This document shows, in pieces, positions 1 to 61,994 of a stretch of DNA of 61,994 nucleotides (position 1 is its first letter; each line of letters begins with the position of its first letter). Source of the stretch: Rhodoplanes serenus (lineage in GTDB: Bacteria; Pseudomonadota; Alphaproteobacteria; Rhizobiales; Xanthobacteraceae); NCBI GenBank assembly GCA_945897515.1, contig CAMDFO010000023.1, positions 1 through 61,994 on the forward strand. Reading direction: 5' to 3'. A program made the translations under genes and the position numbers. The notes beneath the pieces are model-generated. The model ran no database searches and had not been told where the DNA came from. It saw only the letters and a list, made by a program, of their open reading frames with translations.

Positions 1-1
1 G

Positions 2-139
2 ATCTGCCTCGCCGAAGCGCGTCGCAACGGCGCCAACCTGCCGGTCAGCGCGCTGGTCGATCAGTTCTATTCCGAAGTGCAGAAGATGGGCGGCAGCCGC
101 TGGGACACGTCGGCGCTGATCGCGCGGCTGGATCGCTGA
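2..139 (+). CDS. 3-hydroxyisobutyrate dehydrogenase family protein, C-terminal fragment
   Basis: An open frame enters from the left edge and stops with TGA at 137-139, leaving 45 residues. The sequence (ICLAEARRNGANLPVSALVD, then a YSEVQKMGG-like stretch, ending SALIARLDR) matches the C-terminal helical NAD-binding domain of beta-hydroxyacid dehydrogenases (GarR/MmsB/tartronate semialdehyde reductase group), where the last residues usually read D-x-SALI. These enzymes oxidise or reduce 3-hydroxyacids with NAD(P). The N-terminal Rossmann domain and catalytic Lys lie outside the window, so substrate cannot be judged. The gene converges on the caspase-like gene to its right. Confidence 0.75.
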   Translation: MCLAEARRNGANLPVSALVDQFYSEVQKMGGSRWDTSALIARLDR

Positions 140-165
140 CGCGCTCTAAGTTTGGAAAACAAAAC

Positions 166-198
166 CGGCGGCGATACGTTTTCTACGCATCGCCGCCG
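166..198 (-). terminator. Intrinsic terminator, convergent genes
   Basis: A perfect 10-bp stem (CGGCGGCGAT at 166-175 paired with ATCGCCGCCG at 189-198) sits between two converging stop codons. Read on the minus strand the stem is followed by a T-rich run (GTTTTGTTTT), which fits a Rho-independent terminator for the caspase-like gene ending at 212; it could also stop plus-strand transcription less efficiently. Confidence 0.6.
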
Positions 199-211
199 CG
201 TGGTTTCGCGG

Positions 212-2200
212 TCAGGCACACATCTGCCGGCCGCCGACGCTCTTCATTGATTTTCCGGGAGGACAGCCTGCAGCCGCCGGAGCCGCGGGTCGCGGCGGTG
301 GCGGGGCAGCGGGCCTCGCCATCGGTGGCGGCGCAGGTCTTGCCGTCGGAGGCGGTGGCGCGGCAGGACGCGCGACCGGAGGTACGGGCCGGTTGATCGC
401 CGCAGGCGGCGGCGGCCTGTTGGCGACTCCAGGCGGCGGAGGTGGCGGCCGATTGACCACTCCGGAAGCCGGCGCGGGGCGATTCAACCCGGACGGCGTC
501 ACGCCCGGCGCCCCGGGTTGCGGACGGCGGCCAAGTTGCGGCGGCGGCGGTTGCGGCGGCGACGCTGGTGCAACACCCGGCGCACTCTGTGGAGCGGGGG
601 GACGAGCGGCCACGCCAGGCTGCAGCCCTCTGCGATCCCACTGCGGTCCACCAGGGCGACCGCCAGGCGGCTGCGGCCGCACCGCGCTGGGCGGCACGAT
701 TTGCTGACCGGGCACCACCGCCTGGGGCACGGGCCGGCCCGGCGGACTCCGGCCGGGCGGGATCGCACCGAGCCCCGGACGCTGGGGCGGAATGAAGCCG
801 GGTGGCGGTGCGCCGCCTGGGCGCGGCTGCGCCCCGGACCGCGGCGGGATCGCAGCACGCGGCGGCCCAAAGCGCGGCGCGGGTGCGAGCCGCGGAACAG
901 CCGGGAGCGGCACGGCCACCGGCAGGAAAAGCTGTCCCGGGCGCCGGGGACGCGGCGGCGGCAGGCTCACAAAGAACGCTGGCGGCGGCCCGATCAGCCG
1001 GCGGGGCGGCGGCGGACCGACGCGATAGACTTCGATGTATTCCACGGGTTCGCCCATGAGCGGCATCGGCACGTCATCGAACTCGATTCCGCCGAAGCCC
1101 GGCGGGGGTCCGAACGAGGCTTGCAACCGGCGCAGGCGCCGTTCCGCATCGCGGGCGTAGATGCCGTTCGGATAGCGGCGCAGGTAGGTCCAATAGGCCG
1201 GCGGCTCGTCGATCTGCCGTGCCCGCATCCAGGCCAGTGCTTCGCGGCGAGCGCGGATGATCGCCCACACCCGCTCGGAATAAGCATGCTGCGGATAGGC
1301 CTCGACGAATCCTGCATAGCCATCGAGCGTGTCCACCTCGATCGCAACCGCATAAGCCTCATCCGGGTCCATCTCCCGCGTCGGCCGTGCAACGCGCCGC
1401 GGTGGCGGCGGCGCGCTGGCGCCAGCCTCGGCCGGCGGCACCAGCACGATCTGGTCGCCGAGCGCGGACATGTGCCACGGCGTCTGCTGACCTTGTGTCG
1501 TCTGATGGGCACGGATGCGGATCTGCGCAAAGGCCGTATCGAGCTCCAGACCGGGCGCGCGCAGCATCTCGGCGATGGCGGTGGCGTAGGCACCGTAAGG
1601 CCCCTGCCCATCCGGCGCGAGCGTTCCGGGCGCCGCCGAATACGCCAGCAGCACGCCGTCCGGTGGCTCAAGCGCGGCCAGCCCACGCGCCAGCGGCGGG
1701 CCCTGCGGCGCGAACGCCACCGGCCGAGACGCATCGACGATCACGGTCTTGGCGCGCGCTTTCGTTCCAGCGAGCGAGCGCATCAAGTCCGACAGCCGCA
1801 TCGCCTCGATCGCCAGGTCGCCCTCGCGTTCGAGCCGCGCGTCGATCCCGAGCAGAAAATTTTCGCCTTCGAACGCGAGCGCATAGCCGGAGAAATAGAC
1901 GAACGCCAGCGCATCGGGGCCGCCGGCCTCGACCTTGGCGAGGAAGTCGCGGAACGCGCGAAGCATGTCGGGCTGGTTGAGATCGCCGCCCTCCACGATC
2001 TCGAAACCGATGCTGCGCAACGCCTCGGCGACGAGACCTGCGTCGTTGAGCGCCACCGGCACCGGCGCGCGGGCGTACGCGGAATTGCCCACGACGAATG
2101 CGATGCGCGGCTCGGTCTGCTGCTGCGGCTGGGCCGAAGCGGGCACCGATATCCAGCAGGCGAGCGCGCACGCCACCGCCACCGTCATTCGACACAGCAT
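212..2200 (-). CDS. Exported caspase-fold (C14-like) protein with degenerate active site and proline-rich tail
   Basis: A 662-residue protein starting at the ATG at 2200, chosen because a GGAGGGG ribosome site precedes it and a signal peptide follows (residues 1-24, ending ASAQ). Residues about 31-262 resemble the bacterial caspase/peptidase C14 fold (IAFVVGNSAY, ALNDA, GENFLLGID, PWHMSAL). The catalytic pair is missing: the usual YxGHG is YFSGY with Tyr106 in place of His, and the usual DACR is DASR with Ser158 in place of Cys. Residues from about 320 to the end are rich in Pro, Ala, Gly and Arg, closing with a CPPGKS...CA motif seen in alphaproteobacterial secreted proteins. Likely a periplasmic or surface pseudoenzyme; function unknown. 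Confidence 0.75.
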   Translation of the reverse strand: MLCRMTVAVACALACWISVPASAQPQQQTEPRIAFVVGNSAYARAPVPVALNDAGLVAEALRSIGFEIVEGGDLNQPDMLRAFRDFLAKVEAGGPDALAFVYFSGYALAFEGENFLLGIDARLEREGDLAIEAMRLSDLMRSLAGTKARAKTVIVDASRPVAFAPQGPPLARGLAALEPPDGVLLAYSAAPGTLAPDGQGPYGAYATAIAEMLRAPGLELDTAFAQIRIRAHQTTQGQQTPWHMSALGDQIVLVPPAEAGASAPPPPRRVARPTREMDPDEAYAVAIEVDTLDGYAGFVEAYPQHAYSERVWAIIRARREALAWMRARQIDEPPAYWTYLRRYPNGIYARDAERRLRRLQASFGPPPGFGGIEFDDVPMPLMGEPVEYIEVYRVGPPPPRRLIGPPPAFFVSLPPPRPRRPGQLFLPVAVPLPAVPRLAPAPRFGPPRAAIPPRSGAQPRPGGAPPPGFIPPQRPGLGAIPPGRSPPGRPVPQAVVPGQQIVPPSAVRPQPPGGRPGGPQWDRRGLQPGVAARPPAPQSAPGVAPASPPQPPPPQLGRRPQPGAPGVTPSGLNRPAPASGVVNRPPPPPPGVANRPPPPAAINRPVPPVARPAAPPPPTARPAPPPMARPAAPPPPRPAAPAAAGCPPGKSMKSVGGRQMCA

Positions 2201-2318
2201 GAACCCCTCCCCGCTTCGTCCGCCGGATGCGGACCATCGCAAGCATTCAGAATCGCAAGGCCGCAGAATCGAATGCGACTGTAGCGGTTCGGCGGCGGAA
2301 ACGGCGTGCGATTGCGGA

Positions 2319-3062
2319 TCAGACGTCGATTGCCAGGCCGTCAGCCGCGACAAGAAAGCCCGCGGCGACTGCCTCATCCTGACGCGCCAGCATGGTCGGG
2401 TTCATGTGGGTCAGCATGATCCGGCGTGCGCGAAGCTGCGCGCGTTTCTCCTGCAACCGGGCAAAGCTCATGTGGCCGCTGAGATTGCGGTCGTAGTCGT
2501 AGCATTCGATCACGAACAGGTCGGCGCCGTCGGCGATCGGGATCAGCGCATCGGTCCACTCGGTATCGCCGGAATAGGCCAGCACCCTGCCGCCGTGCGC
2601 GAGCCGCACCGCGGTCGAGGGCGCGCCCGACTGATGGATCGCCACTGCCGTGTTGATCGCAAAGCCCAACACCTCATCGGGTATTGCGGGGGTGATTTCG
2701 CCGATCTCCAGCGGAAACTTCCAAGCGGTCTTGCTGGAGCGCGGGAAGAATACCTCCATCGCGGCGTTAAGCCGCTCGCGGGTCCCGGGGGGACCTACAA
2801 TGGTCAGGGGCCGCTCGCGCCGGCTGTGAAACTGCGAGTCGAGCAGAAAGAACGGCAGCGCGCCGAAATGATCGCCGTGCAGATGGCTGAGGATCACGCC
2901 GTCGATGGTGTTGATGTCGATGTTGCGTGCCTTCAGCGCAACCAGCGACGACGCTCCGCAATCGAGCAGCACCCTCCGCTCGCCGGAATCGATCATGAAG
3001 CAGGTGTTGAACCGGCCCCCCGAGCCAAAGGCGTCGCCCGAGCCGATGATGGTCAGCCGCAT
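2319..3062 (-). CDS. MBL-fold metallohydrolase, RNase Z-like
   Basis: About 247 residues of the metallo-beta-lactamase fold. The zinc motif SHLHGDH is clear in the first third, followed by later ligands in YSGDTEW and a C-terminal HMNPTML. The beginning (RLTIIGSGDAFGSGGR) is typical of the RNase Z / phosphodiesterase-like branch (Lactamase_B_2). It has no signal peptide, so it is probably cytoplasmic. The ATG at 3062 is preferred; an in-frame TTG at 3071 overlaps the upstream GST stop codon. It follows the GST gene by a few bases, so the two are probably cotranscribed and may act together on xenobiotic or glutathione adducts, which is inference. Confidence 0.75.
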   Translation of the reverse strand: MRLTIIGSGDAFGSGGRFNTCFMIDSGERRVLLDCGASSLVALKARNIDINTIDGVILSHLHGDHFGALPFFLLDSQFHSRRERPLTIVGPPGTRERLNAAMEVFFPRSSKTAWKFPLEIGEITPAIPDEVLGFAINTAVAIHQSGAPSTAVRLAHGGRVLAYSGDTEWTDALIPIADGADLFVIECYDYDRNLSGHMSFARLQEKRAQLRARRIMLTHMNPTMLARQDEAVAAGFLVAADGLAIDV

Positions 3063-3067
3063 GGCAT

Positions 3068-3679
3068 TCAAGCCTTCGCGCTCGGGCGCGCGGATACGTC
3101 AGCGTGCCAACGCTTCACGTTGGTCAGTTCGTCGGGCACCGCGAGCTTTGCCGGCTTCATGAAATCCACCGAAACCAGCCCGGTGATGTCGGCGACGCTA
3201 AAGCTGTCGCCGGCAATGAACGGCCGGCCCTGCAATTCGCGGTCGAGCAGCCGGAGAAAGTCGAGCACACGCGGCTTGTTGGCCTCGGCCCATTCCGGCA
3301 CCTGCGGCACCTCCATCGCCGCCATGGCCGGATGGCCGTTGCGGAAGACGTGCGAAACCGGAAACAGCAGGTGCAGCTCGATCCGCCGCTGCCACATCTC
3401 GATGACGGCGACCTCCTTCGGCGCCCGGCCGAACAGCGATGGCTCAGGGTGCAGCAGCTCGAAATAGCGGCAGATCGCGATCGACTCGGTCAGCACCGTG
3501 CCGTCGTCGAGCACCAGGGCCGGCACCCGCTGCAGCGGATTGACGGCGGTGAAGGCCTCCGACTTCTGGGCGAGCGCACCGAGGTCGACCTGCTCGGTCG
3601 GCATCTCAATGCCCTTTTCCGCAAGAAAAACCCGGACCCGCCGTGGGTTCGGAGCCCGGCCACCGTCATAAAGCTTCAT
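3068..3679 (-). CDS. Glutathione S-transferase family protein
   Basis: A 203-residue cytosolic GST. The N-terminal thioredoxin-like domain starts MKLYDGGRAPNPRRVRVFLA and contains the cis-proline segment QRVPALVLDDG and the glutathione-contacting LTESIAICRY (residues about 65-75). The all-helical C-terminal domain includes FIAGDSFSVADI, the usual N-capping box region. It conjugates or binds glutathione; substrate cannot be told. First gene of a two-gene unit with the MBL hydrolase, divergent from the histidine kinase at 3781. Confidence 0.85.
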   Translation of the reverse strand: MKLYDGGRAPNPRRVRVFLAEKGIEMPTEQVDLGALAQKSEAFTAVNPLQRVPALVLDDGTVLTESIAICRYFELLHPEPSLFGRAPKEVAVIEMWQRRIELHLLFPVSHVFRNGHPAMAAMEVPQVPEWAEANKPRVLDFLRLLDRELQGRPFIAGDSFSVADITGLVSVDFMKPAKLAVPDELTNVKRWHADVSARPSAKA

Positions 3680-3780
3680 GTCTTACATCCTGTTAACCAT
3701 TGAATTTATGACCCGCCTAAGCTTGCTCTTAAGGTTTTTGGGCGACTTTAGCCTGTTTTCTGGGGACGGGTGGCGTAGCC

Positions 3781-5343
3781 GTGAGTGTGGTCGAAGATCG
3801 CGACATTCCGATGCCGAGCGAGAAGCCGGTGGCGAAACGCCGCCGTCTGGCCGCGCGCAGCGTGCGCGACGCTCGCGACCGGCTGACCTCGACCACCGGC
3901 ACGCGGGCGGCATTCGATTACGAGTTGCTCCGCCAGTTCGCCCAAAACCGGCTGTCCGCCTCGCTGGTGATCCTGCTGCTGGTAGGCACCGTCGGCTTCC
4001 TGTCCAGCTTGTGGACCGGCGCGGTGATGGCCGGGGCCTGGACCGCTTCGGTGCTGGTGATCCACGCCATCATCATCACCAAGTGCCGCCAGTTCCTCAA
4101 CGAAACTCCGAGCTCTCTGAACCTGCGCAGCTGGCGCATGCGGTTCATCATGCTCGATCTCTTCTACGGCCTGGCATGGATGTACAATCTGATCCATCCG
4201 GTCGGCATCGACGAGAATTCCTCGACCTTCATGCTGTTCGTCATGCTGCTGGTGGTGGCGGTGTCCAGCATGATGGCATCGAGCCTGCCGATCGCCGTGA
4301 TCGCCGCGACCATCCCGGTGTCGGCGGCCGTCGCACTTAATTTCGCGCTGCAAGGCGACCTGCACAACTACATCCTGGCCATCATGGTGATCGCGGCTCA
4401 GGGCTATTTCACTCTGCTGGCGCATCGGCTCTATTCCACCATGCTCGCGACGATGGTGGCGCGCGCCGAAAAGGATGCGCTGATCGGCGAATTGGAGCAG
4501 GCCAAGGCAGTCTCCGACGACGCGAGACGACGGGCCGAAGGCTCCAATATCGCGAAATCGCAATTCCTCGCGCAGATGAGTCACGAGCTTCGCACGCCGC
4601 TCAACGCCATCCTGGGATTCTCCGAGGTAATGAAGGGCGAGATTTTTGGAACCCACGCGGTTCCCGCCTACAAGGACTATTCCAACGACATTCACGTGTC
4701 GGGGCAGCATCTGCTCGGCCTGATCAACGAGATTCTCGACCTGTCGCGTATCGAGGCCGGCCGCTACGAGCTCAACGAGGAGCCGGTATCGCTCGCGACC
4801 GTGGTCGAGGATTGCCACCATCTCCTGAAGCTGCGGGCGCAGAACCGCGGCATCAACGTGCATGACGTGTTCGAGGCCGACCTGCCCCGCATCTGGGCCG
4901 ACGAGCGCGCGCTTCGACAGATTTGCCTCAATCTGTTGTCCAACGCGATCAAGTTCACCCCCTCCGGTGGCGACATCTGGCTCAAGGTCGGCTGGACCGC
5001 CTCGGGCGGCCAGTACATGAGCTGCAAGGACACCGGCCCCGGAATTCCGGAGGAAGAAATCCCGATCGTGCTGTCGTCCTTCGGACAGGGCTCGAACGCC
5101 ATCAAGTCCGCCGAACAGGGCGCCGGCCTCGGCCTGCCGATCGCCAAGAGCCTGGTGGATATGCACGGTGGCACCTTCACGCTGAAGTCCAAGGTGCGGA
5201 TCGGCACCGAACTCATTGCCACGTTCCCGCCGGAGCGGGTGATGGCCGCCCTGCCCCCGATTATGGAGGCGGCGCCGCCCGTGCAGCCGGAAGAAGCCGC
5301 CAGCAATCGGCCCAAGCGCTCGCTGTTCCGGATGCGGGCCTAA
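3781..5343 (+). CDS. Membrane-bound sensor histidine kinase (PleC/DivJ-like)
   Basis: A 520-residue kinase starting at GTG (an ATG eleven codons in is the alternative). The N-terminal part has about six hydrophobic segments between residues 58 and 218, then a short coiled coil (ARAEKDALIGELEQAK) and a HisKA domain with the phospho-acceptor His268 in MSHELRTPLN. The HATPase domain shows the N box (NLLSNAIKFTP), G1 (DTGPGI) and G2 (GAGLGLPI). The phospho-acceptor region, with LNAILGFSEVM and LSRIEAGRY, resembles the alphaproteobacterial PleC/DivJ/PdhS kinases. No response regulator lies beside it, so it is an orphan kinase; the signal is unknown. Confidence 0.85.
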   Translation: MSVVEDRDIPMPSEKPVAKRRRLAARSVRDARDRLTSTTGTRAAFDYELLRQFAQNRLSASLVILLLVGTVGFLSSLWTGAVMAGAWTASVLVIHAIIITKCRQFLNETPSSLNLRSWRMRFIMLDLFYGLAWMYNLIHPVGIDENSSTFMLFVMLLVVAVSSMMASSLPIAVIAATIPVSAAVALNFALQGDLHNYILAIMVIAAQGYFTLLAHRLYSTMLATMVARAEKDALIGELEQAKAVSDDARRRAEGSNIAKSQFLAQMSHELRTPLNAILGFSEVMKGEIFGTHAVPAYKDYSNDIHVSGQHLLGLINEILDLSRIEAGRYELNEEPVSLATVVEDCHHLLKLRAQNRGINVHDVFEADLPRIWADERALRQICLNLLSNAIKFTPSGGDIWLKVGWTASGGQYMSCKDTGPGIPEEEIPIVLSSFGQGSNAIKSAEQGAGLGLPIAKSLVDMHGGTFTLKSKVRIGTELIATFPPERVMAALPPIMEAAPPVQPEEAASNRPKRSLFRMRA

Positions 5344-5417
5344 CGATTATTCGACTTGGAGCGCGATTGCGTTCCCCGCCGCAGCGCCTATTTTGAGCGC
5401 GGCACCCTGATTCCATC

Positions 5418-5615
5418 ATGATCCTCAGTCCTTGCGAGAATATCTGTGTTGTCGATGCGCCGTCCGGGCTTTGCCTCGGCTGTGGCCGCAGCCTTGGCGA
5501 AATCGAGCGCTGGACGCGCTACACCGACGGCGAACGGGCGCGCGTGATGGCGGAGCTGCCGCAACGGCTGGAGACGATGCGCGAGCGCGCTGCCAAAGCC
5601 GCCGTGGGGAATTGA
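5418..5615 (+). CDS. DUF1289 family small cysteine protein
   Basis: A 65-residue protein beginning MILSPCENICVVD. Its four cysteines (C6, C10, C19, C22; pattern C-x3-C-x8-C-x2-C) are the hallmark of the DUF1289 family, thought to bind a metal or iron-sulfur cluster; the conserved GCGRSLGEIERW follows. Function is uncharacterised. Its stop is three bases before the GTG start of the next gene, so the two are very probably translated from one message. Confidence 0.85.
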   Translation: MILSPCENICVVDAPSGLCLGCGRSLGEIERWTRYTDGERARVMAELPQRLETMRERAAKAAVGN

Positions 5616-5618
5616 AGC

Positions 5619-6323
5619 GTGCGCAGCCTCCTGGGATGGATACTGCTCGCAGGTCTGGCGCTTGCGCTCATCGTGCTGGTCGCGCGCCATGACGCCGGCA
5701 CGATCGGGACGTTGAGCACCGATGAATTCGGATCGCTGATCGTCCATCTCTCGCTGATCGCGTTTCTCGGTGCGGGTGTGCTGGTGATATTTCGCGAGCG
5801 CTTTGCGCAGGCGCTACAGTCGATCCTGATCTGGATCGTTATCGGCCTGGTGCTGGCGGTCGGCTACACCTATCGCATGGAGCTGCGCGACTTCGCCGAC
5901 CGCGTAATGGCCGAGTTGGTACCGGGGCGGACAGCAAGCCGGAGCCCCAACCAGGTCGAGATCGTGCGCGGCAGCGCCGGCGACTTCCAGGTGGCGGCGC
6001 AGATCAACGGCGTGCGCGTGGCAATGGTGCTGGACACCGGAGCAAGCGCCGTGGTGCTCACGCAGGAAGCGGCTAAGGCCGCAGGCCTGCCGCTCGAAGT
6101 GCTCAATTACGACGTGAGTGTCGACACCGCCAACGGCCGCACCCGCGCGGCCTCAGTCAACCTCGACCGCGTCGGTGTCGGCGGCATCGTCGAACGCTCG
6201 GTGCCGGCGCTGATCGCGCAGCCCGGCCAGTTGCGCACCAGCCTCATGGGCATGAGCTTTTTGAACCGGCTGGAAAGCTGGGAGGTGCGCGGCGACAAGC
6301 TGGTCATGCGCGGGCACCCGTAA
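5619..6323 (+). CDS. Membrane-anchored retropepsin-like aspartic protease (TIGR02281 type)
   Basis: A 234-residue protein from a GTG start. Three hydrophobic segments (about 4-21, 42-57 and 67-84) precede a soluble domain with the retroviral-type aspartic protease motif VLDTGAS (Asp139) and a later GMSFLNRL. Single-motif proteases of this sort act as dimers; the soluble domain probably faces the periplasm. Substrates are unknown. It is coupled to the DUF1289 gene and converges on the TauE/SafE gene with only 12 bases between stops. Confidence 0.8.
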   Translation: MRSLLGWILLAGLALALIVLVARHDAGTIGTLSTDEFGSLIVHLSLIAFLGAGVLVIFRERFAQALQSILIWIVIGLVLAVGYTYRMELRDFADRVMAELVPGRTASRSPNQVEIVRGSAGDFQVAAQINGVRVAMVLDTGASAVVLTQEAAKAAGLPLEVLNYDVSVDTANGRTRAASVNLDRVGVGGIVERSVPALIAQPGQLRTSLMGMSFLNRLESWEVRGDKLVMRGHP

Positions 6324-6335
6324 CGCTGGACGTCG

Positions 6336-7169
6336 TTACAACAAGCTCACGACAAACCGCACCGCCACCGCCAGCAGGAACAGGCCAAAGGCAATCTCAA
6401 GCTTGCGCTTCGACAGCCGGTGGGCGAGCCGCGCGCCGTAGGGCGCGAGCGCGGACGCGATCGGCGCCATCAGCACGAGGCCGATCAGCGAAACATAGCC
6501 GATGGAGAACGGCGGCATCAGCGCCTGCTGCGGCAGGCCCGCCAACATGTAACCGATCGTGCCCGTGACCGAGATAATGACGCCGATGCCGGCTGAAATC
6601 CCGACCGCGACGTGAATCGGCGTGCCGTAGAGCATCAGCACCAGCGTGGACACCGATCCGCCGCCGACGCCCATCACCGCCGAATACAGCCCGATGATGA
6701 AACCATAGATCGTCATCGCCACCCGGCCGGGCAGCGTGTCGCCCAGCCGCCAGCTCTCGTTGCCGAACAGCATGCGGAGCGCGATCAATGACGTGACCAC
6801 GACGAATGCGAGCTTGAACACCCAGCTCGGTGCGAATGCCGCGATCACAGCGCCGACCACAATCGCCGCCACCACCGGCGGCGCCCAGATGCGGAGAATC
6901 TCCACCGGCAGATTGCCCTTGGCGCGATGCGCCAGGAACGAGCGGATCGAGGTCGGCACGATGATGGCGAGCGAGGTGCCAACGCAAAGCTGCATCCGCA
7001 CCGGCTCCGGCACGTCCAGAATGCGGAAAATCTCGTACAGCACCGGGACGATCACCGCGCCGCCGCCGACGCCGAACAGACCCGCGAGAATCCCGGTGAC
7101 GATGCCGCCTGCGACGATCCCAACCGCAAGCACGGCCAGATCGCCGAGCGGAACACCGAGCATTCCCAT
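6336..7169 (-). CDS. TauE/SafE family sulfite/sulfonate exporter
   Basis: A 277-residue polytopic membrane protein with about eight hydrophobic segments and two repeated glycine-rich signatures (AGLFGVGGGAVIVPVLYEI and SAVMGVGGGSVSTLVLMLYG), which define the TauE/SafE (TSUP) permeases that export sulfite, sulfoacetate or related anions. A second ATG lies two codons downstream of the chosen start. It is followed on the other side by dusA with a gap of about 30 bases, in the same direction, so it may be cotranscribed after dusA-independent initiation. Substrate unassigned. Confidence 0.85.
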   Translation of the reverse strand: MGMLGVPLGDLAVLAVGIVAGGIVTGILAGLFGVGGGAVIVPVLYEIFRILDVPEPVRMQLCVGTSLAIIVPTSIRSFLAHRAKGNLPVEILRIWAPPVVAAIVVGAVIAAFAPSWVFKLAFVVVTSLIALRMLFGNESWRLGDTLPGRVAMTIYGFIIGLYSAVMGVGGGSVSTLVLMLYGTPIHVAVGISAGIGVIISVTGTIGYMLAGLPQQALMPPFSIGYVSLIGLVLMAPIASALAPYGARLAHRLSKRKLEIAFGLFLLAVAVRFVVSLL

Positions 7170-7199
7170 TCTCCGAAGCGCGACCGTATAGCCGAAGCC

Positions 7200-8198
7200 C
7201 TAAGCTGCGGCGGTTTGCGCCAGATCGGCGGGCCTGTCCAGCACCATGCCGAGCGCCTCCGATAGAACAGACGCACCCGCTCCGGGCTTCACAGCCTGCG
7301 TCGCCAGATGCCGGCGGAACGCGCGCGCCCCGGGCACGGCGTGGAACAGGCCGTGCAGATGGCGGACGATCGAATGCAGTCGGGTGCCGCGTGCGAGTTC
7401 GCGCTCGATATAAGGTAGCAGCGCCCCGGCCGCGGACTTGGCGGAGGCATGCAGCGCGTCCGCTCCGAACAGCAGCGGATCGACTGCCAGCAGCCGCCAC
7501 GGCTCCTGATAGGCCGCACGGCCCATCATCACGCCATCGACATGGGCGAGATGCTTTTGCGCGGCTTCGACGCTGGCAACGCCGCCGTTGATGATCACCG
7601 GCAACGAAGGATGCGCCGCTTTCAGGCGATAGACGCGGCCATAATCGAGCGGGGGGATGTCGCGGTTCTCGCGCGGCGACAGGCCGGACAGCCAGGCCTT
7701 GCGCGCGTGCACGACCAGCGCGTCGACGCCGGCGGTCTTCACCGCACGCGCCAGCGCCTCCAACGCCACCTCCGGATCCTGCTCGTCGATGCCGATACGG
7801 CATTTGACCGTAACCGGGAGCGCGACGGCGGCTTTCATCGCCGCAACGCAATCGCCGACCAGCGCCGGCTCCGCCATCAAGCAGGCGCCGAAGCGACCCT
7901 CCTGCACGCGGTCCGACGGGCAGCCGACGTTGAGATTGACCTCAACGTAGCCGAAGTCGGCGGCGATGCGCGCGCATTGCGCGAGCGCCGCCGGGTCCGA
8001 GCCGCCGAGCTGCAGCGCCACCGGCTGCTCCTCCGGATCGAAGCCAAGCAGCCGCTCGCGGTTGCCGTGGATGATGGCGCCGGTGGTGACCATCTCGGTG
8101 TAGAGCAACGTGCGGCGCGTCAGCAGGCGATGGAAGAACCGGCAGTGCCGGTCAGTCCATTCCATCATCGGGGCCACACTGAAGCGTCGATCGCTCAT
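7200..8198 (-). CDS. dusA: tRNA-dihydrouridine(20/20a) synthase DusA
   Basis: A 332-residue FMN enzyme that reduces uridine in the tRNA D-loop. It starts MSDRRFSVAPMMEWTDRHCR, a typical DusA opening, and contains LQLGGSDP, the catalytic-cysteine segment NVGCPSDRV, KCRIGID, VVHARKAWLSGLSPREN (DusA-specific) and INGGV. A longer open frame continues upstream but is not conserved-looking, so the ATG at 8198 is used. It diverges from the crotonase-fold gene at 8298. Confidence 0.93.
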   Translation of the reverse strand: MSDRRFSVAPMMEWTDRHCRFFHRLLTRRTLLYTEMVTTGAIIHGNRERLLGFDPEEQPVALQLGGSDPAALAQCARIAADFGYVEVNLNVGCPSDRVQEGRFGACLMAEPALVGDCVAAMKAAVALPVTVKCRIGIDEQDPEVALEALARAVKTAGVDALVVHARKAWLSGLSPRENRDIPPLDYGRVYRLKAAHPSLPVIINGGVASVEAAQKHLAHVDGVMMGRAAYQEPWRLLAVDPLLFGADALHASAKSAAGALLPYIERELARGTRLHSIVRHLHGLFHAVPGARAFRRHLATQAVKPGAGASVLSEALGMVLDRPADLAQTAAA

Positions 8199-8244
8199 CC
8201 GTGCTCTGGTCCTGCATTTGTCGCCTGCCCCACCCGCTTTGGCC

Positions 8245-8257
8245 GGTTTCTGAAACC
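8245..8257. promoter_or_regulatory. Small palindrome in the dusA / crotonase divergent spacer
   Basis: GGTTTC-T-GAAACC is a perfect 13-base palindrome in the 99-base spacer between two divergently transcribed genes, a plausible repressor half-site pair. No regulator gene is adjacent, so this is only a suggestion. Confidence 0.2.
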
Positions 8258-8297
8258 ATATACGATCGATGACGGCCCGATGGAAGGAGAGTCCGTC

Positions 8298-8990
8298 ATG
8301 ATTGCATGCGACGTTCAAGATCGGGTGGCGCGTATCGTTATCCGTCGTGCCGAAGCGGGGAATGCGCTGACCGCTGACTTGATCCGGCGGCTGCGCGATG
8401 TCTTCCGCGATCTCTACGCCAGCTCCACCATCGTGACTCTGACAGGCGACGGTCCCGATTTCTGCCTGGGGCGCGATCGAAACGAGCCGAAATCCGGCAC
8501 GCTTTATGATGCATTCAGTCTCGTGACCGAGCTGAACACCTGCATATCCGATTTTCCCGGAATCATGATTTCGGCGATACGCGGCCGGGCGCACGGATTG
8601 GGCGTCGGTCTGGTCATGCGGTCCGACATCGCGATCGCAAGCAGCGACGCCACCTTCGGTCTGGACGAGGTGCAACTTGGAATCCCGCCGATGTTCATCA
8701 TGGCCGTGATCGGCGACCATCTGGCTCCCAAGCACGCGCTCGATGCGATCCTGACCGGAAGAGAATTCAGCGCCAACGAAGCACTTCAAATGGGATTGGT
8801 TTCACGGGTGGTCCCGACGTCCGCACTCGAATCCGGCCTGGACGATCTCGTCGCCGAACTGGCGACGCGCGATCCCGAGGTGATCCGCGCATGCAAAAGC
8901 TATTTTCGGACCGTCGGCTCCGTGCCAAGCCAGGGACGATCGGCCTTCGCATTGGTGGAACAGACCAAATTCGCGATGTCCAAGCACTGA
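8298..8990 (+). CDS. Enoyl-CoA hydratase/isomerase (crotonase) family protein
   Basis: A 230-residue crotonase-fold protein. The ATG at 8298 is chosen because AAGGAGA lies 7 bases upstream; an ATG six codons earlier lacks this. The two oxyanion-hole segments are FCLGRDRNEP and IRGRAHGLGVGL. Of the two glutamates used by true hydratases, the first position (usually in GCELALACD) is Leu here, while the second is kept in FGLDEVQLGI, so an isomerase or another crotonase activity is more likely than hydration. It converges on the enamidase-like gene with six bases between stops. Confidence 0.8.
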   Translation: MIACDVQDRVARIVIRRAEAGNALTADLIRRLRDVFRDLYASSTIVTLTGDGPDFCLGRDRNEPKSGTLYDAFSLVTELNTCISDFPGIMISAIRGRAHGLGVGLVMRSDIAIASSDATFGLDEVQLGIPPMFIMAVIGDHLAPKHALDAILTGREFSANEALQMGLVSRVVPTSALESGLDDLVAELATRDPEVIRACKSYFRTVGSVPSQGRSAFALVEQTKFAMSKH

Positions 8991-8996
8991 CCTGGG

Positions 8997-10193
8997 TCAG
9001 TGCGAGCTTCCGGAGAAATCGCGGGGCAGCTTGCAGCTGGCGACCCGGACATTTCTGATCGAGCCGGGCGTATTGCGGCTGCGCCCGACAAATCGGGGAA
9101 CGCCGTCAGAAACCACGGCCGCCACCGCGGCGATGTCGCCGTTTCGCAATGCATCGAGCGCATTGTCCTGCGAGCCGCCGGCGCAGGCGTCAATCACCAC
9201 GACGTCGGCATCCCGGCCTGCCCTGAGATAGCCGCTGTTGAGCCGATAGACATCCGCATTGTTGCCGGTTGCAGCGGCGATGGCCCATTCCACCGGGATT
9301 TTTGCGAGGCTGACCAGATGCGAGATCGTGTACAGCATGCCCAGGGGCATGATTCCGCTTCCGGTCGGAGTATCGGTCGCGATCAAAAGTCTTTCGAACT
9401 GATTAGCTCCCTTCAGCAGTTCCGCGGTCCAGAGGCAGGTTCGCAGATTTCCGGCCGTGCAAACCTGGAGCGCAATGGAGGTTTCCTCGACCAGCCGCGG
9501 AAAGTCGCGGTCAGGCATGGCAATCGGACCACCGTTCACGTGGAACGAAACGTGCGGCTGCATCGCGATCAGGTGGTCGGCCCAGATCCCCGACGATCCG
9601 GGGATTGATGAGCCGCCGGTATGAACGGTGGTGATCATGCCGTGTTGCCTGGCCCAGCGGATCATCGGCGCATACTCGAACGGCGTTTCGAATGCACCAA
9701 AGCCCGCCTTTGCGAGCCACACGCCCTTGCGTGCCAGTTCGGCAAAGTCCTGCTCCTGAAGACCCGGCTCCAGGATCACCGACCCTGCGCACACGCGCAT
9801 GCCTCCGGGACGATAGTCCAGGAAGGACTTCAACGCGGCCACCGCCAGCGCCTTCACCCCTTCGGGATCTTTCGGTCGCCCGGGAACGTGCACCTCCGAG
9901 GCGGTGATGCAGGTCGTGGTCCCGCCGTGCACATAGCTTTCGAGGAAGCCGACGGTGCGCTGACGCGGCGTGTAGTCGCCGAACGTGATGTGGACATGCG
10001 AATCGATCAGGCCCGGGATGGCGACGGCCCCATCCGCGTCGATCACCACATCGCACTCGGCGACCTGAGAGGCTGCGGCAGTCCCCACATGGGTGATCTT
10101 GCCGTCGTTCATGACGATCGAGTCACCCGTCGCGTAGGACTCGCGCCAGTCGCCGGTCAGAATTGATCCCAGATTGACGATTGCTGTTTTCAT
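8997..10193 (-). CDS. Enamidase-like amidohydrolase
   Basis: A 398-residue metal-dependent amidohydrolase. Metal-site elements are visible: DSHVH (His66, His68), VHTGGSSIPGSS (His191), FHVNGGP (His218) and ATDTPTG (Asp274). Lys162 in LAKAGFG sits where amidohydrolases carry the bridging metal ligand. The combination GDYTPRQRT, HVPGRPKDPEG, HTGGSSIPGSS and SRNTP closely recalls the enamidase of anaerobic nicotinate fermentation, which opens the ring of 6-oxo-tetrahydronicotinate. That resemblance is from memory of the family. It lies 35 bases after the PF06684 gene in the same direction and near an FAD monooxygenase, suggesting catabolism of a cyclic amide or N-heterocycle. Confidence 0.7.
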   Translation of the reverse strand: MKTAIVNLGSILTGDWRESYATGDSIVMNDGKITHVGTAAASQVAECDVVIDADGAVAIPGLIDSHVHITFGDYTPRQRTVGFLESYVHGGTTTCITASEVHVPGRPKDPEGVKALAVAALKSFLDYRPGGMRVCAGSVILEPGLQEQDFAELARKGVWLAKAGFGAFETPFEYAPMIRWARQHGMITTVHTGGSSIPGSSGIWADHLIAMQPHVSFHVNGGPIAMPDRDFPRLVEETSIALQVCTAGNLRTCLWTAELLKGANQFERLLIATDTPTGSGIMPLGMLYTISHLVSLAKIPVEWAIAAATGNNADVYRLNSGYLRAGRDADVVVIDACAGGSQDNALDALRNGDIAAVAAVVSDGVPRFVGRSRNTPGSIRNVRVASCKLPRDFSGSSH

Positions 10194-10228
10194 GCGAACG
10201 AGCCCCGAGGATACTGGCGGCGGATAGG

Positions 10229-10804
10229 TCAAACCAGGCCGTCTTGTCCCTTCATATCCTCGAATTTCAATCCGCCGACTCGCGCGTCTATTCTCCCGCG
10301 ATTGGCAACGCAAAAGATGACGGCGATCTCGTCCGGCAAAGGGGCGTCCGGCAACAGCACGGTCATGCCGTCATAGTGTGAGCGAACGTAGAGCGCGTCC
10401 TTGGACGCAAGTGGAATATCAATCGGCGTTCCGGGTGGCGCCCTCTTGGTGAACGATGAAATCCAGGCCTTGCCGCCGCCGACCGCATCGCGGACTGGAT
10501 TTGCGAAGATCGTGGTCAGGAGTGCGTTGGCATGCTCCTGCTCACCGTCCAGGCCAGCGATGCCGGCTTTGCCGTAGCTTTGGATTTCGTAGGGGCCCAT
10601 GGTTTCGACCAGCAGCCTGCCCATTTCACGGCCGAGTTCCTCGCTGGCGGCGATCATAGGCTGCAAGTCCTCCACCTGCCGGCCTGCGTACGGATTTTCT
10701 ACAACCGCGACGACGGCAACCTTGCGCAGCGGGACCGACTGCTCATGGCTGGGATCGATATGATGTTCCAAGAAGCTGAACCATTTGCGGGTTTGCAGTT
10801 TCAT
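10229..10804 (-). CDS. PF06684 (DUF1185) 'amino acid synthesis' family protein
   Basis: A 191-residue protein starting at MKLQTRKWFSFLEHH, preceded by GAGGCGGG. The segments VAVVAVVENPYAGR, SYGKAGIAG, DGEQEHANALL and PDEIAVIFCVANRGRI are typical of the PF06684 family. Despite its database name, this family has no established enzymatic role and is often found in catabolic clusters with amidohydrolases. It is upstream of the enamidase-like gene on the same strand and divergent from the FAD monooxygenase. Confidence 0.75.
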   Translation of the reverse strand: MKLQTRKWFSFLEHHIDPSHEQSVPLRKVAVVAVVENPYAGRQVEDLQPMIAASEELGREMGRLLVETMGPYEIQSYGKAGIAGLDGEQEHANALLTTIFANPVRDAVGGGKAWISSFTKRAPPGTPIDIPLASKDALYVRSHYDGMTVLLPDAPLPDEIAVIFCVANRGRIDARVGGLKFEDMKGQDGLV

Positions 10805-10896
10805 CCCGTCGCGCCTCTGCTCGATCGACCACCGACGCGTTGTAGTGAATCTCGCCGGCGATCGAAAGCCCACATCCATCGAGATCGCGGGCATGA

Positions 10897-10926
10897 TTGA
10901 CATTTTATCACACGCCTTCCTATTAC
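10897..10926 (+). promoter_or_regulatory. Candidate sigma-70 promoter for the FAD monooxygenase
   Basis: A perfect TTGACA at 10897-10902 is followed after 18 bases by TATTAC at 10921-10926. Transcription would start near 10933 and give a leader of about 23 bases before the ATG at 10956. The region lies between two divergent genes. Confidence 0.4.
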
Positions 10927-10955
10927 AACAAAGCTCGAAGGCAGCGTAGGCAAGC

Positions 10956-12113
10956 ATGAGCGACGTTCGACGCATGTTGGTCGTTGGCGGTGGCGTCGGA
11001 GGCCTGACGGCGGCGGCGTGTTTCGCACGCCGGGGCGTGGAGGTCGTGCTGATCGAGAAACGCCCGACTTTCGACATCCCCGGAGTGGGACTGGGGCAGC
11101 CCGCAAACGCGCTGCGCGTCTATGAAACCCTTGGGCTTCTGGATGAGATACTCCAGACCGGGTTCACGTACGACCGCATGCACATTTTCGACGCCGGCCG
11201 GCGCCTGCTGGCCGAGCATAAATTCTTGCTTGGAGACGAGAGGATCCCGGCGTTCTGCGCACTCTCGCGGCTGGAGCTGCACAGAATTCTGCTGGGAGCG
11301 GCTGAACGCGCGGGCGTGCAGATCCGTCTCGGCGTTACGGCGTCTGAAATCAGCGACGAGAAGGACCGGGTGGGCGTCAAATTCTCCACCGGCGAGAGCG
11401 ATACGTTCGATCTGCTGGCTGGGTTCGACGGGATTCGTTCGGCGATCCGGCATCATCTGGTGGGAACGGCGTTCGTACCCCGCCCCTCCGGCTACGGCGC
11501 GTGGCGAGTGCAAATGCCCCGTCCGGATTTCGTCAGGGGAATGGAATTCCTGCAAGGCATCGGAAGCAAAACGGGAGCAATGCCGCTCAACGACGATACC
11601 ATGTACGTTTTCCATATCCGTCCCGAGGCGCCGGATGCATGGTTCGCGGAGAAGGACTACGCGAGCCTGCTGAAGGAACGCATGTCGCAGTATGGGAGCT
11701 ATGTCGCAGAGCTCTGCGCCACCCTCGATGCGAGTTCGGACATTGTCTATAGCCCGATGGAGCCGCTCATGCTGCCGTGGCCATGGTTTCGCGGGCGCGT
11801 GGTGATTGGCGGAGATGCCGCGCACACGTTTCCGCCTCATCTCACCCAAGGAGCAGCGATGGCGGCCGAAGACGGTTACGTTCTGGCGCGCGAAGTTCTC
11901 AATGCCGACGTATGCATGAATGACCGTCTGATGCGCTACTCGCAGCAGCGCTATGCCCGATGCGCATTTGTGTACACCTTCTCGCGTCAATGGCTTGACG
12001 ACGAACAGTCGATCCACACGCCGGAACAGATGGAAGCCGCCCGCACGGAAATTGCGATGAATGCATCCACCCGCATCGGCGCGAGCGATCGAATTCTGAA
12101 CAGCCCGATCTAG
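10956..12113 (+). CDS. FAD-dependent aromatic monooxygenase family protein
   Basis: A 385-residue group A flavoprotein hydroxylase. It shows the Rossmann FAD motif VVGGGVGGLTAA at residues 9-20, the central DGIRSAIR (DG motif) and the FAD ribityl motif GGDAAHTFPPHLTQGAAM. Such enzymes hydroxylate aromatic or heteroaromatic rings using NAD(P)H and O2 (salicylate, 6-hydroxynicotinate and similar). Substrate is not assignable. Divergent from the PF06684/enamidase pair, and followed 33 bases later by a DMT exporter in the same direction. Confidence 0.85.
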   Translation: MSDVRRMLVVGGGVGGLTAAACFARRGVEVVLIEKRPTFDIPGVGLGQPANALRVYETLGLLDEILQTGFTYDRMHIFDAGRRLLAEHKFLLGDERIPAFCALSRLELHRILLGAAERAGVQIRLGVTASEISDEKDRVGVKFSTGESDTFDLLAGFDGIRSAIRHHLVGTAFVPRPSGYGAWRVQMPRPDFVRGMEFLQGIGSKTGAMPLNDDTMYVFHIRPEAPDAWFAEKDYASLLKERMSQYGSYVAELCATLDASSDIVYSPMEPLMLPWPWFRGRVVIGGDAAHTFPPHLTQGAAMAAEDGYVLAREVLNADVCMNDRLMRYSQQRYARCAFVYTFSRQWLDDEQSIHTPEQMEAARTEIAMNASTRIGASDRILNSPI

Positions 12114-12146
12114 GCAGGCCAAAATCCTTTCGCTCGAGCCTCCACC

Positions 12147-13028
12147 GTGAGCACCTCACCCCCGCCTGCCGCACCGAGCCGGCTTACCGACCTCTGGCCC
12201 GGCATCATTGCCGCGTCGTCGTTTGCGATCTGCAACGTGCTCAGCAAGATCGTGTTGGCCGAGGGCTCCGATGTGCTCACGCTATCGCTGTTTCGCGGTC
12301 TCGTCGGCATCGCGCTGATGTTCATCTGGCTGCGGATCGGCATAGCGCCGCCGCCGCACACCCCACGCGCGCGCTGGATATCGCTCGGCCTCGGTATCCT
12401 GTTCGCCGGAGTGGTGTTCGGCCTGTTCGCGGCCATATCGATCGCCACGGTGCCGGTCGCGGTATTGACCTATTTCGTCTATCCGCTGATCACCGGGATC
12501 GTGGGCGGCCTGCTCGGCATCGAACGGATCGGCTGGCGCGGCGCGCTCACGGCGCTCACCGCGTTCTTCGGGCTGGCGCTGATGATCGGCGCGCATCCGC
12601 AGGAACTGGCGCTTTCCGGCCTTGCCTTCGCGGTCGGCGCAGCGATGTGCCGCGCCGCCATCCTCTTGCTCACGCGTGTGCTGCTGCAGGATTCCGACGC
12701 CCAGGTCACCACCTGGTATTTGCTGCTGTCGTCGACAGCGGTTCTCGCGTTGGCGGCCCTGCTGACGTGGAACTGGCAAGGGCCGCAGACCGCGATCGGC
12801 TGGGCAGCGATGATTGCGGTCAGCATCGGGACCACCATTTCGGTCCTGGCGCTGTTCGTTTCGATCAAGCGGATCGGCCCGTTCCGCACCGCGCTGATCA
12901 TGTATCTGGAGCCGCTGCTATCGACTGTTCTGAGCGCCCCGGTGCTGGGCGAGGTGATCACGCCGATCCAGGCCGTCGGCGGCGTCATCATGCTGGCCGC
13001 CCTGGTCGCATTTCAGCTTCGGCGCTGA
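12147..13028 (+). CDS. EamA/DMT family transporter
   Basis: A 293-residue membrane protein from a GTG start, with about ten hydrophobic segments in two halves and the EamA features SLFRGLVGIALM near the start and YLEPLLSTVLSAPVLGE near the end. Drug/metabolite transporters of this group usually export amino acids, nucleosides or other small metabolites. It follows the FAD monooxygenase closely and converges on the Rieske oxygenase gene with seven bases between stops. Confidence 0.85.
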   Translation: MSTSPPPAAPSRLTDLWPGIIAASSFAICNVLSKIVLAEGSDVLTLSLFRGLVGIALMFIWLRIGIAPPPHTPRARWISLGLGILFAGVVFGLFAAISIATVPVAVLTYFVYPLITGIVGGLLGIERIGWRGALTALTAFFGLALMIGAHPQELALSGLAFAVGAAMCRAAILLLTRVLLQDSDAQVTTWYLLLSSTAVLALAALLTWNWQGPQTAIGWAAMIAVSIGTTISVLALFVSIKRIGPFRTALIMYLEPLLSTVLSAPVLGEVITPIQAVGGVIMLAALVAFQLRR

Positions 13029-13035
13029 TGTCGGC

Positions 13036-14190
13036 CTATGGCTCGGACGTTTTCCTAGTCCCCGGCAACACGATCTTCGCGTAGGCTTCTTCAAACCACG
13101 CCATACGCTCCTCCAGCCCACCCAGGATCGGCGGCTCGTGCACCTGATGGGCGACCGATTGGAGTTGCTCGCAGGCGTCGTTGTCCTCCTTGAGGACCTT
13201 GCTGACGTAGTAGCGCACCCCGAGCTTGCGGCTCAGGGTGGTGAACGGACGAGTCCAGCGGTCATGCCACACATGGTTGGCGGCGAACGGCGCCGGATAG
13301 ATCCATGCGCGCATGACGGAGCGATCGGTCGTCACAGCCGAGTATTGCAGCACCAGGATGAACCAATACTGCGCATCCGAGCGGAAATGAGCGACCGCAA
13401 GGTTGGGAAAGACGTGAAACACACGATAGTTCACCGACACCCAGTTCCCGGCCTGGCATTCGGCGGCCATCTTGGTCAGCGCCTCCGGATCCGAGGTGGT
13501 GAAATAGGCATTGTGAATTCCGAAGCGTAGATAGCCGATGGCCTCACGCTTGAGATAACCACCCTTGCCGAACGTGCTCGGATGGATGGCGACGATATGA
13601 TAGTCCTCGACGCTGGTGTGATAACAGAGCCGCCAGTTGGCACGGACCTCGCGCGTCAGGTATTGCGGCACTGCGGTCGTTTCCGACATCGCCTCGAGAA
13701 TCGGGAAACTCTCGGCAAGAAACTCCGCAAGGCTTTCCGTCGCATCAGGACTGGGAAACCGCCCGAAGATGAACGAACCGCAGAGTTCGATCTCGACCGG
13801 CTTGAGCCGAGCATCGAGTTCCCGAGGGATTACGCCGAACAGTTCCTTGCACATCGGAATGCCGACGGCGCGCCCCTGACTGCCGTAACGCCAATGATGG
13901 AATCCGCAGACGATCGGTCCATTGCCTTTGTCCGCGGTTCGCAACGGAAAGAAGCGGTGCGCACAGCGGTTCTCGAATGCCTTCAGATCGGAGCCGAACC
14001 GCTGCACGAACACCGAACGGGTTGCGAGCGTAGCGCGGAACCAGTCGCCATCGTTGGCGACGTCTCTCGCAAGGCCGAGGAATGTCCAGACGTGCGACAG
14101 CTTCTCCTGCTCGTGCTGGAAGGCTTGCGGGTCGGTGAGCGTGCGCGCCCAGTCCGGCGGCATGCTGGTCGTGGCGGCGGCAGACGTCAT
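13036..14190 (-). CDS. Rieske non-heme iron oxygenase, alpha subunit
   Basis: A 384-residue terminal oxygenase; the ATG at 14190 has GGGAAG upstream (a TTG at 14205 is possible). The Rieske cluster ligands are Cys76, His78, Cys95 and His98 (CAH...CGFH). The mononuclear iron site is EDYHIVAIH with His198 and His203; the position that bridges electron transfer in naphthalene dioxygenase (Asp) appears to be Glu195. It is the last gene of an operon with a Bug protein, LigB, LigA and an SDR, which together look like ring dihydroxylation, dihydrodiol dehydrogenation and extradiol cleavage. No ferredoxin or reductase partner is present, and no beta subunit. Confidence 0.87.
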   Translation of the reverse strand: MTSAAATTSMPPDWARTLTDPQAFQHEQEKLSHVWTFLGLARDVANDGDWFRATLATRSVFVQRFGSDLKAFENRCAHRFFPLRTADKGNGPIVCGFHHWRYGSQGRAVGIPMCKELFGVIPRELDARLKPVEIELCGSFIFGRFPSPDATESLAEFLAESFPILEAMSETTAVPQYLTREVRANWRLCYHTSVEDYHIVAIHPSTFGKGGYLKREAIGYLRFGIHNAYFTTSDPEALTKMAAECQAGNWVSVNYRVFHVFPNLAVAHFRSDAQYWFILVLQYSAVTTDRSVMRAWIYPAPFAANHVWHDRWTRPFTTLSRKLGVRYYVSKVLKEDNDACEQLQSVAHQVHEPPILGGLEERMAWFEEAYAKIVLPGTRKTSEP

Positions 14191-14237
14191 GGATTCGCTT
14201 CCCAAAGCAGACGGGAACCCGGCCTTCTACACCAAAA

Positions 14238-15038
14238 TCAGTCGCAGCGCGCCGTCATTCCGCCGTCGACGACGATCTCAGTTCCAGTCACGAACCGGGC
14301 CTCCTCGGAGGCCAGGAACAGCGCGGCATTGGCGGTGTCGCGGCCATCGCCCATGAAGCCCAGCGGGATGCGCGCGACCCGCGATTTCAGCAGCGCCTCG
14401 ACATCTCCGCCGGCCCGCTGCTTGGCCAGCCGGACCTCAACCATCGGGGTATGCAGTTGCCCTGGAACCACGGTGTTCACGCGGATGCCCTTGGCGGCGT
14501 ACTGCACGGCGACGACGCGCGAAAAGCTGATCACGCCAGCCTTGGTCGAGGCGTAGCCGACCTGCGCGGCACCGGTCCAGCGCTGTCCGGACGTGGAAGC
14601 CAGGTTGACGATCGCGCCGGAACCCTGGCGTTCCATGATCGGCAGGACGTGCTTGCAGGTCAGGAACACGCTTTTGAGGTTGTAGTCGATCTGGCCGTCG
14701 AACACCTCCTCGGCCATTTCGACCGGCCCACCCGGAGCAGAGCCGCCGACGTTGTTGACCAGCACGTCGATACGGCCATAGCGGGCAACGCAGGCCTCGA
14801 CCATCGCCTTGACCGACGCATTGTCGGTGACATCGCTTTCGTGGGTGGCGACCTCGCCACCGAATTCGCGGATGCGCTCGACAGTTTCTTTCATCGCCTC
14901 GCCGTTCTTGTCGGCGGCGAAAATCCTGGCGCCCTCCTGTGCAAACCGAACCGCGGTGGCGCGGCCGTTGCCCCAGCCCGGGCCGACGCAGCCGGCGCCG
15001 GTCACCAGCGCGATCTTGTCCTGCAGCCGTCCTGCCAT
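14238..15038 (-). CDS. Short-chain dehydrogenase/reductase
   Basis: A 266-residue SDR. The cofactor motif is VTGAGCVGPGWGNGRATA, with a few residues inserted before the usual final glycine, then NNVGG and the catalytic YASTKAG (Tyr-x3-Lys). The C-terminal VDGGMTA is normal for classical SDRs. ATG at 15038 is used; a GTG at 15050 overlaps the LigA stop. In this operon a cis-dihydrodiol dehydrogenase role, feeding a catechol to the LigAB dioxygenase, is the natural inference. Confidence 0.87.
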   Translation of the reverse strand: MAGRLQDKIALVTGAGCVGPGWGNGRATAVRFAQEGARIFAADKNGEAMKETVERIREFGGEVATHESDVTDNASVKAMVEACVARYGRIDVLVNNVGGSAPGGPVEMAEEVFDGQIDYNLKSVFLTCKHVLPIMERQGSGAIVNLASTSGQRWTGAAQVGYASTKAGVISFSRVVAVQYAAKGIRVNTVVPGQLHTPMVEVRLAKQRAGGDVEALLKSRVARIPLGFMGDGRDTANAALFLASEEARFVTGTEIVVDGGMTARCD

Positions 15039-15042
15039 GGCG

Positions 15043-15321
15043 TCACGCACTCCTGTGGGGATCGCGCGCCTTCCGGATGCGTTCGCTGTAAACTTCGGTG
15101 GTCAGACCGAAAATCTCGTAGCGGGTGAGGAAGCTCAGCAGAAACGGATGCACACCGATCTCGAACAGGCGGGCGACGTCGCCGGCGAGCAACGTGTCGC
15201 GCTCGGCCGCTGTCAGATCGAAGCCCGCGATCGCGGCCTGCGGATCGCGCTTCATGGCCTCGCGAAACTCCAGATCGTCGAGCGTGCGGTGGCACAGCTT
15301 GTTGAGTTGATAGACGCTCAC
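15043..15321 (-). CDS. Extradiol dioxygenase small subunit, LigA-like
   Basis: A 92-residue protein from a GTG start placed one base after the LigB stop (TGA-C-GTG), so translation is coupled. VYQLNKLCHRTLDDLEFREA and the later FDLTAAERDTLLAGDVARL are the helical signature of the LigA family, the small subunit that caps the active site of type II extradiol dioxygenases. It is shorter than protocatechuate 4,5-dioxygenase LigA (about 139 residues) and close to the small subunits of biphenyl-diol-type enzymes such as CarBa. Confidence 0.83.
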   Translation of the reverse strand: MSVYQLNKLCHRTLDDLEFREAMKRDPQAAIAGFDLTAAERDTLLAGDVARLFEIGVHPFLLSFLTRYEIFGLTTEVYSERIRKARDPHRSA

Positions 15322-15322
15322 G

Positions 15323-16147
15323 TCAATTCCAGCGCCAGATGCCGTAAACCTCACCCTCGGCCGGTTGCAGTTGCATCGGCTCAGGCAAGCGGTCACCGAT
15401 CACACCAAGCGCGGCAATCCAGGTCAAGAGTTCGGCCGAAACGTTGCCGGCGCGCAGCATGCGTTCGGTCGTGGCCTCATCCAGAAGCTGTTCAATCTTG
15501 CCGCCCTGCATCAAACCGGCGGCGCGCTCGACCCACGCCGGATCGGGAACGCCCTGCCGCCGGCCCGGCGCGACCTTCGGTCCGCCGATCTCCAGCGAAA
15601 AGCTGCCGCTGGCCAGCGCTGCCACCCGCAACGGCTGCGCAAACGATTCCACCGCGGCCCGCATCGCCTGTCCGAGCGCATAGCACCGCCGCGCGGACGG
15701 CAGCGGCGGAACGAAGCAATTGATGAAGATCGGGATGATCGGGATGGTCATGCCGGGAGTCATGAAATGCAGCGGCACCATGATCGAGTGATCGACCTCG
15801 AAATCCTGCAGCAGCGCCAGGTCGAATCCGGCTTCGACGCCGGAGCTGCGCAGATGTGCGGCAAGCGCCGCATGGACCGGAACCTCGTAGCGCGGCATTG
15901 GCGTCCGGTCGTTCGGCCCTGCGGTGCGGTCGGCGACTCCGACCGCAAAGATCGGCAGGTTGTCGAGAAAGAACGTGCTGAAATGATCGCAGTCGAACAC
16001 CAGCAGCACGTCGGGCCGCGCCGCCGCGATCGCTTCCGCGACCCGGGCATAGCGCGGCACCACCGGATGGCTCGGTCCCTGTTTCTTTACCTGTTCGGGA
16101 ATATGCGGCGAATGCGGAACACCGAAGCCTGCGACAACCTCACCCAT
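15323..16147 (-). CDS. Extradiol ring-cleavage dioxygenase large subunit, LigB-like, atypical active site
   Basis: A 274-residue class III (LigB superfamily) protein. The iron ligands are kept at the expected places: His12 in GVPHSPH, His55 in DCDHF and Glu239 in SAELLTW. The general base of LigB (His195, in a GGxSH motif) is not there: the aligned stretch reads ASGSFSL, with Leu185 at that position. EVDHSIMVPLHF is a normal family segment. It may cleave an unusual diol, use another base, or be non-catalytic. It lies directly after the Bug-protein gene and before ligA-like. Confidence 0.8.
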   Translation of the reverse strand: MGEVVAGFGVPHSPHIPEQVKKQGPSHPVVPRYARVAEAIAAARPDVLLVFDCDHFSTFFLDNLPIFAVGVADRTAGPNDRTPMPRYEVPVHAALAAHLRSSGVEAGFDLALLQDFEVDHSIMVPLHFMTPGMTIPIIPIFINCFVPPLPSARRCYALGQAMRAAVESFAQPLRVAALASGSFSLEIGGPKVAPGRRQGVPDPAWVERAAGLMQGGKIEQLLDEATTERMLRAGNVSAELLTWIAALGVIGDRLPEPMQLQPAEGEVYGIWRWN

Positions 16148-16168
16148 GCCACGAACCCGCCGCGCGCC

Positions 16169-17158
16169 TCACTGCGTGCCCCGCAGGCCGATCTTGTCCA
16201 CCAGCGCGCCCCACTTCGCGCGCTCGGCCTTGATGTAGTCGTTCATGCCTTGGATCGAAGGCGACTCGAAGGGGATCAGGCCGATGTCAGCCGTCCGCTT
16301 CTTCATCTCCGGGTCGCTCATGATTTTCTTCATCTCGGCGTGCAGCCGGTCGGCAATATCCTTTGGCGTCTTCGACGGGACCATCAGGACATGCCAGGAC
16401 ACCGCCTCGAAATCCGGCGCGCCGGAGACTTCCGCGAACGGCGGCACCTCGGGCAGGAGCGGCAAGCGCTGCAACGACGAGACCGCAAGCGCCCTCAGCT
16501 TTCCGTCCTTGATCGCCGGGATCGAGGCGCCCGCCTCGACGAAGCCGGACTGGACATGTCCGGCAACCAGATCGGTGACCGACTGGCCGGTGGTGCGATA
16601 GGGGACGTGGTTGGCATCAAAGCCGAAGCGCTGCTTGGCGAACTCCATCGAGATGTGCTGGAACGCGCCCGCCCCGACCGAGGCATAGCTGAACGGCGGC
16701 TTGGCCTGCTTAGCCTGCGCGATAAACTCCTGCACAGTCTTGGCTGGCACATTCGGGGTCACCACCAGGATCAGCGGCGACTTCACATACAGGCTGATCG
16801 GCGTGAAATCGTTTTCCGGGCTGTAGTTGAGCTGCTTGTAAAGCCACTGGTTGATCGACAGAGCGCCGCTTGTCAGCACGACGAGCGTATGCCCATCCGC
16901 CGGCGATTGCGCCACTTGCGTTGCGGCCAGCATGGTCGCGGCGCCGGGCTTGTTTTCCACGATCACCGGCCTGCCGAGCGCCTGTGAAAGCTTTTCTGCA
17001 TACAGGCGCACCAGGATGTCCATGCCGGTGCCGGGGCCGAGCGGCAGCACGATGGTGACGTTCCGCGTCGGATAGCCCTGGGACTGCGCCGGCGAAACCA
17101 GACCGAGCGTTACAAGCGACAGCGCCGTCAAAGCGCATCGTGCGGCCGACCCGAACAT
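16169..17158 (-). CDS. Bug/TctC family tripartite tricarboxylate transporter substrate-binding protein (1)
   Basis: A 329-residue periplasmic binding protein with a signal peptide (about residues 1-27) and a strong GGGGAGG ribosome site. The Bug-family hallmarks are VTIVLPLGPGTGMD and PVIVENKPGAATM. These proteins bind carboxylates or aromatic acids for TctAB-type permeases, but no tctA or tctB gene is in the window. First gene of the operon that continues with LigB, LigA, SDR and Rieske oxygenase, so its ligand is probably the aromatic growth substrate. Confidence 0.9.
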   Translation of the reverse strand: MFGSAARCALTALSLVTLGLVSPAQSQGYPTRNVTIVLPLGPGTGMDILVRLYAEKLSQALGRPVIVENKPGAATMLAATQVAQSPADGHTLVVLTSGALSINQWLYKQLNYSPENDFTPISLYVKSPLILVVTPNVPAKTVQEFIAQAKQAKPPFSYASVGAGAFQHISMEFAKQRFGFDANHVPYRTTGQSVTDLVAGHVQSGFVEAGASIPAIKDGKLRALAVSSLQRLPLLPEVPPFAEVSGAPDFEAVSWHVLMVPSKTPKDIADRLHAEMKKIMSDPEMKKRTADIGLIPFESPSIQGMNDYIKAERAKWGALVDKIGLRGTQ

Positions 17159-17345
17159 CGTGTTTCCTCCCCTTGGGGCGCCCGATCGGCGCCATTCTTG
17201 GCTTTTTGCGAATAAGAACGAGTTTCCACAACAGCATAAGTGGGCCTCCGCCCGCGAACAAGCACTTGGCGCTGGCTCAAACGTCGCATTATCTGATGTT
17301 GGCGGCTGCCGGATGTGCAGCTTTCAAGGGCTGCGGGAAGGCGCG

Positions 17346-18716
17346 ATGCAGAGCCAGAAAGAAAAGGTCGCGCTCGGGTCGATCATGGCCTCCGCCGGAC
17401 TGACCGTCGGCAAGATGGTGGTCGGCATCATGTCCGGCTCGCTCGCGATCCTGTCCGAAGCCGCGCATTCGTTCATCGACCTGATTGCAACGGTCATGAC
17501 CTATTTCGCCGTACGCATCTCCGGGAAGCCGGCCGACGAGGAACACCACTACGGTCACGGCAAGGTCGAGAGCGTGACCGCGCTTGCGGAGACGGCGCTG
17601 CTATTCGTGCTGTCCGGCGTGGTGATCTGGGAGGCCGCGCAACGGCTGTACGGCGGACACGGACACGCCGTCCAGGCGTCGCTGTGGGCGTTCGGCGTCA
17701 TTATCGTTTCCATCGTGGTTGATTTCTTCCGGGCACGCCTGCTCAACCGCGTCGCGGAGGAAACCGCCAGCGACGCCCTCGAAGCCGACGCGTTGCATTT
17801 CAGCTCGGACATGTGGTCCTCGATCGCGGTGCTGTTGGGACTGGGCGGCGTGGCGCTGGGGTTTGCCTGGGCCGACGCCGCCGCCGCCATGGTGGTGGCG
17901 CTGTTCGTCTGCCTCGCCGGCTGGAGGCTCGGGCGGCGCACCATCGACACCCTCACCGACACCGCACCCGTGGGCTCCGCCAAGACCGTGACCCGCATCG
18001 CCTCGCGCGTCGCCGGCGTGGTGGCGATCGAACGCGTGCGGGTGCGCCCGGTGGGCGACAAGATATTCGTCGAGATCGTAGTAGCCGTGAGCCGGGCCCT
18101 GCCGCTCGACCGGGTCGAAGCGCTCAAGGCGGAAATCGCCGACGCGGTGCGGGCCGAGATGCCCCGTGCCGAGGTGAGCGTGACCACGCAGCCGCGCGCG
18201 CTCGACGACGAGTCCGCGATCGAACGCGTCATGGTCACCGCCCGCAACCAGGCGCTGGCGGTCCATCACGTCACCGTGCATGACATCGCGGGACGGCGAT
18301 CGGTGTCGCTCGATCTCGAGGTCGACCGCAAGCTGGCGCTCGGTACCGCGCACGAGATCGCCGACCGGCTGGAAGCGGCATTGCGGGACGAGTTGGGACC
18401 TGGCGTCGAGATCGATACCCACATCGAGCCGCTACAGCCGCCCGAGGCTGCCGGCCGCGAAGCGCCCCCCGAACGGGTCAGGGCGGTCGAGCAGACGCTG
18501 GCCGAGATCGCAGCGGAAAGCAGCATGATCCGCGACGTGCACAATGTGCGGGTGCGCGAGACCGACGAGGGCGAAATCGTCAACTTCCATTGCCGCGCAG
18601 ACCCGGCGCTCGCGGTCCAGGCGGTGCACGAGAAGGTCGACGAGGTCGAGCGTGCGCTGCGCCGGCGGTCGCCGTCGATCAAGCGGGTGATCGGTCACGC
18701 CGAGCCGCGGCGGTAG
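17346..18716 (+). CDS. Cation diffusion facilitator with three C-terminal domains
   Basis: A 456-residue CDF exporter; the ATG at 17346 has GGGAAGG upstream. The six-helix part (about residues 10-210) carries the metal-site pairs HSFID and HFSSD (His-x3-Asp in TM2 and TM5), usual for Zn/Cd transporters, plus EEHHYGHGKVES after TM2. The cytoplasmic part is long: three successive ferredoxin-like segments (roughly 215-295, 300-370 and 380-455) where most CDFs have one ZT-dimer domain. Divergent from the Bug gene at 17158. Confidence 0.87.
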   Translation: MQSQKEKVALGSIMASAGLTVGKMVVGIMSGSLAILSEAAHSFIDLIATVMTYFAVRISGKPADEEHHYGHGKVESVTALAETALLFVLSGVVIWEAAQRLYGGHGHAVQASLWAFGVIIVSIVVDFFRARLLNRVAEETASDALEADALHFSSDMWSSIAVLLGLGGVALGFAWADAAAAMVVALFVCLAGWRLGRRTIDTLTDTAPVGSAKTVTRIASRVAGVVAIERVRVRPVGDKIFVEIVVAVSRALPLDRVEALKAEIADAVRAEMPRAEVSVTTQPRALDDESAIERVMVTARNQALAVHHVTVHDIAGRRSVSLDLEVDRKLALGTAHEIADRLEAALRDELGPGVEIDTHIEPLQPPEAAGREAPPERVRAVEQTLAEIAAESSMIRDVHNVRVRETDEGEIVNFHCRADPALAVQAVHEKVDEVERALRRRSPSIKRVIGHAEPRR

Positions 18717-18797
18717 CGGCCATGCCCAAGCTTCAGGCGACCGGCGTGACGTGCATACTCGGCACAGCCGTTGCATGGCATGGGCAGGAGGTGTGCC

Positions 18798-19124
18798 ATG
18801 CCCTACGTCCGCGCCTTGGTGCCGTTCCGCGATCTGCTGATACCCGGCGTGCTTGCCGCAGCCGGCCTCGCGTTCCTGTTGATTTGGTCGCAGCCGAGGC
18901 CGTCATCCCCGCTGTTCAATTCGCATTGCGACGGCTCGGATGCCGAGGCAAGCGCGGTGATCGCCCTTCTCGTGGCTGACCGGAGCGACATGGCCCGTGC
19001 GCTGACAAGCGATGCACTGTTTCGTCTCAAGCGCGCGCGGACGTACTGCCGCCACGGTTTTGTCGGTCTCGCCAAGGCAGATTATGACGCGTTGCTGAGC
19101 AAGCGCTTCGAAATCAGGCAGTGA
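18798..19124 (+). CDS. Small membrane-anchored protein of unknown function
   Basis: A 108-residue protein starting MPYVRALVPFRDLL, chosen for the GGAGG site 7 bases upstream. One hydrophobic segment (about residues 12-31) is followed by a short soluble domain with two cysteines (in NSHCDGSD and RTYCRHG), probably periplasmic and possibly disulfide-linked. I do not recognise the family. It converges on the next Bug gene with seven bases between stops. Confidence 0.6.
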   Translation: MPYVRALVPFRDLLIPGVLAAAGLAFLLIWSQPRPSSPLFNSHCDGSDAEASAVIALLVADRSDMARALTSDALFRLKRARTYCRHGFVGLAKADYDALLSKRFEIRQ

Positions 19125-19131
19125 CGCGGCG

Positions 19132-20106
19132 CTAGTTGCCTCCGATGCCCGCCGCACGCAGCATCGCGCTGTTGCTTGCGACCTCGGCCTTGAGCTGCGC
19201 GTCGAATTCGTCCGGCGTCTTGAGACCGATCTCGACGCCTTGTTTGCTGAGCCGGGCGGCGAGCTCCGGATTTTGCAGAACCCGGGCGATGTCCGCGCTG
19301 ACCTTGTTGAGGATCGGCTTCGGCGTGCCGGCTGGCGCCAGCACCCCGAACCAGGATTCATACTTGTAGTCCGGCATGCCGGATTCAATCACGGTCGGCA
19401 CGTCCGGCAGCACTGCGGTGCGCTTGTCCCTGGCGATCGCCATCGCCCGTATCTTGCCGCTGTTGTGCAGCTCGGTCGCCAGATGAACGCTGAGGAAGAA
19501 CAAATGCGAGTCGCCGCGCATCACGCTGGTGATCGCCTCCGGCGCACCGCGCTGCGGAATATGCACGATATTGATCTTGGCGGTCTGCTTGAGGACCTCC
19601 GCCCCGAGATACGACGTGCTGGCGAGACCGGCCGACGCAAAATTCATCTCACCCGGCTTGGCACGCGCCAGCGCGATCCATTCGGGGAGATTCTTCGCGG
19701 ACAGGTTGGGCGGGATGATCAACGCCTGCGGCACCGAGGCGACGGGCGTCACGCCGACGAAATCCTTGGCGGGATCGAACGGCAGGTTGGGGTTCACCAC
19801 CGCGGCGATGGTGTGGCCGTTGGAGGTGAGCATCAGCGTGTAGCCGTCCGCGGCGCTCTTGGCCACGCTGTTGGTACCGGCGATGCCGGGGCGGTTTTCG
19901 ACCACCACCGTCTGTTTCCACAGCTTGGTCAGTTCATCGGACAACACGCGCGCCAGGCTGTCCGTGCTGCTGCCGGCGGAGAACGGCACGACGATGCGCA
20001 CGGTTTGATTGGGATATGTCGCCGGGTCTGAAGTCTGAGCCGATAAGCCGGATGCCGACACCAACAATGCCGCGCACGCCACCCACGCTGATGCAAGCTT
20101 TGCCAC
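19132..20106 (-). CDS. Bug/TctC family substrate-binding protein (2)
   Basis: A 324-residue periplasmic binding protein with signal peptide, starting at GTG with CTGGGAGA upstream. It shows VRIVVPFSAGSSTDSLARV, VVVENRPGIAGTNSVAKSA and YTLMLTSNGHTI. It is closely related to the next gene (20254-21216), sharing the same TSNGHT and PFDPAKDF-type motifs, so the two look like a tandem duplication. Ligand unknown. Confidence 0.9.
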   Translation of the reverse strand: MAKLASAWVACAALLVSASGLSAQTSDPATYPNQTVRIVVPFSAGSSTDSLARVLSDELTKLWKQTVVVENRPGIAGTNSVAKSAADGYTLMLTSNGHTIAAVVNPNLPFDPAKDFVGVTPVASVPQALIIPPNLSAKNLPEWIALARAKPGEMNFASAGLASTSYLGAEVLKQTAKINIVHIPQRGAPEAITSVMRGDSHLFFLSVHLATELHNSGKIRAMAIARDKRTAVLPDVPTVIESGMPDYKYESWFGVLAPAGTPKPILNKVSADIARVLQNPELAARLSKQGVEIGLKTPDEFDAQLKAEVASNSAMLRAAGIGGN

Positions 20107-20205
20107 AATGAATCTCCCAGGTTTCGCGATCCGCTCTGCCGGCGGTTATCGTTCGCCGGGTCAGTCTAGAACCGTTTCTCGTGCTCGGCCAGGACGCCAA
20201 AAGCA

Positions 20206-20235
20206 AATGGCCGGCAGCGGATGCTGCCGGCCATT
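20206..20235 (-). terminator. Intrinsic terminator after Bug protein 3
   Basis: A perfect 13-bp stem (AATGGCCGGCAGC at 20206-20218, GCTGCCGGCCATT at 20223-20235) with a GGAT loop lies 18 bases past the stop at 20254. On the minus strand it is followed by TTGCTTTTGG, so it probably ends the 24423-to-20254 operon. Confidence 0.65.
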
Positions 20236-20253
20236 CAGTCCGTATCGCGGGAC

Positions 20254-21216
20254 TTATTGCGCGCCGATGCCCGCTGCCTTGAACGTCTCGGTCAAAGCGG
20301 CAGTTTCATCCCGGATGATCTTATCCATGGCCGCCGGCGTGTCGGAGACGCCGATGAGGAATTGCTTCGCGAGCTTTTCCTTGACCTCGGGCGTTTTTAG
20401 CACCTCAGCCCAGTCCTTGCTGATCTTCTCGACGATCGGCTTCGGCACGGCCGCCTGCGTGATCAGGCCAAACCAGGAGTCGTAGACGAAGGGCAATCCG
20501 GCCTGTGTGAACGTCGGAACGTCCGGCATTTCCGGAATGCGCTGCGCCGTCGCCGCAGCGATCGCGCGGACTTTGCCGGCCGCCGATTGATCGCGCGCCA
20601 GATTGACCGGGGCGAAATAGAACTGGGCGTCGCCGCGGATCACAGCCGTCACAGCGTCAGGCGCGCTACGGAAGGGCACGTGAACGATGTTGATGCCCGC
20701 GGCCCGCCGGAACTGCGCGCCGGCGATGAACGTGGTGCTGGCGAGGCCGGGCGACGAGAAGTTGAGCTTGCCGGGCTGTGCCTTGGCGAGGTCGATGACC
20801 TCCTTGAGAGTCTTTGCAGGAACCTCCGGATGGCTGATCAGGAACAGCGGAGCCGAACCGATGCGGGTGATGCCGGCGAAATCCTTTACCGGATCGAACG
20901 GCGGATCCTTGGTCACCAGACCCGCAACCGTATGGCCGTTTGACGTCAGGACGAGAGTGTGGCCGTCGGGCGGCGCCTTGGCGGCGGCGGCCGTGCCCGC
21001 AAGCCCGGGCCGGTTCTCGACGATGACCTGCTGGTTCCAGCGCCGCCCCATCTCGTCCGCGAAGATGCGCGCCAGAATATCGGTCACGCTGCCGGCGCCG
21101 AACGGCACCACAATGGTGACGCGCTGGTTCGGATAATTCTGCGCTGATACCGGCGCGGCCGCAAAGCCCGCAGCCAGAATGGCCGCGACGCCGAATACGA
21201 GTTTAATCTGTTTCAT
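20254..21216 (-). CDS. Bug/TctC family substrate-binding protein (3)
   Basis: A 320-residue periplasmic binding protein beginning MKQIKLVFGVAAILAAG, with a signal peptide ending at SAQ near residue 25 and an excellent GGAGGAG ribosome site. VTIVVPFGAGSVTDILARIF and VIVENRPGLAGTAAAAKAPP are family marks. Upstream, 23 bases away, is an FAD oxidoreductase and then a Tat-exported amidohydrolase, all in one direction, so this protein probably imports or senses the compound those enzymes act on. Confidence 0.9.
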   Translation of the reverse strand: MKQIKLVFGVAAILAAGFAAAPVSAQNYPNQRVTIVVPFGAGSVTDILARIFADEMGRRWNQQVIVENRPGLAGTAAAAKAPPDGHTLVLTSNGHTVAGLVTKDPPFDPVKDFAGITRIGSAPLFLISHPEVPAKTLKEVIDLAKAQPGKLNFSSPGLASTTFIAGAQFRRAAGINIVHVPFRSAPDAVTAVIRGDAQFYFAPVNLARDQSAAGKVRAIAAATAQRIPEMPDVPTFTQAGLPFVYDSWFGLITQAAVPKPIVEKISKDWAEVLKTPEVKEKLAKQFLIGVSDTPAAMDKIIRDETAALTETFKAAGIGAQ

Positions 21217-21239
21217 CAGGTCTCCTCCTGCGGATTGAG

Positions 21240-22856
21240 CTATTTCGCGAGCGCGCCGATCGGCTTTCTGCTCGTCTTGCGTGCCACGGCCTCGTCCAGA
21301 CTCATACCAAAGTCCTTTAGCATGACCGCGGCGGCATTTCGCCCCGGACCGCCTGAGATCGAGCCGCCCGGATGGGTCGTCGATCCGGTCTGGTACAGGC
21401 CGGGGATCGGCATCCGATGCTGGGCCCAGCCGGGTGCGGGCCGCAGCGCCGCCGCCTGTGCGGCGTTCTGCGCGCCGCCGTGACAACTGCCATGCCAATT
21501 GTGTGGATTGCGGCGTTCAAGATCGAGCGGGCTTTCGACCACGCGGGCAAGAATCTTGTCGTCGGTCAGGTTGGGCGAAAACCGGCGCAGCCAGTTCAGG
21601 TTAGCCTCGGCGACTTCGTCCTTGATGTTGTCCCAGTGGGCAGGCCCTTCCTTCAAGTCGTAGGGCTGCATCCCGATGATCTTGATGGTGTGGTGCCCGG
21701 GCGGCGCCTGGGTCGGATCGCCGATGCTGGGGCTGACCGCTAGCAGCACCGGCTCCTCAACATTCGCAGCGCCGCGGGCAAAATCGTAGCCCATGCGCAG
21801 AGCACGCGTCGGCTCGGACAGCATCGCGCAAGCAATCGGTGTAATCGTCCCGCCGTCGCCCTTGAAGGTCATAGGCTCGGAGGTCGCGTAGTGCGACACG
21901 AACAGCGTCGGCCCGCCCTGCCAGGTCTCGACCCCGTCGACGAAGTCCTGCGCCCATTGCTCGCGCGGCGCCATCTCGATCAGGTGCTTGATGTGGACGG
22001 TCGAGAGCACGGCCTTGTCCGCGCGGTACGAAGACCCGTCGGCGCATTCGACGCCCGCGCATTTGCCGTTCTCTACGATCAGGCGCTCGACCATCTTGCC
22101 GGTCAGGGCTACGCCACCATGGTCCTCGATAATGCGCACCAGCATCTCGGTGAGCACGCCGGAGCCGCCCTTGGGAATGCACCAGCTCCAGCGCTGCCGG
22201 CCCCAGACCAGCGAATAGGCGAGCCGTCCGGTCATCGGCCATTCAGGCGGCGTCACCGTCTGGAACGCCATCCAGAGCATGAAGCAGCGCGAGTGATCGT
22301 CCTCGAAATTGTCGCGGATGATCTCCCATGCCGACTGGGCCTGACGGCGCAGCCACTTTTTGCCATCGGGATGCTCGTTCAGCCGGTCGTTGATCGGCTT
22401 GCCGAATCCGATCGGCGTATAGGACGCCGCATCGAACAACGGCTTGATCGCATCGTATTCCGCGATCATCCGCCGGTAGGCGTCGGCGTCCTTCCGGGAG
22501 AACTTGGCGAACTGCTCGATGGTCCGCTCGATGTCGTGGTACTGCGTGAGATAGCTGCCGTCGAGGAACGGCGCGTGGCAGACGATCTCGGGTTGGATGT
22601 ATTCGAGCCCGTAGTCCGACGCGAGGCCAAGCTCGTCGTTGCGCATCATCGGACTGTCTTGCAGGATGACGTGCGCGGTGCCGCAGGAATCGTGCCGGAA
22701 GCCCGGCAGCGTCAGCTCTTCGGTGACGACATTGCCGCCCAGGATCGGGCGGCCCTCCAGAACGAGACAACGGTAGCCCGCCTTCGAAAGATAGGCCGCT
22801 GCGACCAGGCTGTTGTGCCCTGCCCCTGCCACGACGATGTCGAAACGCTCTGCCAT
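21240..22856 (-). CDS. Phytoene-desaturase-like NAD(P)/FAD-dependent oxidoreductase
   Basis: A 538-residue flavoprotein. The FAD motif is VVAGAGHNSLVAAAYLSKAG near residue 8, followed by VLEGRPILGGNVVTEE; the C-terminal FAD-binding signature is PGLYQTGSTTHPGGSISGGP. The architecture matches CrtI/PYROXD2-like amine oxidase-type flavoproteins, which dehydrogenate or isomerise diverse substrates. Carotenoid synthesis is not implied, as no other crt gene is near. Second gene of the amidohydrolase-oxidoreductase-Bug operon. Confidence 0.82.
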   Translation of the reverse strand: MAERFDIVVAGAGHNSLVAAAYLSKAGYRCLVLEGRPILGGNVVTEELTLPGFRHDSCGTAHVILQDSPMMRNDELGLASDYGLEYIQPEIVCHAPFLDGSYLTQYHDIERTIEQFAKFSRKDADAYRRMIAEYDAIKPLFDAASYTPIGFGKPINDRLNEHPDGKKWLRRQAQSAWEIIRDNFEDDHSRCFMLWMAFQTVTPPEWPMTGRLAYSLVWGRQRWSWCIPKGGSGVLTEMLVRIIEDHGGVALTGKMVERLIVENGKCAGVECADGSSYRADKAVLSTVHIKHLIEMAPREQWAQDFVDGVETWQGGPTLFVSHYATSEPMTFKGDGGTITPIACAMLSEPTRALRMGYDFARGAANVEEPVLLAVSPSIGDPTQAPPGHHTIKIIGMQPYDLKEGPAHWDNIKDEVAEANLNWLRRFSPNLTDDKILARVVESPLDLERRNPHNWHGSCHGGAQNAAQAAALRPAPGWAQHRMPIPGLYQTGSTTHPGGSISGGPGRNAAAVMLKDFGMSLDEAVARKTSRKPIGALAK

Positions 22857-22879
22857 ACCCGTTCAATCCCATGAATCGT

Positions 22880-22907
22880 CATGGCCGGGCAACACAGCCC
22901 GGCCATG
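22880..22907 (-). other. Stem-loop in the amidohydrolase / oxidoreductase spacer
   Basis: An 11-bp perfect stem (CATGGCCGGGC and GCCCGGCCATG) with a six-base loop lies between the amidohydrolase stop (22924) and the oxidoreductase start (22856). There is no T tract on the minus side, so it is more likely an mRNA processing or stability element than a terminator. Confidence 0.4.
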
Positions 22908-22923
22908 CAAGTTTCGAGCGGTT

Positions 22924-24423
22924 CTAGATCCTCGTGTCAGGCACGCCAGCTGCCTTGTAGGCGCGCTCCTGCGCCTGCCGGCCGATCCGGTTGATCCGGT
23001 TCATGTCCACGCCGACAAGCTGCCCGTTGCGCTTCACCACCTTGCCGCCGATCAGCACGGTGTCGACATTCTGCGGCCCCATGCTGGTCACCACCGCGCC
23101 GACCGCGTTGTTCACCGGCATGACGTTGAGCCGGTCGGTGCGCAGCAGAATGACGTCGGCCTCCTTGCCGGGCGTCAGCGTGCCGACCTTGCGTTCGAGG
23201 CCGTTGGCGCGCGCCCCCTCGATGGTGGCGAATTCCAGCACGTCACGGGCCTTCAGGAACGCCGGTGCATTGCTATCGCCTGCATTCCGGCGCGCCCAGG
23301 CCTGGGTTTTCTGCAGCGAGAAGATCGATCGCATCTGCGTGAAGAAATCGCTCGGAACGGAGGTCTCCACGTCGACGCTGAGGCTCGGCCGCACGCCGAA
23401 ATCGATGGCCCGCTGGGTCGGCGGATTGCCGTGGCCCATCAGCATTTCCACATAGCCGGCGATCGAGACGGTGCCGCCGGAATCCTTGATCAGTTTCCAC
23501 TCGGTGTTGTTCAGTTCGCAGCAGTGGACATAAGTCGTGTCGGATTTCAACGGCTCGACGGCGTGCAGCTTTTCCAGCAACCCGCTGCGGCCGATTGGAC
23601 CCGTTCCGACGTGGACCGTAATCCTCGCACCGACATCGCGCGCCGCTTTCCAGATCGCGGTGATCTCCTCGGGCGTTCCCAGCGGCGACGCCAGGAACAG
23701 GGTGAGCAGTTGATCGTCGCTGTTGAAATACTGCTTGCGCAGCCGCGCGATGTCGCCGGGATATTTGTGCTTGGACGCTTCCTTCCAATTACCGGAGACG
23801 GTCTGCGGCGTGCCGTAAGCGAACGCCGCACGCACGCCGGACTCCTGCAGGCCCTTGATCGAGGCGTCGGTGTGCTCCGGCGAGTTGTGGATGTGCGACC
23901 AGTCGAGCACGGTGGTGACACCGACGTCGATGCAGCCGAGCCCGCTGAGCAGGTTGGCGGCGTAGTTGTCGTCGGGCGTAAAGTTCGCACCGAACTTGCG
24001 CTGGACAAGCTGGATGTAGTCCATCAGCGAGCCATCCGGCAGCACGTTGCGCAGGAAGCCTTGCCACATGTGGCGGTGGGTATCGACGAAACCCGGCATC
24101 ACGATCGACTTCGAGGCGTCGATCACCTGCGCCCCGGCGGCGCTGAGGTTTGGCCCGACCGCCTTGATCTTGGTGCCTTCGATCAGCACGTCGGCGCGCT
24201 CGAAGTCGCCAACCGCACGGTCGAGCGAAAGCACGCAGCCCCCCTTGAGCAGGATCGGCCGCCCTGGTTTGACGGCGCGCGGCGCGGCTTGCGCCTCGCC
24301 AACCACACTCGCGGCGAGCACAGGTGCAGCGGCCACCGCCGCAGTGGAGCAAAGGAATTGACGTCGCGACAAGCCGCTACGCGGCATGCAGCAAGCACAG
24401 CCGGAATCGAACGCATGTGTCAT
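22924..24423 (-). CDS. Tat-exported amidohydrolase (chlorohydrolase/cytosine-deaminase-like)
   Basis: A 499-residue protein. The N-terminus has a twin-arginine signal (LSRRQFLC at residues 18-25, then a hydrophobic stretch ending near AQA at 45-47). The metal site shows DTHRH (His116, His118), VHVGTG, VHCCEL and SVDVET, as in the AtzB/TrzA/SsnA branch of amidohydrolases. The enzyme would fold with its metal in the cytoplasm and act in the periplasm. Reaction (deamination, dehalogenation or hydrolysis) unknown. Leads an operon with the FAD oxidoreductase and Bug protein 3; divergent from pepN. Confidence 0.82.
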   Translation of the reverse strand: MTHAFDSGCACCMPRSGLSRRQFLCSTAAVAAAPVLAASVVGEAQAAPRAVKPGRPILLKGGCVLSLDRAVGDFERADVLIEGTKIKAVGPNLSAAGAQVIDASKSIVMPGFVDTHRHMWQGFLRNVLPDGSLMDYIQLVQRKFGANFTPDDNYAANLLSGLGCIDVGVTTVLDWSHIHNSPEHTDASIKGLQESGVRAAFAYGTPQTVSGNWKEASKHKYPGDIARLRKQYFNSDDQLLTLFLASPLGTPEEITAIWKAARDVGARITVHVGTGPIGRSGLLEKLHAVEPLKSDTTYVHCCELNNTEWKLIKDSGGTVSIAGYVEMLMGHGNPPTQRAIDFGVRPSLSVDVETSVPSDFFTQMRSIFSLQKTQAWARRNAGDSNAPAFLKARDVLEFATIEGARANGLERKVGTLTPGKEADVILLRTDRLNVMPVNNAVGAVVTSMGPQNVDTVLIGGKVVKRNGQLVGVDMNRINRIGRQAQERAYKAAGVPDTRI

Positions 24424-24557
24424 GGCAACCTCCCCAGGGTGTAATTATGTTTTTCCGATGCTAGTCCTCCTCGTCCCGGCGATCTAGCAACGTGACTTCG
24501 CCCACCGACCCGGGCTAGATCGCCGCCCACCTTCAATTCTTGGGCAACTGACCACAA

Positions 24558-27209
24558 ATGATGCGCACCGAAGAATCCCGTCCCGTCCGTCTTTCCGAAT
24601 ACCGACCGCCGGACTGGCTGGTGGAGACCGTTCATCTCGACGTGAAGCTGCATCCGACGCGCACGCCGGTCCGCGCCACGCTCAAACTCAAGCCCAATCC
24701 CGCGGCCGGTGCGCCAGCGCCCCTGACGCTCGACGGCGACGGGCTGACGCTGGTCTCGCTCAAGATCGACGATGTGGCGCTACCGCCGGAGCGCTACGTC
24801 GCGACGCCGGACAGCCTCATCATCGCGCAGCCGCCCAACGGGCCGTTCACGCTGGAGATCGAAACCCTGGTCGATCCGTCCGCCAACACCCAGCTTTCGG
24901 GGCTCTATCGTTCGAGCGGGACCTATTGCACACAATGCGAGGCCGAAGGCTTCCGCCGTATCACCTATTTCCCCGACCGCCCGGACGTGATGGCGGTCTA
25001 CACCACGCGCATCGAAGCGGACAAAGCAGAAGCCCCGGTGCTGCTCGCCAACGGCAATCTCGCGCAGCAGGGCGACCTTGCCGATGGCCGGCACTTTGCG
25101 GTGTGGCACGATCCATGGCCGAAGCCGTCTTATCTGTTCGCGCTGGTCGGAGGCAGGCTGGGTCACGTCCAAGACCGCTTCGTCACCATGTCGGGCCGCG
25201 AGGTCGCGCTCCGCATCTATATCGAGCCGGGCAAGGAAGACCGCTGCGGCCACGCGATGCAATCACTCAAGCTTTCCATGCGCTGGGACGAAGAGGCATT
25301 CGGCCGCGAATACGACCTCGACATCTTTATGATCGTCGCGGTGTCCGACTTCAACATGGGCGCGATGGAGAACAAGGGTCTCAACGTCTTCAACGACAAG
25401 TACGTGCTCGCTTCATCCGAGACCGCGACCGACAGCGACTTCGAGAATATCGAGGCGATCATCGCGCACGAGTATTTTCACAACTGGACCGGCAACCGGA
25501 TCACCTGCCGCGACTGGTTCCAGCTCTGCCTGAAGGAAGGACTGACGGTTTTCCGCGACCAGGAGTTCTCCGCCGATCATGGCTCGCGTGTCGTCAACCG
25601 CATCGGCGAGGTGCGAGGCTTGCGCGCCGCGCAGTTCGTCGAGGATGCCGGTCCCCTCGCCCACCCAGTGCGGCCGGAGCTCTATCGCGAGATCAACAAC
25701 TTCTACACCGCCACGGTCTACGAGAAGGGTTCCGAGGTGGTGCGGATGCTCAAGACACTGATCGGGCCGGAGGCATTCCGCAAAGGCATGGACCTCTACT
25801 TCGAGCGGCACGATGGCGAAGCCGCCACCGTGGAGCAATTCATCCAGTGCTTCGCCGACGTGAGCCGCAGCAACCTGACCCAGTTCATGCGCTGGTATTC
25901 GCAGGCCGGCACGCCCGAAGTGGTTGCCAGCGGCATGCACGACCCGCGCGCCAAGACCTATCGCCTCGATCTGGCGCAGATGCTGCGTCCGACGCCCGGC
26001 CAGCCGACCAAGGAGCCCATGGTGATCCCGCTGGTCACCGGCCTGGTCGGCCGCGACGGCCGCGACCTGCCGCTCACGCTTGCCGACGGACGCACCATCG
26101 AACGCGGCGTGATCACATTGGACAAGCCGGCCGAAACATTCACGTTCGCCGACATTGCGGAATCGCCGGTGCTGTCGATCAACCGCAACTTCTCGGCCCC
26201 GATCAAGCTCATTGCCAACCTTTCGGGCGACGATCTGCGTCTTCTGGCGGCGCGTGACAGCGATCCGTTCAACCGCTGGCAGGCGGTGCAGACGCTGGCG
26301 AGCCAGCTCCTGGTCGCCAACGTCAAGCGATTGCGCGCCGGCCGCGACCTGGAGGCCGACGAAGGACTGCTCGATGCGCTCGGCGCGATCCTCGCCGACA
26401 GCGCGCTCGAGCCCGCCTTCATCGCCGAGACGCTGAGCCCCCCGAGCGAGGCCGATATCGCACGCGAGATCGGACAGGACGTCGACCCCGATGCGATCTT
26501 CGGCGCGCGCGCGGGCCTGCGCGCTCTGATCGGCCTGCATCTCAACGCGGCGCTGACTGAAAATTTCCAGCGGATGACCACAAGCGGTCCCTACAGTCCG
26601 GATGCGGCGAGCATCGGACGGCGCGCGCTCAAGAATGTCTGCCTCGACCTGCTGGCGGCCACCGGAGAATCGCACGCCATCCAGCTTGCGGCTCAGCAGT
26701 ACCGGACGGCCGACAACATGACCGACCGCATGGCTGCGCTCAGCACGCTGAACCGGCACGCCGGGCCGGAACGCAGCGCGGCGCTCGACGACTTCTATGA
26801 CCGCTATCGCCACGATCCACTGATCGTGGACAAGTGGTTCGCGTTGCAGGCAAGCGCGCCCGATGCCGGAACGCTGGCGCGCGTCCGCGAGCTGACACGT
26901 CACGCGGCTTTCTCGCTGGGCAATCCCAACCGCGTGCGCTCGCTGATCGGCACGTTTGCCCAGGGCAATCAGATTCAGTTCAATCGCGCCGACGGCGCCG
27001 GGTACGATTTCGTCGCGGACCAGGTGCTCGCCCTCGACGGCTCCAACCCGCAAACGGCTTCGCGCATGACCACCGCGTTCAGGAGTTGGCGCATGCTCGA
27101 AGCCGGACGGCGCGGCAAAGCCGAGGCGGCGCTGCGCCGCATCGCAGCTCATCCTGAGCTGTCGCGCGACGTCGGCGACATCGCGCAACGCGCGCTTGCT
27201 GAATCCTAG
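24558..27209 (+). CDS. pepN: Aminopeptidase N
   Basis: An 883-residue M1-family zinc aminopeptidase, the normal length for bacterial PepN. The exopeptidase motif FNMGAMENKGLN and the zinc motif HEYFHNWTGNRIT with a downstream glutamate (LKEGLTVFRDQEFSAD) are complete. The start MMRTEESRPVRLSEYRPPDW is typical. It removes N-terminal amino acids from cytosolic peptides. The neighbouring genes are unrelated; it probably has its own promoter in the 134-base spacer to the left. Confidence 0.95.
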   Translation: MMRTEESRPVRLSEYRPPDWLVETVHLDVKLHPTRTPVRATLKLKPNPAAGAPAPLTLDGDGLTLVSLKIDDVALPPERYVATPDSLIIAQPPNGPFTLEIETLVDPSANTQLSGLYRSSGTYCTQCEAEGFRRITYFPDRPDVMAVYTTRIEADKAEAPVLLANGNLAQQGDLADGRHFAVWHDPWPKPSYLFALVGGRLGHVQDRFVTMSGREVALRIYIEPGKEDRCGHAMQSLKLSMRWDEEAFGREYDLDIFMIVAVSDFNMGAMENKGLNVFNDKYVLASSETATDSDFENIEAIIAHEYFHNWTGNRITCRDWFQLCLKEGLTVFRDQEFSADHGSRVVNRIGEVRGLRAAQFVEDAGPLAHPVRPELYREINNFYTATVYEKGSEVVRMLKTLIGPEAFRKGMDLYFERHDGEAATVEQFIQCFADVSRSNLTQFMRWYSQAGTPEVVASGMHDPRAKTYRLDLAQMLRPTPGQPTKEPMVIPLVTGLVGRDGRDLPLTLADGRTIERGVITLDKPAETFTFADIAESPVLSINRNFSAPIKLIANLSGDDLRLLAARDSDPFNRWQAVQTLASQLLVANVKRLRAGRDLEADEGLLDALGAILADSALEPAFIAETLSPPSEADIAREIGQDVDPDAIFGARAGLRALIGLHLNAALTENFQRMTTSGPYSPDAASIGRRALKNVCLDLLAATGESHAIQLAAQQYRTADNMTDRMAALSTLNRHAGPERSAALDDFYDRYRHDPLIVDKWFALQASAPDAGTLARVRELTRHAAFSLGNPNRVRSLIGTFAQGNQIQFNRADGAGYDFVADQVLALDGSNPQTASRMTTAFRSWRMLEAGRRGKAEAALRRIAAHPELSRDVGDIAQRALAES

Positions 27210-27451
27210 GTTGCAGACAGCGCCGAACGATATCGGGCGCGATCGTATGCAAGCGATTGATTGGTCAATTAAATTTTGTATTCCCTGGTATCCAGGCCGG
27301 GCAGCTTTTGGGTTGAAAAGTTAACGAAAAATATTGACTCCGACTCTCGACAAGAGTCCCCCCATCGATTCGAATGGCATGGTGATTCGGGGGCGATGCT
27401 GCACATCCCTCCGAGGGCGATGTTGGGGATTTCATCCGAACGGGGGCCGAT

Positions 27452-29776
<2,325 letters not shown>

Positions 29777-29844
29777 GGTCGGAACGATGATGAAGGCCTG
29801 CGGCTGTCGCAAGACGGGCGCCGGTCTGCCGCCCATGGTCGCAG

Positions 29845-29858
29845 CCGGAACGTTCCGG
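29845..29858. promoter_or_regulatory. 14-bp palindrome upstream of Bug protein 4
   Basis: CCGGAACGTTCCGG is a perfect palindrome 35 bases before the ATG at 29894, in a 117-base spacer. It could be an operator for the Bug gene; no regulator is adjacent. Confidence 0.25.
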
Positions 29859-29893
29859 TTGCGGTTCCGGGCGCTGCCGAAATAAACTGAAGC

Positions 29894-30895
29894 ATGAAAA
29901 GCATCCTGAGCTCGGCGGTGTCCCGGCGTGTCTTTGCCGGCGCACTCGCCCTCGCCGCCGCCGCATCCCTTCACACCACTGCACTGGCTCAGCAGAATTG
30001 GCCGCAGCGGCCGATCCGGCTGCTGGTTCCGTTCGCACCCGGCGGCAACATCGACATCATGGGGCGGCTGATGGCCGGCCGGCTGAGCGAAGTCCTCGGC
30101 CAGCAGGTCATCGTGGAGAACCGGGTGGGCGGCGGCGGCATCGTCGCGACCGACGCGGTCGCACGCGCCACGCCGGACGGCTACACCCTGCTGTGGGCGA
30201 GCACCAACGTCATCGCCATCGTGCCGCACACCACCAAGGCGCCCTACGACCCGGTCAAGGATTTCGCGCCGATCAGCGCCTTCAGCGCGAGCCCGCAGGT
30301 GCTGCTGGTCAACAGCAAGGTACCGGCGAAGACCGTGCCCGAATTCGTCACCTGGGTGAAGGCGCAGCCGAACAAGATTGCCTACGGCGGCGGCGGCGGG
30401 CCGGGCAGCGCCAGCAACCTGATCATGTCGATCTTCCTGAAGCGCGCCGGTCTGGAAATGACCAACGTCAGCTATCGCGGAACCGCGCCTGCACTGACCG
30501 ACCTGATCGCAGGGCATATCCCGACGACCTTCGTGCCGTTGGCCGAAGCCAGCGCCCAGTCCAACAATCCCAACGTCCGCATGCTCGCGGTGTCGAGCGG
30601 CAAGCGTTCGCAGCATCTCAAGGACGTGCCGTCGATCTCCGAAGCCTACCCCGGCTACAACGCGGTCTCATGGACCGGAATGCTGGCGCCAGCCGGCACG
30701 CCGAAGCAGATCGTCGACAGGCTTGGCGATGAAATGGTGAAGGCGGCTCGCGATCCAAAATTCCTCGAACAAATGGCGCTCCACGGCGTCGATCCGATCG
30801 CCGAGGGCCCGGAGAAATTCGCCGCCATGATCGCAGCCGAAATCCCGATCTGGGGCGAAGCGGTCAAGAACGCCGGCGGCGAGCGGCCGCAGTAG
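29894..30895 (+). CDS. Bug/TctC family substrate-binding protein (4)
   Basis: A 333-residue periplasmic protein with a signal peptide (about residues 1-32). Family marks are IRLLVPFAPGGNIDIMGRL and VIVENRVGGGGIVATDAVA, with the GGxxD ligand-loop region. It stands alone between a histidine kinase and glnE, converging on glnE with nine bases between stops. As with the others in the window, no TctA/TctB permease is nearby, so the ligand and transporter partner are unknown. Confidence 0.9.
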   Translation: MKSILSSAVSRRVFAGALALAAAASLHTTALAQQNWPQRPIRLLVPFAPGGNIDIMGRLMAGRLSEVLGQQVIVENRVGGGGIVATDAVARATPDGYTLLWASTNVIAIVPHTTKAPYDPVKDFAPISAFSASPQVLLVNSKVPAKTVPEFVTWVKAQPNKIAYGGGGGPGSASNLIMSIFLKRAGLEMTNVSYRGTAPALTDLIAGHIPTTFVPLAEASAQSNNPNVRMLAVSSGKRSQHLKDVPSISEAYPGYNAVSWTGMLAPAGTPKQIVDRLGDEMVKAARDPKFLEQMALHGVDPIAEGPEKFAAMIAAEIPIWGEAVKNAGGERPQ

Positions 30896-30904
30896 CGGTT
30901 TGGG

Positions 30905-33900
30905 TCAGGTCGCCTTGCCAACGATACGGGCGAAGCTCGCGCGCACCCGCGCCTGCGTCTCGGTCAGGTGAGCATCGAGCGTCGCAAAATCCGGCATGTC
31001 GCCGGCGCGCGCCAGCAGCCCGAGCAGCCCGGCCCCCGCCGCCTTCGGATCGAACGGCCCCGGCAGGCACAGCCGCAATATCTGCGTGAGATTGTGATAG
31101 AGCCGCGCTGCCGGTCGCAGCACCTCGGCATCCTCCGCCTTCAACAGCCCGAGCCGCCACGCCTTGTCGAGGACACGGGCGGTGGATGTGTCGAGAATTT
31201 CGGGTTTCTCCGAAGCGTGCACGAGCTGGAGATACTGCGCGATGAACTCCAGATCGACGAGGCCGCCGGCGGCGTATTTCAAATCCCAGCGCGCGCCCTC
31301 GCCCTTTTCCGCCGCGATCGCGGCCCGCATGTCGACCACGTCGGTCGCCACCGCTTCAGGATCGCGCTTGCGGCGGAGCACGGTTCGGATCACCTCCTCG
31401 ACCTTTGCGGCAAACCCAGTCGATCCCGCGACGACCCGAGCCCGCGTCAGCGCCATGTGCTCCCAGGTCCAGGCTTCGCTCTCCTGGTAGCTTTCGAATG
31501 CATGGATGCTGGTGGCAACGGGACCCGAGCGGCCGGACGGCCGCAGCCGCATGTCCACCTGATAGAGCGCGCCGTAGTTGGTCTGCGCCGACAGCGCGCT
31601 GATCAGCCGCTGCGTGAGGCGGGCAAAATACTGCGCGCCATAGAGCGGCCGGGAGCCCTCGGACTGCGGATGATCCTGGTCGAAGTCGTAGACAATGATG
31701 AGATCGAGGTCGGAGGTCGCCGTCATCTCACGGCCGCCAAGCTTGCCGAGCGCGAGCAGCGCGGTCCTGCCGCCCCGAACGCGGCCGTAAGTTTCGGCAA
31801 ACTTGTCCTCGACCGTGCGATGGAGCGCCCGCACCATGACGTCGGCAAGCCGCGCGAACGCTTCACCCGCCTGTTCGGCCGAAACGGTGCCGGAAAGAAT
31901 GCGCGCACCGATCAGGAACATGTGCTCCTGACCGAACATGCGCAGCCGGTCGAGCAGATCTTCGTAGGAGAGCGCCTCGCCGAGCGTGCGCTTGAGTTCG
32001 GTTTCGAGCTTGTTCTCGTCCGGCAGGGCACCGAAGAAGCTCGGCTCCAGCAGTGCGTCCATCGCCTCCGGATAGCGCGCCAGGATGTCGGCAAGCCGGG
32101 GCGCGGTGCCGAGCGTGAGCGCGACCAACGCCACCAGGTCCGGGTTCTGCTTGAGCAGCGAAAACAACCGGCCACCGCCGTGCAAAGCGCCGACAAAACG
32201 GTCGAACGCCACCAGAGCGCCGTCGGGATTCTCCGCTCGTGCCAGCCGGTCGAGCAGCATCGGCACCAGCTCGGAAAGCTGCGTTCGCGCGAATTCGCCC
32301 TTGAGCGCCGGGTACGAGCCCGCGAGCCAGCGGCGCACCGTTGCGGAGGCATCGCCGGGATGGCGGAACCCCAATGCCGCCAAGCGGTCGATGGTCTCGC
32401 GATCGTCGGCCTTCGGCGGAAACGCCAGCACGCGGGCATCGTCGCGCCCGGGCGTATCCTCGAACAAATGCGCGTAGTGCCGCTGGACCTTGCGCATATG
32501 GCCCAGCAACGCCGCGGCGAACGCATCGCGATCCTTGTAGCCCGCGAACCGCGCAAAACTTTCCAGGCTCTCGCGATCCGACGGCAGGGTGTGGGTCTGC
32601 TCGTCGGCGACCATTTGCAGCCGGTGCTCGATCGTGCGCAGGAAATGATACGCGGCCTCGAGATCGGTGCGGGCCGGCTTGCCGATCCAACCGCCGTCGG
32701 TGAGTGCCGCCAGGACGCGCAGCGTCTCGCGGCCGCGCAGTTCCGGATGACGCCCGCCGGCGATCAACTGCTGGGTCTGCACGAAGAACTCGATCTCGCG
32801 GATGCCACCGCGGCCGAGCTTGATGTTGTGCGCCTCGACCGCGATGTCCTCGTGGCCCTTGTAGGCATGGATTTGCCGCTTCATCGCTTCGATGTCGGCG
32901 ACGGCGGCATAGTCGAGATATTTGCGCCAGATGAACGGCGCAAGCTCCTTGAGCAGGTTCTCGCCGGACTTGATGTCGCCGGCGCAGGCGCGCGCCTTGA
33001 TCAGCGCCGCACGCTCCCAGTTCTGGCCGACGCTGCCGTAATAGTTCAGCGCCGAGTCGGTCGAGACTGCGATCTGGGTGGAAGCCGGATCGGGCCGAAG
33101 CCTGAGATCGACCCGGAACACGTAACCGTCGCCGGTGCGCTCCTGCAGCAGCTTGACCAGGCCGCGGGTGACTCGGACATAGAACGCGCCGGCTTCTCCC
33201 TCGCCCAGGTTGCCAGCAACAAGCGCGGACGCGCCGGGGTCGTAGAACACGATCAGGTCGACGTCGCTCGAATAATTGAGCTCGCCAGCCCCCATCTTGC
33301 CCATCGCAAGCACGATGTAGCCGCTACCGTCCTCCGGCCGCTTCTTATCCGCGGGTTTGAGCCGGCCGCGCCGGACCGCGTCAGCGAGCAGGAACCGCAC
33401 CGCCGCACCCACGGCCGTGTCGGCAAGCTCGGTGATCGCGCGCGTCGTTCGCATCACCGGCCAGACGCCGCCGATATCGGCGACGGCGATCAAGAGCGCC
33501 GCCTCCGCCTTCATGCGGCGCAGAAGACGCATGGCCGCGGCCTCGTCCCTGGTCGCCGACACCGCGTCGGCGGTATCCGCAAGGAGTGTGGCCAACCGTT
33601 CGTCGGGATTGGATTGAAAGATCGCCAGCAGCCGCGCGGGCTCGCCGCTTGCCAGCTCCCACAGGAACGGCGAACCGCCGGCGAGACCGGCGAGCAGGGC
33701 TTCGACCTTCGGATTGTCCGCGATCAGGCGCTTGAGCGCCTTGCCGGGCTCGCTGCGGCCGATCTCGGCGAGCCATGCCGCGGTGCGCGCCCGCGCTTCC
33801 TTGGGCGCGGCCAGGCGCGGCGCATCGCCGATGGTTTGCGCCAGGATTGCCGGAGCGGTGGATTTCGCCGCGGCCGCGATCCTGGCTGCAGGCTTACCCG

Positions 33901-33958
33901 CAGGCTTGGCCGCCGGTTTGGGCGCAGGCTTCGAGGCTCGCTTGGCCGGACGTTTCAT
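30905..33958 (-). CDS. glnE: Bifunctional glutamine synthetase adenylyltransferase/deadenylase
   Basis: A 1017-residue enzyme that adds and removes AMP on glutamine synthetase in response to PII and glutamine. Both nucleotidyltransferase domains keep their metal motifs: GELNYSSDVDLIVFYD in the N-terminal (deadenylylating) half and REMTATSDLDLIIVYD in the C-terminal (adenylylating) half; RxxGRGGIREIEFFVQ is also typical. The first 45 residues are an unusual Lys/Pro/Ala-rich extension before the conserved start of the family. Downstream of a two-component pair in the same direction, as seen in related genomes. Confidence 0.95.
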   Translation of the reverse strand: MKRPAKRASKPAPKPAAKPAGKPAARIAAAAKSTAPAILAQTIGDAPRLAAPKEARARTAAWLAEIGRSEPGKALKRLIADNPKVEALLAGLAGGSPFLWELASGEPARLLAIFQSNPDERLATLLADTADAVSATRDEAAAMRLLRRMKAEAALLIAVADIGGVWPVMRTTRAITELADTAVGAAVRFLLADAVRRGRLKPADKKRPEDGSGYIVLAMGKMGAGELNYSSDVDLIVFYDPGASALVAGNLGEGEAGAFYVRVTRGLVKLLQERTGDGYVFRVDLRLRPDPASTQIAVSTDSALNYYGSVGQNWERAALIKARACAGDIKSGENLLKELAPFIWRKYLDYAAVADIEAMKRQIHAYKGHEDIAVEAHNIKLGRGGIREIEFFVQTQQLIAGGRHPELRGRETLRVLAALTDGGWIGKPARTDLEAAYHFLRTIEHRLQMVADEQTHTLPSDRESLESFARFAGYKDRDAFAAALLGHMRKVQRHYAHLFEDTPGRDDARVLAFPPKADDRETIDRLAALGFRHPGDASATVRRWLAGSYPALKGEFARTQLSELVPMLLDRLARAENPDGALVAFDRFVGALHGGGRLFSLLKQNPDLVALVALTLGTAPRLADILARYPEAMDALLEPSFFGALPDENKLETELKRTLGEALSYEDLLDRLRMFGQEHMFLIGARILSGTVSAEQAGEAFARLADVMVRALHRTVEDKFAETYGRVRGGRTALLALGKLGGREMTATSDLDLIIVYDFDQDHPQSEGSRPLYGAQYFARLTQRLISALSAQTNYGALYQVDMRLRPSGRSGPVATSIHAFESYQESEAWTWEHMALTRARVVAGSTGFAAKVEEVIRTVLRRKRDPEAVATDVVDMRAAIAAEKGEGARWDLKYAAGGLVDLEFIAQYLQLVHASEKPEILDTSTARVLDKAWRLGLLKAEDAEVLRPAARLYHNLTQILRLCLPGPFDPKAAGAGLLGLLARAGDMPDFATLDAHLTETQARVRASFARIVGKAT

Positions 33959-34002
33959 GCCGCAGAGGTAGCGCAGGCGCGCGGCAAAAGGGAGGGCGGC
34001 AT

Positions 34003-35421
34003 CTAGGCCGGATTCGGCAACCGCGGGCCGCTGCGCGGCAATGCCAGCACCGCCTTGAGGCCGGGTCGATTGTCTTCGAGCTTGAGGTCGCCGCCATGCA
34101 GGTGGGCGACGGCTGACGCCAGGCTCAAGCCCAGGCCCGAGCCCGGCTCCGAGCGGCTTTGCTCCAGGCGCACGAAACGCTCCACCACCCGGCTGCGGTC
34201 CGCATCGGGGATGCCCGGACCGTTATCGGCGACGCTGAGACGAACCTGCTCGCCCTCGCTCTGCGCCCCGATGACGATCTCGGCGGACGCGCTATTGGCC
34301 GCGGCGGAGCCCTTCCCCGCGTACTTGATCGCGTTGTCCACGAGATTGGCGAGCGCCTGGCTGACCAGTTCCCGATTGCCGCGCAGGACCGTCGGACCGT
34401 CGGCTTCCACGCGCAGCATGACCCCCTTTTCCTCGGCCAGCGGGTCGTAAAGCTCGCACAGGCCGCGAGCGACCTCCGCCGCGTCGAACTCACTCATGTG
34501 GGTGCTGGCCTCGCCCGACTCGGCCCGCGCGATCAGCAACAGCGCGTTGAAGGTTCGGATCAGATCGTCCGATTCCTCGATCGTCGTCTGGAGCGCCGCG
34601 CGGTAGTCGGCCTCGCCCTTGCCGGTTCGCAGCGCCTCCTCGGAGCGATTGCGCAGCCGCGTGAGCGGAGTCTTGAGGTCATGCGCGATATTGTCGGAAA
34701 CCTCCTTGAAGCCCTTTATCAGGCCCTCGATGCGCTCCAGCATGGCATTGAGATTGACGCCGAGCCGATCGAACTCGTCGCCTGAACCCGCCACCGGAAG
34801 CCGCCCGGAAAGGTCGCCGGCCATGATGGTCCGCGAGGTTTCGGTGATGGCATCGACGCGACGGAGGACGCGCCGCGCCACAAAGAATCCGCCGGCGATG
34901 CCGAGCACGATCACCAGCGCAATCGACCACCAGCCGGCCGTCATGACAACGTCGAACAACCGCTCGCGCTCTTCGAGGTCGCGGCCGACCAGCAGCCGGA
35001 ACCCGCCCGGCAGTTGAAACACCCGCGCCAGCGCTTCGTGTTCATGGCCTTCGGGGTCTTCGAGCCGCCGATACGCGGTTTCAGTCCAACCCACCCTCTG
35101 CATCACCCCTTCGGGCACGATGCCGACGTTGCCGGCCAGCCGATCGCCGCTGAACGTGGTGACGAGATACAGACTCGACCCGGGACGCCGCGTCCGCGCA
35201 TCGATGATGAACACCAGCCGCCGGATGCCGCCCTGATTGTATTGCTCGGAGAGGCCGGTGATTTCGGCATCGACCGTGCCGGTGATCTGGTCGGTGATGA
35301 GGCGGCGCGTGTTCCAGGCGAAATAACCCAGAAGAGATGCGGCAAAGAGCGCAAAAACGAACAAATAAACAAGCGTGAGCTTGAATGCGGTCGTACGAAA
35401 GAGCTTACCGAGCGCCGTCAC
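34003..35421 (-). CDS. Sensor histidine kinase of the degP-linked two-component system
   Basis: A 472-residue kinase from a GTG start that overlaps the response-regulator stop by 17 bases. Membrane helices at about 13-34 and 162-184 enclose a periplasmic domain of roughly 125 residues, followed by a HAMP linker (to about 237) and HisKA with His247 in HDLKTPLTRLRNR. The ATPase part has NLVDNAIKYAG, DNGPGIPDAD and GSGLGLSL. Its position after degP and an OmpR-type regulator suggests it monitors envelope stress, though this is inference. Confidence 0.88.
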   Translation of the reverse strand: MTALGKLFRTTAFKLTLVYLFVFALFAASLLGYFAWNTRRLITDQITGTVDAEITGLSEQYNQGGIRRLVFIIDARTRRPGSSLYLVTTFSGDRLAGNVGIVPEGVMQRVGWTETAYRRLEDPEGHEHEALARVFQLPGGFRLLVGRDLEERERLFDVVMTAGWWSIALVIVLGIAGGFFVARRVLRRVDAITETSRTIMAGDLSGRLPVAGSGDEFDRLGVNLNAMLERIEGLIKGFKEVSDNIAHDLKTPLTRLRNRSEEALRTGKGEADYRAALQTTIEESDDLIRTFNALLLIARAESGEASTHMSEFDAAEVARGLCELYDPLAEEKGVMLRVEADGPTVLRGNRELVSQALANLVDNAIKYAGKGSAAANSASAEIVIGAQSEGEQVRLSVADNGPGIPDADRSRVVERFVRLEQSRSEPGSGLGLSLASAVAHLHGGDLKLEDNRPGLKAVLALPRSGPRLPNPA

Positions 35422-36082
35422 GGATCATGTATCCGGCGCCGCGGATGGTGTGCAGAAGCGGCTGGCTGAAGCCTTTGTCGATCTTGGATCGTAGCCGGGA
35501 GATATGCACATCGATGACATTGGTCTGCGGATCGAAATGATAGTCCCACACGTTCTCGAGCAGCATCGTACGGGTCACCACCTGGCCGGCATGCTTCATC
35601 AGATATTCGAGCAGCCGGAATTCCCGGGGCTGTAGCACGATTTCGTCCTCGCCGCGCGTCACGCGGTGCGAGAGCCGGTCCAGTTCGAGGTCGGCAACCC
35701 GGTAGACGGTATCCTCGCGGCCGCCGCGGCGGCGCGCCAGAACCTCGACCCGCGCCAGCAACTCGGAAAAGGAATAGGGCTTGGGCAGGTAGTCGTCGCC
35801 GCCAGCGCGCAGGCCCTTGACCCGGTCGTCGACCTGACCCAGCGCAGACAGGATCAGCACCGGCGTTTCGACGCCCTTGGCGCGCAGTTCGCCGATCACC
35901 GACAGCCCATCCCGCTTGGGCAGCATGCGATCGACGATCAGCACGTCATATTGCCGGTCCAGCGCGAGAGCCAGGCCTTCTTCGCCGTCCGGCGCCTGGT
36001 CGGCGACGTGACCGACCTCGCGAAAGGCTCTCACGATGTAGTCGGCGGCGTCGCGGTCATCTTCAACGACAAGGAGGCGCAT
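35405..36082 (-). CDS. OmpR/PhoB family response regulator
   Basis: A 225-residue regulator starting MRLLVVEDDRDAADYI, with AAGGAG upstream. The receiver domain has the acidic pocket (EDD at 7-9), phospho-acceptor Asp51 in LIVDRMLP and the conserved Lys in PKPYSF. The winged-helix domain carries LQPREFRLLEYLM and VDVHISRLRSKID. It is the partner of the overlapping kinase gene. It probably regulates degP or other envelope genes upstream, by analogy with Cpx-like systems. Confidence 0.92.
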   Translation of the reverse strand: MRLLVVEDDRDAADYIVRAFREVGHVADQAPDGEEGLALALDRQYDVLIVDRMLPKRDGLSVIGELRAKGVETPVLILSALGQVDDRVKGLRAGGDDYLPKPYSFSELLARVEVLARRRGGREDTVYRVADLELDRLSHRVTRGEDEIVLQPREFRLLEYLMKHAGQVVTRTMLLENVWDYHFDPQTNVIDVHISRLRSKIDKGFSQPLLHTIRGAGYMIRDGAR

Positions 36083-36179
36083 GGCGATCCGATCGAGTGC
36101 AGCCAAGTCTATCGGAATCTGGCGGCCTGTGCTTGCTGAGTCGGCTCCGGGACCGGCACCCGCCCATCGAGGCATGCAG

Positions 36180-36211
36180 CGAGGAGCGGCGGATTGCTCC
36201 GCCGCTCCTCG
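36180..36211 (-). other. 14-bp perfect stem-loop downstream of degP
   Basis: CGAGGAGCGGCGGA (36180-36193) pairs exactly with TCCGCCGCTCCTCG (36198-36211) around a TTGC loop. No T tract follows on either strand. It may act as a Rho-assisted terminator, an mRNA end protector for degP, or a REP-like element. Confidence 0.5.
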
Positions 36212-36227
36212 ACCGAACTCGTCCCCA

Positions 36228-36336
36228 GCGGGGGCGACAGATGCCGGGAAACGAGACTCGGTATCAGTGGGGACGGGCTGGAGGCCCGTCCCCCGGGTTC
36301 GCTCCGCCGGCGGGGGCGACGAATGCCGACGAAACG
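36228..36336. repeat. Direct repeats flanking a GC-rich hairpin
   Basis: Two imperfect 26-27 base copies beginning GCGGGGGCGAC and continuing ATGCCG...AAACG occur at 36228-36253 and 36310-36336. Between them lies the stem GGGGACGGGC / GCCCGTCCCC (36269-36278 and 36284-36293). The composite looks like a dispersed intergenic repeat; genome-wide copies would be needed to confirm that. Confidence 0.45.
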
Positions 36337-36387
36337 TCCCGACCTTGTGCACCGCGCTCATGATCGATCATCTGCGCGGTGTAACGA

Positions 36388-37908
36388 CTAGACGCGAGCC
36401 AGCGGAACCGCGACGAACCGCGTGCCGCGCTCCGACTTCACGCGCATCAAGATGCTGCGCTTGCCTTCGGTGCGGGCATCGCCGAGCGCCTTGCTGACGT
36501 CGGCCGGCTTGCTGACGGCCTTGCCACCCACTTCGAGGATCACATCGCCGGCGCGCAAGCCGAGATCGGCGGCCGGACCGTTGCTGTCGACCTCCGCCAC
36601 GACCACGCCCGGCTCGGAGCCGCCTGGAGCGAGCGAAAGCCCGAGACGCTGCTCGCGGTCATTCTGCGGCTGCGGCACAGCGCCCTCGGCGCGCGCCTCG
36701 CGCTCCTTCGGAAGCTCTCCGAGCGTCAGGTTCACGGTCTTCTCCGCACCCGAGCGGATCACGCCGAGCTTGACGGTCGCGCCCGGCACCATGCCACCGA
36801 TCCGGCGAGACAGTTCGCGCGCATCCTTGAGCGGCTGGCCGTCGAGCGAGACGATCACGTCGCCTGCTTCGATACCGGCCTTGCTCGCGGGGCTGTTCTT
36901 CTGCGGCTCGGCAACCAGTGCACCTTCCGCCTTCTTCAGTCCCAGGCTGTCGGCAATGTCCTTGGTCACCGGCTGAATCTGCACGCCGATCCAACCGCGC
37001 GTCACGGTGCCCTTGTCCTTGAGCTGGGCTACCACCGTCTTCACGGTCTCCGCCGGAATGGCGAAGGCGATGCCGACCGACCCGCCGGACGGCGAGTAGA
37101 TCGCGGTGTTGACGCCGATCACGCTGCCGTCGACGTCGAACGTCGGCCCGCCGGAGTTGCCCTTGTTCACCGGGGCGTCGATCTGGATGAAGTCGTCATA
37201 CGGACCGGCCCCGATATCGCGGCCACGAGCCGACACGATGCCGGCCGTCACGGTGCCGCCGAGACCGAACGGATTGCCGACCGCGAGCACCCAGTCGCCC
37301 ACGCGCGGAGCCTTGTCCGCGAGCTTGACGAACGGGAAATTGTCGCCCTCGATCTTGATCAGCGCGAGATCGGTGCGCGGATCGGTGCCGATCACCTTCG
37401 CGGTATGGGTTTTGCCATCGTCGAAGGCGACCTCGACGGTCGATGCCTTCTCGACGACGTGGTTGTTGGTCACTGCATAGCCATCGGCGGAGATCAGGAA
37501 GCCCGAGCCCTGGCCGCTGGAGAATTGCCGTCCGCCGCCGCGCGGGGAGTTCGGCATGTTGGGCATACCATCGGGCATACCGAACCGCTTGAAGAACTGT
37601 TCCATCGGCGAGCCCTTCGGGAACGGCGATGCCTCGTTGTTGGAAGAAAGCTGCGGACCGGAAGCGACCTTGACGCGGACCGAGATCACCGCGGGCTTCA
37701 CGGTATCCACGATATCGGCAAAGCCGGTCGGCCGTGCCACCGACTTGGCCTCCTGCGACAGGTTCTGCGCAAACGCGATCGGTGCGTTGGGCACGAATCC
37801 CGGCGCGACGAACAACGCACCGGCGGTCAGGCCGGCGATCGTCGTAGCGAGAAGAGCAATGCGGCGGCCAGACAGCCGGCGCGACGGTGAATTGTGATTG
37901 GCGATCAT
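36388..37908 (-). CDS. degP: Do-family periplasmic serine protease/chaperone
   Basis: A 506-residue HtrA-type protease. A signal peptide or anchor ends near AFAQ (residue 48). The trypsin-like domain has the full triad: His150 in TNNHVV, Asp180 in RTDLALI and Ser252 in GNSGGP. Two PDZ domains follow (about 285-375 and 410-500). It degrades misfolded envelope proteins. It stands between the cytochrome c maturation genes and a two-component pair on the same strand, an arrangement familiar in Bradyrhizobium-type genomes. Confidence 0.95.
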   Translation of the reverse strand: MIANHNSPSRRLSGRRIALLATTIAGLTAGALFVAPGFVPNAPIAFAQNLSQEAKSVARPTGFADIVDTVKPAVISVRVKVASGPQLSSNNEASPFPKGSPMEQFFKRFGMPDGMPNMPNSPRGGGRQFSSGQGSGFLISADGYAVTNNHVVEKASTVEVAFDDGKTHTAKVIGTDPRTDLALIKIEGDNFPFVKLADKAPRVGDWVLAVGNPFGLGGTVTAGIVSARGRDIGAGPYDDFIQIDAPVNKGNSGGPTFDVDGSVIGVNTAIYSPSGGSVGIAFAIPAETVKTVVAQLKDKGTVTRGWIGVQIQPVTKDIADSLGLKKAEGALVAEPQKNSPASKAGIEAGDVIVSLDGQPLKDARELSRRIGGMVPGATVKLGVIRSGAEKTVNLTLGELPKEREARAEGAVPQPQNDREQRLGLSLAPGGSEPGVVVAEVDSNGPAADLGLRAGDVILEVGGKAVSKPADVSKALGDARTEGKRSILMRVKSERGTRFVAVPLARV

Positions 37909-38228
37909 GTTTCTCTCTCTCCGTCGTCAAACGGAATGGCGATAGAAGCTTTCAAACGAGGCCCGAAGCTTCGTTGAGAAGGAAGATGGGGACGCGCGCC
38001 TTACCAACGAATGGCGGCCAAATTAATCTTTGGTAAGGTTGCAAATACGATTTATCATATTGACATTACTTGATAATTTAAGACGCCAGAGCGGCTTTTC
38101 AAGCCACCGCGCGCGGCGCTGTCGGCCCAACACGGCCCGCTCGCGTACCGCGGACGATCGCGCAAGCGATTCCAGCGTTTCGAAAATGCCGCACGCCAAT
38201 GAGCGTGTCTGCGGGCAACGGGTCAGCG
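37909..38228. other. AT-rich spacer upstream of degP
   Basis: 320 bases without a credible gene. The middle part (about 38020-38090) is far more AT-rich than the surrounding DNA and probably contains the degP promoter. A short dyad TTACCA...TGGTAA (about 38002-38037) lies at its edge. I could not place a convincing -35/-10 pair, and no alternative sigma-factor consensus was clear. Confidence 0.5.
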
Positions 38229-38690
38229 CTATCGTCCAGCAAGGTCGTTGAGCTGGCGTTGTTCATCGGGCGTCAAAGGCGTGGGGTCCGCCGACACAAA
38301 CCGCCGCCGGCGCAACGTGAAAAGCAGCACAGCGCCGCCGGCCACGAGCACCGCGAGAGGCGCAAGCCAGAGCAGCGCCGTACTCCAATTGAACGGCGGG
38401 TTGAGCAGAACGAATGCGCCGTATCGCTGGGTGAGGAAATCGAGAACTTTGTCGTCGCTGTCGCCTGCGAGCAGGCGGTCCCGCACCAGCAGACGCAGGT
38501 CGCGCGCCAGCGGCGCATCGGAATCGTCGATCGACTGGTTCTGGCACACCATGCAGCGCAGTTCGCGCGACAAGTTTCGCGCCCGCGCTTCCAGCGCCGG
38601 ATCGGCCAGGATTTCATCGGGCTGAACCGCGAATGCCGGCGCCATGCCGAGAAGCAGCAAAACCATCACGAGCGAACGCAACCGCTTCAC
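38229..38690 (-). CDS. ccmH: Cytochrome c maturation protein CcmH (CycL)
   Basis: A 153-residue periplasmic thioreductant of apocytochrome c. A signal peptide (about 1-22) precedes the redox motif LRCMVCQNQSI (Cys46 and Cys49), and a C-terminal membrane helix lies near residues 104-126. It reduces the heme-binding cysteines of apocytochromes for the CcmF heme lyase. Last gene of the ccmI-E-F-H operon, three bases after ccmF. Confidence 0.95.
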   Translation of the reverse strand: MKRLRSLVMVLLLLGMAPAFAVQPDEILADPALEARARNLSRELRCMVCQNQSIDDSDAPLARDLRLLVRDRLLAGDSDDKVLDFLTQRYGAFVLLNPPFNWSTALLWLAPLAVLVAGGAVLLFTLRRRRFVSADPTPLTPDEQRQLNDLAGR

Positions 38691-38693
38691 GAT

Positions 38694-40673
38694 CTACTCC
38701 GCCGGTTGCAGCGCGGACTTCTTCGCGGGCTTCGGTGCGCCGACGCGCAACCGCCGATCCGAGAGCGACAATGCGCCGCCGAACACCATGAGCACCGTGC
38801 CGAGCCAGATCAGCAGCACCAGCGGTTTGTGATAGAGCCGGATCGCGAGCGCGCCATCCGCCGCGGGATCGCCGAGCGAAAGATAGATCTGGCTGAAGCC
38901 GCGTGTCAGCAGCGCCGCCTCGGTGGTCGAGGTGCCGCGCGAAGCGAAGTTTCGCTTGCTCGGCTCCATCACGTCGACCACCGTGCCGCCGCTTCGCACC
39001 GTAAACTTGGCCGTGAGCTCGCGGTAATTCGGCCCCTGGCGGGTGGTCATGCCATCGAAGGTGAGCTCGTAGGAGCGCAGCGAGACCGTCTCGTTCGGCT
39101 TCAGCGTCACGATCCGCTCGGTGTTCCAGTTGGACTCGCAGACGATGCCGAGCAGCGTCGCTCCAAGACCGAAATGAGCGAAGGCGGTCCCCCAGGCCGA
39201 GCGCGGCAGTCCTCCAGCTCTGCGGATCGCCGTCGGAAACGGCACGCGTAGTAGCCCGGCCCGCTCGAAAATGTCGGTGAGCGCACCGACCATGACGTAA
39301 ACCGCCAATCCGATGGCAAACGGGGCCAGGATCGGCCCGCCGCGGGTGATCGCAAAGGTCACGGCGACGGTGATCAGTCCGCACATCCACGCCGCCGTCA
39401 GGCGCTGCGCCACGCCAAGCAAGTCGCCGCGCTTCCACGCCAGCAGGGGACCGAACGGCACGGCCAGCAGCAGCGGCACCATCAACGGACCGAAGGTCAG
39501 GTTGAAGAACGGCGCGCCGACCGAAATCTTGTCTCCGGTCAGCGCCTCCAGCGCCAGCGGATAAAGCGTGCCGATGAACACGGTGGCGCAGGCCGTGGTG
39601 AGGAACAGGTTGTTGAGCACCAACGCGCCCTCGCGCGAGAGCGGCGCGAACAGCCCGCCCTGTTTGAGCACGGGCGCTCGCCAGGCGTAGAGCGCCAGCC
39701 CGCCGCCGATGAAAAAAGTAAGGATCGCGAGGATGAACACGCCGCGCGTTGGATCGGTCGCGAACGTATGGACCGAGGTGAGAACGCCGGAGCGGACCAG
39801 GAAGGTGCCGATCAGCGACAGCGAGAACGCCAGGATTGCAAGCAGGATGGTCCAGATTTTCAGCGCGTTGCGCTTCTCCATCACCACCGCGGAATGCAGC
39901 AGCGCGGTGCCGGCGATCCACGGCATCAGCGAGGCGTTCTCGACCGGGTCCCAGAACCACCAGCCGCCCCAACCGAGTTCGTAATAGGCCCAGTACGAGC
40001 CCATGGAAATGCCGGCCGTCAGGCACATCCAGGCCGCGAGCGTCCACGGCCGCACCCAGCGCGCCCAGGCCGCGTCGATGCGGCCCTCGATCAGGGCGGC
40101 GATCGCGAATGAGAACGAGATCGAGAAGCCGACATAGCCGAGATAGAGCATCGGCGGATGGATCGCGAGCCCGATGTCCTGGAGGATCGGATTGAGATCG
40201 CGGCCTTCGAACGGCGCTTCGGCGAGGCGGAGAAATGGATTCGAAGTGCCGAGAATGAAAATGTAGAATGCCGCCGCGATCCAGGATTGGACCGCGAGCA
40301 CGTTGGCTTTCAACGTTGCCGGCAGGTTGTCGCCGAAATACGCCACCAGCGCGCCGAACAGCGCGAGGATGAGAACCCAGAGCAGCATCGAGCCCTCATG
40401 GTTCCCCCACACGCCCGTGATCTTGTAGATCAGCGGTTTCGCGGAGTGCGAATTCTCGAACACGTTGGCGACCGAGAAGTCGGAATAGACGTAGCAGGCG
40501 GTGAGCGCCGCAAATGCAATGGCAGCGAAAGCAAGCTGGGCGAATGCGGTCGGCCCGGCCGTGCCCATCAGCGTATCGTCGCGCAGGCGCGCGCCCCACA
40601 GCGGCACGACCGCCTGGATCATCGCGAGTCCCAGCGCCAGCACCAGTGCGTAATGGCCGATCTCGGGGATCAC
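38694..40673 (-). CDS. ccmF: Cytochrome c heme lyase subunit CcmF (CycK)
   Basis: A 659-residue polytopic protein starting at the GTG at 40673, which overlaps the ccmE stop (GTGA), giving a normal start [13 protein letters not shown] and family length. The WWD heme-handling motif is present as [19 protein letters not shown], with conserved histidines such as in [15 protein letters not shown]. It transfers heme from CcmE to apocytochrome c. The open frame extends upstream through ccmE but that extension is not expected to be translated. Confidence 0.95.
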
Positions 40674-41143
40674 GGCTTCTTCACCGCGCTGGCGTCCCGG
40701 CCAGTCTCTTGGCCGTCCTTCCAATGCCCCTGCTTCTTGAGCGCGTCGGCGACCTCCTTGGGCATGTAGGTCTCGTCGTGCTTGGCCAGCACCGCGTCGG
40801 CCTTGAACACGCCGGCCGTGTCCAGCGCACCCTCCGTCACCACGCCCTGCCCTTCGCGGAACAGATCCGGCAAAATGCCGCGATAGGCGACCATGATCGC
40901 GCTCTTGCCGTCCGTCACTTCGAAACGGACAGCCAGATCGGCGTCCTTCTGCAGCGTTCCGGGCTTCACCAAACCGCCCAGACGGATGCGCGCCCCCGGC
41001 TGCACGTTCTTCTCGACGATATCGCTCGGCGAATTGAAGAACACGACCGAGTCCCGCAACGCCGTCAGCACCAGCGCGGCGGCGAGCGCGAGCACGCCCA
41101 GCCCCGTCCCGATCAGCACCAGACGTCGTTGCTTGCGCGTCAT
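40670..41143 (-). CDS. ccmE: Cytochrome c maturation heme chaperone CcmE (CycJ)
   Basis: A 157-residue membrane-anchored heme chaperone. An N-terminal anchor (residues about 8-28) is followed by a beta-barrel domain, [20 protein letters not shown], and the covalent heme site KHDETYMP with His122 and Tyr126. It carries heme from CcmC to CcmF. The start follows 37 bases of spacer that contain copies of the ccmI 3' end (see the tandem repeat). Confidence 0.95.
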
Positions 41144-41145
41144 GC

Positions 41146-41197
41146 CAAGCCTTCCGATCCCATCAAGCCTTCCAATCCCATCAGCCTTCCAATCCCA
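41146..41197. repeat. 18-bp tandem repeat across the ccmI 3' end
   Basis: Three consecutive copies of a unit reading CAAGCCTTCCAATCCCAT occupy 41146-41163 (one mismatch), 41164-41181 and 41182-41197 (shortened). The last copy on the plus strand encodes the C-terminal GLEG and stop of ccmI; the other two lie in the ccmI-ccmE spacer. This looks like slippage or duplication of the gene's 3' end. Confidence 0.8.
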
Positions 41198-42299
41198 AAC
41201 CCTTGACCAGCTCGTCGATCTGCCGGAGCTTGTCCGGCTCGCTCGCGAGCGCCCGGCGGGCGTCGCCCGCGGCCGCGCGTGCCTTGTCGCGATCGCCCAG
41301 CACCATATAGGCACGCAGCAGCCGCAGCCATCCATCGACGTCGGAGCCCTCGCGTTGCAGCCGTTCGGCCAGGCGCTCGACCATGCCGCGCACGAACTCG
41401 GTGCGCTGCTCGGGCGAAAGCTGGCTCGCGGCCGCGACATCGTCCGCGGTCGGCCCGGCTGGCATCGGCGTGCTCGGATCGACGCGCAGCAGCGACTCCC
41501 GTATGAAGCCGGTCCAAGGCGCATCGGGCGGCGCCCCGGCCAAAAGTTCGCGCCAAACATTCGCCGCTTCGTTGGGCCGTCCGTCCTGCTCGGCCGCAAG
41601 TCCCAGGAAGTAGCGCGCCTTGAATTCGTTCGGATCGTGCCGCAGCGCGCGTTCGAACGCGGCCTTGGCGTCGGCGGTAACGATCCCGTTGGCGACACCG
41701 GTCAACGCTTCGCCGAGATCGGAATGGCGGACCGCATCCTCCCCCAGCAGACGCAGGATGTTGCGCCGTGCCTTTACCGCATCCTCATACCGGTTGAGCC
41801 GCATGTAGACCGGCGCCAGAACCTCCCAGCCGCGACCGTCCTCCGGGTTGGCTTCAAGATGCGCTTCCACCCGCCCGACGAGGTCGGCGATGGATCGTTC
41901 CCCCGGCGCGTCGGCCGGCGGCCTGTCGAGCCTTGCAGACAGGGGCTGCGCCGGCAGATGGGGCGAACCGGACATGAGATAGGTGCCGGCGGCCCCGAGA
42001 GGCAGCAACACCAGCGCGATGAGCGCTGCCACGCGCCGCCGCCCCGTTCGGTCCACCGAAGCCGCCGGGGCCTCGGCATCCGCCGCACCGATCAGCCGGC
42101 GCGAAACCTCGATGCGTGCGGCCTCCGCCTCCCGTTCGCCGATCAGCCCTGCCGTCCGGTCGCGGTCGATCTCCTGGAGCTGATCGCGATACACCGCGAC
42201 GTCGCTGCCGGAGCGCAGCGGCGCGCGCCGCGCCAGTGGCTGTAGCACGGCGAACACCGCCGCCGCGGTCATCAGCGACAAGACAAACCAGAGGGTCAT
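41181..42299 (-). CDS. ccmI: Cytochrome c maturation protein CcmI (CycH)
   Basis: A 372-residue protein from the ATG at 42299. Two membrane helices (about residues 3-20 and 92-110) are separated by a cytoplasmic loop with [19 protein letters not shown], a signature of CcmI. The periplasmic part contains TPR repeats (for example [18 protein letters not shown] and [15 protein letters not shown]). It binds apocytochrome C-termini and delivers them to CcmF/H. First of the four ccm genes. Confidence 0.93.
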
Positions 42300-42443
42300 G
42301 GGCGACGGGTTACCATCAGGGCGGGTGGCCAGCAAACTACCTCACAGATTGTGGGCGTCTGATGGCCAGCCGAGAGAAATGATGGAAGGCCGGGGGCGGC
42401 CTGTCCCTACCGGAGCCTAAACGGCGTTTGGAATACGGCCGGT

Positions 42444-43856
42444 CTAAGCCCGGGCCAGCTTGCGCTCGCCCTGGGAGGCGACCTCGGCCGCTTTGGTGAG
42501 CAGCGAGGCATATTCCTGGCCGAACACCTTGGCGCACAGCCGCACGGCGGCATCGACCTGCGATTGGCGAAATGCTCGCTCGTGGTCGCCAGCGGTGCGG
42601 AGCGCTTCGAGCAGCGTGCGAGTGCCGGTATCGAGTTGCTGCTGCAATTCGGAAAACGTGCGCTGCGTAACCTCGTTGATGGCAAGTTCGCCGGCGTAGC
42701 TGCGGCAGTTGGCGACGAAGCCGATCAGGGCTTCGGTTTCGGCGACCTCCTGGCCATCGAGCGCGGAGGTGGAAGCGATTTCCTTGGGCGTGTGCGGCCG
42801 CATCAGGCGACGCACGCGGCCCGGCGTCCGCTCTATTTCCGCCGTGAGCACCTTGGAAATGTCGCCGCGCACCGCCGCGAGTTGGCGCGTCCAGGGCGAG
42901 TCGACGGAGAGGTCCAGTTCCGAGCGCAGACCGCGCACCGCGTCGTGGACGTCCTTCAGCAGCGCCCCGATCGCAATGCCTCGGCCGCTCTTGAGATCGT
43001 TCGCAAGCTCGGCGCCCATTCGCTCGACCTCGGCCAGCACAATGGTGACCGCCAGCGCATAGGGTGTTTCCGCGATGCGCGCCGCGGCATCGGTGCCGGC
43101 GGCCTTGGTGCCGAGACGGATCAATTGCCAAGGCGCGGCAAGCCTGCTCATGACCAGCACGAGTCCAAACGTAAATAGATCGGGCGTCGCGCCCAACGGC
43201 GAATCCAGCAGCGTCTTGATGTTGTTGAGGTTGGGACCGGTCAGCGTCTTGATATGGCCCGGCAGTTGCTCCCCAAGCATCGCCAGCGAGTCGCGAACAT
43301 TGAGAATGCCGGCGACCGCCTGCACCTCGTCGATCGCGCGTATTGTTCCGAGCTGAGAGCTGATGCGGCGGCGGGCCTTGTCATCCTTGGCGGCGACGGC
43401 GAGCGCCTCATGGATACGCAGCACGGCCCGATCCTGAAAGCCGTGCGCGAGATGCTCGGCCTTTTCGGAATCGCTGGCCAGGAGCGCGCGCTCGACCTGA
43501 TCGGAAAACGTCGCCGTTTCCTCGGGCATGACCGTCGTGCTGATCCAGTGCCACGTCGGCTCGAGCATGGAGCGCGAGATGCGGCCACGGTGCTGGTGAT
43601 CGGGATCGTCATCGACCAGGAACGGCTCCAGCGGCTTGAAAAACAGCCTCGCCGGGTCGCCAATGCGTTGCGCCTTGAAACCGCTGTCGCGGAAACTGCG
43701 CCGCAATTCGGTGAGGATGATCTCGGCGCCGAGGATCTCGTCGCCGCGCAGCAGACAGCGCTCAAGCTCCGCAATCAGCAGAGCCCGCGAGCCCGGCTTC
43801 AACTCCCGCAGAAACTCCCGCAGTCTTTCGACCGCAGGCTGCCCAAGGCCGGCCAT
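42444..43856 (-). CDS. Conserved-looking protein of unknown function, mainly helical
   Basis: A 470-residue protein from the ATG at 43856 (a GTG five codons earlier is possible). No signal peptide. It is rich in Ala, Leu, Arg and Glu with long predicted helices, and the middle (about 225-290) has moderately hydrophobic stretches (FTFGLVLVMSRLAAPW, YALAVTIVLAEVERMG). I see no catalytic or binding motif that I recognise. It is the first gene of the minus-strand block leading to ccmI, 144 bases upstream of it, and diverges from the redox operon at 43994. Confidence 0.7.
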   Translation of the reverse strand: MAGLGQPAVERLREFLRELKPGSRALLIAELERCLLRGDEILGAEIILTELRRSFRDSGFKAQRIGDPARLFFKPLEPFLVDDDPDHQHRGRISRSMLEPTWHWISTTVMPEETATFSDQVERALLASDSEKAEHLAHGFQDRAVLRIHEALAVAAKDDKARRRISSQLGTIRAIDEVQAVAGILNVRDSLAMLGEQLPGHIKTLTGPNLNNIKTLLDSPLGATPDLFTFGLVLVMSRLAAPWQLIRLGTKAAGTDAAARIAETPYALAVTIVLAEVERMGAELANDLKSGRGIAIGALLKDVHDAVRGLRSELDLSVDSPWTRQLAAVRGDISKVLTAEIERTPGRVRRLMRPHTPKEIASTSALDGQEVAETEALIGFVANCRSYAGELAINEVTQRTFSELQQQLDTGTRTLLEALRTAGDHERAFRQSQVDAAVRLCAKVFGQEYASLLTKAAEVASQGERKLARA

Positions 43857-43993
43857 CCGGCACCATCCCACGCAAAAAACAACAGATTTTGATACCGCTG
43901 CGGGCTTAAGACTTCGTTAGGTCTCCAAAAACGCGCTAGAATGGCCTCAAAACGAGCCCGGCACCGGGTCGCGAAACGGGGGCGATCAACACC

Positions 43994-44197
43994 ATGAGCA
44001 CATTCCTGCTCTACACCCTCATGCTTTACATCGCGGGAGGCCTCGGAATCGCCGCGGCGTTCGTCGCAAAGGGCGTGGATCGGGTGTCTCATCCCATGAC
44101 CTTTACGCTCGGCGCGCGTCTTGCGCTGTTTCCTGGCGCCGTGGCGCTATGGCCCTATGTGCTGCTGCGCTGGATGCGGGCACGGAGCACCGGATGA
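43994..44197 (+). CDS. 67-residue membrane protein, first gene of redox operon
   Basis: A small protein with two hydrophobic segments (about residues 4-26 and 39-58) joined by a positively charged loop (KGVDRVSHP) and ending with basic residues (LLRWMRARSTG). Its stop overlaps the start of the next small gene (ATGA at 44194-44197), so it is translated with it. It may be a small subunit or assembly factor for the membrane cytochrome two genes down. I do not recognise the family. Confidence 0.7.
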   Translation: MSTFLLYTLMLYIAGGLGIAAAFVAKGVDRVSHPMTFTLGARLALFPGAVALWPYVLLRWMRARSTG

Positions 44198-44328
44198 CCC
44201 GCAAGCACCGCTTGGTACACCGTCTCGCCTGGCCGGCGCTGGCGCTCCTGATCGGGCTCGGGATCACCATGGCGCTGGTGCTGCGCCCGCCGCCGGAACC
44301 GCCGAAGACCGCGGAGACGCACCGATGA
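44194..44328 (+). CDS. 44-residue single-span membrane protein, second gene of redox operon
   Basis: A very short gene with ATGA overlaps on both sides (44194-44197 and 44325-44328). The protein is basic at the start (MTRKHRLVHRLAWP), has one hydrophobic helix (about residues 12-30) and ends with a proline-rich tail (LRPPPEPPKTAETHR). The double coupling argues strongly that it is real. Function unknown; a small subunit of the following diheme protein is the simplest idea. Confidence 0.75.
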   Translation: MTRKHRLVHRLAWPALALLIGLGITMALVLRPPPEPPKTAETHR

Positions 44329-45377
44329 GCGTTGGATTCAAAGCGGTGCAGTGGAACCGCGACAAGATCGTCTACGACGTCATTCTTGTTGCAGGTGTTG
44401 CGCTCTACATCGGCGTCTTCGCTGTTATCGGCTGGCGCTGGCACCCGCCCAAGAATCTGCCCGACGTCATCGACATCTGGATCAGGGCGTTCGGCACGGC
44501 GGCGTTTCTGATGCTGACCGTAATCTTGAGTATCGGCCCGCTGGCGCGGCTGGACCGCCGGTTCCTGAAACTGCTCTACAACCGCCGGCATTTCGGCGTG
44601 CTGACGTTCCTCGTCGCGCTGACGCATGTCTGGCTGATGCTCGCGTGGTTCGACGCGCAGGGCCTGTTGCATACGCTGCCGGCAGATTTCACCACCTGGG
44701 GCGACTACGGCAAGTTCATCGGCTTCCCGTTCAAGGCGCTCGGCCTGGCTGCGCTGTTGATCCTGTTTCTGATGGCGGCCACCAGCCACGACTTCTGGCT
44801 CGGCTTTCTGAAGCCTCCGGTCTGGAAGGCGCTGCACATGGCGCTCTATGCGGCCTATGCGCTGGTGGTGATGCATGTCGCGCTCGGCATCATGCAATAC
44901 GAGCGCACGCCGCTGATCCCGCTCATGCTGATCGGAAGTTTCGCCGCGGTGAGCGCACTGCATCTCATTGCCGCCTGGCGTGAGCGGGCCCGCGACCAGG
45001 CGAGCACGCCCATCTCCGATGGCTGGCTCGCGGTCGGCCCGCCGGATGCGATTCCCGACAAAGGTGCATGCATTGTCACCGCGCCCGGTGGCGAGCGCAT
45101 CGCGGTGTTCCGCGACGGCCGCGAGATCGGCGCGCTGACCAATCTTTGCGCCCACCAGAACGGCCCGCTGGGCGAGGGCCGCATCATCGACGGCTGCGTA
45201 ACCTGCCCCTGGCATGGCTACCAGTACCGGCTGTCTGACGGCTGCGCACCGGCGCCTTTCACCGAGAAGCTTGCGACCTACCGCGTGCGGCTGAACAACG
45301 GTGTGGTGGAGATCGATCCGCGTCCCCTGCCGCCGGGCACGCCGGCTTCGATCACAGTTGCGCACGTTGGCGCGTGA
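44325..45377 (+). CDS. Ferric-reductase-like diheme membrane domain fused to a Rieske domain
   Basis: A 350-residue fusion. Residues 1-220 have about six membrane helices with two pairs of histidines at heme-b spacing: His89/His101 and His171/His184 (RRHFG...LTHVW and KALHMAL...VMHVALG), as in ferric reductase/MsrQ-like domains. Residues about 230-345 form a Rieske [2Fe-2S] domain with CAHQNGPLG (Cys275, His277) and CPWHGYQY (Cys294, His297). It could pass electrons between a cytoplasmic Rieske centre and periplasm or quinone. The start overlaps the 44-residue gene's stop. Confidence 0.85.
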   Translation: MSVGFKAVQWNRDKIVYDVILVAGVALYIGVFAVIGWRWHPPKNLPDVIDIWIRAFGTAAFLMLTVILSIGPLARLDRRFLKLLYNRRHFGVLTFLVALTHVWLMLAWFDAQGLLHTLPADFTTWGDYGKFIGFPFKALGLAALLILFLMAATSHDFWLGFLKPPVWKALHMALYAAYALVVMHVALGIMQYERTPLIPLMLIGSFAAVSALHLIAAWRERARDQASTPISDGWLAVGPPDAIPDKGACIVTAPGGERIAVFRDGREIGALTNLCAHQNGPLGEGRIIDGCVTCPWHGYQYRLSDGCAPAPFTEKLATYRVRLNNGVVEIDPRPLPPGTPASITVAHVGA

Positions 45378-45434
45378 GGGCATGCGAAAGATTGCCGGCA
45401 CGGTGTAGGGTAATTTCGACGTGAGGGGGATTTC

Positions 45435-46538
45435 ATGGCGGAAGAGAACTGGGTCGACATCGGCTCCACGGCGGAATTGTCCGGTGCGCCCTTACGACGC
45501 GTGACCACCAAGAATCGCGAACTCGCCGTCTCCTGCAAGGACGGCCAGTTCGGCGTGGTATCGAACGCCTGCAATCATGTCGGTGGTCCGCTCGGCGACG
45601 GGCGGCTCGACGGCGAATACATCGTCTGCCCCTGGCACAACTGGAAATTCCACCGCTGCACCGGCAAGGGCGAACCCGGCTTCGAGGAGGATGCGGTCCC
45701 GGCTTATCCGGTGAAAATAGAGAACGACCGCGTGCTGGTCGATCTGGCGGCGGCCACCAAACGCACCAAGAAGCCGCACGCGCCGCACCCGCTGGCGCGG
45801 AAGGTCGAGCGGGCGCCCGGTCCGTTGCGGCTCGCAGGCATATCGACCTCGGCGATGGATGAGGCCAATCCCCGCTTCTCCGGCTCGGACCACCTGCTCG
45901 GCCACGCGCTGCAATCCTGCGTGCTGCACGGCGCCGAGACCAGGCTGATCCGCCTCAGCGAGCTGAAGTTTCGCGCCTGCGAGGGCTACTACTCGAAATC
46001 GGCGCACGCCTGCACCTGGCCGTGCTCGATCACGCAGATGGACGACGGCGATCAGATGGACCGCGTCTATGAGGCGCTGGTGCACTGGGCCGATGTCATC
46101 ATCGTCGCGTCTCCGATCCGCTGGGGCGCGGCGTCATCGCTCTATTTCAAGATGGCGGAGCGGCTCAACTGTGTGCAGAACGCCGTGACGATCCGCAACC
46201 AAGTGCTGATCCGCAACAAGGTCGCGGGCTTCATCATCGTCGGCGGACAGGACAACATCCAGGGCGTCGCCGGCCAGATGCTGGGTTTCTTCGCCGAGCT
46301 GGGATTCATTTTTCCGCAGTTTCCCTATGTCGCGCACTCCCGTGGCTGGTCACGCGAGGACATGGAGCGCAACGTCGAGATCGTGCGCAACTCGGCGGAA
46401 TTGGCGGAAGGCGCCAGCATGCTCGCCAAACGCTGCCTCGATCTCGCTGCTCACCTGATCGCGCAGGACGATGCGCCGACCTCGATCGAGCGCGGCGGCC
46501 GCAAGGCCCACGATCTGCACATGGAGCCGCGGCCCTAG
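45435..46538 (+). CDS. Rieske ferredoxin domain fused to an iron-sulfur flavodoxin-like domain
   Basis: A 367-residue soluble protein with a GAGGGGG ribosome site. The N-terminal part is a Rieske domain (CNHVGGPLG with Cys46/His48, CPWHNWKF with Cys65/His68). The C-terminal part (from about 130) is an NADPH-dependent FMN reductase/flavodoxin fold (LRLAGISTSAMDEANPRFSG, VIIVASPIRWGAASSLYFK) with a cysteine cluster at 182, 193 and 197 like that of iron-sulfur flavoproteins. It could take electrons from NAD(P)H and hand them to the membrane Rieske protein encoded just upstream. Stop overlaps the creatininase gene's stop by four bases. Confidence 0.83.
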   Translation: MAEENWVDIGSTAELSGAPLRRVTTKNRELAVSCKDGQFGVVSNACNHVGGPLGDGRLDGEYIVCPWHNWKFHRCTGKGEPGFEEDAVPAYPVKIENDRVLVDLAAATKRTKKPHAPHPLARKVERAPGPLRLAGISTSAMDEANPRFSGSDHLLGHALQSCVLHGAETRLIRLSELKFRACEGYYSKSAHACTWPCSITQMDDGDQMDRVYEALVHWADVIIVASPIRWGAASSLYFKMAERLNCVQNAVTIRNQVLIRNKVAGFIIVGGQDNIQGVAGQMLGFFAELGFIFPQFPYVAHSRGWSREDMERNVEIVRNSAELAEGASMLAKRCLDLAAHLIAQDDAPTSIERGGRKAHDLHMEPRP

Positions 46539-47314
46539 CCGCGCGGCGTCTGCTGATTTTGCAGGAGTTGCTTCAACACACCGCCGGCGGCTTCGACCAC
46601 GCGGATGACCACGGCCTGGCCGTGCTTGGCGGAGGCGTCCTGCGCGTTGCCGATGACGCCCTGATCGGCGATGCGCCTGTCGTCGGACGACCACGGCCAG
46701 CTCACGCCCGGATCGAGGATCGTCGCGTTTACCGCAGCGACATCCGGCGGCGTCTTCAAGTCGGCGATTGAGTCGCGGCGCACCAGGTGCGGCGCCAGCG
46801 CCAGCATCGCCGAGGTCTCGTCCTTGCCGCCGTGGATCTCCGGTACGCCGGTATCCGAAGGCGGGCTCATCAGCGCGCCGGTGTGGATCGCGCAGATATT
46901 AAGACCGAAATCGGCGCGCAGGTCGTGTGCCAGAGCTTCGAGGATTCCCCGGTTGCCACCGTGACCGTTGACGATCGCCAGACTGCGCGCCGGCAAGGCG
47001 CGGATGATTTCGCGGCCGAGGTCGTGCAGCAGTGCGACCATGGTTGCGGTCGAAAGCGACAGGGTGCCCGGCGCCCAGGCGTGCTCGCGCGACAGGCCGA
47101 TCGGCAGCGCCGGCAATTGCCACAGGTCGTAGGTTTCGCCCCATCGCTCCACAATGGCGTGCGTGAAGGCTTCAGCCAGGACGAGGTCGGTGTTGAGCGG
47201 CAGGTGCGGCCCGTGCTGTTCGATCGAGCCCAACGGCAAACAGAGCACCGAGGATGCGCGCAGCGAGCGCTGGATTTCCGGCGACGTAAGATCGCCGATG
47301 CGCCGGGAGACCAT
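46535..47314 (-). CDS. Creatininase/ArfB-like amidohydrolase
   Basis: A 259-residue creatininase-family protein with an intact two-metal site: GSIEQHGPHLPLNTD (Glu32, His34, Asp43), NGHGGNRG and HGGKDETSAML. The family includes creatinine amidohydrolase, the mycofactocin protein MftE and archaeal ArfB, which deformylates the GTP-cyclohydrolase product in flavin and F420 synthesis. Its position next to a GTP cyclohydrolase II gene and other pterin/flavin-type genes makes a formamide- or pyrimidine-processing role attractive; that is inference. Confidence 0.82.
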   Translation of the reverse strand: MVSRRIGDLTSPEIQRSLRASSVLCLPLGSIEQHGPHLPLNTDLVLAEAFTHAIVERWGETYDLWQLPALPIGLSREHAWAPGTLSLSTATMVALLHDLGREIIRALPARSLAIVNGHGGNRGILEALAHDLRADFGLNICAIHTGALMSPPSDTGVPEIHGGKDETSAMLALAPHLVRRDSIADLKTPPDVAAVNATILDPGVSWPWSSDDRRIADQGVIGNAQDASAKHGQAVVIRVVEAAGGVLKQLLQNQQTPRG

Positions 47315-47412
47315 GCGTCAGCCTCCGAACGTCCGGATCATGGTCGGCGCGAGAGAGTAGGCAGGCGTGACGCCGACCGGCATGTCTGCCTCCTCTGCCC
47401 CCGCGCGCAGAC

Positions 47413-48579
47413 TCACGGCACGAGCGGGGCTTCTTTCGCCTCGTCATCCTTGGCATCCGCCAGCGACGACAACAGATGGCCGAGGTGGTGGCCGGCGCGC
47501 GACGCCTTTGCCGTCATGTAGCGGCGGTTGTCGGCGTTGATCGGCGTTTCGAGCGGCATCCGGCCGGTGATCTCGATGCCCGACTTCGCCAGCCCGTCGA
47601 GCTTGGCGGGATTGTTGGTGAGGAGCACGACGCGCGTGCAGCCCAGCATCTGCAGCATCCGCACCGCGACCCCATAGTCGCGCTCGTCGTCGTCGAAGCC
47701 AAGCGTGGTGTTGGCGTCGACCGTGTCGAGGCCGCCGTCCTGCAGCTTGTAGGTGCGCATCTTGTTGGCGAGGCCGACGCCGCGGCCTTCCTGCGCAAGA
47801 TAGAGGATGATGCCGCCGCCGGCCTCCTGCAGGCGCGTGAGCGCGAGCTGAAGCTGGTCGCCGCAATCGCAACGCCGCGAGCCGAACACGTCGCCGGTCA
47901 GGCACGCGGAATGAATACGAACCGGAACTGGTTTCGACAGATCGGGCGTGTCGACGATGACCGCCACCGCATCGTCGCCGAACGCATCACGGAACACCAC
48001 GAAACGGGTCCGGACGCCCGAAGCAAGCGGCACGTGCGCTTCGCCGGCGATCTGGAGCGACTGCGTAGCGTCGGCGCGGTAGCGCGCCACGGCGCTGGCT
48101 TCGACGGTCACGATGGGAGGATCGAACTTGGCCGCCTGCCCCGGCACGGTATCGGCGACCAGAACGGCGGGAAGCACCTGCGCCAACTTGACGAGTTCGA
48201 TCGCCGCATTCGCCGCAGTTCCTGCAGGCTCCGGCAGAAAATCATGCTCGGCTTTGGCGTCGGCGACCAGCGCCAGGATGGTGCGGGCGTCGACCTCGGG
48301 CGGCAGCTCCAGCGCCACCGGCTCTACGGCATCGATGCCGAGCGAGCGCGCGCGACTGGCTGTAATCACCAGTCGAGGCAGGACCGGCGCGCACAGCGCC
48401 CTGAACGCCGCAAGCCTGCTGATATCGAGCCCTTCCACCGGAAGAGTGATGAGCATTTCTCCGTTGGCGATCAGCACCGGCCGCCCGGCGCGGAACTCCG
48501 CCAACCCGCGCCCTACGCCGACCTGTTCGCTGGTACCGAAAAGTATGGAACCCGCCTCGCCCCTTGCACCACCACGCAT
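47413..48579 (-). CDS. ribA: GTP cyclohydrolase II with extra N-terminal domain
   Basis: A 388-residue protein. The C-terminal half (about 183-370) is a complete GTP cyclohydrolase II: zinc cysteines 226, 237 and 239 (SACLTGDVFGSRRCDCGDQL), AQEGRGVGLANKM and LLTNNPAKLDGL. It converts GTP to a diaminopyrimidine ribosyl phosphate, formate and pyrophosphate. The first 180 residues look like a decayed RibB-type region (GLAEFRAGRPVLIANGE) lacking the DHBP synthase active-site DRENEGD. Start is uncertain; an in-frame ATG lies at 48645. A paralogue elsewhere may serve riboflavin synthesis, with this copy serving the neighbouring cluster. Confidence 0.88.
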   Translation of the reverse strand: MRGGARGEAGSILFGTSEQVGVGRGLAEFRAGRPVLIANGEMLITLPVEGLDISRLAAFRALCAPVLPRLVITASRARSLGIDAVEPVALELPPEVDARTILALVADAKAEHDFLPEPAGTAANAAIELVKLAQVLPAVLVADTVPGQAAKFDPPIVTVEASAVARYRADATQSLQIAGEAHVPLASGVRTRFVVFRDAFGDDAVAVIVDTPDLSKPVPVRIHSACLTGDVFGSRRCDCGDQLQLALTRLQEAGGGIILYLAQEGRGVGLANKMRTYKLQDGGLDTVDANTTLGFDDDERDYGVAVRMLQMLGCTRVVLLTNNPAKLDGLAKSGIEITGRMPLETPINADNRRYMTAKASRAGHHLGHLLSSLADAKDDEAKEAPLVP

Positions 48580-48674
48580 AAGTATTTTTTCCACTCCATC
48601 ACGTGCCAATTTGTCGCGCACCCTAAAACACCCCAAGGGACGCATCTGTTCCCGAGTCGCTTCGGAGGTATCTC

Positions 48675-48782
48675 ATGCAGTATTCGTGTGACAGAATAAA
48701 GGAATATCCGAAGCAAGTCCCGTATCTTGCGGGGCTCCCCAAGCGTTCAGCGAGCAGGATCGCGAATCGCGGGCGCCCCTGA
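48675..48782 (+). CDS. 35-codon small gene or leader upstream of the RibD-like reductase
   Basis: An ATG preceded by CGGAGG with six bases between opens a 35-codon frame that ends with TGA at 48780-48782. The peptide begins MQYSCDRIKEYPKQ and is basic at its end. It is in the same frame as the reductase gene that starts 30 bases later, and its stop codon lies in the loop of a GC-rich hairpin. The strong ribosome site suggests real translation, either as a small protein or as a leader that couples translation of the reductase. Confidence 0.45.
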   Translation: MQYSCDRIKEYPKQVPYLAGLPKRSASRIANRGRP

Positions 48783-48789
48783 GGGGCGC
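48773..48789 (+). promoter_or_regulatory. Hairpin enclosing the leader stop codon
   Basis: GCGCCCC (48773-48779) and GGGGCGC (48783-48789) form a perfect 7-bp stem whose three-base loop is exactly the TGA stop of the 35-codon frame. The downstream reductase ribosome site begins about 10 bases later, so ribosomes finishing the leader would open this structure. Confidence 0.4.
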
Positions 48790-48812
48790 TCGGCCGGAAA
48801 GGTGGCGTCTTG

Positions 48813-49583
48813 GTGACATCCTGGGATTCCGTTCCTGAAAAGTTCCGGGCGTCCTCTGCAGCTCTGCCGGAGCCGTGGGAGGACATCTTTGGAGGGTTAC
48901 GGTCCAGCCGGACCAACGGATGCATTGCCGTCGGCCAGATCGGGCAATCGCTCGATGGGCGGATCGCCACGCCCACGGGGCATTCGCACTATATCAATGG
49001 GTCGGCGGGTCTGGACCACCTGCACCGGTTGCGTGCGCTGGTCGACGCCGTGGTCGTCGGCATCGGTACCGCCATCGCCGATGATCCGCAGCTCACGGTG
49101 CGGCGGGTGACCGGTCCCAACCCGGCGCGGGTGGTGCTCGACCCAGGCGGGCGACTGCCAGCGGGCGCCAAGCTGCTGGCGGACGATGGAGTGCGCCGCC
49201 TGGTGGTGACGGCCGAGGAAACGCGGCCATCGTTCCCGTCCGGGGTCGAGATTATCGCCCTGCCCAGAACCGGCGGGCAGATTTCCCCAGCGGAGATTCT
49301 GACTGCCCTGGCCGAGCGAGGCTTGCGCCGCGTCCTGATCGAGGGCGGCGCCGACACGGTCTCGCGCTTTCTCGCCGCCGGCTGCCTCGACCGGCTCCAC
49401 GTGGTGGTCGCACCGATCATTCTCGGATCCGGGCGGACCGGCATCAACTTGCCGCCAATCGAGCGCGCCGACCAGGCATTGCGCGCGAGGATGCGCATTC
49501 ACCGGCTCGATGACGAGGTGCTGTTCGATTGCGATCTGTCGGCTCAGCGCGCGGCTGCCGGCCGCGCGAACACATCGACGTGA
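48813..49583 (+). CDS. Stand-alone RibD C-terminal-type reductase (dihydrofolate-reductase-like)
   Basis: A 256-residue protein from GTG at 48813 with GGAAAGG upstream. After a 38-residue N-terminal extension it follows the RibD reductase/yeast Rib7 fold: IGQSLDGRIA, VDAVVVGIGTAIADDPQL, RVLIEGGADTVSRFL and APIILGSGRTGI. The deaminase half of normal RibD is absent. Such reductases convert the ribosyl side chain of diaminopyrimidine phosphates to ribityl with NADPH. Located divergently from ribA; its 3' end overlaps the methyltransferase 3' end by 40 bases on opposite strands. Confidence 0.85.
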   Translation: MTSWDSVPEKFRASSAALPEPWEDIFGGLRSSRTNGCIAVGQIGQSLDGRIATPTGHSHYINGSAGLDHLHRLRALVDAVVVGIGTAIADDPQLTVRRVTGPNPARVVLDPGGRLPAGAKLLADDGVRRLVVTAEETRPSFPSGVEIIALPRTGGQISPAEILTALAERGLRRVLIEGGADTVSRFLAAGCLDRLHVVVAPIILGSGRTGINLPPIERADQALRARMRIHRLDDEVLFDCDLSAQRAAAGRANTST

Positions 49584-50335
49584 CCGACGCGGATCGATGA
49601 AAGACCGGCAGCTACGAAAACGTTATGGCGCGTGAGCCATGCGAGCACGTCGGGAAGCGGCACCGTGCCCATCTCGCGCGCGGCGGCGGCCCAGCCGGAC
49701 AATATCTCGGTCTGTATTTCTCGATCGGCGGTCTCGAACGACCAATCGGCCGCGCCCTGCAAAACCGTGTAGCCGACGCGCTCGAACTGCTCGACGGCGG
49801 CCTGCGCGGCAGTCGGCCCCAAAGCCGGTCCAAAACCTTTATCGCTGCGCTGATGCGCGTTGACCGCGGCGACGATCTTGTCGTCCAGAGGATCGGAGGG
49901 CGTGAATTCGGCGCGGCCATCGTATGTCAGTGCGGCATAGACCGGAATGCGCCGCGCCGCGGTTTCGATTGCCAGACGCTCGAGCCACTCGGCGGACACC
50001 AGATCGAGCAGCGCGGACGTGGTGACAAGATCGACCGGTCCGTCGAGCGCAACCTCCAGATCGCGGGCGAGATCGACCGGTACCGCCGTCGCATTGGGCA
50101 CGTCGGCCGCACGGGCCAGCAGGCTCAAGTCATTGTCGTACAGGCGCCAGTGCTGACGCGCCGCGATGCGCGGACCCAAGGCGCGCAAGGTGGAGCCGGT
50201 GCCGCATGCAAGATCGGCGATGTTGACCGAGGGCAGACCGGCGAACGCCGCGGCCACGGCTTGCAACACCGCGGGATTGCGCGCGCGCCGATCGAAAGGC
50301 TCACGCAGCGAGAGCCATGCCGCCGAAAAGCTCAA
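49544..50335 (-). CDS. SAM-dependent methyltransferase, class I
   Basis: A 263-residue protein with motif I IADLACGTGSTLRALG (residues about 39-54) and a later acidic motif WRLYDNDLSLL for SAM binding, followed by DLVTTSALLDLVSAEWLE. Substrate unknown. Last gene of a tightly packed minus-strand operon (dehydrogenase, PTPS-like, GT4, methyltransferase); its start overlaps the glycosyltransferase stop by four bases. Confidence 0.82.
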   Translation of the reverse strand: MSFSAAWLSLREPFDRRARNPAVLQAVAAAFAGLPSVNIADLACGTGSTLRALGPRIAARQHWRLYDNDLSLLARAADVPNATAVPVDLARDLEVALDGPVDLVTTSALLDLVSAEWLERLAIETAARRIPVYAALTYDGRAEFTPSDPLDDKIVAAVNAHQRSDKGFGPALGPTAAQAAVEQFERVGYTVLQGAADWSFETADREIQTEILSGWAAAAREMGTVPLPDVLAWLTRHNVFVAAGLSSIRVGHVDVFARPAAAR

Positions 50336-51375
50336 GTCACCGCCTCCAGCGCGTTGGAGAACCGCTTGGCGGAATCCGCCCAGCTCGCCAGTCGTATCGC
50401 CGCCGCCCGCGCGCCAGCCGCAAGACGCCGCCGCTCCGCCGTGTCCTCGATCAAACGGCGCAAAGCCCGCGCCAGCGCATCGATATTATCCGGCGGGACC
50501 AGTACGCCGGCCTCGCTCGGCACCGTATCCGGGATCGCGCCGCCGGTGGTGCCGATCACCGGCAGGCCGTGAGCAATGGCCTCGGCGTAGGCCATGCCAT
50601 AGCCCTCGAAGCGCGAGGCCAGCACGAATATATCGGCCGCCCGATAGAGCGCCGACAGGCGATCGGCGGAGACGGCGCCAAGCAGCGCGACGCGGCCGCC
50701 GAAATCGTGACGTGCGATATCGGCATCGAGTCGCGCGGCCGTCGCCGGCTCGCGGCGCTCGCCCGCGATCGTGAGCCGCCAAGGCAGACCGGGCATCTGT
50801 GCCAGGGCAGCGATCAGCACGTCATAACCTTTGCGAGGCACCAATGTGCCGATGGAAAGCAGCCGCACCACACCGTCGGTGCTGCCCTGCGCCGGCTCGC
50901 CGCGATCAGTGCCAGGCAGCGCAATTGCGATGCGATCGGCGGGCACATCGTAGTCCGCAATCAATACCCGTGCAGTCGATGGGCTGGTGACGATGACACC
51001 GCGAGCGGCCGCGAGCGCCGTGCGTTCGCTTGTGAGCAAAGCCTGCGCCTCCACGGCCGACACACCGGTTTCCAGCGCGAGCGGATGATGGACCAGCGCG
51101 ACCAGAGGCCGGGCACGAAGCGCCTGCGCCGCCTCCGGCAGCACCCCGAAGGCAAGCCCGTCGACCACGATCGGGACATCCCCGGACACCGCCGCAAGAC
51201 GCGCCTGGGCTTGCGCCTTTTGTGTGTCGCTCGGGCGCGGAAATCCATCGCCCAGGCCGATCACGTCGACCTGCCAGCCAAGCCGCTGCAATTCCGCGAT
51301 CATGCGACGGTCATAGGCATAACCGCCGGTCGGGGTCGCAAGATCGCCCGGCACCGCGAACGCAACCCGTCTCAC
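50332..51375 (-). CDS. Glycosyltransferase family 4 (GT-B)
   Basis: A 347-residue retaining glycosyltransferase. The GTG at 51375 overlaps the upstream stop (GTGA); a GTG one codon earlier is also possible. Family marks are [18 protein letters not shown] and the donor-binding EX7E region [20 protein letters not shown]. The N-terminus has only a short GGYAYDRRM acceptor loop. Acting with pterin/flavin-type enzymes, it may glycosylate a small heterocycle rather than a polysaccharide; that is inference from the operon. Confidence 0.87.
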
Positions 51376-51773
51376 CACAACGACGCCTCGTACCAGGCGC
51401 GCGCCACATGCGATTCCGAGATGGTGACACGGATCGCCTTCAACTCCCGGCCCTCGCGACCGAGCTTGCCCTCGCGCGCCGCGTCGGCGAGCCGCTCATA
51501 GATATGTTTGGTGAGGAATTCCGTGGTGGTGTTCTGGCCCTTGAACGCCGGGACATCGTCGAGATTGCGATAGTTGAGCGCGCTCAGCACCGCCTTCAGC
51601 GCCTCGTGCGCCTGGCCGATATCGACCACGATGCCGTTGACGTCGAGCTCATCGGCAATGAACGCCGCGTCGACCACGAAGGTGGCGCCGTGCAGCGCCT
51701 GCGCCGGGCCGAACACGGCGCCGCGAAACGAATGGGCGATCATGATGTGGTCGCGAACTTCGACGGCGAACAA
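51372..51773 (-). CDS. 6-pyruvoyl-tetrahydropterin synthase/QueD fold protein, degenerate active site
   Basis: A 133-residue T-fold protein similar to PTPS/QueD. Key residues are partly lost. The first zinc His is kept (His14 in IAHSF), but the usual C-x3-HGH motif reads [10 protein letters not shown]: Ala24 replaces the catalytic Cys and Ala30 the third zinc His, with His28 kept. The second catalytic His also seems absent. The C-terminal [11 protein letters not shown] resembles the pterin-binding Glu region. It may bind a pterin-like ring for a different reaction. It overlaps the GT4 gene and lies 16 bases after the dehydrogenase. Confidence 0.8.
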
Positions 51774-51789
51774 GGCAAATCTCCTTCAA

Positions 51790-52779
51790 TCAGGGATAGT
51801 CGATACGTTGGCACAAGACGCCGCTGCCCGGTGCGAGAATTTTCGGCAGCCGGCCGGGCAGGTCATTGAAGGCAACCGGCGGCGCCAGCAGTGCATCGAG
51901 CCGTGCGTCAGCGAGGAGATCGATCGCCGCCTCCAGCCTGCGCCGGTGCGTCCATTTCGTGCGGTGCGACGGCGCGACCTTGCCGACCTGGCTCGAGACG
52001 AGCTTGAGACGCCGGCTATGGAAAGCGCCGCCGAGCGGCACCGCGACGTCGCCCGAGCCGTACCAGCTCAGCTCCAGCACTATGGCTTCGTCGCCCGCGA
52101 GGTTGAGCGCCGTCACGAGGCCCGAAGCCGTGGCGCTGGTGTGCACCACGAGGTCGCATTCGGTCGGCGCAGCGTCGGGTCGCGCAAAGCGCAGGCCGAA
52201 CGCCGACGCGATCTCCGCTCGCATTGGATCGACGTCCACCAGGGTGACATCGGCGCCCGCCAGCCGCTTGCAAAGCAGCCCGACCAGCGAGCCCACCACG
52301 CCTGCGCCGACCACTGCGACGCTGGCAAAAGGTCCCGGCCCCGCATCCCAGGTTGCGTTGAGCGCGGTCTCCATGTTGGCGGCGAGGATCGCCCGCGCGG
52401 CCGGCACGCCGCCCGGCAATGGCGCCACCGCCTCCGCCGGAACGTCGAACAATGTCTGGTGCGGATAGAGCGTAAAGACGGTCCTGCCGACCAGCCCAGG
52501 CGGCCCGGCCTCGACCCGGCCCACGGTGGCGTACCCGTATTTCACCGGGAACGGGAACGCGCCGCCCATGAACGGCGCCCGCATCCGCTGGTATTCGCTT
52601 TCCGGCACCCGTCCCGCCGCCACCAGCGCCTCGGTGCCCCGGCTGAGCGCGCCGTGAAGCGCTCGCACGCGCACCATTCCGGGGGCGAGCGGCGCAAGCA
52701 TCTCCTGCCGGATTTCGGCCCGGCCCGGGCCGACATACCAGAGCGCCTGTGCCGTTTCGGTACTCTCCGCCACGAACAA
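51790..52779 (-). CDS. MDR-family dehydrogenase without catalytic zinc ligands
   Basis: A 329-residue medium-chain dehydrogenase/reductase. The cofactor domain shows VAVVGAGVVGSLVGLLC and VTLVDVDPMR (Asp suggests NAD). In the catalytic domain the usual zinc Cys and the GHE His are replaced: the segments read GALSRGTEAL and KYGYATVG. It recalls BchC-like or other zinc-free MDR enzymes. First gene of the operon with the PTPS-like, GT4 and methyltransferase genes, divergent from the OpgH-like gene at 52867. Probably reduces or oxidises an intermediate of that pathway. Confidence 0.8.
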   Translation of the reverse strand: MFVAESTETAQALWYVGPGRAEIRQEMLAPLAPGMVRVRALHGALSRGTEALVAAGRVPESEYQRMRAPFMGGAFPFPVKYGYATVGRVEAGPPGLVGRTVFTLYPHQTLFDVPAEAVAPLPGGVPAARAILAANMETALNATWDAGPGPFASVAVVGAGVVGSLVGLLCKRLAGADVTLVDVDPMRAEIASAFGLRFARPDAAPTECDLVVHTSATASGLVTALNLAGDEAIVLELSWYGSGDVAVPLGGAFHSRRLKLVSSQVGKVAPSHRTKWTHRRRLEAAIDLLADARLDALLAPPVAFNDLPGRLPKILAPGSGVLCQRIDYP

Positions 52780-52866
52780 TTCCCGTCTCTTGGCTTGCGT
52801 TGGACTTGCAGCCCTGCTCCCCGCTATATCCTGCCCGGACCGACGGGATAAGGACCCACGTTTCGC

Positions 52867-54654
52867 GTGCTTGAACGCTCCGCCCCTGACCTTGCGCTAA
52901 CCTCCCGTTCCGACAAGAGAATTGTCGGACGACGCCTGCTTTTTTCGGCGCTCGTCATGGCCACCATTGCGGGCCTGCTTTGGCTCGCGGCCTCCGCGCT
53001 TTCAGCCGGCGGGTTCGGCGTTCTCGACGCAATCCTGCTCGCCATGTTTGCCGCGACCATGCCCTGGTCGGTGATCGGGTTCTGGAACGCCACCATCGGC
53101 TTTTTCATCATGCGGTTCGCGAGCGATCCGGTCGCGACCGTGCTGCCGATCGCGGCGCGCGTGCCGCACGACGCACCGATCACCGCCTCGACCGCGATCG
53201 TGATGTGCGTGCGCAACGAGCCGCCGGATCGCGTCATTCGCAACCTCGATGCCATGATGCGCGACATCGCGGCCGCGGGCGCGGCGGAACGTTTCCATCT
53301 CTATGTGCTGAGCGACACCACGCTGGCCGATGTCGCCGTGTTGGAGGAAGGCAGCTTCGCTGCCCTGGCTGAGCAATGGCGGGGCCGGTTCCCGGTCATC
53401 TATCGCCGGCGCGACATCAACACCGGCTTCAAGGCCGGCAACATCCGCGACTTTCTCGATCGCTGGGGTGACCGGCACGAGCTGATGGTCACGCTCGACA
53501 CCGACAGCTTCATGACCGCCGCCGCGATCCTGCGCATGGTGAGCGTCGTTCAGGCGGACGAGAAGCTCGGCATCCTGCAAGGCCTCGTGGTCGGCATGCC
53601 GTCGACCAGCGCATTCGCGCGGATATTCCAGTTCGGCATGCGGCTCGGCATGCGCTCATGGACCATCGGCAGCGCGTGGTGGCAGGCCGACTGCGGCCCG
53701 TACTGGGGCCACAACGCGGCGATCCGCATCGCACCGTTCAAGCAGCACTGTCATATCCCCACGCTACCGGGCGAAGGCGTGTTGCGCGGACACGTGCTGA
53801 GCCACGACCAGATCGAAGCCGCCCTGATGCGCCGCGCCGGCTACGACGTGCGGGTGCTGCCGGAGGAGGACCTCGGCTGGGAAGAGAACCCGCCGACACT
53901 GATCGAGTTCATCCGGCGAGACCAACGCTGGTGCCAAGGCACCCTGCAATACGGCTTCTTCGTCGGGAAACCGGGACTGAAGCCGGTGAGTCGCTTCCAG
54001 CTCGCCTTCGCGATGCTGATGTTCCTGAGCTCGCCCGCCTGGATCGGTCTCTTGGTGTTCGGCACCTTGGCATTGGCGCTCGCGCCGTCGCCGTCCGAGT
54101 TCATCCATCCCGGCACCGGGCTGTTGCTGCTCGCGATCATCCTGGTGATGTGGTTCGCGCCGAAGATCGCGACCGTGCTCGACGTGCTGACGCGGGCCGA
54201 GCTGCGCCGCGCCTTCGGCGGCACCGCGCGCTTCCTGGCAAGCGTTGCGACCGAAACCATCTTCTTCATTCTGCTGTCGCCGATCATGTGGGTCTGCCAC
54301 ACGTTGTTTCTCGCGGGCCTGCCGTTCGGCAAAGCAATCGGCTGGATCGGCCAGATGCGCGACGACCACACCATCCCGTGGTCCGTCGCGTTCAAGCAAT
54401 TGTGGCCGCACACCGCGCTGGGTCTTGCCTCCATCGCCGTTCTGGCCGGCACGCACCCGGTTGCCATTCCCTACGCGCTGCTGATCGCCGGCGGCCCCGC
54501 CCTCGCCATTCCCTTGTGCGTCGTCACGGCGTGGCCGTCGCTCGGCAGCGCGCTCGCCCGCATCGGCATCGGCCGGCTGCCGGAAGAGACCGCGCCGCCG
54601 CCGGCGCTGTCGGGGCTAGCCCTGCCCGCGCTTGCCGCCGCGCGCACGGGCTAG
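52867..54654 (+). CDS. OpgH/MdoH-like membrane glycosyltransferase (GT2)
   Basis: A 595-residue inner-membrane glucosyltransferase from GTG. Two N-terminal helices (about 20-45 and 52-75) precede a cytoplasmic GT2 domain with VMCVRNEPPDRVIRNLDAMM, the DxD-type LDTDSFM and RRDQRWCQG (the QxxRW-type motif). Several C-terminal helices follow. OpgH makes the beta-1,2 or related glucan backbone of osmoregulated periplasmic glucans. No opgG is next to it; instead it is followed three bases later by an FkbM methyltransferase. Confidence 0.85.
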   Translation: MLERSAPDLALTSRSDKRIVGRRLLFSALVMATIAGLLWLAASALSAGGFGVLDAILLAMFAATMPWSVIGFWNATIGFFIMRFASDPVATVLPIAARVPHDAPITASTAIVMCVRNEPPDRVIRNLDAMMRDIAAAGAAERFHLYVLSDTTLADVAVLEEGSFAALAEQWRGRFPVIYRRRDINTGFKAGNIRDFLDRWGDRHELMVTLDTDSFMTAAAILRMVSVVQADEKLGILQGLVVGMPSTSAFARIFQFGMRLGMRSWTIGSAWWQADCGPYWGHNAAIRIAPFKQHCHIPTLPGEGVLRGHVLSHDQIEAALMRRAGYDVRVLPEEDLGWEENPPTLIEFIRRDQRWCQGTLQYGFFVGKPGLKPVSRFQLAFAMLMFLSSPAWIGLLVFGTLALALAPSPSEFIHPGTGLLLLAIILVMWFAPKIATVLDVLTRAELRRAFGGTARFLASVATETIFFILLSPIMWVCHTLFLAGLPFGKAIGWIGQMRDDHTIPWSVAFKQLWPHTALGLASIAVLAGTHPVAIPYALLIAGGPALAIPLCVVTAWPSLGSALARIGIGRLPEETAPPPALSGLALPALAAARTG

Positions 54655-54657
54655 ACC

Positions 54658-55404
54658 ATGCTGGAAACCTTGCGAACCGCACGCGGGGTGATCCGATCGC
54701 TGGGCATCTATTACGGCTGGCAGCAGCGCAGTCGCGCCGCCGCGATGCGCACGCTGTACGCCAATTTCGTCCGGCGCGACGATCTGGTGTTCGACATCGG
54801 CGCGCATGTGGGAGACCGCGTGTTGGCCTTCCGCCGGCTCGGCTGCGGCGTTGTCGCGGTGGAGCCGCAACCCGCCCTCGCCTTCACGCTCGGCATCCTC
54901 TTCGCCCACAGTCACCGCGTAACGGTTGTGCGTGCCGCGATCGGCCGCCAAGCCGGCCAGATCGAGATGAAGATCAACATCGACAATCCGACAGTCACCA
55001 CCGCCTCCGATGCTTTCGTCCAAGCGGCGGAACGCGCCAAAGGCTGGGAAGGGCAGCGTTGGGATAAGACGACCCGCGTCCCGATGCGAACGCTCGATGA
55101 CCTGATCGAGCAATATGGCATGCCCGCTTTCATCAAGATCGACGTGGAAGGTTTCGAGGAAGAGGCCCTGATGGGTCTTTCGCAACCCGCTCCTGCGCTG
55201 TCGTTCGAGTTCACCACCATTCAGCGCGAGGTGGCGCATGCCTGCATCGCACGCTGCATCGCGTTGGGATATACCCGTTTCAACGCGGCGATCGGCGAAA
55301 GCCAGCAGCTTGGCGAGTGGCGCTCGGCCGAAGCCATAAATCGCTGGCTCGACGATCTGTCGCACGAGACCAACTCGGGAGATATCTATGCGCGCGTTGC
55401 GTAA
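54658..55404 (+). CDS. FkbM family methyltransferase
   Basis: A 248-residue SAM methyltransferase of the FkbM type: VFDIGAHVGDRVLAFRRLG, VVAVEPQPALAF and FIKIDVEGFEEEALMGL. FkbM enzymes often O-methylate sugars of envelope or exported glycans. It sits between the OpgH-like glycosyltransferase and a secreted protein whose start overlaps its end by 17 bases, so methylation of a periplasmic or surface glycan is a reasonable inference. Confidence 0.87.
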   Translation: MLETLRTARGVIRSLGIYYGWQQRSRAAAMRTLYANFVRRDDLVFDIGAHVGDRVLAFRRLGCGVVAVEPQPALAFTLGILFAHSHRVTVVRAAIGRQAGQIEMKINIDNPTVTTASDAFVQAAERAKGWEGQRWDKTTRVPMRTLDDLIEQYGMPAFIKIDVEGFEEEALMGLSQPAPALSFEFTTIQREVAHACIARCIALGYTRFNAAIGESQQLGEWRSAEAINRWLDDLSHETNSGDIYARVA

Positions 55405-56329
55405 GGCGCTGCTCGCATGCGTCCTGATCGTCGGCGCTTCGTCCGCGCACGCCGACCCGCTCGCCGTCGACGCAATCAACGCCAGCGAGCCGACATTGTG
55501 CGCGGAGAAAGACAACGTCTATCTCAAGCTGCAATCCGGCGAGGCTCGGCGCTTCACGGTCGAGGCCGCCCACCCGGCCTACATGGGCACCATCGTGATC
55601 GACCGCTGGGCGCCCGACTTCACCAACTGCGACATGTCGAGCGATCCATCGTTCAAGTTCGAGAAACGCCGGCTGACGATCTATGAAACCGAGGAATGGC
55701 AGCTTGTCGGACTGACGTTCCCGAGCTTCTGGCGGCCAAACCAGGTGCCGGTCCGCGTCGGCAATCGTGTCGAGACCGGTTTCCACCTGCTGCAATTGTG
55801 GACCCGCCACCAGGAGCGCGCCGAAGAGGTGCTGGTGATCTATCCGGCCGACGGCTATTGGCGCGCGCGCCCGTTGCCGCCGCAGAACCTGCGCTGGAGC
55901 GCCTACGGCTCGTCGTTCCTGATCGGCCCGGTGGAGGTCGAGGGCCGGCCGTTCGTCGACATTCGCGACATCGCGTTCGATCCGGCGACGCGAACGTTTA
56001 CGCTGAATTTCGCGCGCGGCGGCGGCGCCACGCTTCGCCTCGACAAGCTCGACCAGGAGCGGATCGTGCTCGACGTGAACTTGTCGCAACCGGTCGCCGC
56101 GCAGCGCCCGTTCGCGGCATTGCGTTCGATGTTCGTCACCGAAAACAATTCCGACGTGGCTCAAGTCGGCTGGCGCAGCAAGGGCGGCCAGGCTTGGACG
56201 CAAACCCCGGTGATGAACTTCAGCCGCGCCAACGCCGCCGAAATCTGGGCCGGGCGCACGGTGCCGTCGAAGCACAACACCAGCGCACCCGACATGGTGT
56301 TCCGCGATTTCAGCGCCACCGCGCGCTGA
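55388..56329 (+). CDS. Exported protein of unknown function
   Basis: A 313-residue protein with a clear signal peptide (MRALRKALLACVLIVGASSA, cleaved near AHA at 21-23). The mature part looks beta-rich, has two early cysteines (TLCAEKD and TNCDMSS) and repeats of YLKLQSGEARRFTVE-like strands, but no catalytic motif that I recognise. It belongs to the OpgH/FkbM operon by overlap. Its 3' end overlaps the YfhO-like gene's 3' end by 20 bases. A periplasmic glycan-binding or modifying role is conjecture. Confidence 0.75.
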   Translation: MRALRKALLACVLIVGASSAHADPLAVDAINASEPTLCAEKDNVYLKLQSGEARRFTVEAAHPAYMGTIVIDRWAPDFTNCDMSSDPSFKFEKRRLTIYETEEWQLVGLTFPSFWRPNQVPVRVGNRVETGFHLLQLWTRHQERAEEVLVIYPADGYWRARPLPPQNLRWSAYGSSFLIGPVEVEGRPFVDIRDIAFDPATRTFTLNFARGGGATLRLDKLDQERIVLDVNLSQPVAAQRPFAALRSMFVTENNSDVAQVGWRSKGGQAWTQTPVMNFSRANAAEIWAGRTVPSKHNTSAPDMVFRDFSATAR

Positions 56330-58655
56330 GCTTTTCCCAGAGTTGCACGGCCGCGCCCCGAAACGGCTCAAACGTAAAGCGCACCACGTGCTTGCCGGGC
56401 GGCACAGCCACACCGCGGAACAGCACGTTGGCTTTGAGAATTTCCACCGGCGCGCCGTCCAGGCTCGCACGCCACCACGGATGCCACACGTCATTGAACA
56501 CCAGCACCGTGCTGACCGGCGTCTCGACTTCGACCACGACCTCGGTGTTTCGAGTGCTGACGATCCGCGCGCTACCGGTCTTGCCCGCCGACGGCGGGAA
56601 TGCGGGGCGCGGCGCACGCTCGATAAATACGGTGGTCTCGGTCCAGCCATCCGGCCATCCGGCCCCGGCAAGCAGCCGTTCGAAATCAGCGATCACCCAG
56701 TTGCCCGCCAGTAAAACGCGCGGCAACGCCCGCGGATTTTCGTAGACGTAGGCGTCCTTGGTGCGCGCGATCTGGATGAGATCGCCGGGCTTGAGCGAGC
56801 GATCGATCTGCTCCACCGGCATGCCGCTAGCGATGAATCGCACGCCGAACAGGTTTTCGAGAGGGGAGCGATAGGAGGGAAGCAACGGCGAGAACTCGCG
56901 CTGCTCGGGCAAGGCCACGGTGTCGGAGGCATTGGTGGCGCGCGCAAAATCGCTCAATCGGAGAGGATTGTGGCCGAACAGATGATCGAAGCCGTGGATC
57001 ATGCCGATGTTCGGCCAATGGTAGCCGACGCCGATCAGTTCGACGCGACCCCGGCGGTCGGGGGCGCTTGTTGCGGCGAGCCGGGCCTTAAGCAATGCGA
57101 CCGTCTCGTTCCCGGTGTCAGATCGGAGCGCATCGTAATGCGAAGACGGCAACGCATTGGATTCATGCGGCGCATTGTTCCAGGCGAGATCGCCGACAGT
57201 GAAGGCTGCGAATACAAGCGCCACCGGAAAGACGCCGCGACCCGCGAGCGTGCTTGCGCGGGCGAGCAAGGACACCGCAAGCCCGACCGTAGCGGCGCTG
57301 AAGATCAGCGGCATGACGGCCGCGCGCTGCTGCCCGACCGCAAAGCCCAGCATGACTGCCGCCAGCGCAATCACCGCTGCGAGCCCAACGGCTACCAGGG
57401 AATGCCATCGCGTCCAGGTCAGGTTCGTCAACACACGGTGAATGCAATAACCGCCGGCGATGGAGAACAGCGCGCCAAAAACGAAAGTCGCGTCCGCCGG
57501 TCTCCTGTAAAGCGCGACGCCAGGGAGGATTTCGTACAGAACCTGGAAAGCCGGCGTGTATTTCCCCAGGGCGTAGAGCAAAACCGCGAGCATCGCGACC
57601 GTGAAGAACCGCACCTCGCGCGCCCACAGCACGCCTCGCAGGAATCCGACGCCGACAACTGCGACGACGATCATGGCACCGCCGTAGAGCTGCCCGATGT
57701 TCTGCGCGTGAAACAGTTCGGTCGAGCCGAACCGCTCGTGCCACGGAAAGCTTGGCGCTCCCCAGAACGGCACCTTCGGATCGGCCGCGCCGAACAGGTC
57801 TACAAACACCAGCGTCAACAGATTGGCCGGATGCAACGAGCCGCCCGCGGCGATCTCGATGCCGACCTCCGGCCGGTTGGAATCGGCGGCGAGCAGCGCG
57901 GTGAGCACCACCGGCACCGCGGCAACCAGAGCGCCGGCAACCGCGCCCGATGCGAGCGGCGTAATGCTCATGCGCAGGCGCGCAAGCCGGCCTTCGCCGT
58001 CCAGCCAATGCCAGATCACAAAGCCGGTGAGCACATAAAGCGAAAGCAGCGCCACCTGATCGCGGCCGATCGCGATCAAACCGGCAGCGATACCGGCAAG
58101 TACGCCCCATTTCCATGACGCCCTGGGCGCCGAGCCTTCAAGCGCGCGCATCAGTAGCCACAGCGCAAGCGGCAGCCAGGCCAGGCTTTCGATCTGCCCG
58201 ATGTGCTGAAGGCGCGACGCGTTCGAGCCGCCGAATGCAAACGCCAGCGCCGCGACCAGCGCACCGGCGATATGCCAGCCGCGGTCGCGGAAGATCAGGA
58301 TGATGCCCAGACCACCGAGGAACAGCAGCGCGAACACGACGAAGTCGGCTGCGCGAAAGCCCGGGGTCGCATCGAGCAGGGCGAGAACGAAATGGAACGG
58401 GGAGAAGATCAGCGACTGCGGATCGGCAATCTGCGGCCAGCCGGCATAGACGTGGGGCGTCCAGAACGGCAATTGGCCTTCACCGAGCGAGCGCGCCAGG
58501 AAGGAGAGATTGGGGAAGAACTGAGATTTCGCGTCCCAGGGGATGGTGACGCCGCCCGACAGCCACGGCCAGGCCGGGACCAGAAACGCCAGCGCGTAAC
58601 AGGCAACCGCGGTGACGAGCGGAAACGCGCGGGGATCGTTCGATTCGGGCGGCAT
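56310..58655 (-). CDS. YfhO-like polytopic membrane protein
   Basis: A 781-residue protein with about twelve hydrophobic segments in the first 480 residues and a soluble C-terminal part. An early loop reads WDAKSQFFPNLSFLARSLGEGQLPFW, and the C-terminus has a compact beta-domain (VFNDVWHPWWRASLDGAPV, VRFTFEP). Both features are typical of YfhO/GT-C-like proteins that add sugars to lipoteichoic acid or other envelope polymers from a lipid-linked donor. It faces the OpgH/FkbM operon and probably contributes to envelope glycan modification. Confidence 0.8.
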   Translation of the reverse strand: MPPESNDPRAFPLVTAVACYALAFLVPAWPWLSGGVTIPWDAKSQFFPNLSFLARSLGEGQLPFWTPHVYAGWPQIADPQSLIFSPFHFVLALLDATPGFRAADFVVFALLFLGGLGIILIFRDRGWHIAGALVAALAFAFGGSNASRLQHIGQIESLAWLPLALWLLMRALEGSAPRASWKWGVLAGIAAGLIAIGRDQVALLSLYVLTGFVIWHWLDGEGRLARLRMSITPLASGAVAGALVAAVPVVLTALLAADSNRPEVGIEIAAGGSLHPANLLTLVFVDLFGAADPKVPFWGAPSFPWHERFGSTELFHAQNIGQLYGGAMIVVAVVGVGFLRGVLWAREVRFFTVAMLAVLLYALGKYTPAFQVLYEILPGVALYRRPADATFVFGALFSIAGGYCIHRVLTNLTWTRWHSLVAVGLAAVIALAAVMLGFAVGQQRAAVMPLIFSAATVGLAVSLLARASTLAGRGVFPVALVFAAFTVGDLAWNNAPHESNALPSSHYDALRSDTGNETVALLKARLAATSAPDRRGRVELIGVGYHWPNIGMIHGFDHLFGHNPLRLSDFARATNASDTVALPEQREFSPLLPSYRSPLENLFGVRFIASGMPVEQIDRSLKPGDLIQIARTKDAYVYENPRALPRVLLAGNWVIADFERLLAGAGWPDGWTETTVFIERAPRPAFPPSAGKTGSARIVSTRNTEVVVEVETPVSTVLVFNDVWHPWWRASLDGAPVEILKANVLFRGVAVPPGKHVVRFTFEPFRGAAVQLWEKLSARWR

Positions 58656-58692
58656 GGCGCAGACAATCTGCCACGACGTGCCGTCAAAACGA

Positions 58693-58718
58693 AAACGGGC
58701 AGCTTGCGCCGCCCGTTT
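58693..58718 (-). terminator. Intrinsic terminator after the glycine-zipper lipoprotein
   Basis: AAACGGGC (58693-58700) pairs with GCCCGTTT (58711-58718); on the minus strand the stem runs into a T-rich stretch (GCCCGTTTTCGTTTTG). It lies 24 bases past the stop at 58742, the right place to end that single gene before the YfhO-like gene. Confidence 0.65.
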
Positions 58719-58741
58719 GGATCATCCGCTCGATGCGAGCT

Positions 58742-59224
58742 TCAGCTCATCGGCTGCCAGGAACCGTCCGGATTGCGGCAGGCGGCGCCGCGCGCGGTCT
58801 GTGGCTTGCCGTCGATATAGATCGTGTGGGTGTATTGCCGGCAGGAGTTGCCGGCCTGCTGATACGCCGGTCCCGGCACGATCGAGCCATAGCGGCCGGA
58901 GTCCGGATTGCGCCACGCGACCGGCGCGCCGGACGGTCCGCTTTCCAGCGCCTGGATCTGCGCGGCATAGGCGCGCTTCTTGTCTTCGTCGTCCATGGCC
59001 TGGCCGAGGCGATTGCCGATCAGGCCGCCGATCAAGCCACCGGCCACGGCAGCCGCCACGCGCTCGCCCGGCCCGCCGCCGATCTGCGAGCCGACGGCGG
59101 CGCCCGCCAGCGCACCGACAAGCGTGCCGGTGTTCTCTTTCGGTCCCGTCCCGGTTTCCGGATTGCCGGCGCAACCGGCAACGGCCGCGCCGATCAGCGC
59201 GACAGCCATGATCTTGGAATACAT
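58742..59224 (-). CDS. Glycine-zipper outer-membrane lipoprotein (17-kDa antigen-like)
   Basis: A 160-residue protein with a lipoprotein signal peptide (MYSKIMAVALIGAAVAGCAG; lipobox cysteine 18). Residues 32-75 are a glycine zipper (GTLVGALAGAAVGSQIGGG and AGGLIGGLIGNRLGQ) as in the Rickettsia 17-kDa surface antigen family. The C-terminal domain has SCRQYTHTIYIDGKPQTARG and two cysteines that may pair. Structural or envelope-stability role; single gene with its own terminator. Confidence 0.85.
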   Translation of the reverse strand: MYSKIMAVALIGAAVAGCAGNPETGTGPKENTGTLVGALAGAAVGSQIGGGPGERVAAAVAGGLIGGLIGNRLGQAMDDEDKKRAYAAQIQALESGPSGAPVAWRNPDSGRYGSIVPGPAYQQAGNSCRQYTHTIYIDGKPQTARGAACRNPDGSWQPMS

Positions 59225-59430
59225 CGCGATTTCCCTCGCCCTTGAATCGCGCCTTCCTAGCGCAGCCAGAAAACGGCGGCCAGAGGCAGCGACCCGACAG
59301 GCTTAAGATAGAGGCAAGGATTAGGGCGAAACTCTGTTCGCCCGGTCGGTTTGCCCATCGCCTCGCAACCCCTTGCCCACGCTGGAAAAACCGTCCGCAT
59401 CGGGCTAGCCTCCCACTCAGGGAGGAAGCC

Positions 59431-60426
59431 ATGAAACAGAACATCGGCCGCGCGCCGTCACGGCGCGAAGCGTTGGGCGGCATGGCGGCCGTGGCGCTTG
59501 TCGCCGCCACCGGCAGGGCCGGAGCCCAGGATTACCCCTCGCGCACGCTGAAGATGATCGTGCCGTATCCGGCGGGTGGCATCACCGACGTGCTGCCGCG
59601 CGTTCTCCAGGAACAGCTCACCCGCAAATGGGGCCAGCCGATCGTGGTCGAGAACAAGCCCGGCGTCGCCGGCAACCTCGGCGCCGAGCAGACGTTCAAT
59701 TCGGCTCCCGACGGCTACACCATGATGGTGACGGCGCCCTCGCCGCTGACGGTCAACCAGAGTCTTTATACAAAGCTCGCGTTCGAGCCTGCGGAATTCG
59801 TGCCGGTGTCGATCCTGGCGACGATCCCGACCGGCCTGTTCGTCAATCCGAACAAGATCCCCGCCACCACCACGGCGGAGTTCATCGCCTATGCGAAGGC
59901 CAACCCCGGCAAGGTCACGGCCGCGACGCAGGGCAACGGCTCGACCTCGCATCTGACATCCGAGTGGTTCCAGATGGCGGCCGGCGTGAAATTCGTACAG
60001 GTGCCGTATCGCGGCTCGGCGCCGGCGCTTCAGGGCCTGGTCGCCGGCGACGTCGATCTGCTGTTCGACAACCTCGGCGTCTCGCTCAATCTCGCCAAGG
60101 AAGGCAAGCTGAGGCTGATCGCGGTCGGCACCGACAAGCGCATGGCTGCGCTGCCGAACGTGCCGACGCTTTCGGAGACACTGCCGGATTTCGTCTCGTC
60201 GACCTGGGTCGGCGTGTTCCTGCCGCCGAAAACGCCGCAGGCCATCGCTGGCAAGCTGAGCGGCGACTTCGCGGAGGCGCTGCGCCGGCCGGAGATCGCG
60301 CAGAAATTCCGGGAGTATGCCTGCGAGCCGGTCGGCAACACGCCGGCGGAGACTCGGACGTTCGTGAATGCCGAAGCCGCGCGCTGGAAGAAGGTGATAC
60401 AGACCGCGGGTATCAAGCTGCAGTAA
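59431..60426 (+). CDS. Bug/TctC family substrate-binding protein (5)
   Basis: A 331-residue binding protein with GGGAGGAAGCC directly before its ATG. The N-terminus has twin arginines (APSRREALGGMAAVAL), so export may be by Tat rather than Sec, unusual but known in this family. Family marks: LKMIVPYPAGGITDVLPRV and IVVENKPGVAGNLGAEQ. It is followed 58 bases later by a MetE-like gene on the same strand. Confidence 0.9.
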   Translation: MKQNIGRAPSRREALGGMAAVALVAATGRAGAQDYPSRTLKMIVPYPAGGITDVLPRVLQEQLTRKWGQPIVVENKPGVAGNLGAEQTFNSAPDGYTMMVTAPSPLTVNQSLYTKLAFEPAEFVPVSILATIPTGLFVNPNKIPATTTAEFIAYAKANPGKVTAATQGNGSTSHLTSEWFQMAAGVKFVQVPYRGSAPALQGLVAGDVDLLFDNLGVSLNLAKEGKLRLIAVGTDKRMAALPNVPTLSETLPDFVSSTWVGVFLPPKTPQAIAGKLSGDFAEALRRPEIAQKFREYACEPVGNTPAETRTFVNAEAARWKKVIQTAGIKLQ

Positions 60427-60484
60427 CGCTCTTCATCCCACGCTTCCGCCAGAGCAAGCAGAACAACAACAATCGAGTCATGAA

Positions 60485-61756
60485 ATGAACCGCAGCACCA
60501 ACCGTATTCTCACCACCCACGCCGGGTCCCTCCCCCGCCCCGACGATCTTCTGGCGATGATCCAGGCGCAGGAACAGGGACAGCCGGTCGACAAGCAGAA
60601 GCAGGCCGAGCGCGTAAAAATCGGGGTGAAGGAGATCGTCGCGAAGCAGGTCGAGCTCGGCATCGACATCATCGACGATGGCGAATATTCCAAGCCGAGC
60701 TTCACGACCTACGCCAACGAGCGGCTCGGCGGCTTCGAGCCCGATCCGAACGCGGTGCGCAAGAGCCCGTGGGACGGCACGCGCGAGGCGCTGTCGTTTC
60801 CGGACTTCTATGCCATCGGCCACGTGGCGTCGCGGCAGCAGCGCATGGTCTGCACCGGCCCGGTCACATATACCGGCCAGGCGCTGGTCCAGCAAGACAT
60901 CGCCAACCTCAAGGCTGCGATCGCCGACGCAAAAGCCAAAGGCGCGAAAATCTCCGACGCCTTCGTCCCATCAATTTCGCCATCCAACGTCGAAGAATGG
61001 CGGCGCAACGCCTATTACAAGACCCAGGAGGAATACCTGTTCGCGGTCGCCGATGCGATGCGCGAGGAATACAACGCGATCGCCGACGCGGGTTTCCTGG
61101 TGCAGATCGACGACCCGCGGCTGGTCTCCTATTACATGGTCCGGCCGGACGCTTCGATCGAGGATTGCCGGAAGTGGGCGAACGTCCGCGTCGAGGCGCT
61201 CAATCACGCGCTGCGCGACATTCCGCGGGAGAAAATCCGCCACCACACCTGCTACGGCATCAACATGGGCCCGCGCGTCCATGACATGGAGGTGAAGCAC
61301 CTCCTGGACATCATCCTGAAAATCCGCGCCGGCGCCTATTCGTTCGAGGCGTCGAACCCGCGGCACGAGCACGAGTGGAAAATCTGGGGGAGCGCCAAGC
61401 TGCCGAAGGACGCGGTGCTGATCCCGGGCGTAATCAGCCATTCGACCGTGCTGGTCGAGCATCCGGAGCTGGTGGCCGAACGCATCGGCCGCTACGCGAG
61501 CCTGGTGGGCCGCGAGAACGTGATTGCGGGCTCGGACTGCGGCTTCGCCACCTTCGCCGGCAGCAAGGAAATCCATCCGAGCATCGTCTGGGCGAAGTTC
61601 CAGGCGCTGACCGAGGGCGCGAGACTCGCGAGCAAGGAATTGTGGAGGCGGACGGCAAAGAAGAAGCCGGCGGCGAAGGCCAAAGCCGCGGCCAAGACGA
61701 AGACCGTTCGTGCAGCACCGAAACGCGCAAAGAAAAAGCGCTCACCCCGCCGGTAG
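60485..61756 (+). CDS. MetE C-terminal-like (cobalamin-independent methionine synthase II family) protein
   Basis: A 423-residue TIM-barrel protein. The start ILTTHAGSLPRPDDLL and the zinc-ligand segments HHTCYGIN and GSDCGFATF place it among stand-alone MetE C-terminal-type thiol methyl- or alkyltransferases (including epoxyalkane:CoM transferase relatives), not true MetE, which is about 750 residues. Residues from about 387 are a Lys/Ala/Arg-rich tail (KKKPAAKAKAAAKTK), probably disordered. It follows a Bug gene, suggesting catabolic use on an imported compound. Its 3' end overlaps the histidine kinase gene by 15 bases. Confidence 0.83.
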   Translation: MNRSTNRILTTHAGSLPRPDDLLAMIQAQEQGQPVDKQKQAERVKIGVKEIVAKQVELGIDIIDDGEYSKPSFTTYANERLGGFEPDPNAVRKSPWDGTREALSFPDFYAIGHVASRQQRMVCTGPVTYTGQALVQQDIANLKAAIADAKAKGAKISDAFVPSISPSNVEEWRRNAYYKTQEEYLFAVADAMREEYNAIADAGFLVQIDDPRLVSYYMVRPDASIEDCRKWANVRVEALNHALRDIPREKIRHHTCYGINMGPRVHDMEVKHLLDIILKIRAGAYSFEASNPRHEHEWKIWGSAKLPKDAVLIPGVISHSTVLVEHPELVAERIGRYASLVGRENVIAGSDCGFATFAGSKEIHPSIVWAKFQALTEGARLASKELWRRTAKKKPAAKAKAAAKTKTVRAAPKRAKKKRSPRR

Positions 61757-61994
61757 CACCAGCTCCGCCCGCAATCCGCCAATCGGCGCCGTGCCGAGGA
61801 CAAGCGCGCCGCCGTAAAGCGCCGCAAGCTCGACCACGATCGATAGTCCAAGCCCCGACCCCGGCTTGGTCTCATCCAGCCGCCAGCCGCGCTTGGCGAC
61901 CTGCTCGCGCTGCGAGGGCGTCAGCCCCGGCCCGTCGTCGTCGACCACGATCCGTACCCGCGAACCGCCGGTCGCCGGCTGTTCCAGCCCGACC
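61742..61994 (-). CDS. Sensor histidine kinase, C-terminal fragment
   Basis: The reading frame continues past the right edge of the window. The visible 83 residues are the end of an HATPase domain: VVDDDGPGLT (G1 box) and GSGLGLSIVVELAALYGG (G2 box), closing RAELVLPAG. The Asp-rich DDDGPGL and short C-terminus suit EnvZ/PhoQ-type kinases whose response regulator would lie upstream, outside the window. Confidence 0.85.
   Translation of the reverse strand, partial: VGLEQPATGGSRVRIVVDDDGPGLTPSQREQVAKRGWRLDETKPGSGLGLSIVVELAALYGGALVLGTAPIGGLRAELVLPAG

Follow-up and report, generated by a model that had tools for sequence, protein, structure and literature searches.

A widespread bacterial gene cluster that probably converts GTP to a pterin-like compound with a sugar and a methyl group

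Introduction

The riboflavin pathway (RibA/RibD) employs a GTP cyclohydrolase II (GCHII) and a RibD_C reductase, the latter joined to a deaminase in the RibD of riboflavin operons. Toxoflavin genes include a GCHII and a RibD-type deaminase as well, together with a methyltransferase, while we know of no toxoflavin cluster with a core of PTPS, GT4 glycosyltransferase and MDR dehydrogenase. FAPy-forming and formate-releasing types of GCHII can be told apart by the residue at a switch position. In the work of Spoonamore and colleagues from 2006 and 2008, SCO6655 of Streptomyces coelicolor reportedly carries methionine at this position and stops at the formylated product. We take SCO6650-SCO6655 to be the S. 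coelicolor locus that corresponds to the one described here.

Part of this neighbourhood is already in print, without a pathway. The PTPS-IV subfamily was described in the AGeNNT paper by its FGPAQ signature, with 561 sequences and with PF00925 and PF01872 proteins as neighbours (PMC5445326), that is, the same PTPS subfamily beside the same GCHII and RibD_C genes. PF00925 is labelled there as GTP cyclohydrolase I including FolE2, whereas the protein studied here is a GCHII. The available text of that paper names neither the MDR dehydrogenase, GT4, methyltransferase and lipid enzymes nor the creatininase, and proposes no pathway. A further relevant enzyme is BrbF of Sinorhizobium meliloti, a formamidase of the creatininase family (PMC9478397). 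Here we describe a gene cluster, widespread in bacteria, whose gene content suggests, with a probability of roughly 0.55, that it converts GTP to a glycosylated and methylated compound of pterin-like type.

Results

The analysed window is a stretch of 61,994 nucleotides from Rhodoplanes serenus (contig CAMDFO010000023.1). The original prediction had placed seven adjacent genes of a GTP-derived pathway in it, and all seven open reading frames were confirmed at 46535..52779. Four of them are co-directional on the reverse strand: an MDR-superfamily dehydrogenase (51790..52779) as first gene, a PTPS-IV (COG0720) protein (51372..51773; PF01242, 1.9e-23), a GT4 glycosyltransferase (50332..51378; PF00534, 5e-31) and a divergent class I SAM methyltransferase (49544..50335; PF13649, 6e-4, below the Pfam cut-off). 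This operon had been described as overlapping. Overlaps do exist between PTPS and GT4 (7 bp) and between GT4 and methyltransferase (4 bp), but the MDR and PTPS genes are joined by a 16 bp gap. The RibD_C reductase gene (48810..49583; PF01872, 3e-41) lies on the forward strand and is convergent with the methyltransferase gene, which it overlaps by 40 bp. It is followed on the reverse strand by the genes for GCHII (47413..48645; PF00925, 4.6e-54 on residues 202-364) and for a creatininase-family amidohydrolase (46535..47314; PF02633, 1.5e-55). At the other end, a divergent neighbour on the forward strand (52867..54654) encodes an MdoH/OpgH-like GT2 glucosyltransferase (NF003958, 519 bits versus a cut-off of 419); MdoG was not found in the R. 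serenus assembly.

Pfam bore out the predicted creatininase, GCHII, RibD_C, GT4 and PTPS families. The methyltransferase match was weak, and its family profile reached SAM methyltransferases at 1.8e-5 (AF2 model pLDDT 96.2). The dehydrogenase, predicted to lack a zinc site, gave no zinc-ADH Pfam domain and weak Rossmann matches only (ApbA, AlaDh); its kinship to the MDR superfamily emerged from the family profile, which reached zinc-ADH-superfamily chains at about 1e-11. The protein is weakly BchC-like (1e-6 against TIGR01202 bchC, far under that model's cut-off), and its AF2 model has a pLDDT of 91.8.

We then counted genes within 6 kb of the PTPS-IV gene in 65 proteobacterial loci (R. serenus included) and 51 actinobacterial loci, with 27 short loci excluded. 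The MDR dehydrogenase was present in 63 and 50 of these loci, respectively, GT4 in 62 and 50, the methyltransferase in 58 and 43, the RibD_C reductase in 49 and 28, and GCHII in 28 and 40. The creatininase, found in 8 and 22, is an accessory member of the cluster. An MdoH-like glucosyltransferase recurred in 46 of the 65 proteobacterial loci, whereas 43 of the 51 actinobacterial loci had a CDP-alcohol phosphotransferase and 49 a flippase-like membrane protein. The 14 relatives found in a phylum sample, with stretches of 20 kb around PTPS (12.7 kb in one relative), gave MDR in 14, GT4 in 14, methyltransferase in 12, RibD_C in 12, GCHII in 6 and creatininase in 1. The PTPS-IV protein itself has at least 582 confirmed relatives in a GTDB scan. 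Thus the neighbourhood is no accident: the gene set stays together in Proteobacteria and Actinobacteria. The full set of seven families, whose co-occurrence was originally envisaged, was complete in only 5/65 proteobacterial (R. serenus included) and 3/51 actinobacterial loci.

Conserved clustering in two phyla supports a multi-gene GTP pathway with glycosyl and methyl tailoring. So does a fusion at locus L025, where one frame of 656 aa encodes both GT4 and methyltransferase, as does the loosened family signature of the CDP-alcohol phosphotransferase, which was matched in 60 of 60 copies. By contrast, GCHII was more than 6 kb away or absent in 37 of the 65 proteobacterial loci, which counts against a GTP pathway.

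The GCHII of R. serenus retains its zinc cysteines and its switch tyrosine, Tyr299, which aligns with Tyr105 of E. coli GCHII (2bz0). It is preceded by an N-terminal extension of about 200 residues, whose likeness to an inactive RibB domain is too weak for us to claim (hhalign against one target, probability 52%, E 1.4e-4; no HMMER match). Two PF00925 matches were found in the R. serenus assembly, the cluster copy and a copy on contig C32. The latter lacks the zinc cysteines and resembles a DHBP synthase fused to an inactive GCHII, a form named RibBX. As the only zinc-intact copy found in this assembly, which is 88.9% complete, the cluster GCHII may also feed riboflavin. The originally suggested check for a second, housekeeping GCHII thus has a mixed outcome: a second copy does exist, but its zinc cysteines are gone.

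Accordingly, the R. serenus GCHII, perhaps with the creatininase, which is also the sole one found in the assembly, could simply perform the first step of housekeeping riboflavin synthesis and owe its place beside the PTPS-IV operon to shared supply or chance. We consider this unlikely, though a serious contender. Against it stand the incompleteness of the assembly and three cluster-bearing genomes (G050, G257 and G258) with a second GCHII, identified by its score above 200 bits, besides the cluster copy, as expected of a dedicated cluster enzyme. In addition, the adjoining reductase has no deaminase domain, while contig C6 carries another RibD_C match (a 417-aa frame, of which the RibD_C part alone was scanned). 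Five further cluster-bearing genomes (G249, G250, G252, G253 and G260) each gave one PF00925 match without zinc cysteines. Such genomes without an intact GCHII match argue against a housekeeping role, but count against the proposed first step there as well. The zinc-cysteine check matched 29 of 37 stretches and gave no match in 8; L269 and L274 were read by motif.

The closest solved relative of the R. serenus PTPS-IV protein is SCO6650 (3d7j, 4e-45), to which it is about 61% identical. SCO6650 is 94% identical to the protein of L146, and the loci L144-L148 (86-94% to SCO6650) read MDR-PTPS-GT4-MT-C11, then creatininase and GCHII. The R. serenus gene is single-copy in the assembly and shows the traits of its subfamily, namely the FGPAQ signature and GCHII and RibD_C as neighbours; the motif FGPAQxxHGA is present in it and in 142 of 143 rows of the alignment. 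The HGH zinc ligands of catalytic PTPS/QueD proteins are not retained: HGA, aligned to the HGH of 4ntk, replaces them in 15/15 rows of alignment A1. One zinc ligand has been lost, and according to the alignment the residues of catalysis have gone as well. Glu120, which by its position we take to be the pterin anchor, is invariant (15/15 rows of A1). The exchange of HGH for HGA together with the invariant Glu120 counts for the pathway.

The lost zinc ligand and catalytic residues would also suit a PTPS-IV protein that senses a pterin rather than making one. The cluster might then consist of two unrelated adjoining modules, one for a surface glycolipid or glycan (GT4, methyltransferase, MDR, MdoH-like protein or CDP-alcohol phosphotransferase, flippase-like protein) and one for a small pyrimidine. 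That the parts are separable is seen in genome G251 (locus L063), where MDR-PTPS-GT4-MT lie on one contig and RibD_C-GCHII-cytochrome b561 on another. However, both pieces are still within one genome, and in most loci PTPS sits between MDR and GT4, all in one direction; we regard two modules as quite improbable. The original prediction would have fallen with scattered genes in relatives, or with a sole GCHII in the genome and unrelated neighbours elsewhere. Most of the loci keep the genes together, a few splits such as that in G251 aside, and although the intact GCHII is the only one found in the R. serenus assembly, the neighbours in relatives are related.

The R. serenus reductase consists of RibD_C only. 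The top matches of its profile (A4) were 6p8c (2.1e-46), named diaminopyrimidinone reductase, and 2azn (2.8e-41), followed by the RibD-length 8dq9 (1.3e-35). Three other chains of the same name (9l1f, 9l1h and 4ha7) scored 1.6e-21 to 2.3e-19, below bacterial RibD chains. Single-sequence scores were 133.8 for TIGR00227 and 109.3 for TIGR00326 (bacterial ribD) versus 102.4 for the archaeal reductase model. Evidence that the reductase may work without prior deamination is therefore mixed, which slightly lowers our confidence in the pathway. A toxoflavin-like azapteridine antibiotic cluster would share GCHII and methyltransferase, but the cluster reductase lacks the RibD deaminase domain and the PTPS/GT4/MDR core is, as far as we know, foreign to toxoflavin clusters, which makes this very unlikely. 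A role of PTPS-IV in F420 biosynthesis, raised in PMC5041015 as an unpublished remark, is scarcely credible and in bacteria contradicted by the distribution of CofD, which was matched in 9 of 31 cluster-bearing genomes and in none of the other 22, the R. serenus assembly included.

Among the 41 actinobacterial loci whose cluster includes GCHII, the switch tyrosine was absent in 22/22 with a creatininase, where Met or His takes its place, and kept in 19/19 without one. This association does not hold in Proteobacteria. In a quick tree of PTPS and MDR (73 of 74 loci) it came down to essentially one actinobacterial clade; the starred branches yielded 4 independent pairs, which a sign test found not significant (p 1). 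The tie between creatininase presence and tyrosine loss in Actinobacteria is thus suggestive only. With a tyrosine at the switch, where SCO6655 reportedly has methionine, the R. serenus GCHII does not belong to the FAPy-forming type, and the ArfB-like deformylation originally predicted for its creatininase is not obviously needed.

A cluster creatininase, being of the same family as BrbF, would be predicted to deformylate a formylated GCHII-type product. In a quick creatininase tree, 20 cluster creatininases share a clade (starred support 95) with the BrbF-like L289, beside which Pfam identifies MarR and inspection by eye suggests a CobW-like GTPase. The R. serenus protein lies in a separate group with L033 and L051 (starred, 100), outside the subclade that holds L289 (starred, 98). 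The paralogues L152-L154 were rejected as BrbF, as their listed neighbours appeared, by eye, unlike MarR or CobW. The tree comprised 20 of 30 cluster rows, after 10 actinobacterial near-copies were dropped; 10 of 18 other rows were also dropped, seven being cluster genes and three (L162, L163 and L168) long-branched or short. Row L286, entered as 'elsewhere', is the L025 gene itself.

Discussion

The gene set predicted to turn GTP into a glycosylated, methylated product is co-conserved in two phyla, with the creatininase only as an accessory. From gene content, conserved clustering and the motifs kept and lost, we infer what each enzyme does, in which order the steps run and what they yield. 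GCHII would open GTP to 2,5-diamino-6-ribosylamino-4(3H)-pyrimidinone 5'-phosphate. The stand-alone RibD_C reductase would then convert the ribosyl to a ribityl group without prior deamination and so retain the 2-amino-4-oxo ('pterin-type') ring edge. The zinc-less PTPS-IV protein, with a glutamate expected to bind this edge, would act on or assemble a pterin-like core, to be oxidised by the MDR dehydrogenase, glycosylated by GT4 and methylated by the methyltransferase. In Actinobacteria and some Proteobacteria, the CDP-alcohol phosphotransferase and flippase-like protein may link the product to lipid or transport it. The same divergent position is occupied in many Proteobacteria by the gene for an MdoH-like glucosyltransferase. 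RibE/RibH were not noticed when the list of recurrent neighbours was looked over.

The CDP-alcohol phosphotransferase and flippase-like protein of the actinobacterial clusters hint at a membrane-linked product. A more specific proposal, which we put forward as speculative and improbable in its full detail, is a two-phylum route from GTP, without deamination, to a membrane-linked, glycosylated, methylated 8-ribityl-type 2-amino-4-oxo-pteridine with a CDP-alcohol phosphotransferase as anchor, in which two enzymes of one actinobacterial clade would share the first step, a GCHII that leaves the formyl group on and a formamidase of the creatininase family that removes it.

A literature search that covered few subscription journals found no paper on a gene cluster of GCHII, creatininase, PTPS and glycosyltransferase and none on SCO6650, and the product appears to be new to the literature. 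A cluster without known product that is kept in two phyla suggests that a cofactor, pigment or membrane compound has gone unrecognised, and its genes tell which enzymes could be used in the search. An old riddle becomes testable as well, namely why a Streptomyces GCHII paralogue reportedly halts at the formylated intermediate and whether the adjoining creatininase finishes the reaction. If true, the split first step would provide SCO6655, as an enzyme that retains the formyl group, with the partner it lacks.

Results

Seven open reading frames at 46535..52779 each match the family named in the original prediction, the methyltransferase most weakly. The genes for the MDR dehydrogenase, PTPS protein (PTPS-IV), GT4 glycosyltransferase and methyltransferase are co-directional, with spacings of 16, -7 and -4 bp. 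The RibD_C reductase gene lies on the opposite strand, convergent with the methyltransferase gene, and beyond it follow GTP cyclohydrolase II (GCHII) and the creatininase on the minus strand. The assembly, of which the window is contig C23, spans 4.47 Mb and is 88.9% complete. The MDR gene is flanked by a divergently oriented gene for an MdoH-like glucosyltransferase (52867-54654), an arrangement shared by many proteobacterial loci; MdoG was not detected in this assembly. Two Rieske proteins adjoin the cluster (44121-46538): one carries a ferric-reductase-like membrane domain, the other is a fusion with an FMN-reductase domain. Of 94 loci compared, only L034 has a counterpart of this pair (73-85% identity).

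We then analysed PTPS neighbourhoods in several samples. Of 249 genomes in the phylum sample, 15 had the PTPS protein, the window's own genome among them; in the 14 relatives it was surrounded by MDR (14), GT4 (14), methyltransferase (12), RibD_C (12), GCHII (6) and creatininase (1). A GTDB scan confirmed at least 582 PTPS relatives; 80 loci were retained, and we took their record titles to indicate Alpha-, Beta- and Gammaproteobacteria and Actinobacteria, the classes being assigned from names. In the actinobacterial phylum sample, 34 of 296 genomes matched PTPS at 1e-15. Eight of the nine strongest were added (the ninth, G258, was already included as L107) and the remaining 25, at 8.6e-22 or weaker, were left out. 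Within the order of genome G257, 112 of 348 genomes matched at 1e-30, and 40 of these were hand-picked down the list. Gene maps were drawn with family HMMs for 143 loci, window counted; the 116 with at least 6 kb either side of PTPS were used and 27 dropped.

Within 6 kb of PTPS, MDR (63/65 proteobacterial and 50/51 actinobacterial loci), GT4 (62/65 and 50/51) and methyltransferase (58/65 and 43/51) were found in both phyla, as were RibD_C (49/65 and 28/51) and GCHII (28/65 and 40/51). MdoH-like proteins (46/65 versus 0/51) and cytochrome b561 (23/65 versus 0/51) were proteobacterial, and the corresponding counts were 12/65 and 43/51 for a CDP-alcohol phosphotransferase, 8/65 and 49/51 for an LPG-synthase-TM protein, and 4/65 and 14/51 for an inositol-phosphatase-like protein. 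Counted over whole loci, six core families occurred together in 24/65 Proteobacteria and 19/51 Actinobacteria. The general idea of a pathway holds, since the gene set stays clustered across both phyla, but the exact seven-gene set is complete in only 5/65 (window included) and 3/51 loci. In G251, reductase, GCHII and cytochrome b561 share a contig separate from that of the PTPS operon. The GCHII of G191 adjoins a YfhO-like gene; cluster pieces can thus split yet remain within one genome.

The creatininase role originally proposed is not borne out; this gene is near PTPS in only 8/65 and 22/51 loci. A cluster GCHII was present in 41 actinobacterial loci. Its switch residue is Met (13) or His (9) in the 22 that also have creatininase, and Tyr in the 19 without. 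SCO6655, which has Met, reportedly yields a formylated pyrimidine (work of Spoonamore et al. in 2006). The simple reading would be that the first step is divided between GCHII and creatininase in that actinobacterial clade. On the PTPS+MDR tree, however, the pattern is essentially one clade, with too few events for an independent-pair test. In the 34 proteobacterial loci where GCHII belongs to the cluster, the switch residue is Tyr (32), Leu (1, L092) or unreadable (1, L048), and five Tyr loci, window included, possess creatininase. A quick creatininase tree (SH-aLRT only; 20 of 30 cluster rows used) gave three groups: window, L033 and L051 (100); Actinobacteria (100); and five proteobacterial sequences, in a subclade (98) that also contains the BrbF-like creatininase L289. 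All three are nested in one clade (95). PMC9478397 describes BrbF of S. meliloti as a creatininase-family formamidase for the formylated pyrimidine.

The window GCHII has Tyr299 at the switch position, aligned with E. coli Tyr105, and intact zinc cysteines. The genome's other PF00925 match (C32:19297-19740, locus L032, minus strand) is RibBA-like with a GCHII half lacking these cysteines, so the window copy is the only intact one apparent in the assembly. This counts against a purely dedicated cluster GCHII in the organism. PF00925 copies without zinc cysteines also occur in several relatives (29 of 37 stretches checked gave a match). Five cluster-bearing genomes (G249, G250, G252, G253 and G260; loci L240, L151, L242, L243 and L248) each have a single PF00925 match that has lost them, and the enzyme for the first riboflavin or cluster step is thus not apparent there. 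In S. meliloti, too, the first enzyme is undiscovered according to PMC9478397. Judged by score only, G050, G257 and G258 encode a second GCHII above 200 bits in addition to the cluster copy. A second, divergent GCHII-like family was seen in six genomes (L262-L267, in G091, G012, G217, G200, G191 and G259) as 426-459-aa frames, with tyrosine at the switch and, by automatic alignment, cysteines at two of three zinc positions.

The nearest solved relative of the window PTPS is SCO6650 (4e-45). In the family alignment HGA replaces the HGH of catalytic members, and a near-C-terminal glutamate is invariant, which by its position we take to be the pterin anchor. FGPAQ is given as the PTPS-IV signature in PMC5445326. 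For the reductase, the family profile ranked 6p8c (2.1e-46), annotated as 2,5-diamino-6-ribosylamino-4(3H)-pyrimidinone 5'-phosphate reductase, and 2azn (2.8e-41) above the RibD-length 8dq9 (1.3e-35), which agrees with reduction without deamination. However, the same-named chains 9l1f, 9l1h and 4ha7 scored only 1.6e-21 to 2.3e-19, and the window reductase sequence on its own matched bacterial ribD models (133.8 and 109.3 bits) slightly better than the archaeal one (102.4). Evidence that the reductase may act without deamination is mixed. MDR matched BchC and zinc-ADH profiles weakly. All 60 CDP-alcohol phosphotransferase copies matched a relaxed version of the family signature motif. One 656-aa frame in L025 holds both GT4 and methyltransferase, and AlphaFold models of the methyltransferase (96.2) and MDR (91.8) were confident.

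Discussion

The PTPS-IV/GCHII/RibD_C neighbourhood was published without a pathway, as far as the relevant portion of PMC5445326 goes, and PMC5041015 mentions unpublished work that connects PTPS-IV with F420 in archaea. Of 31 bacterial genomes that carry the cluster, CofD was detected in only 9. No publication on the cluster as a whole turned up in a literature search with most subscription journals outside its reach. The cluster is real, conserved and biosynthetic, and apparently uncharacterised.

The mixed reductase evidence slightly raised two less likely alternatives, that the window GCHII is a housekeeping enzyme and, by a smaller step, that two unrelated modules adjoin. It also lowered our confidence in the best explanation from 0.60 to about 0.55, somewhat better than even: a conserved cluster that turns GTP into a pterin-like, sugar- and methyl-bearing product, which may be lipid-linked. 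A more specific version, also marginally lowered, we regard as rather doubtful: the products would form a membrane-linked class of glycosylated, methylated pterins common to both phyla, with a split first step in one actinobacterial clade.
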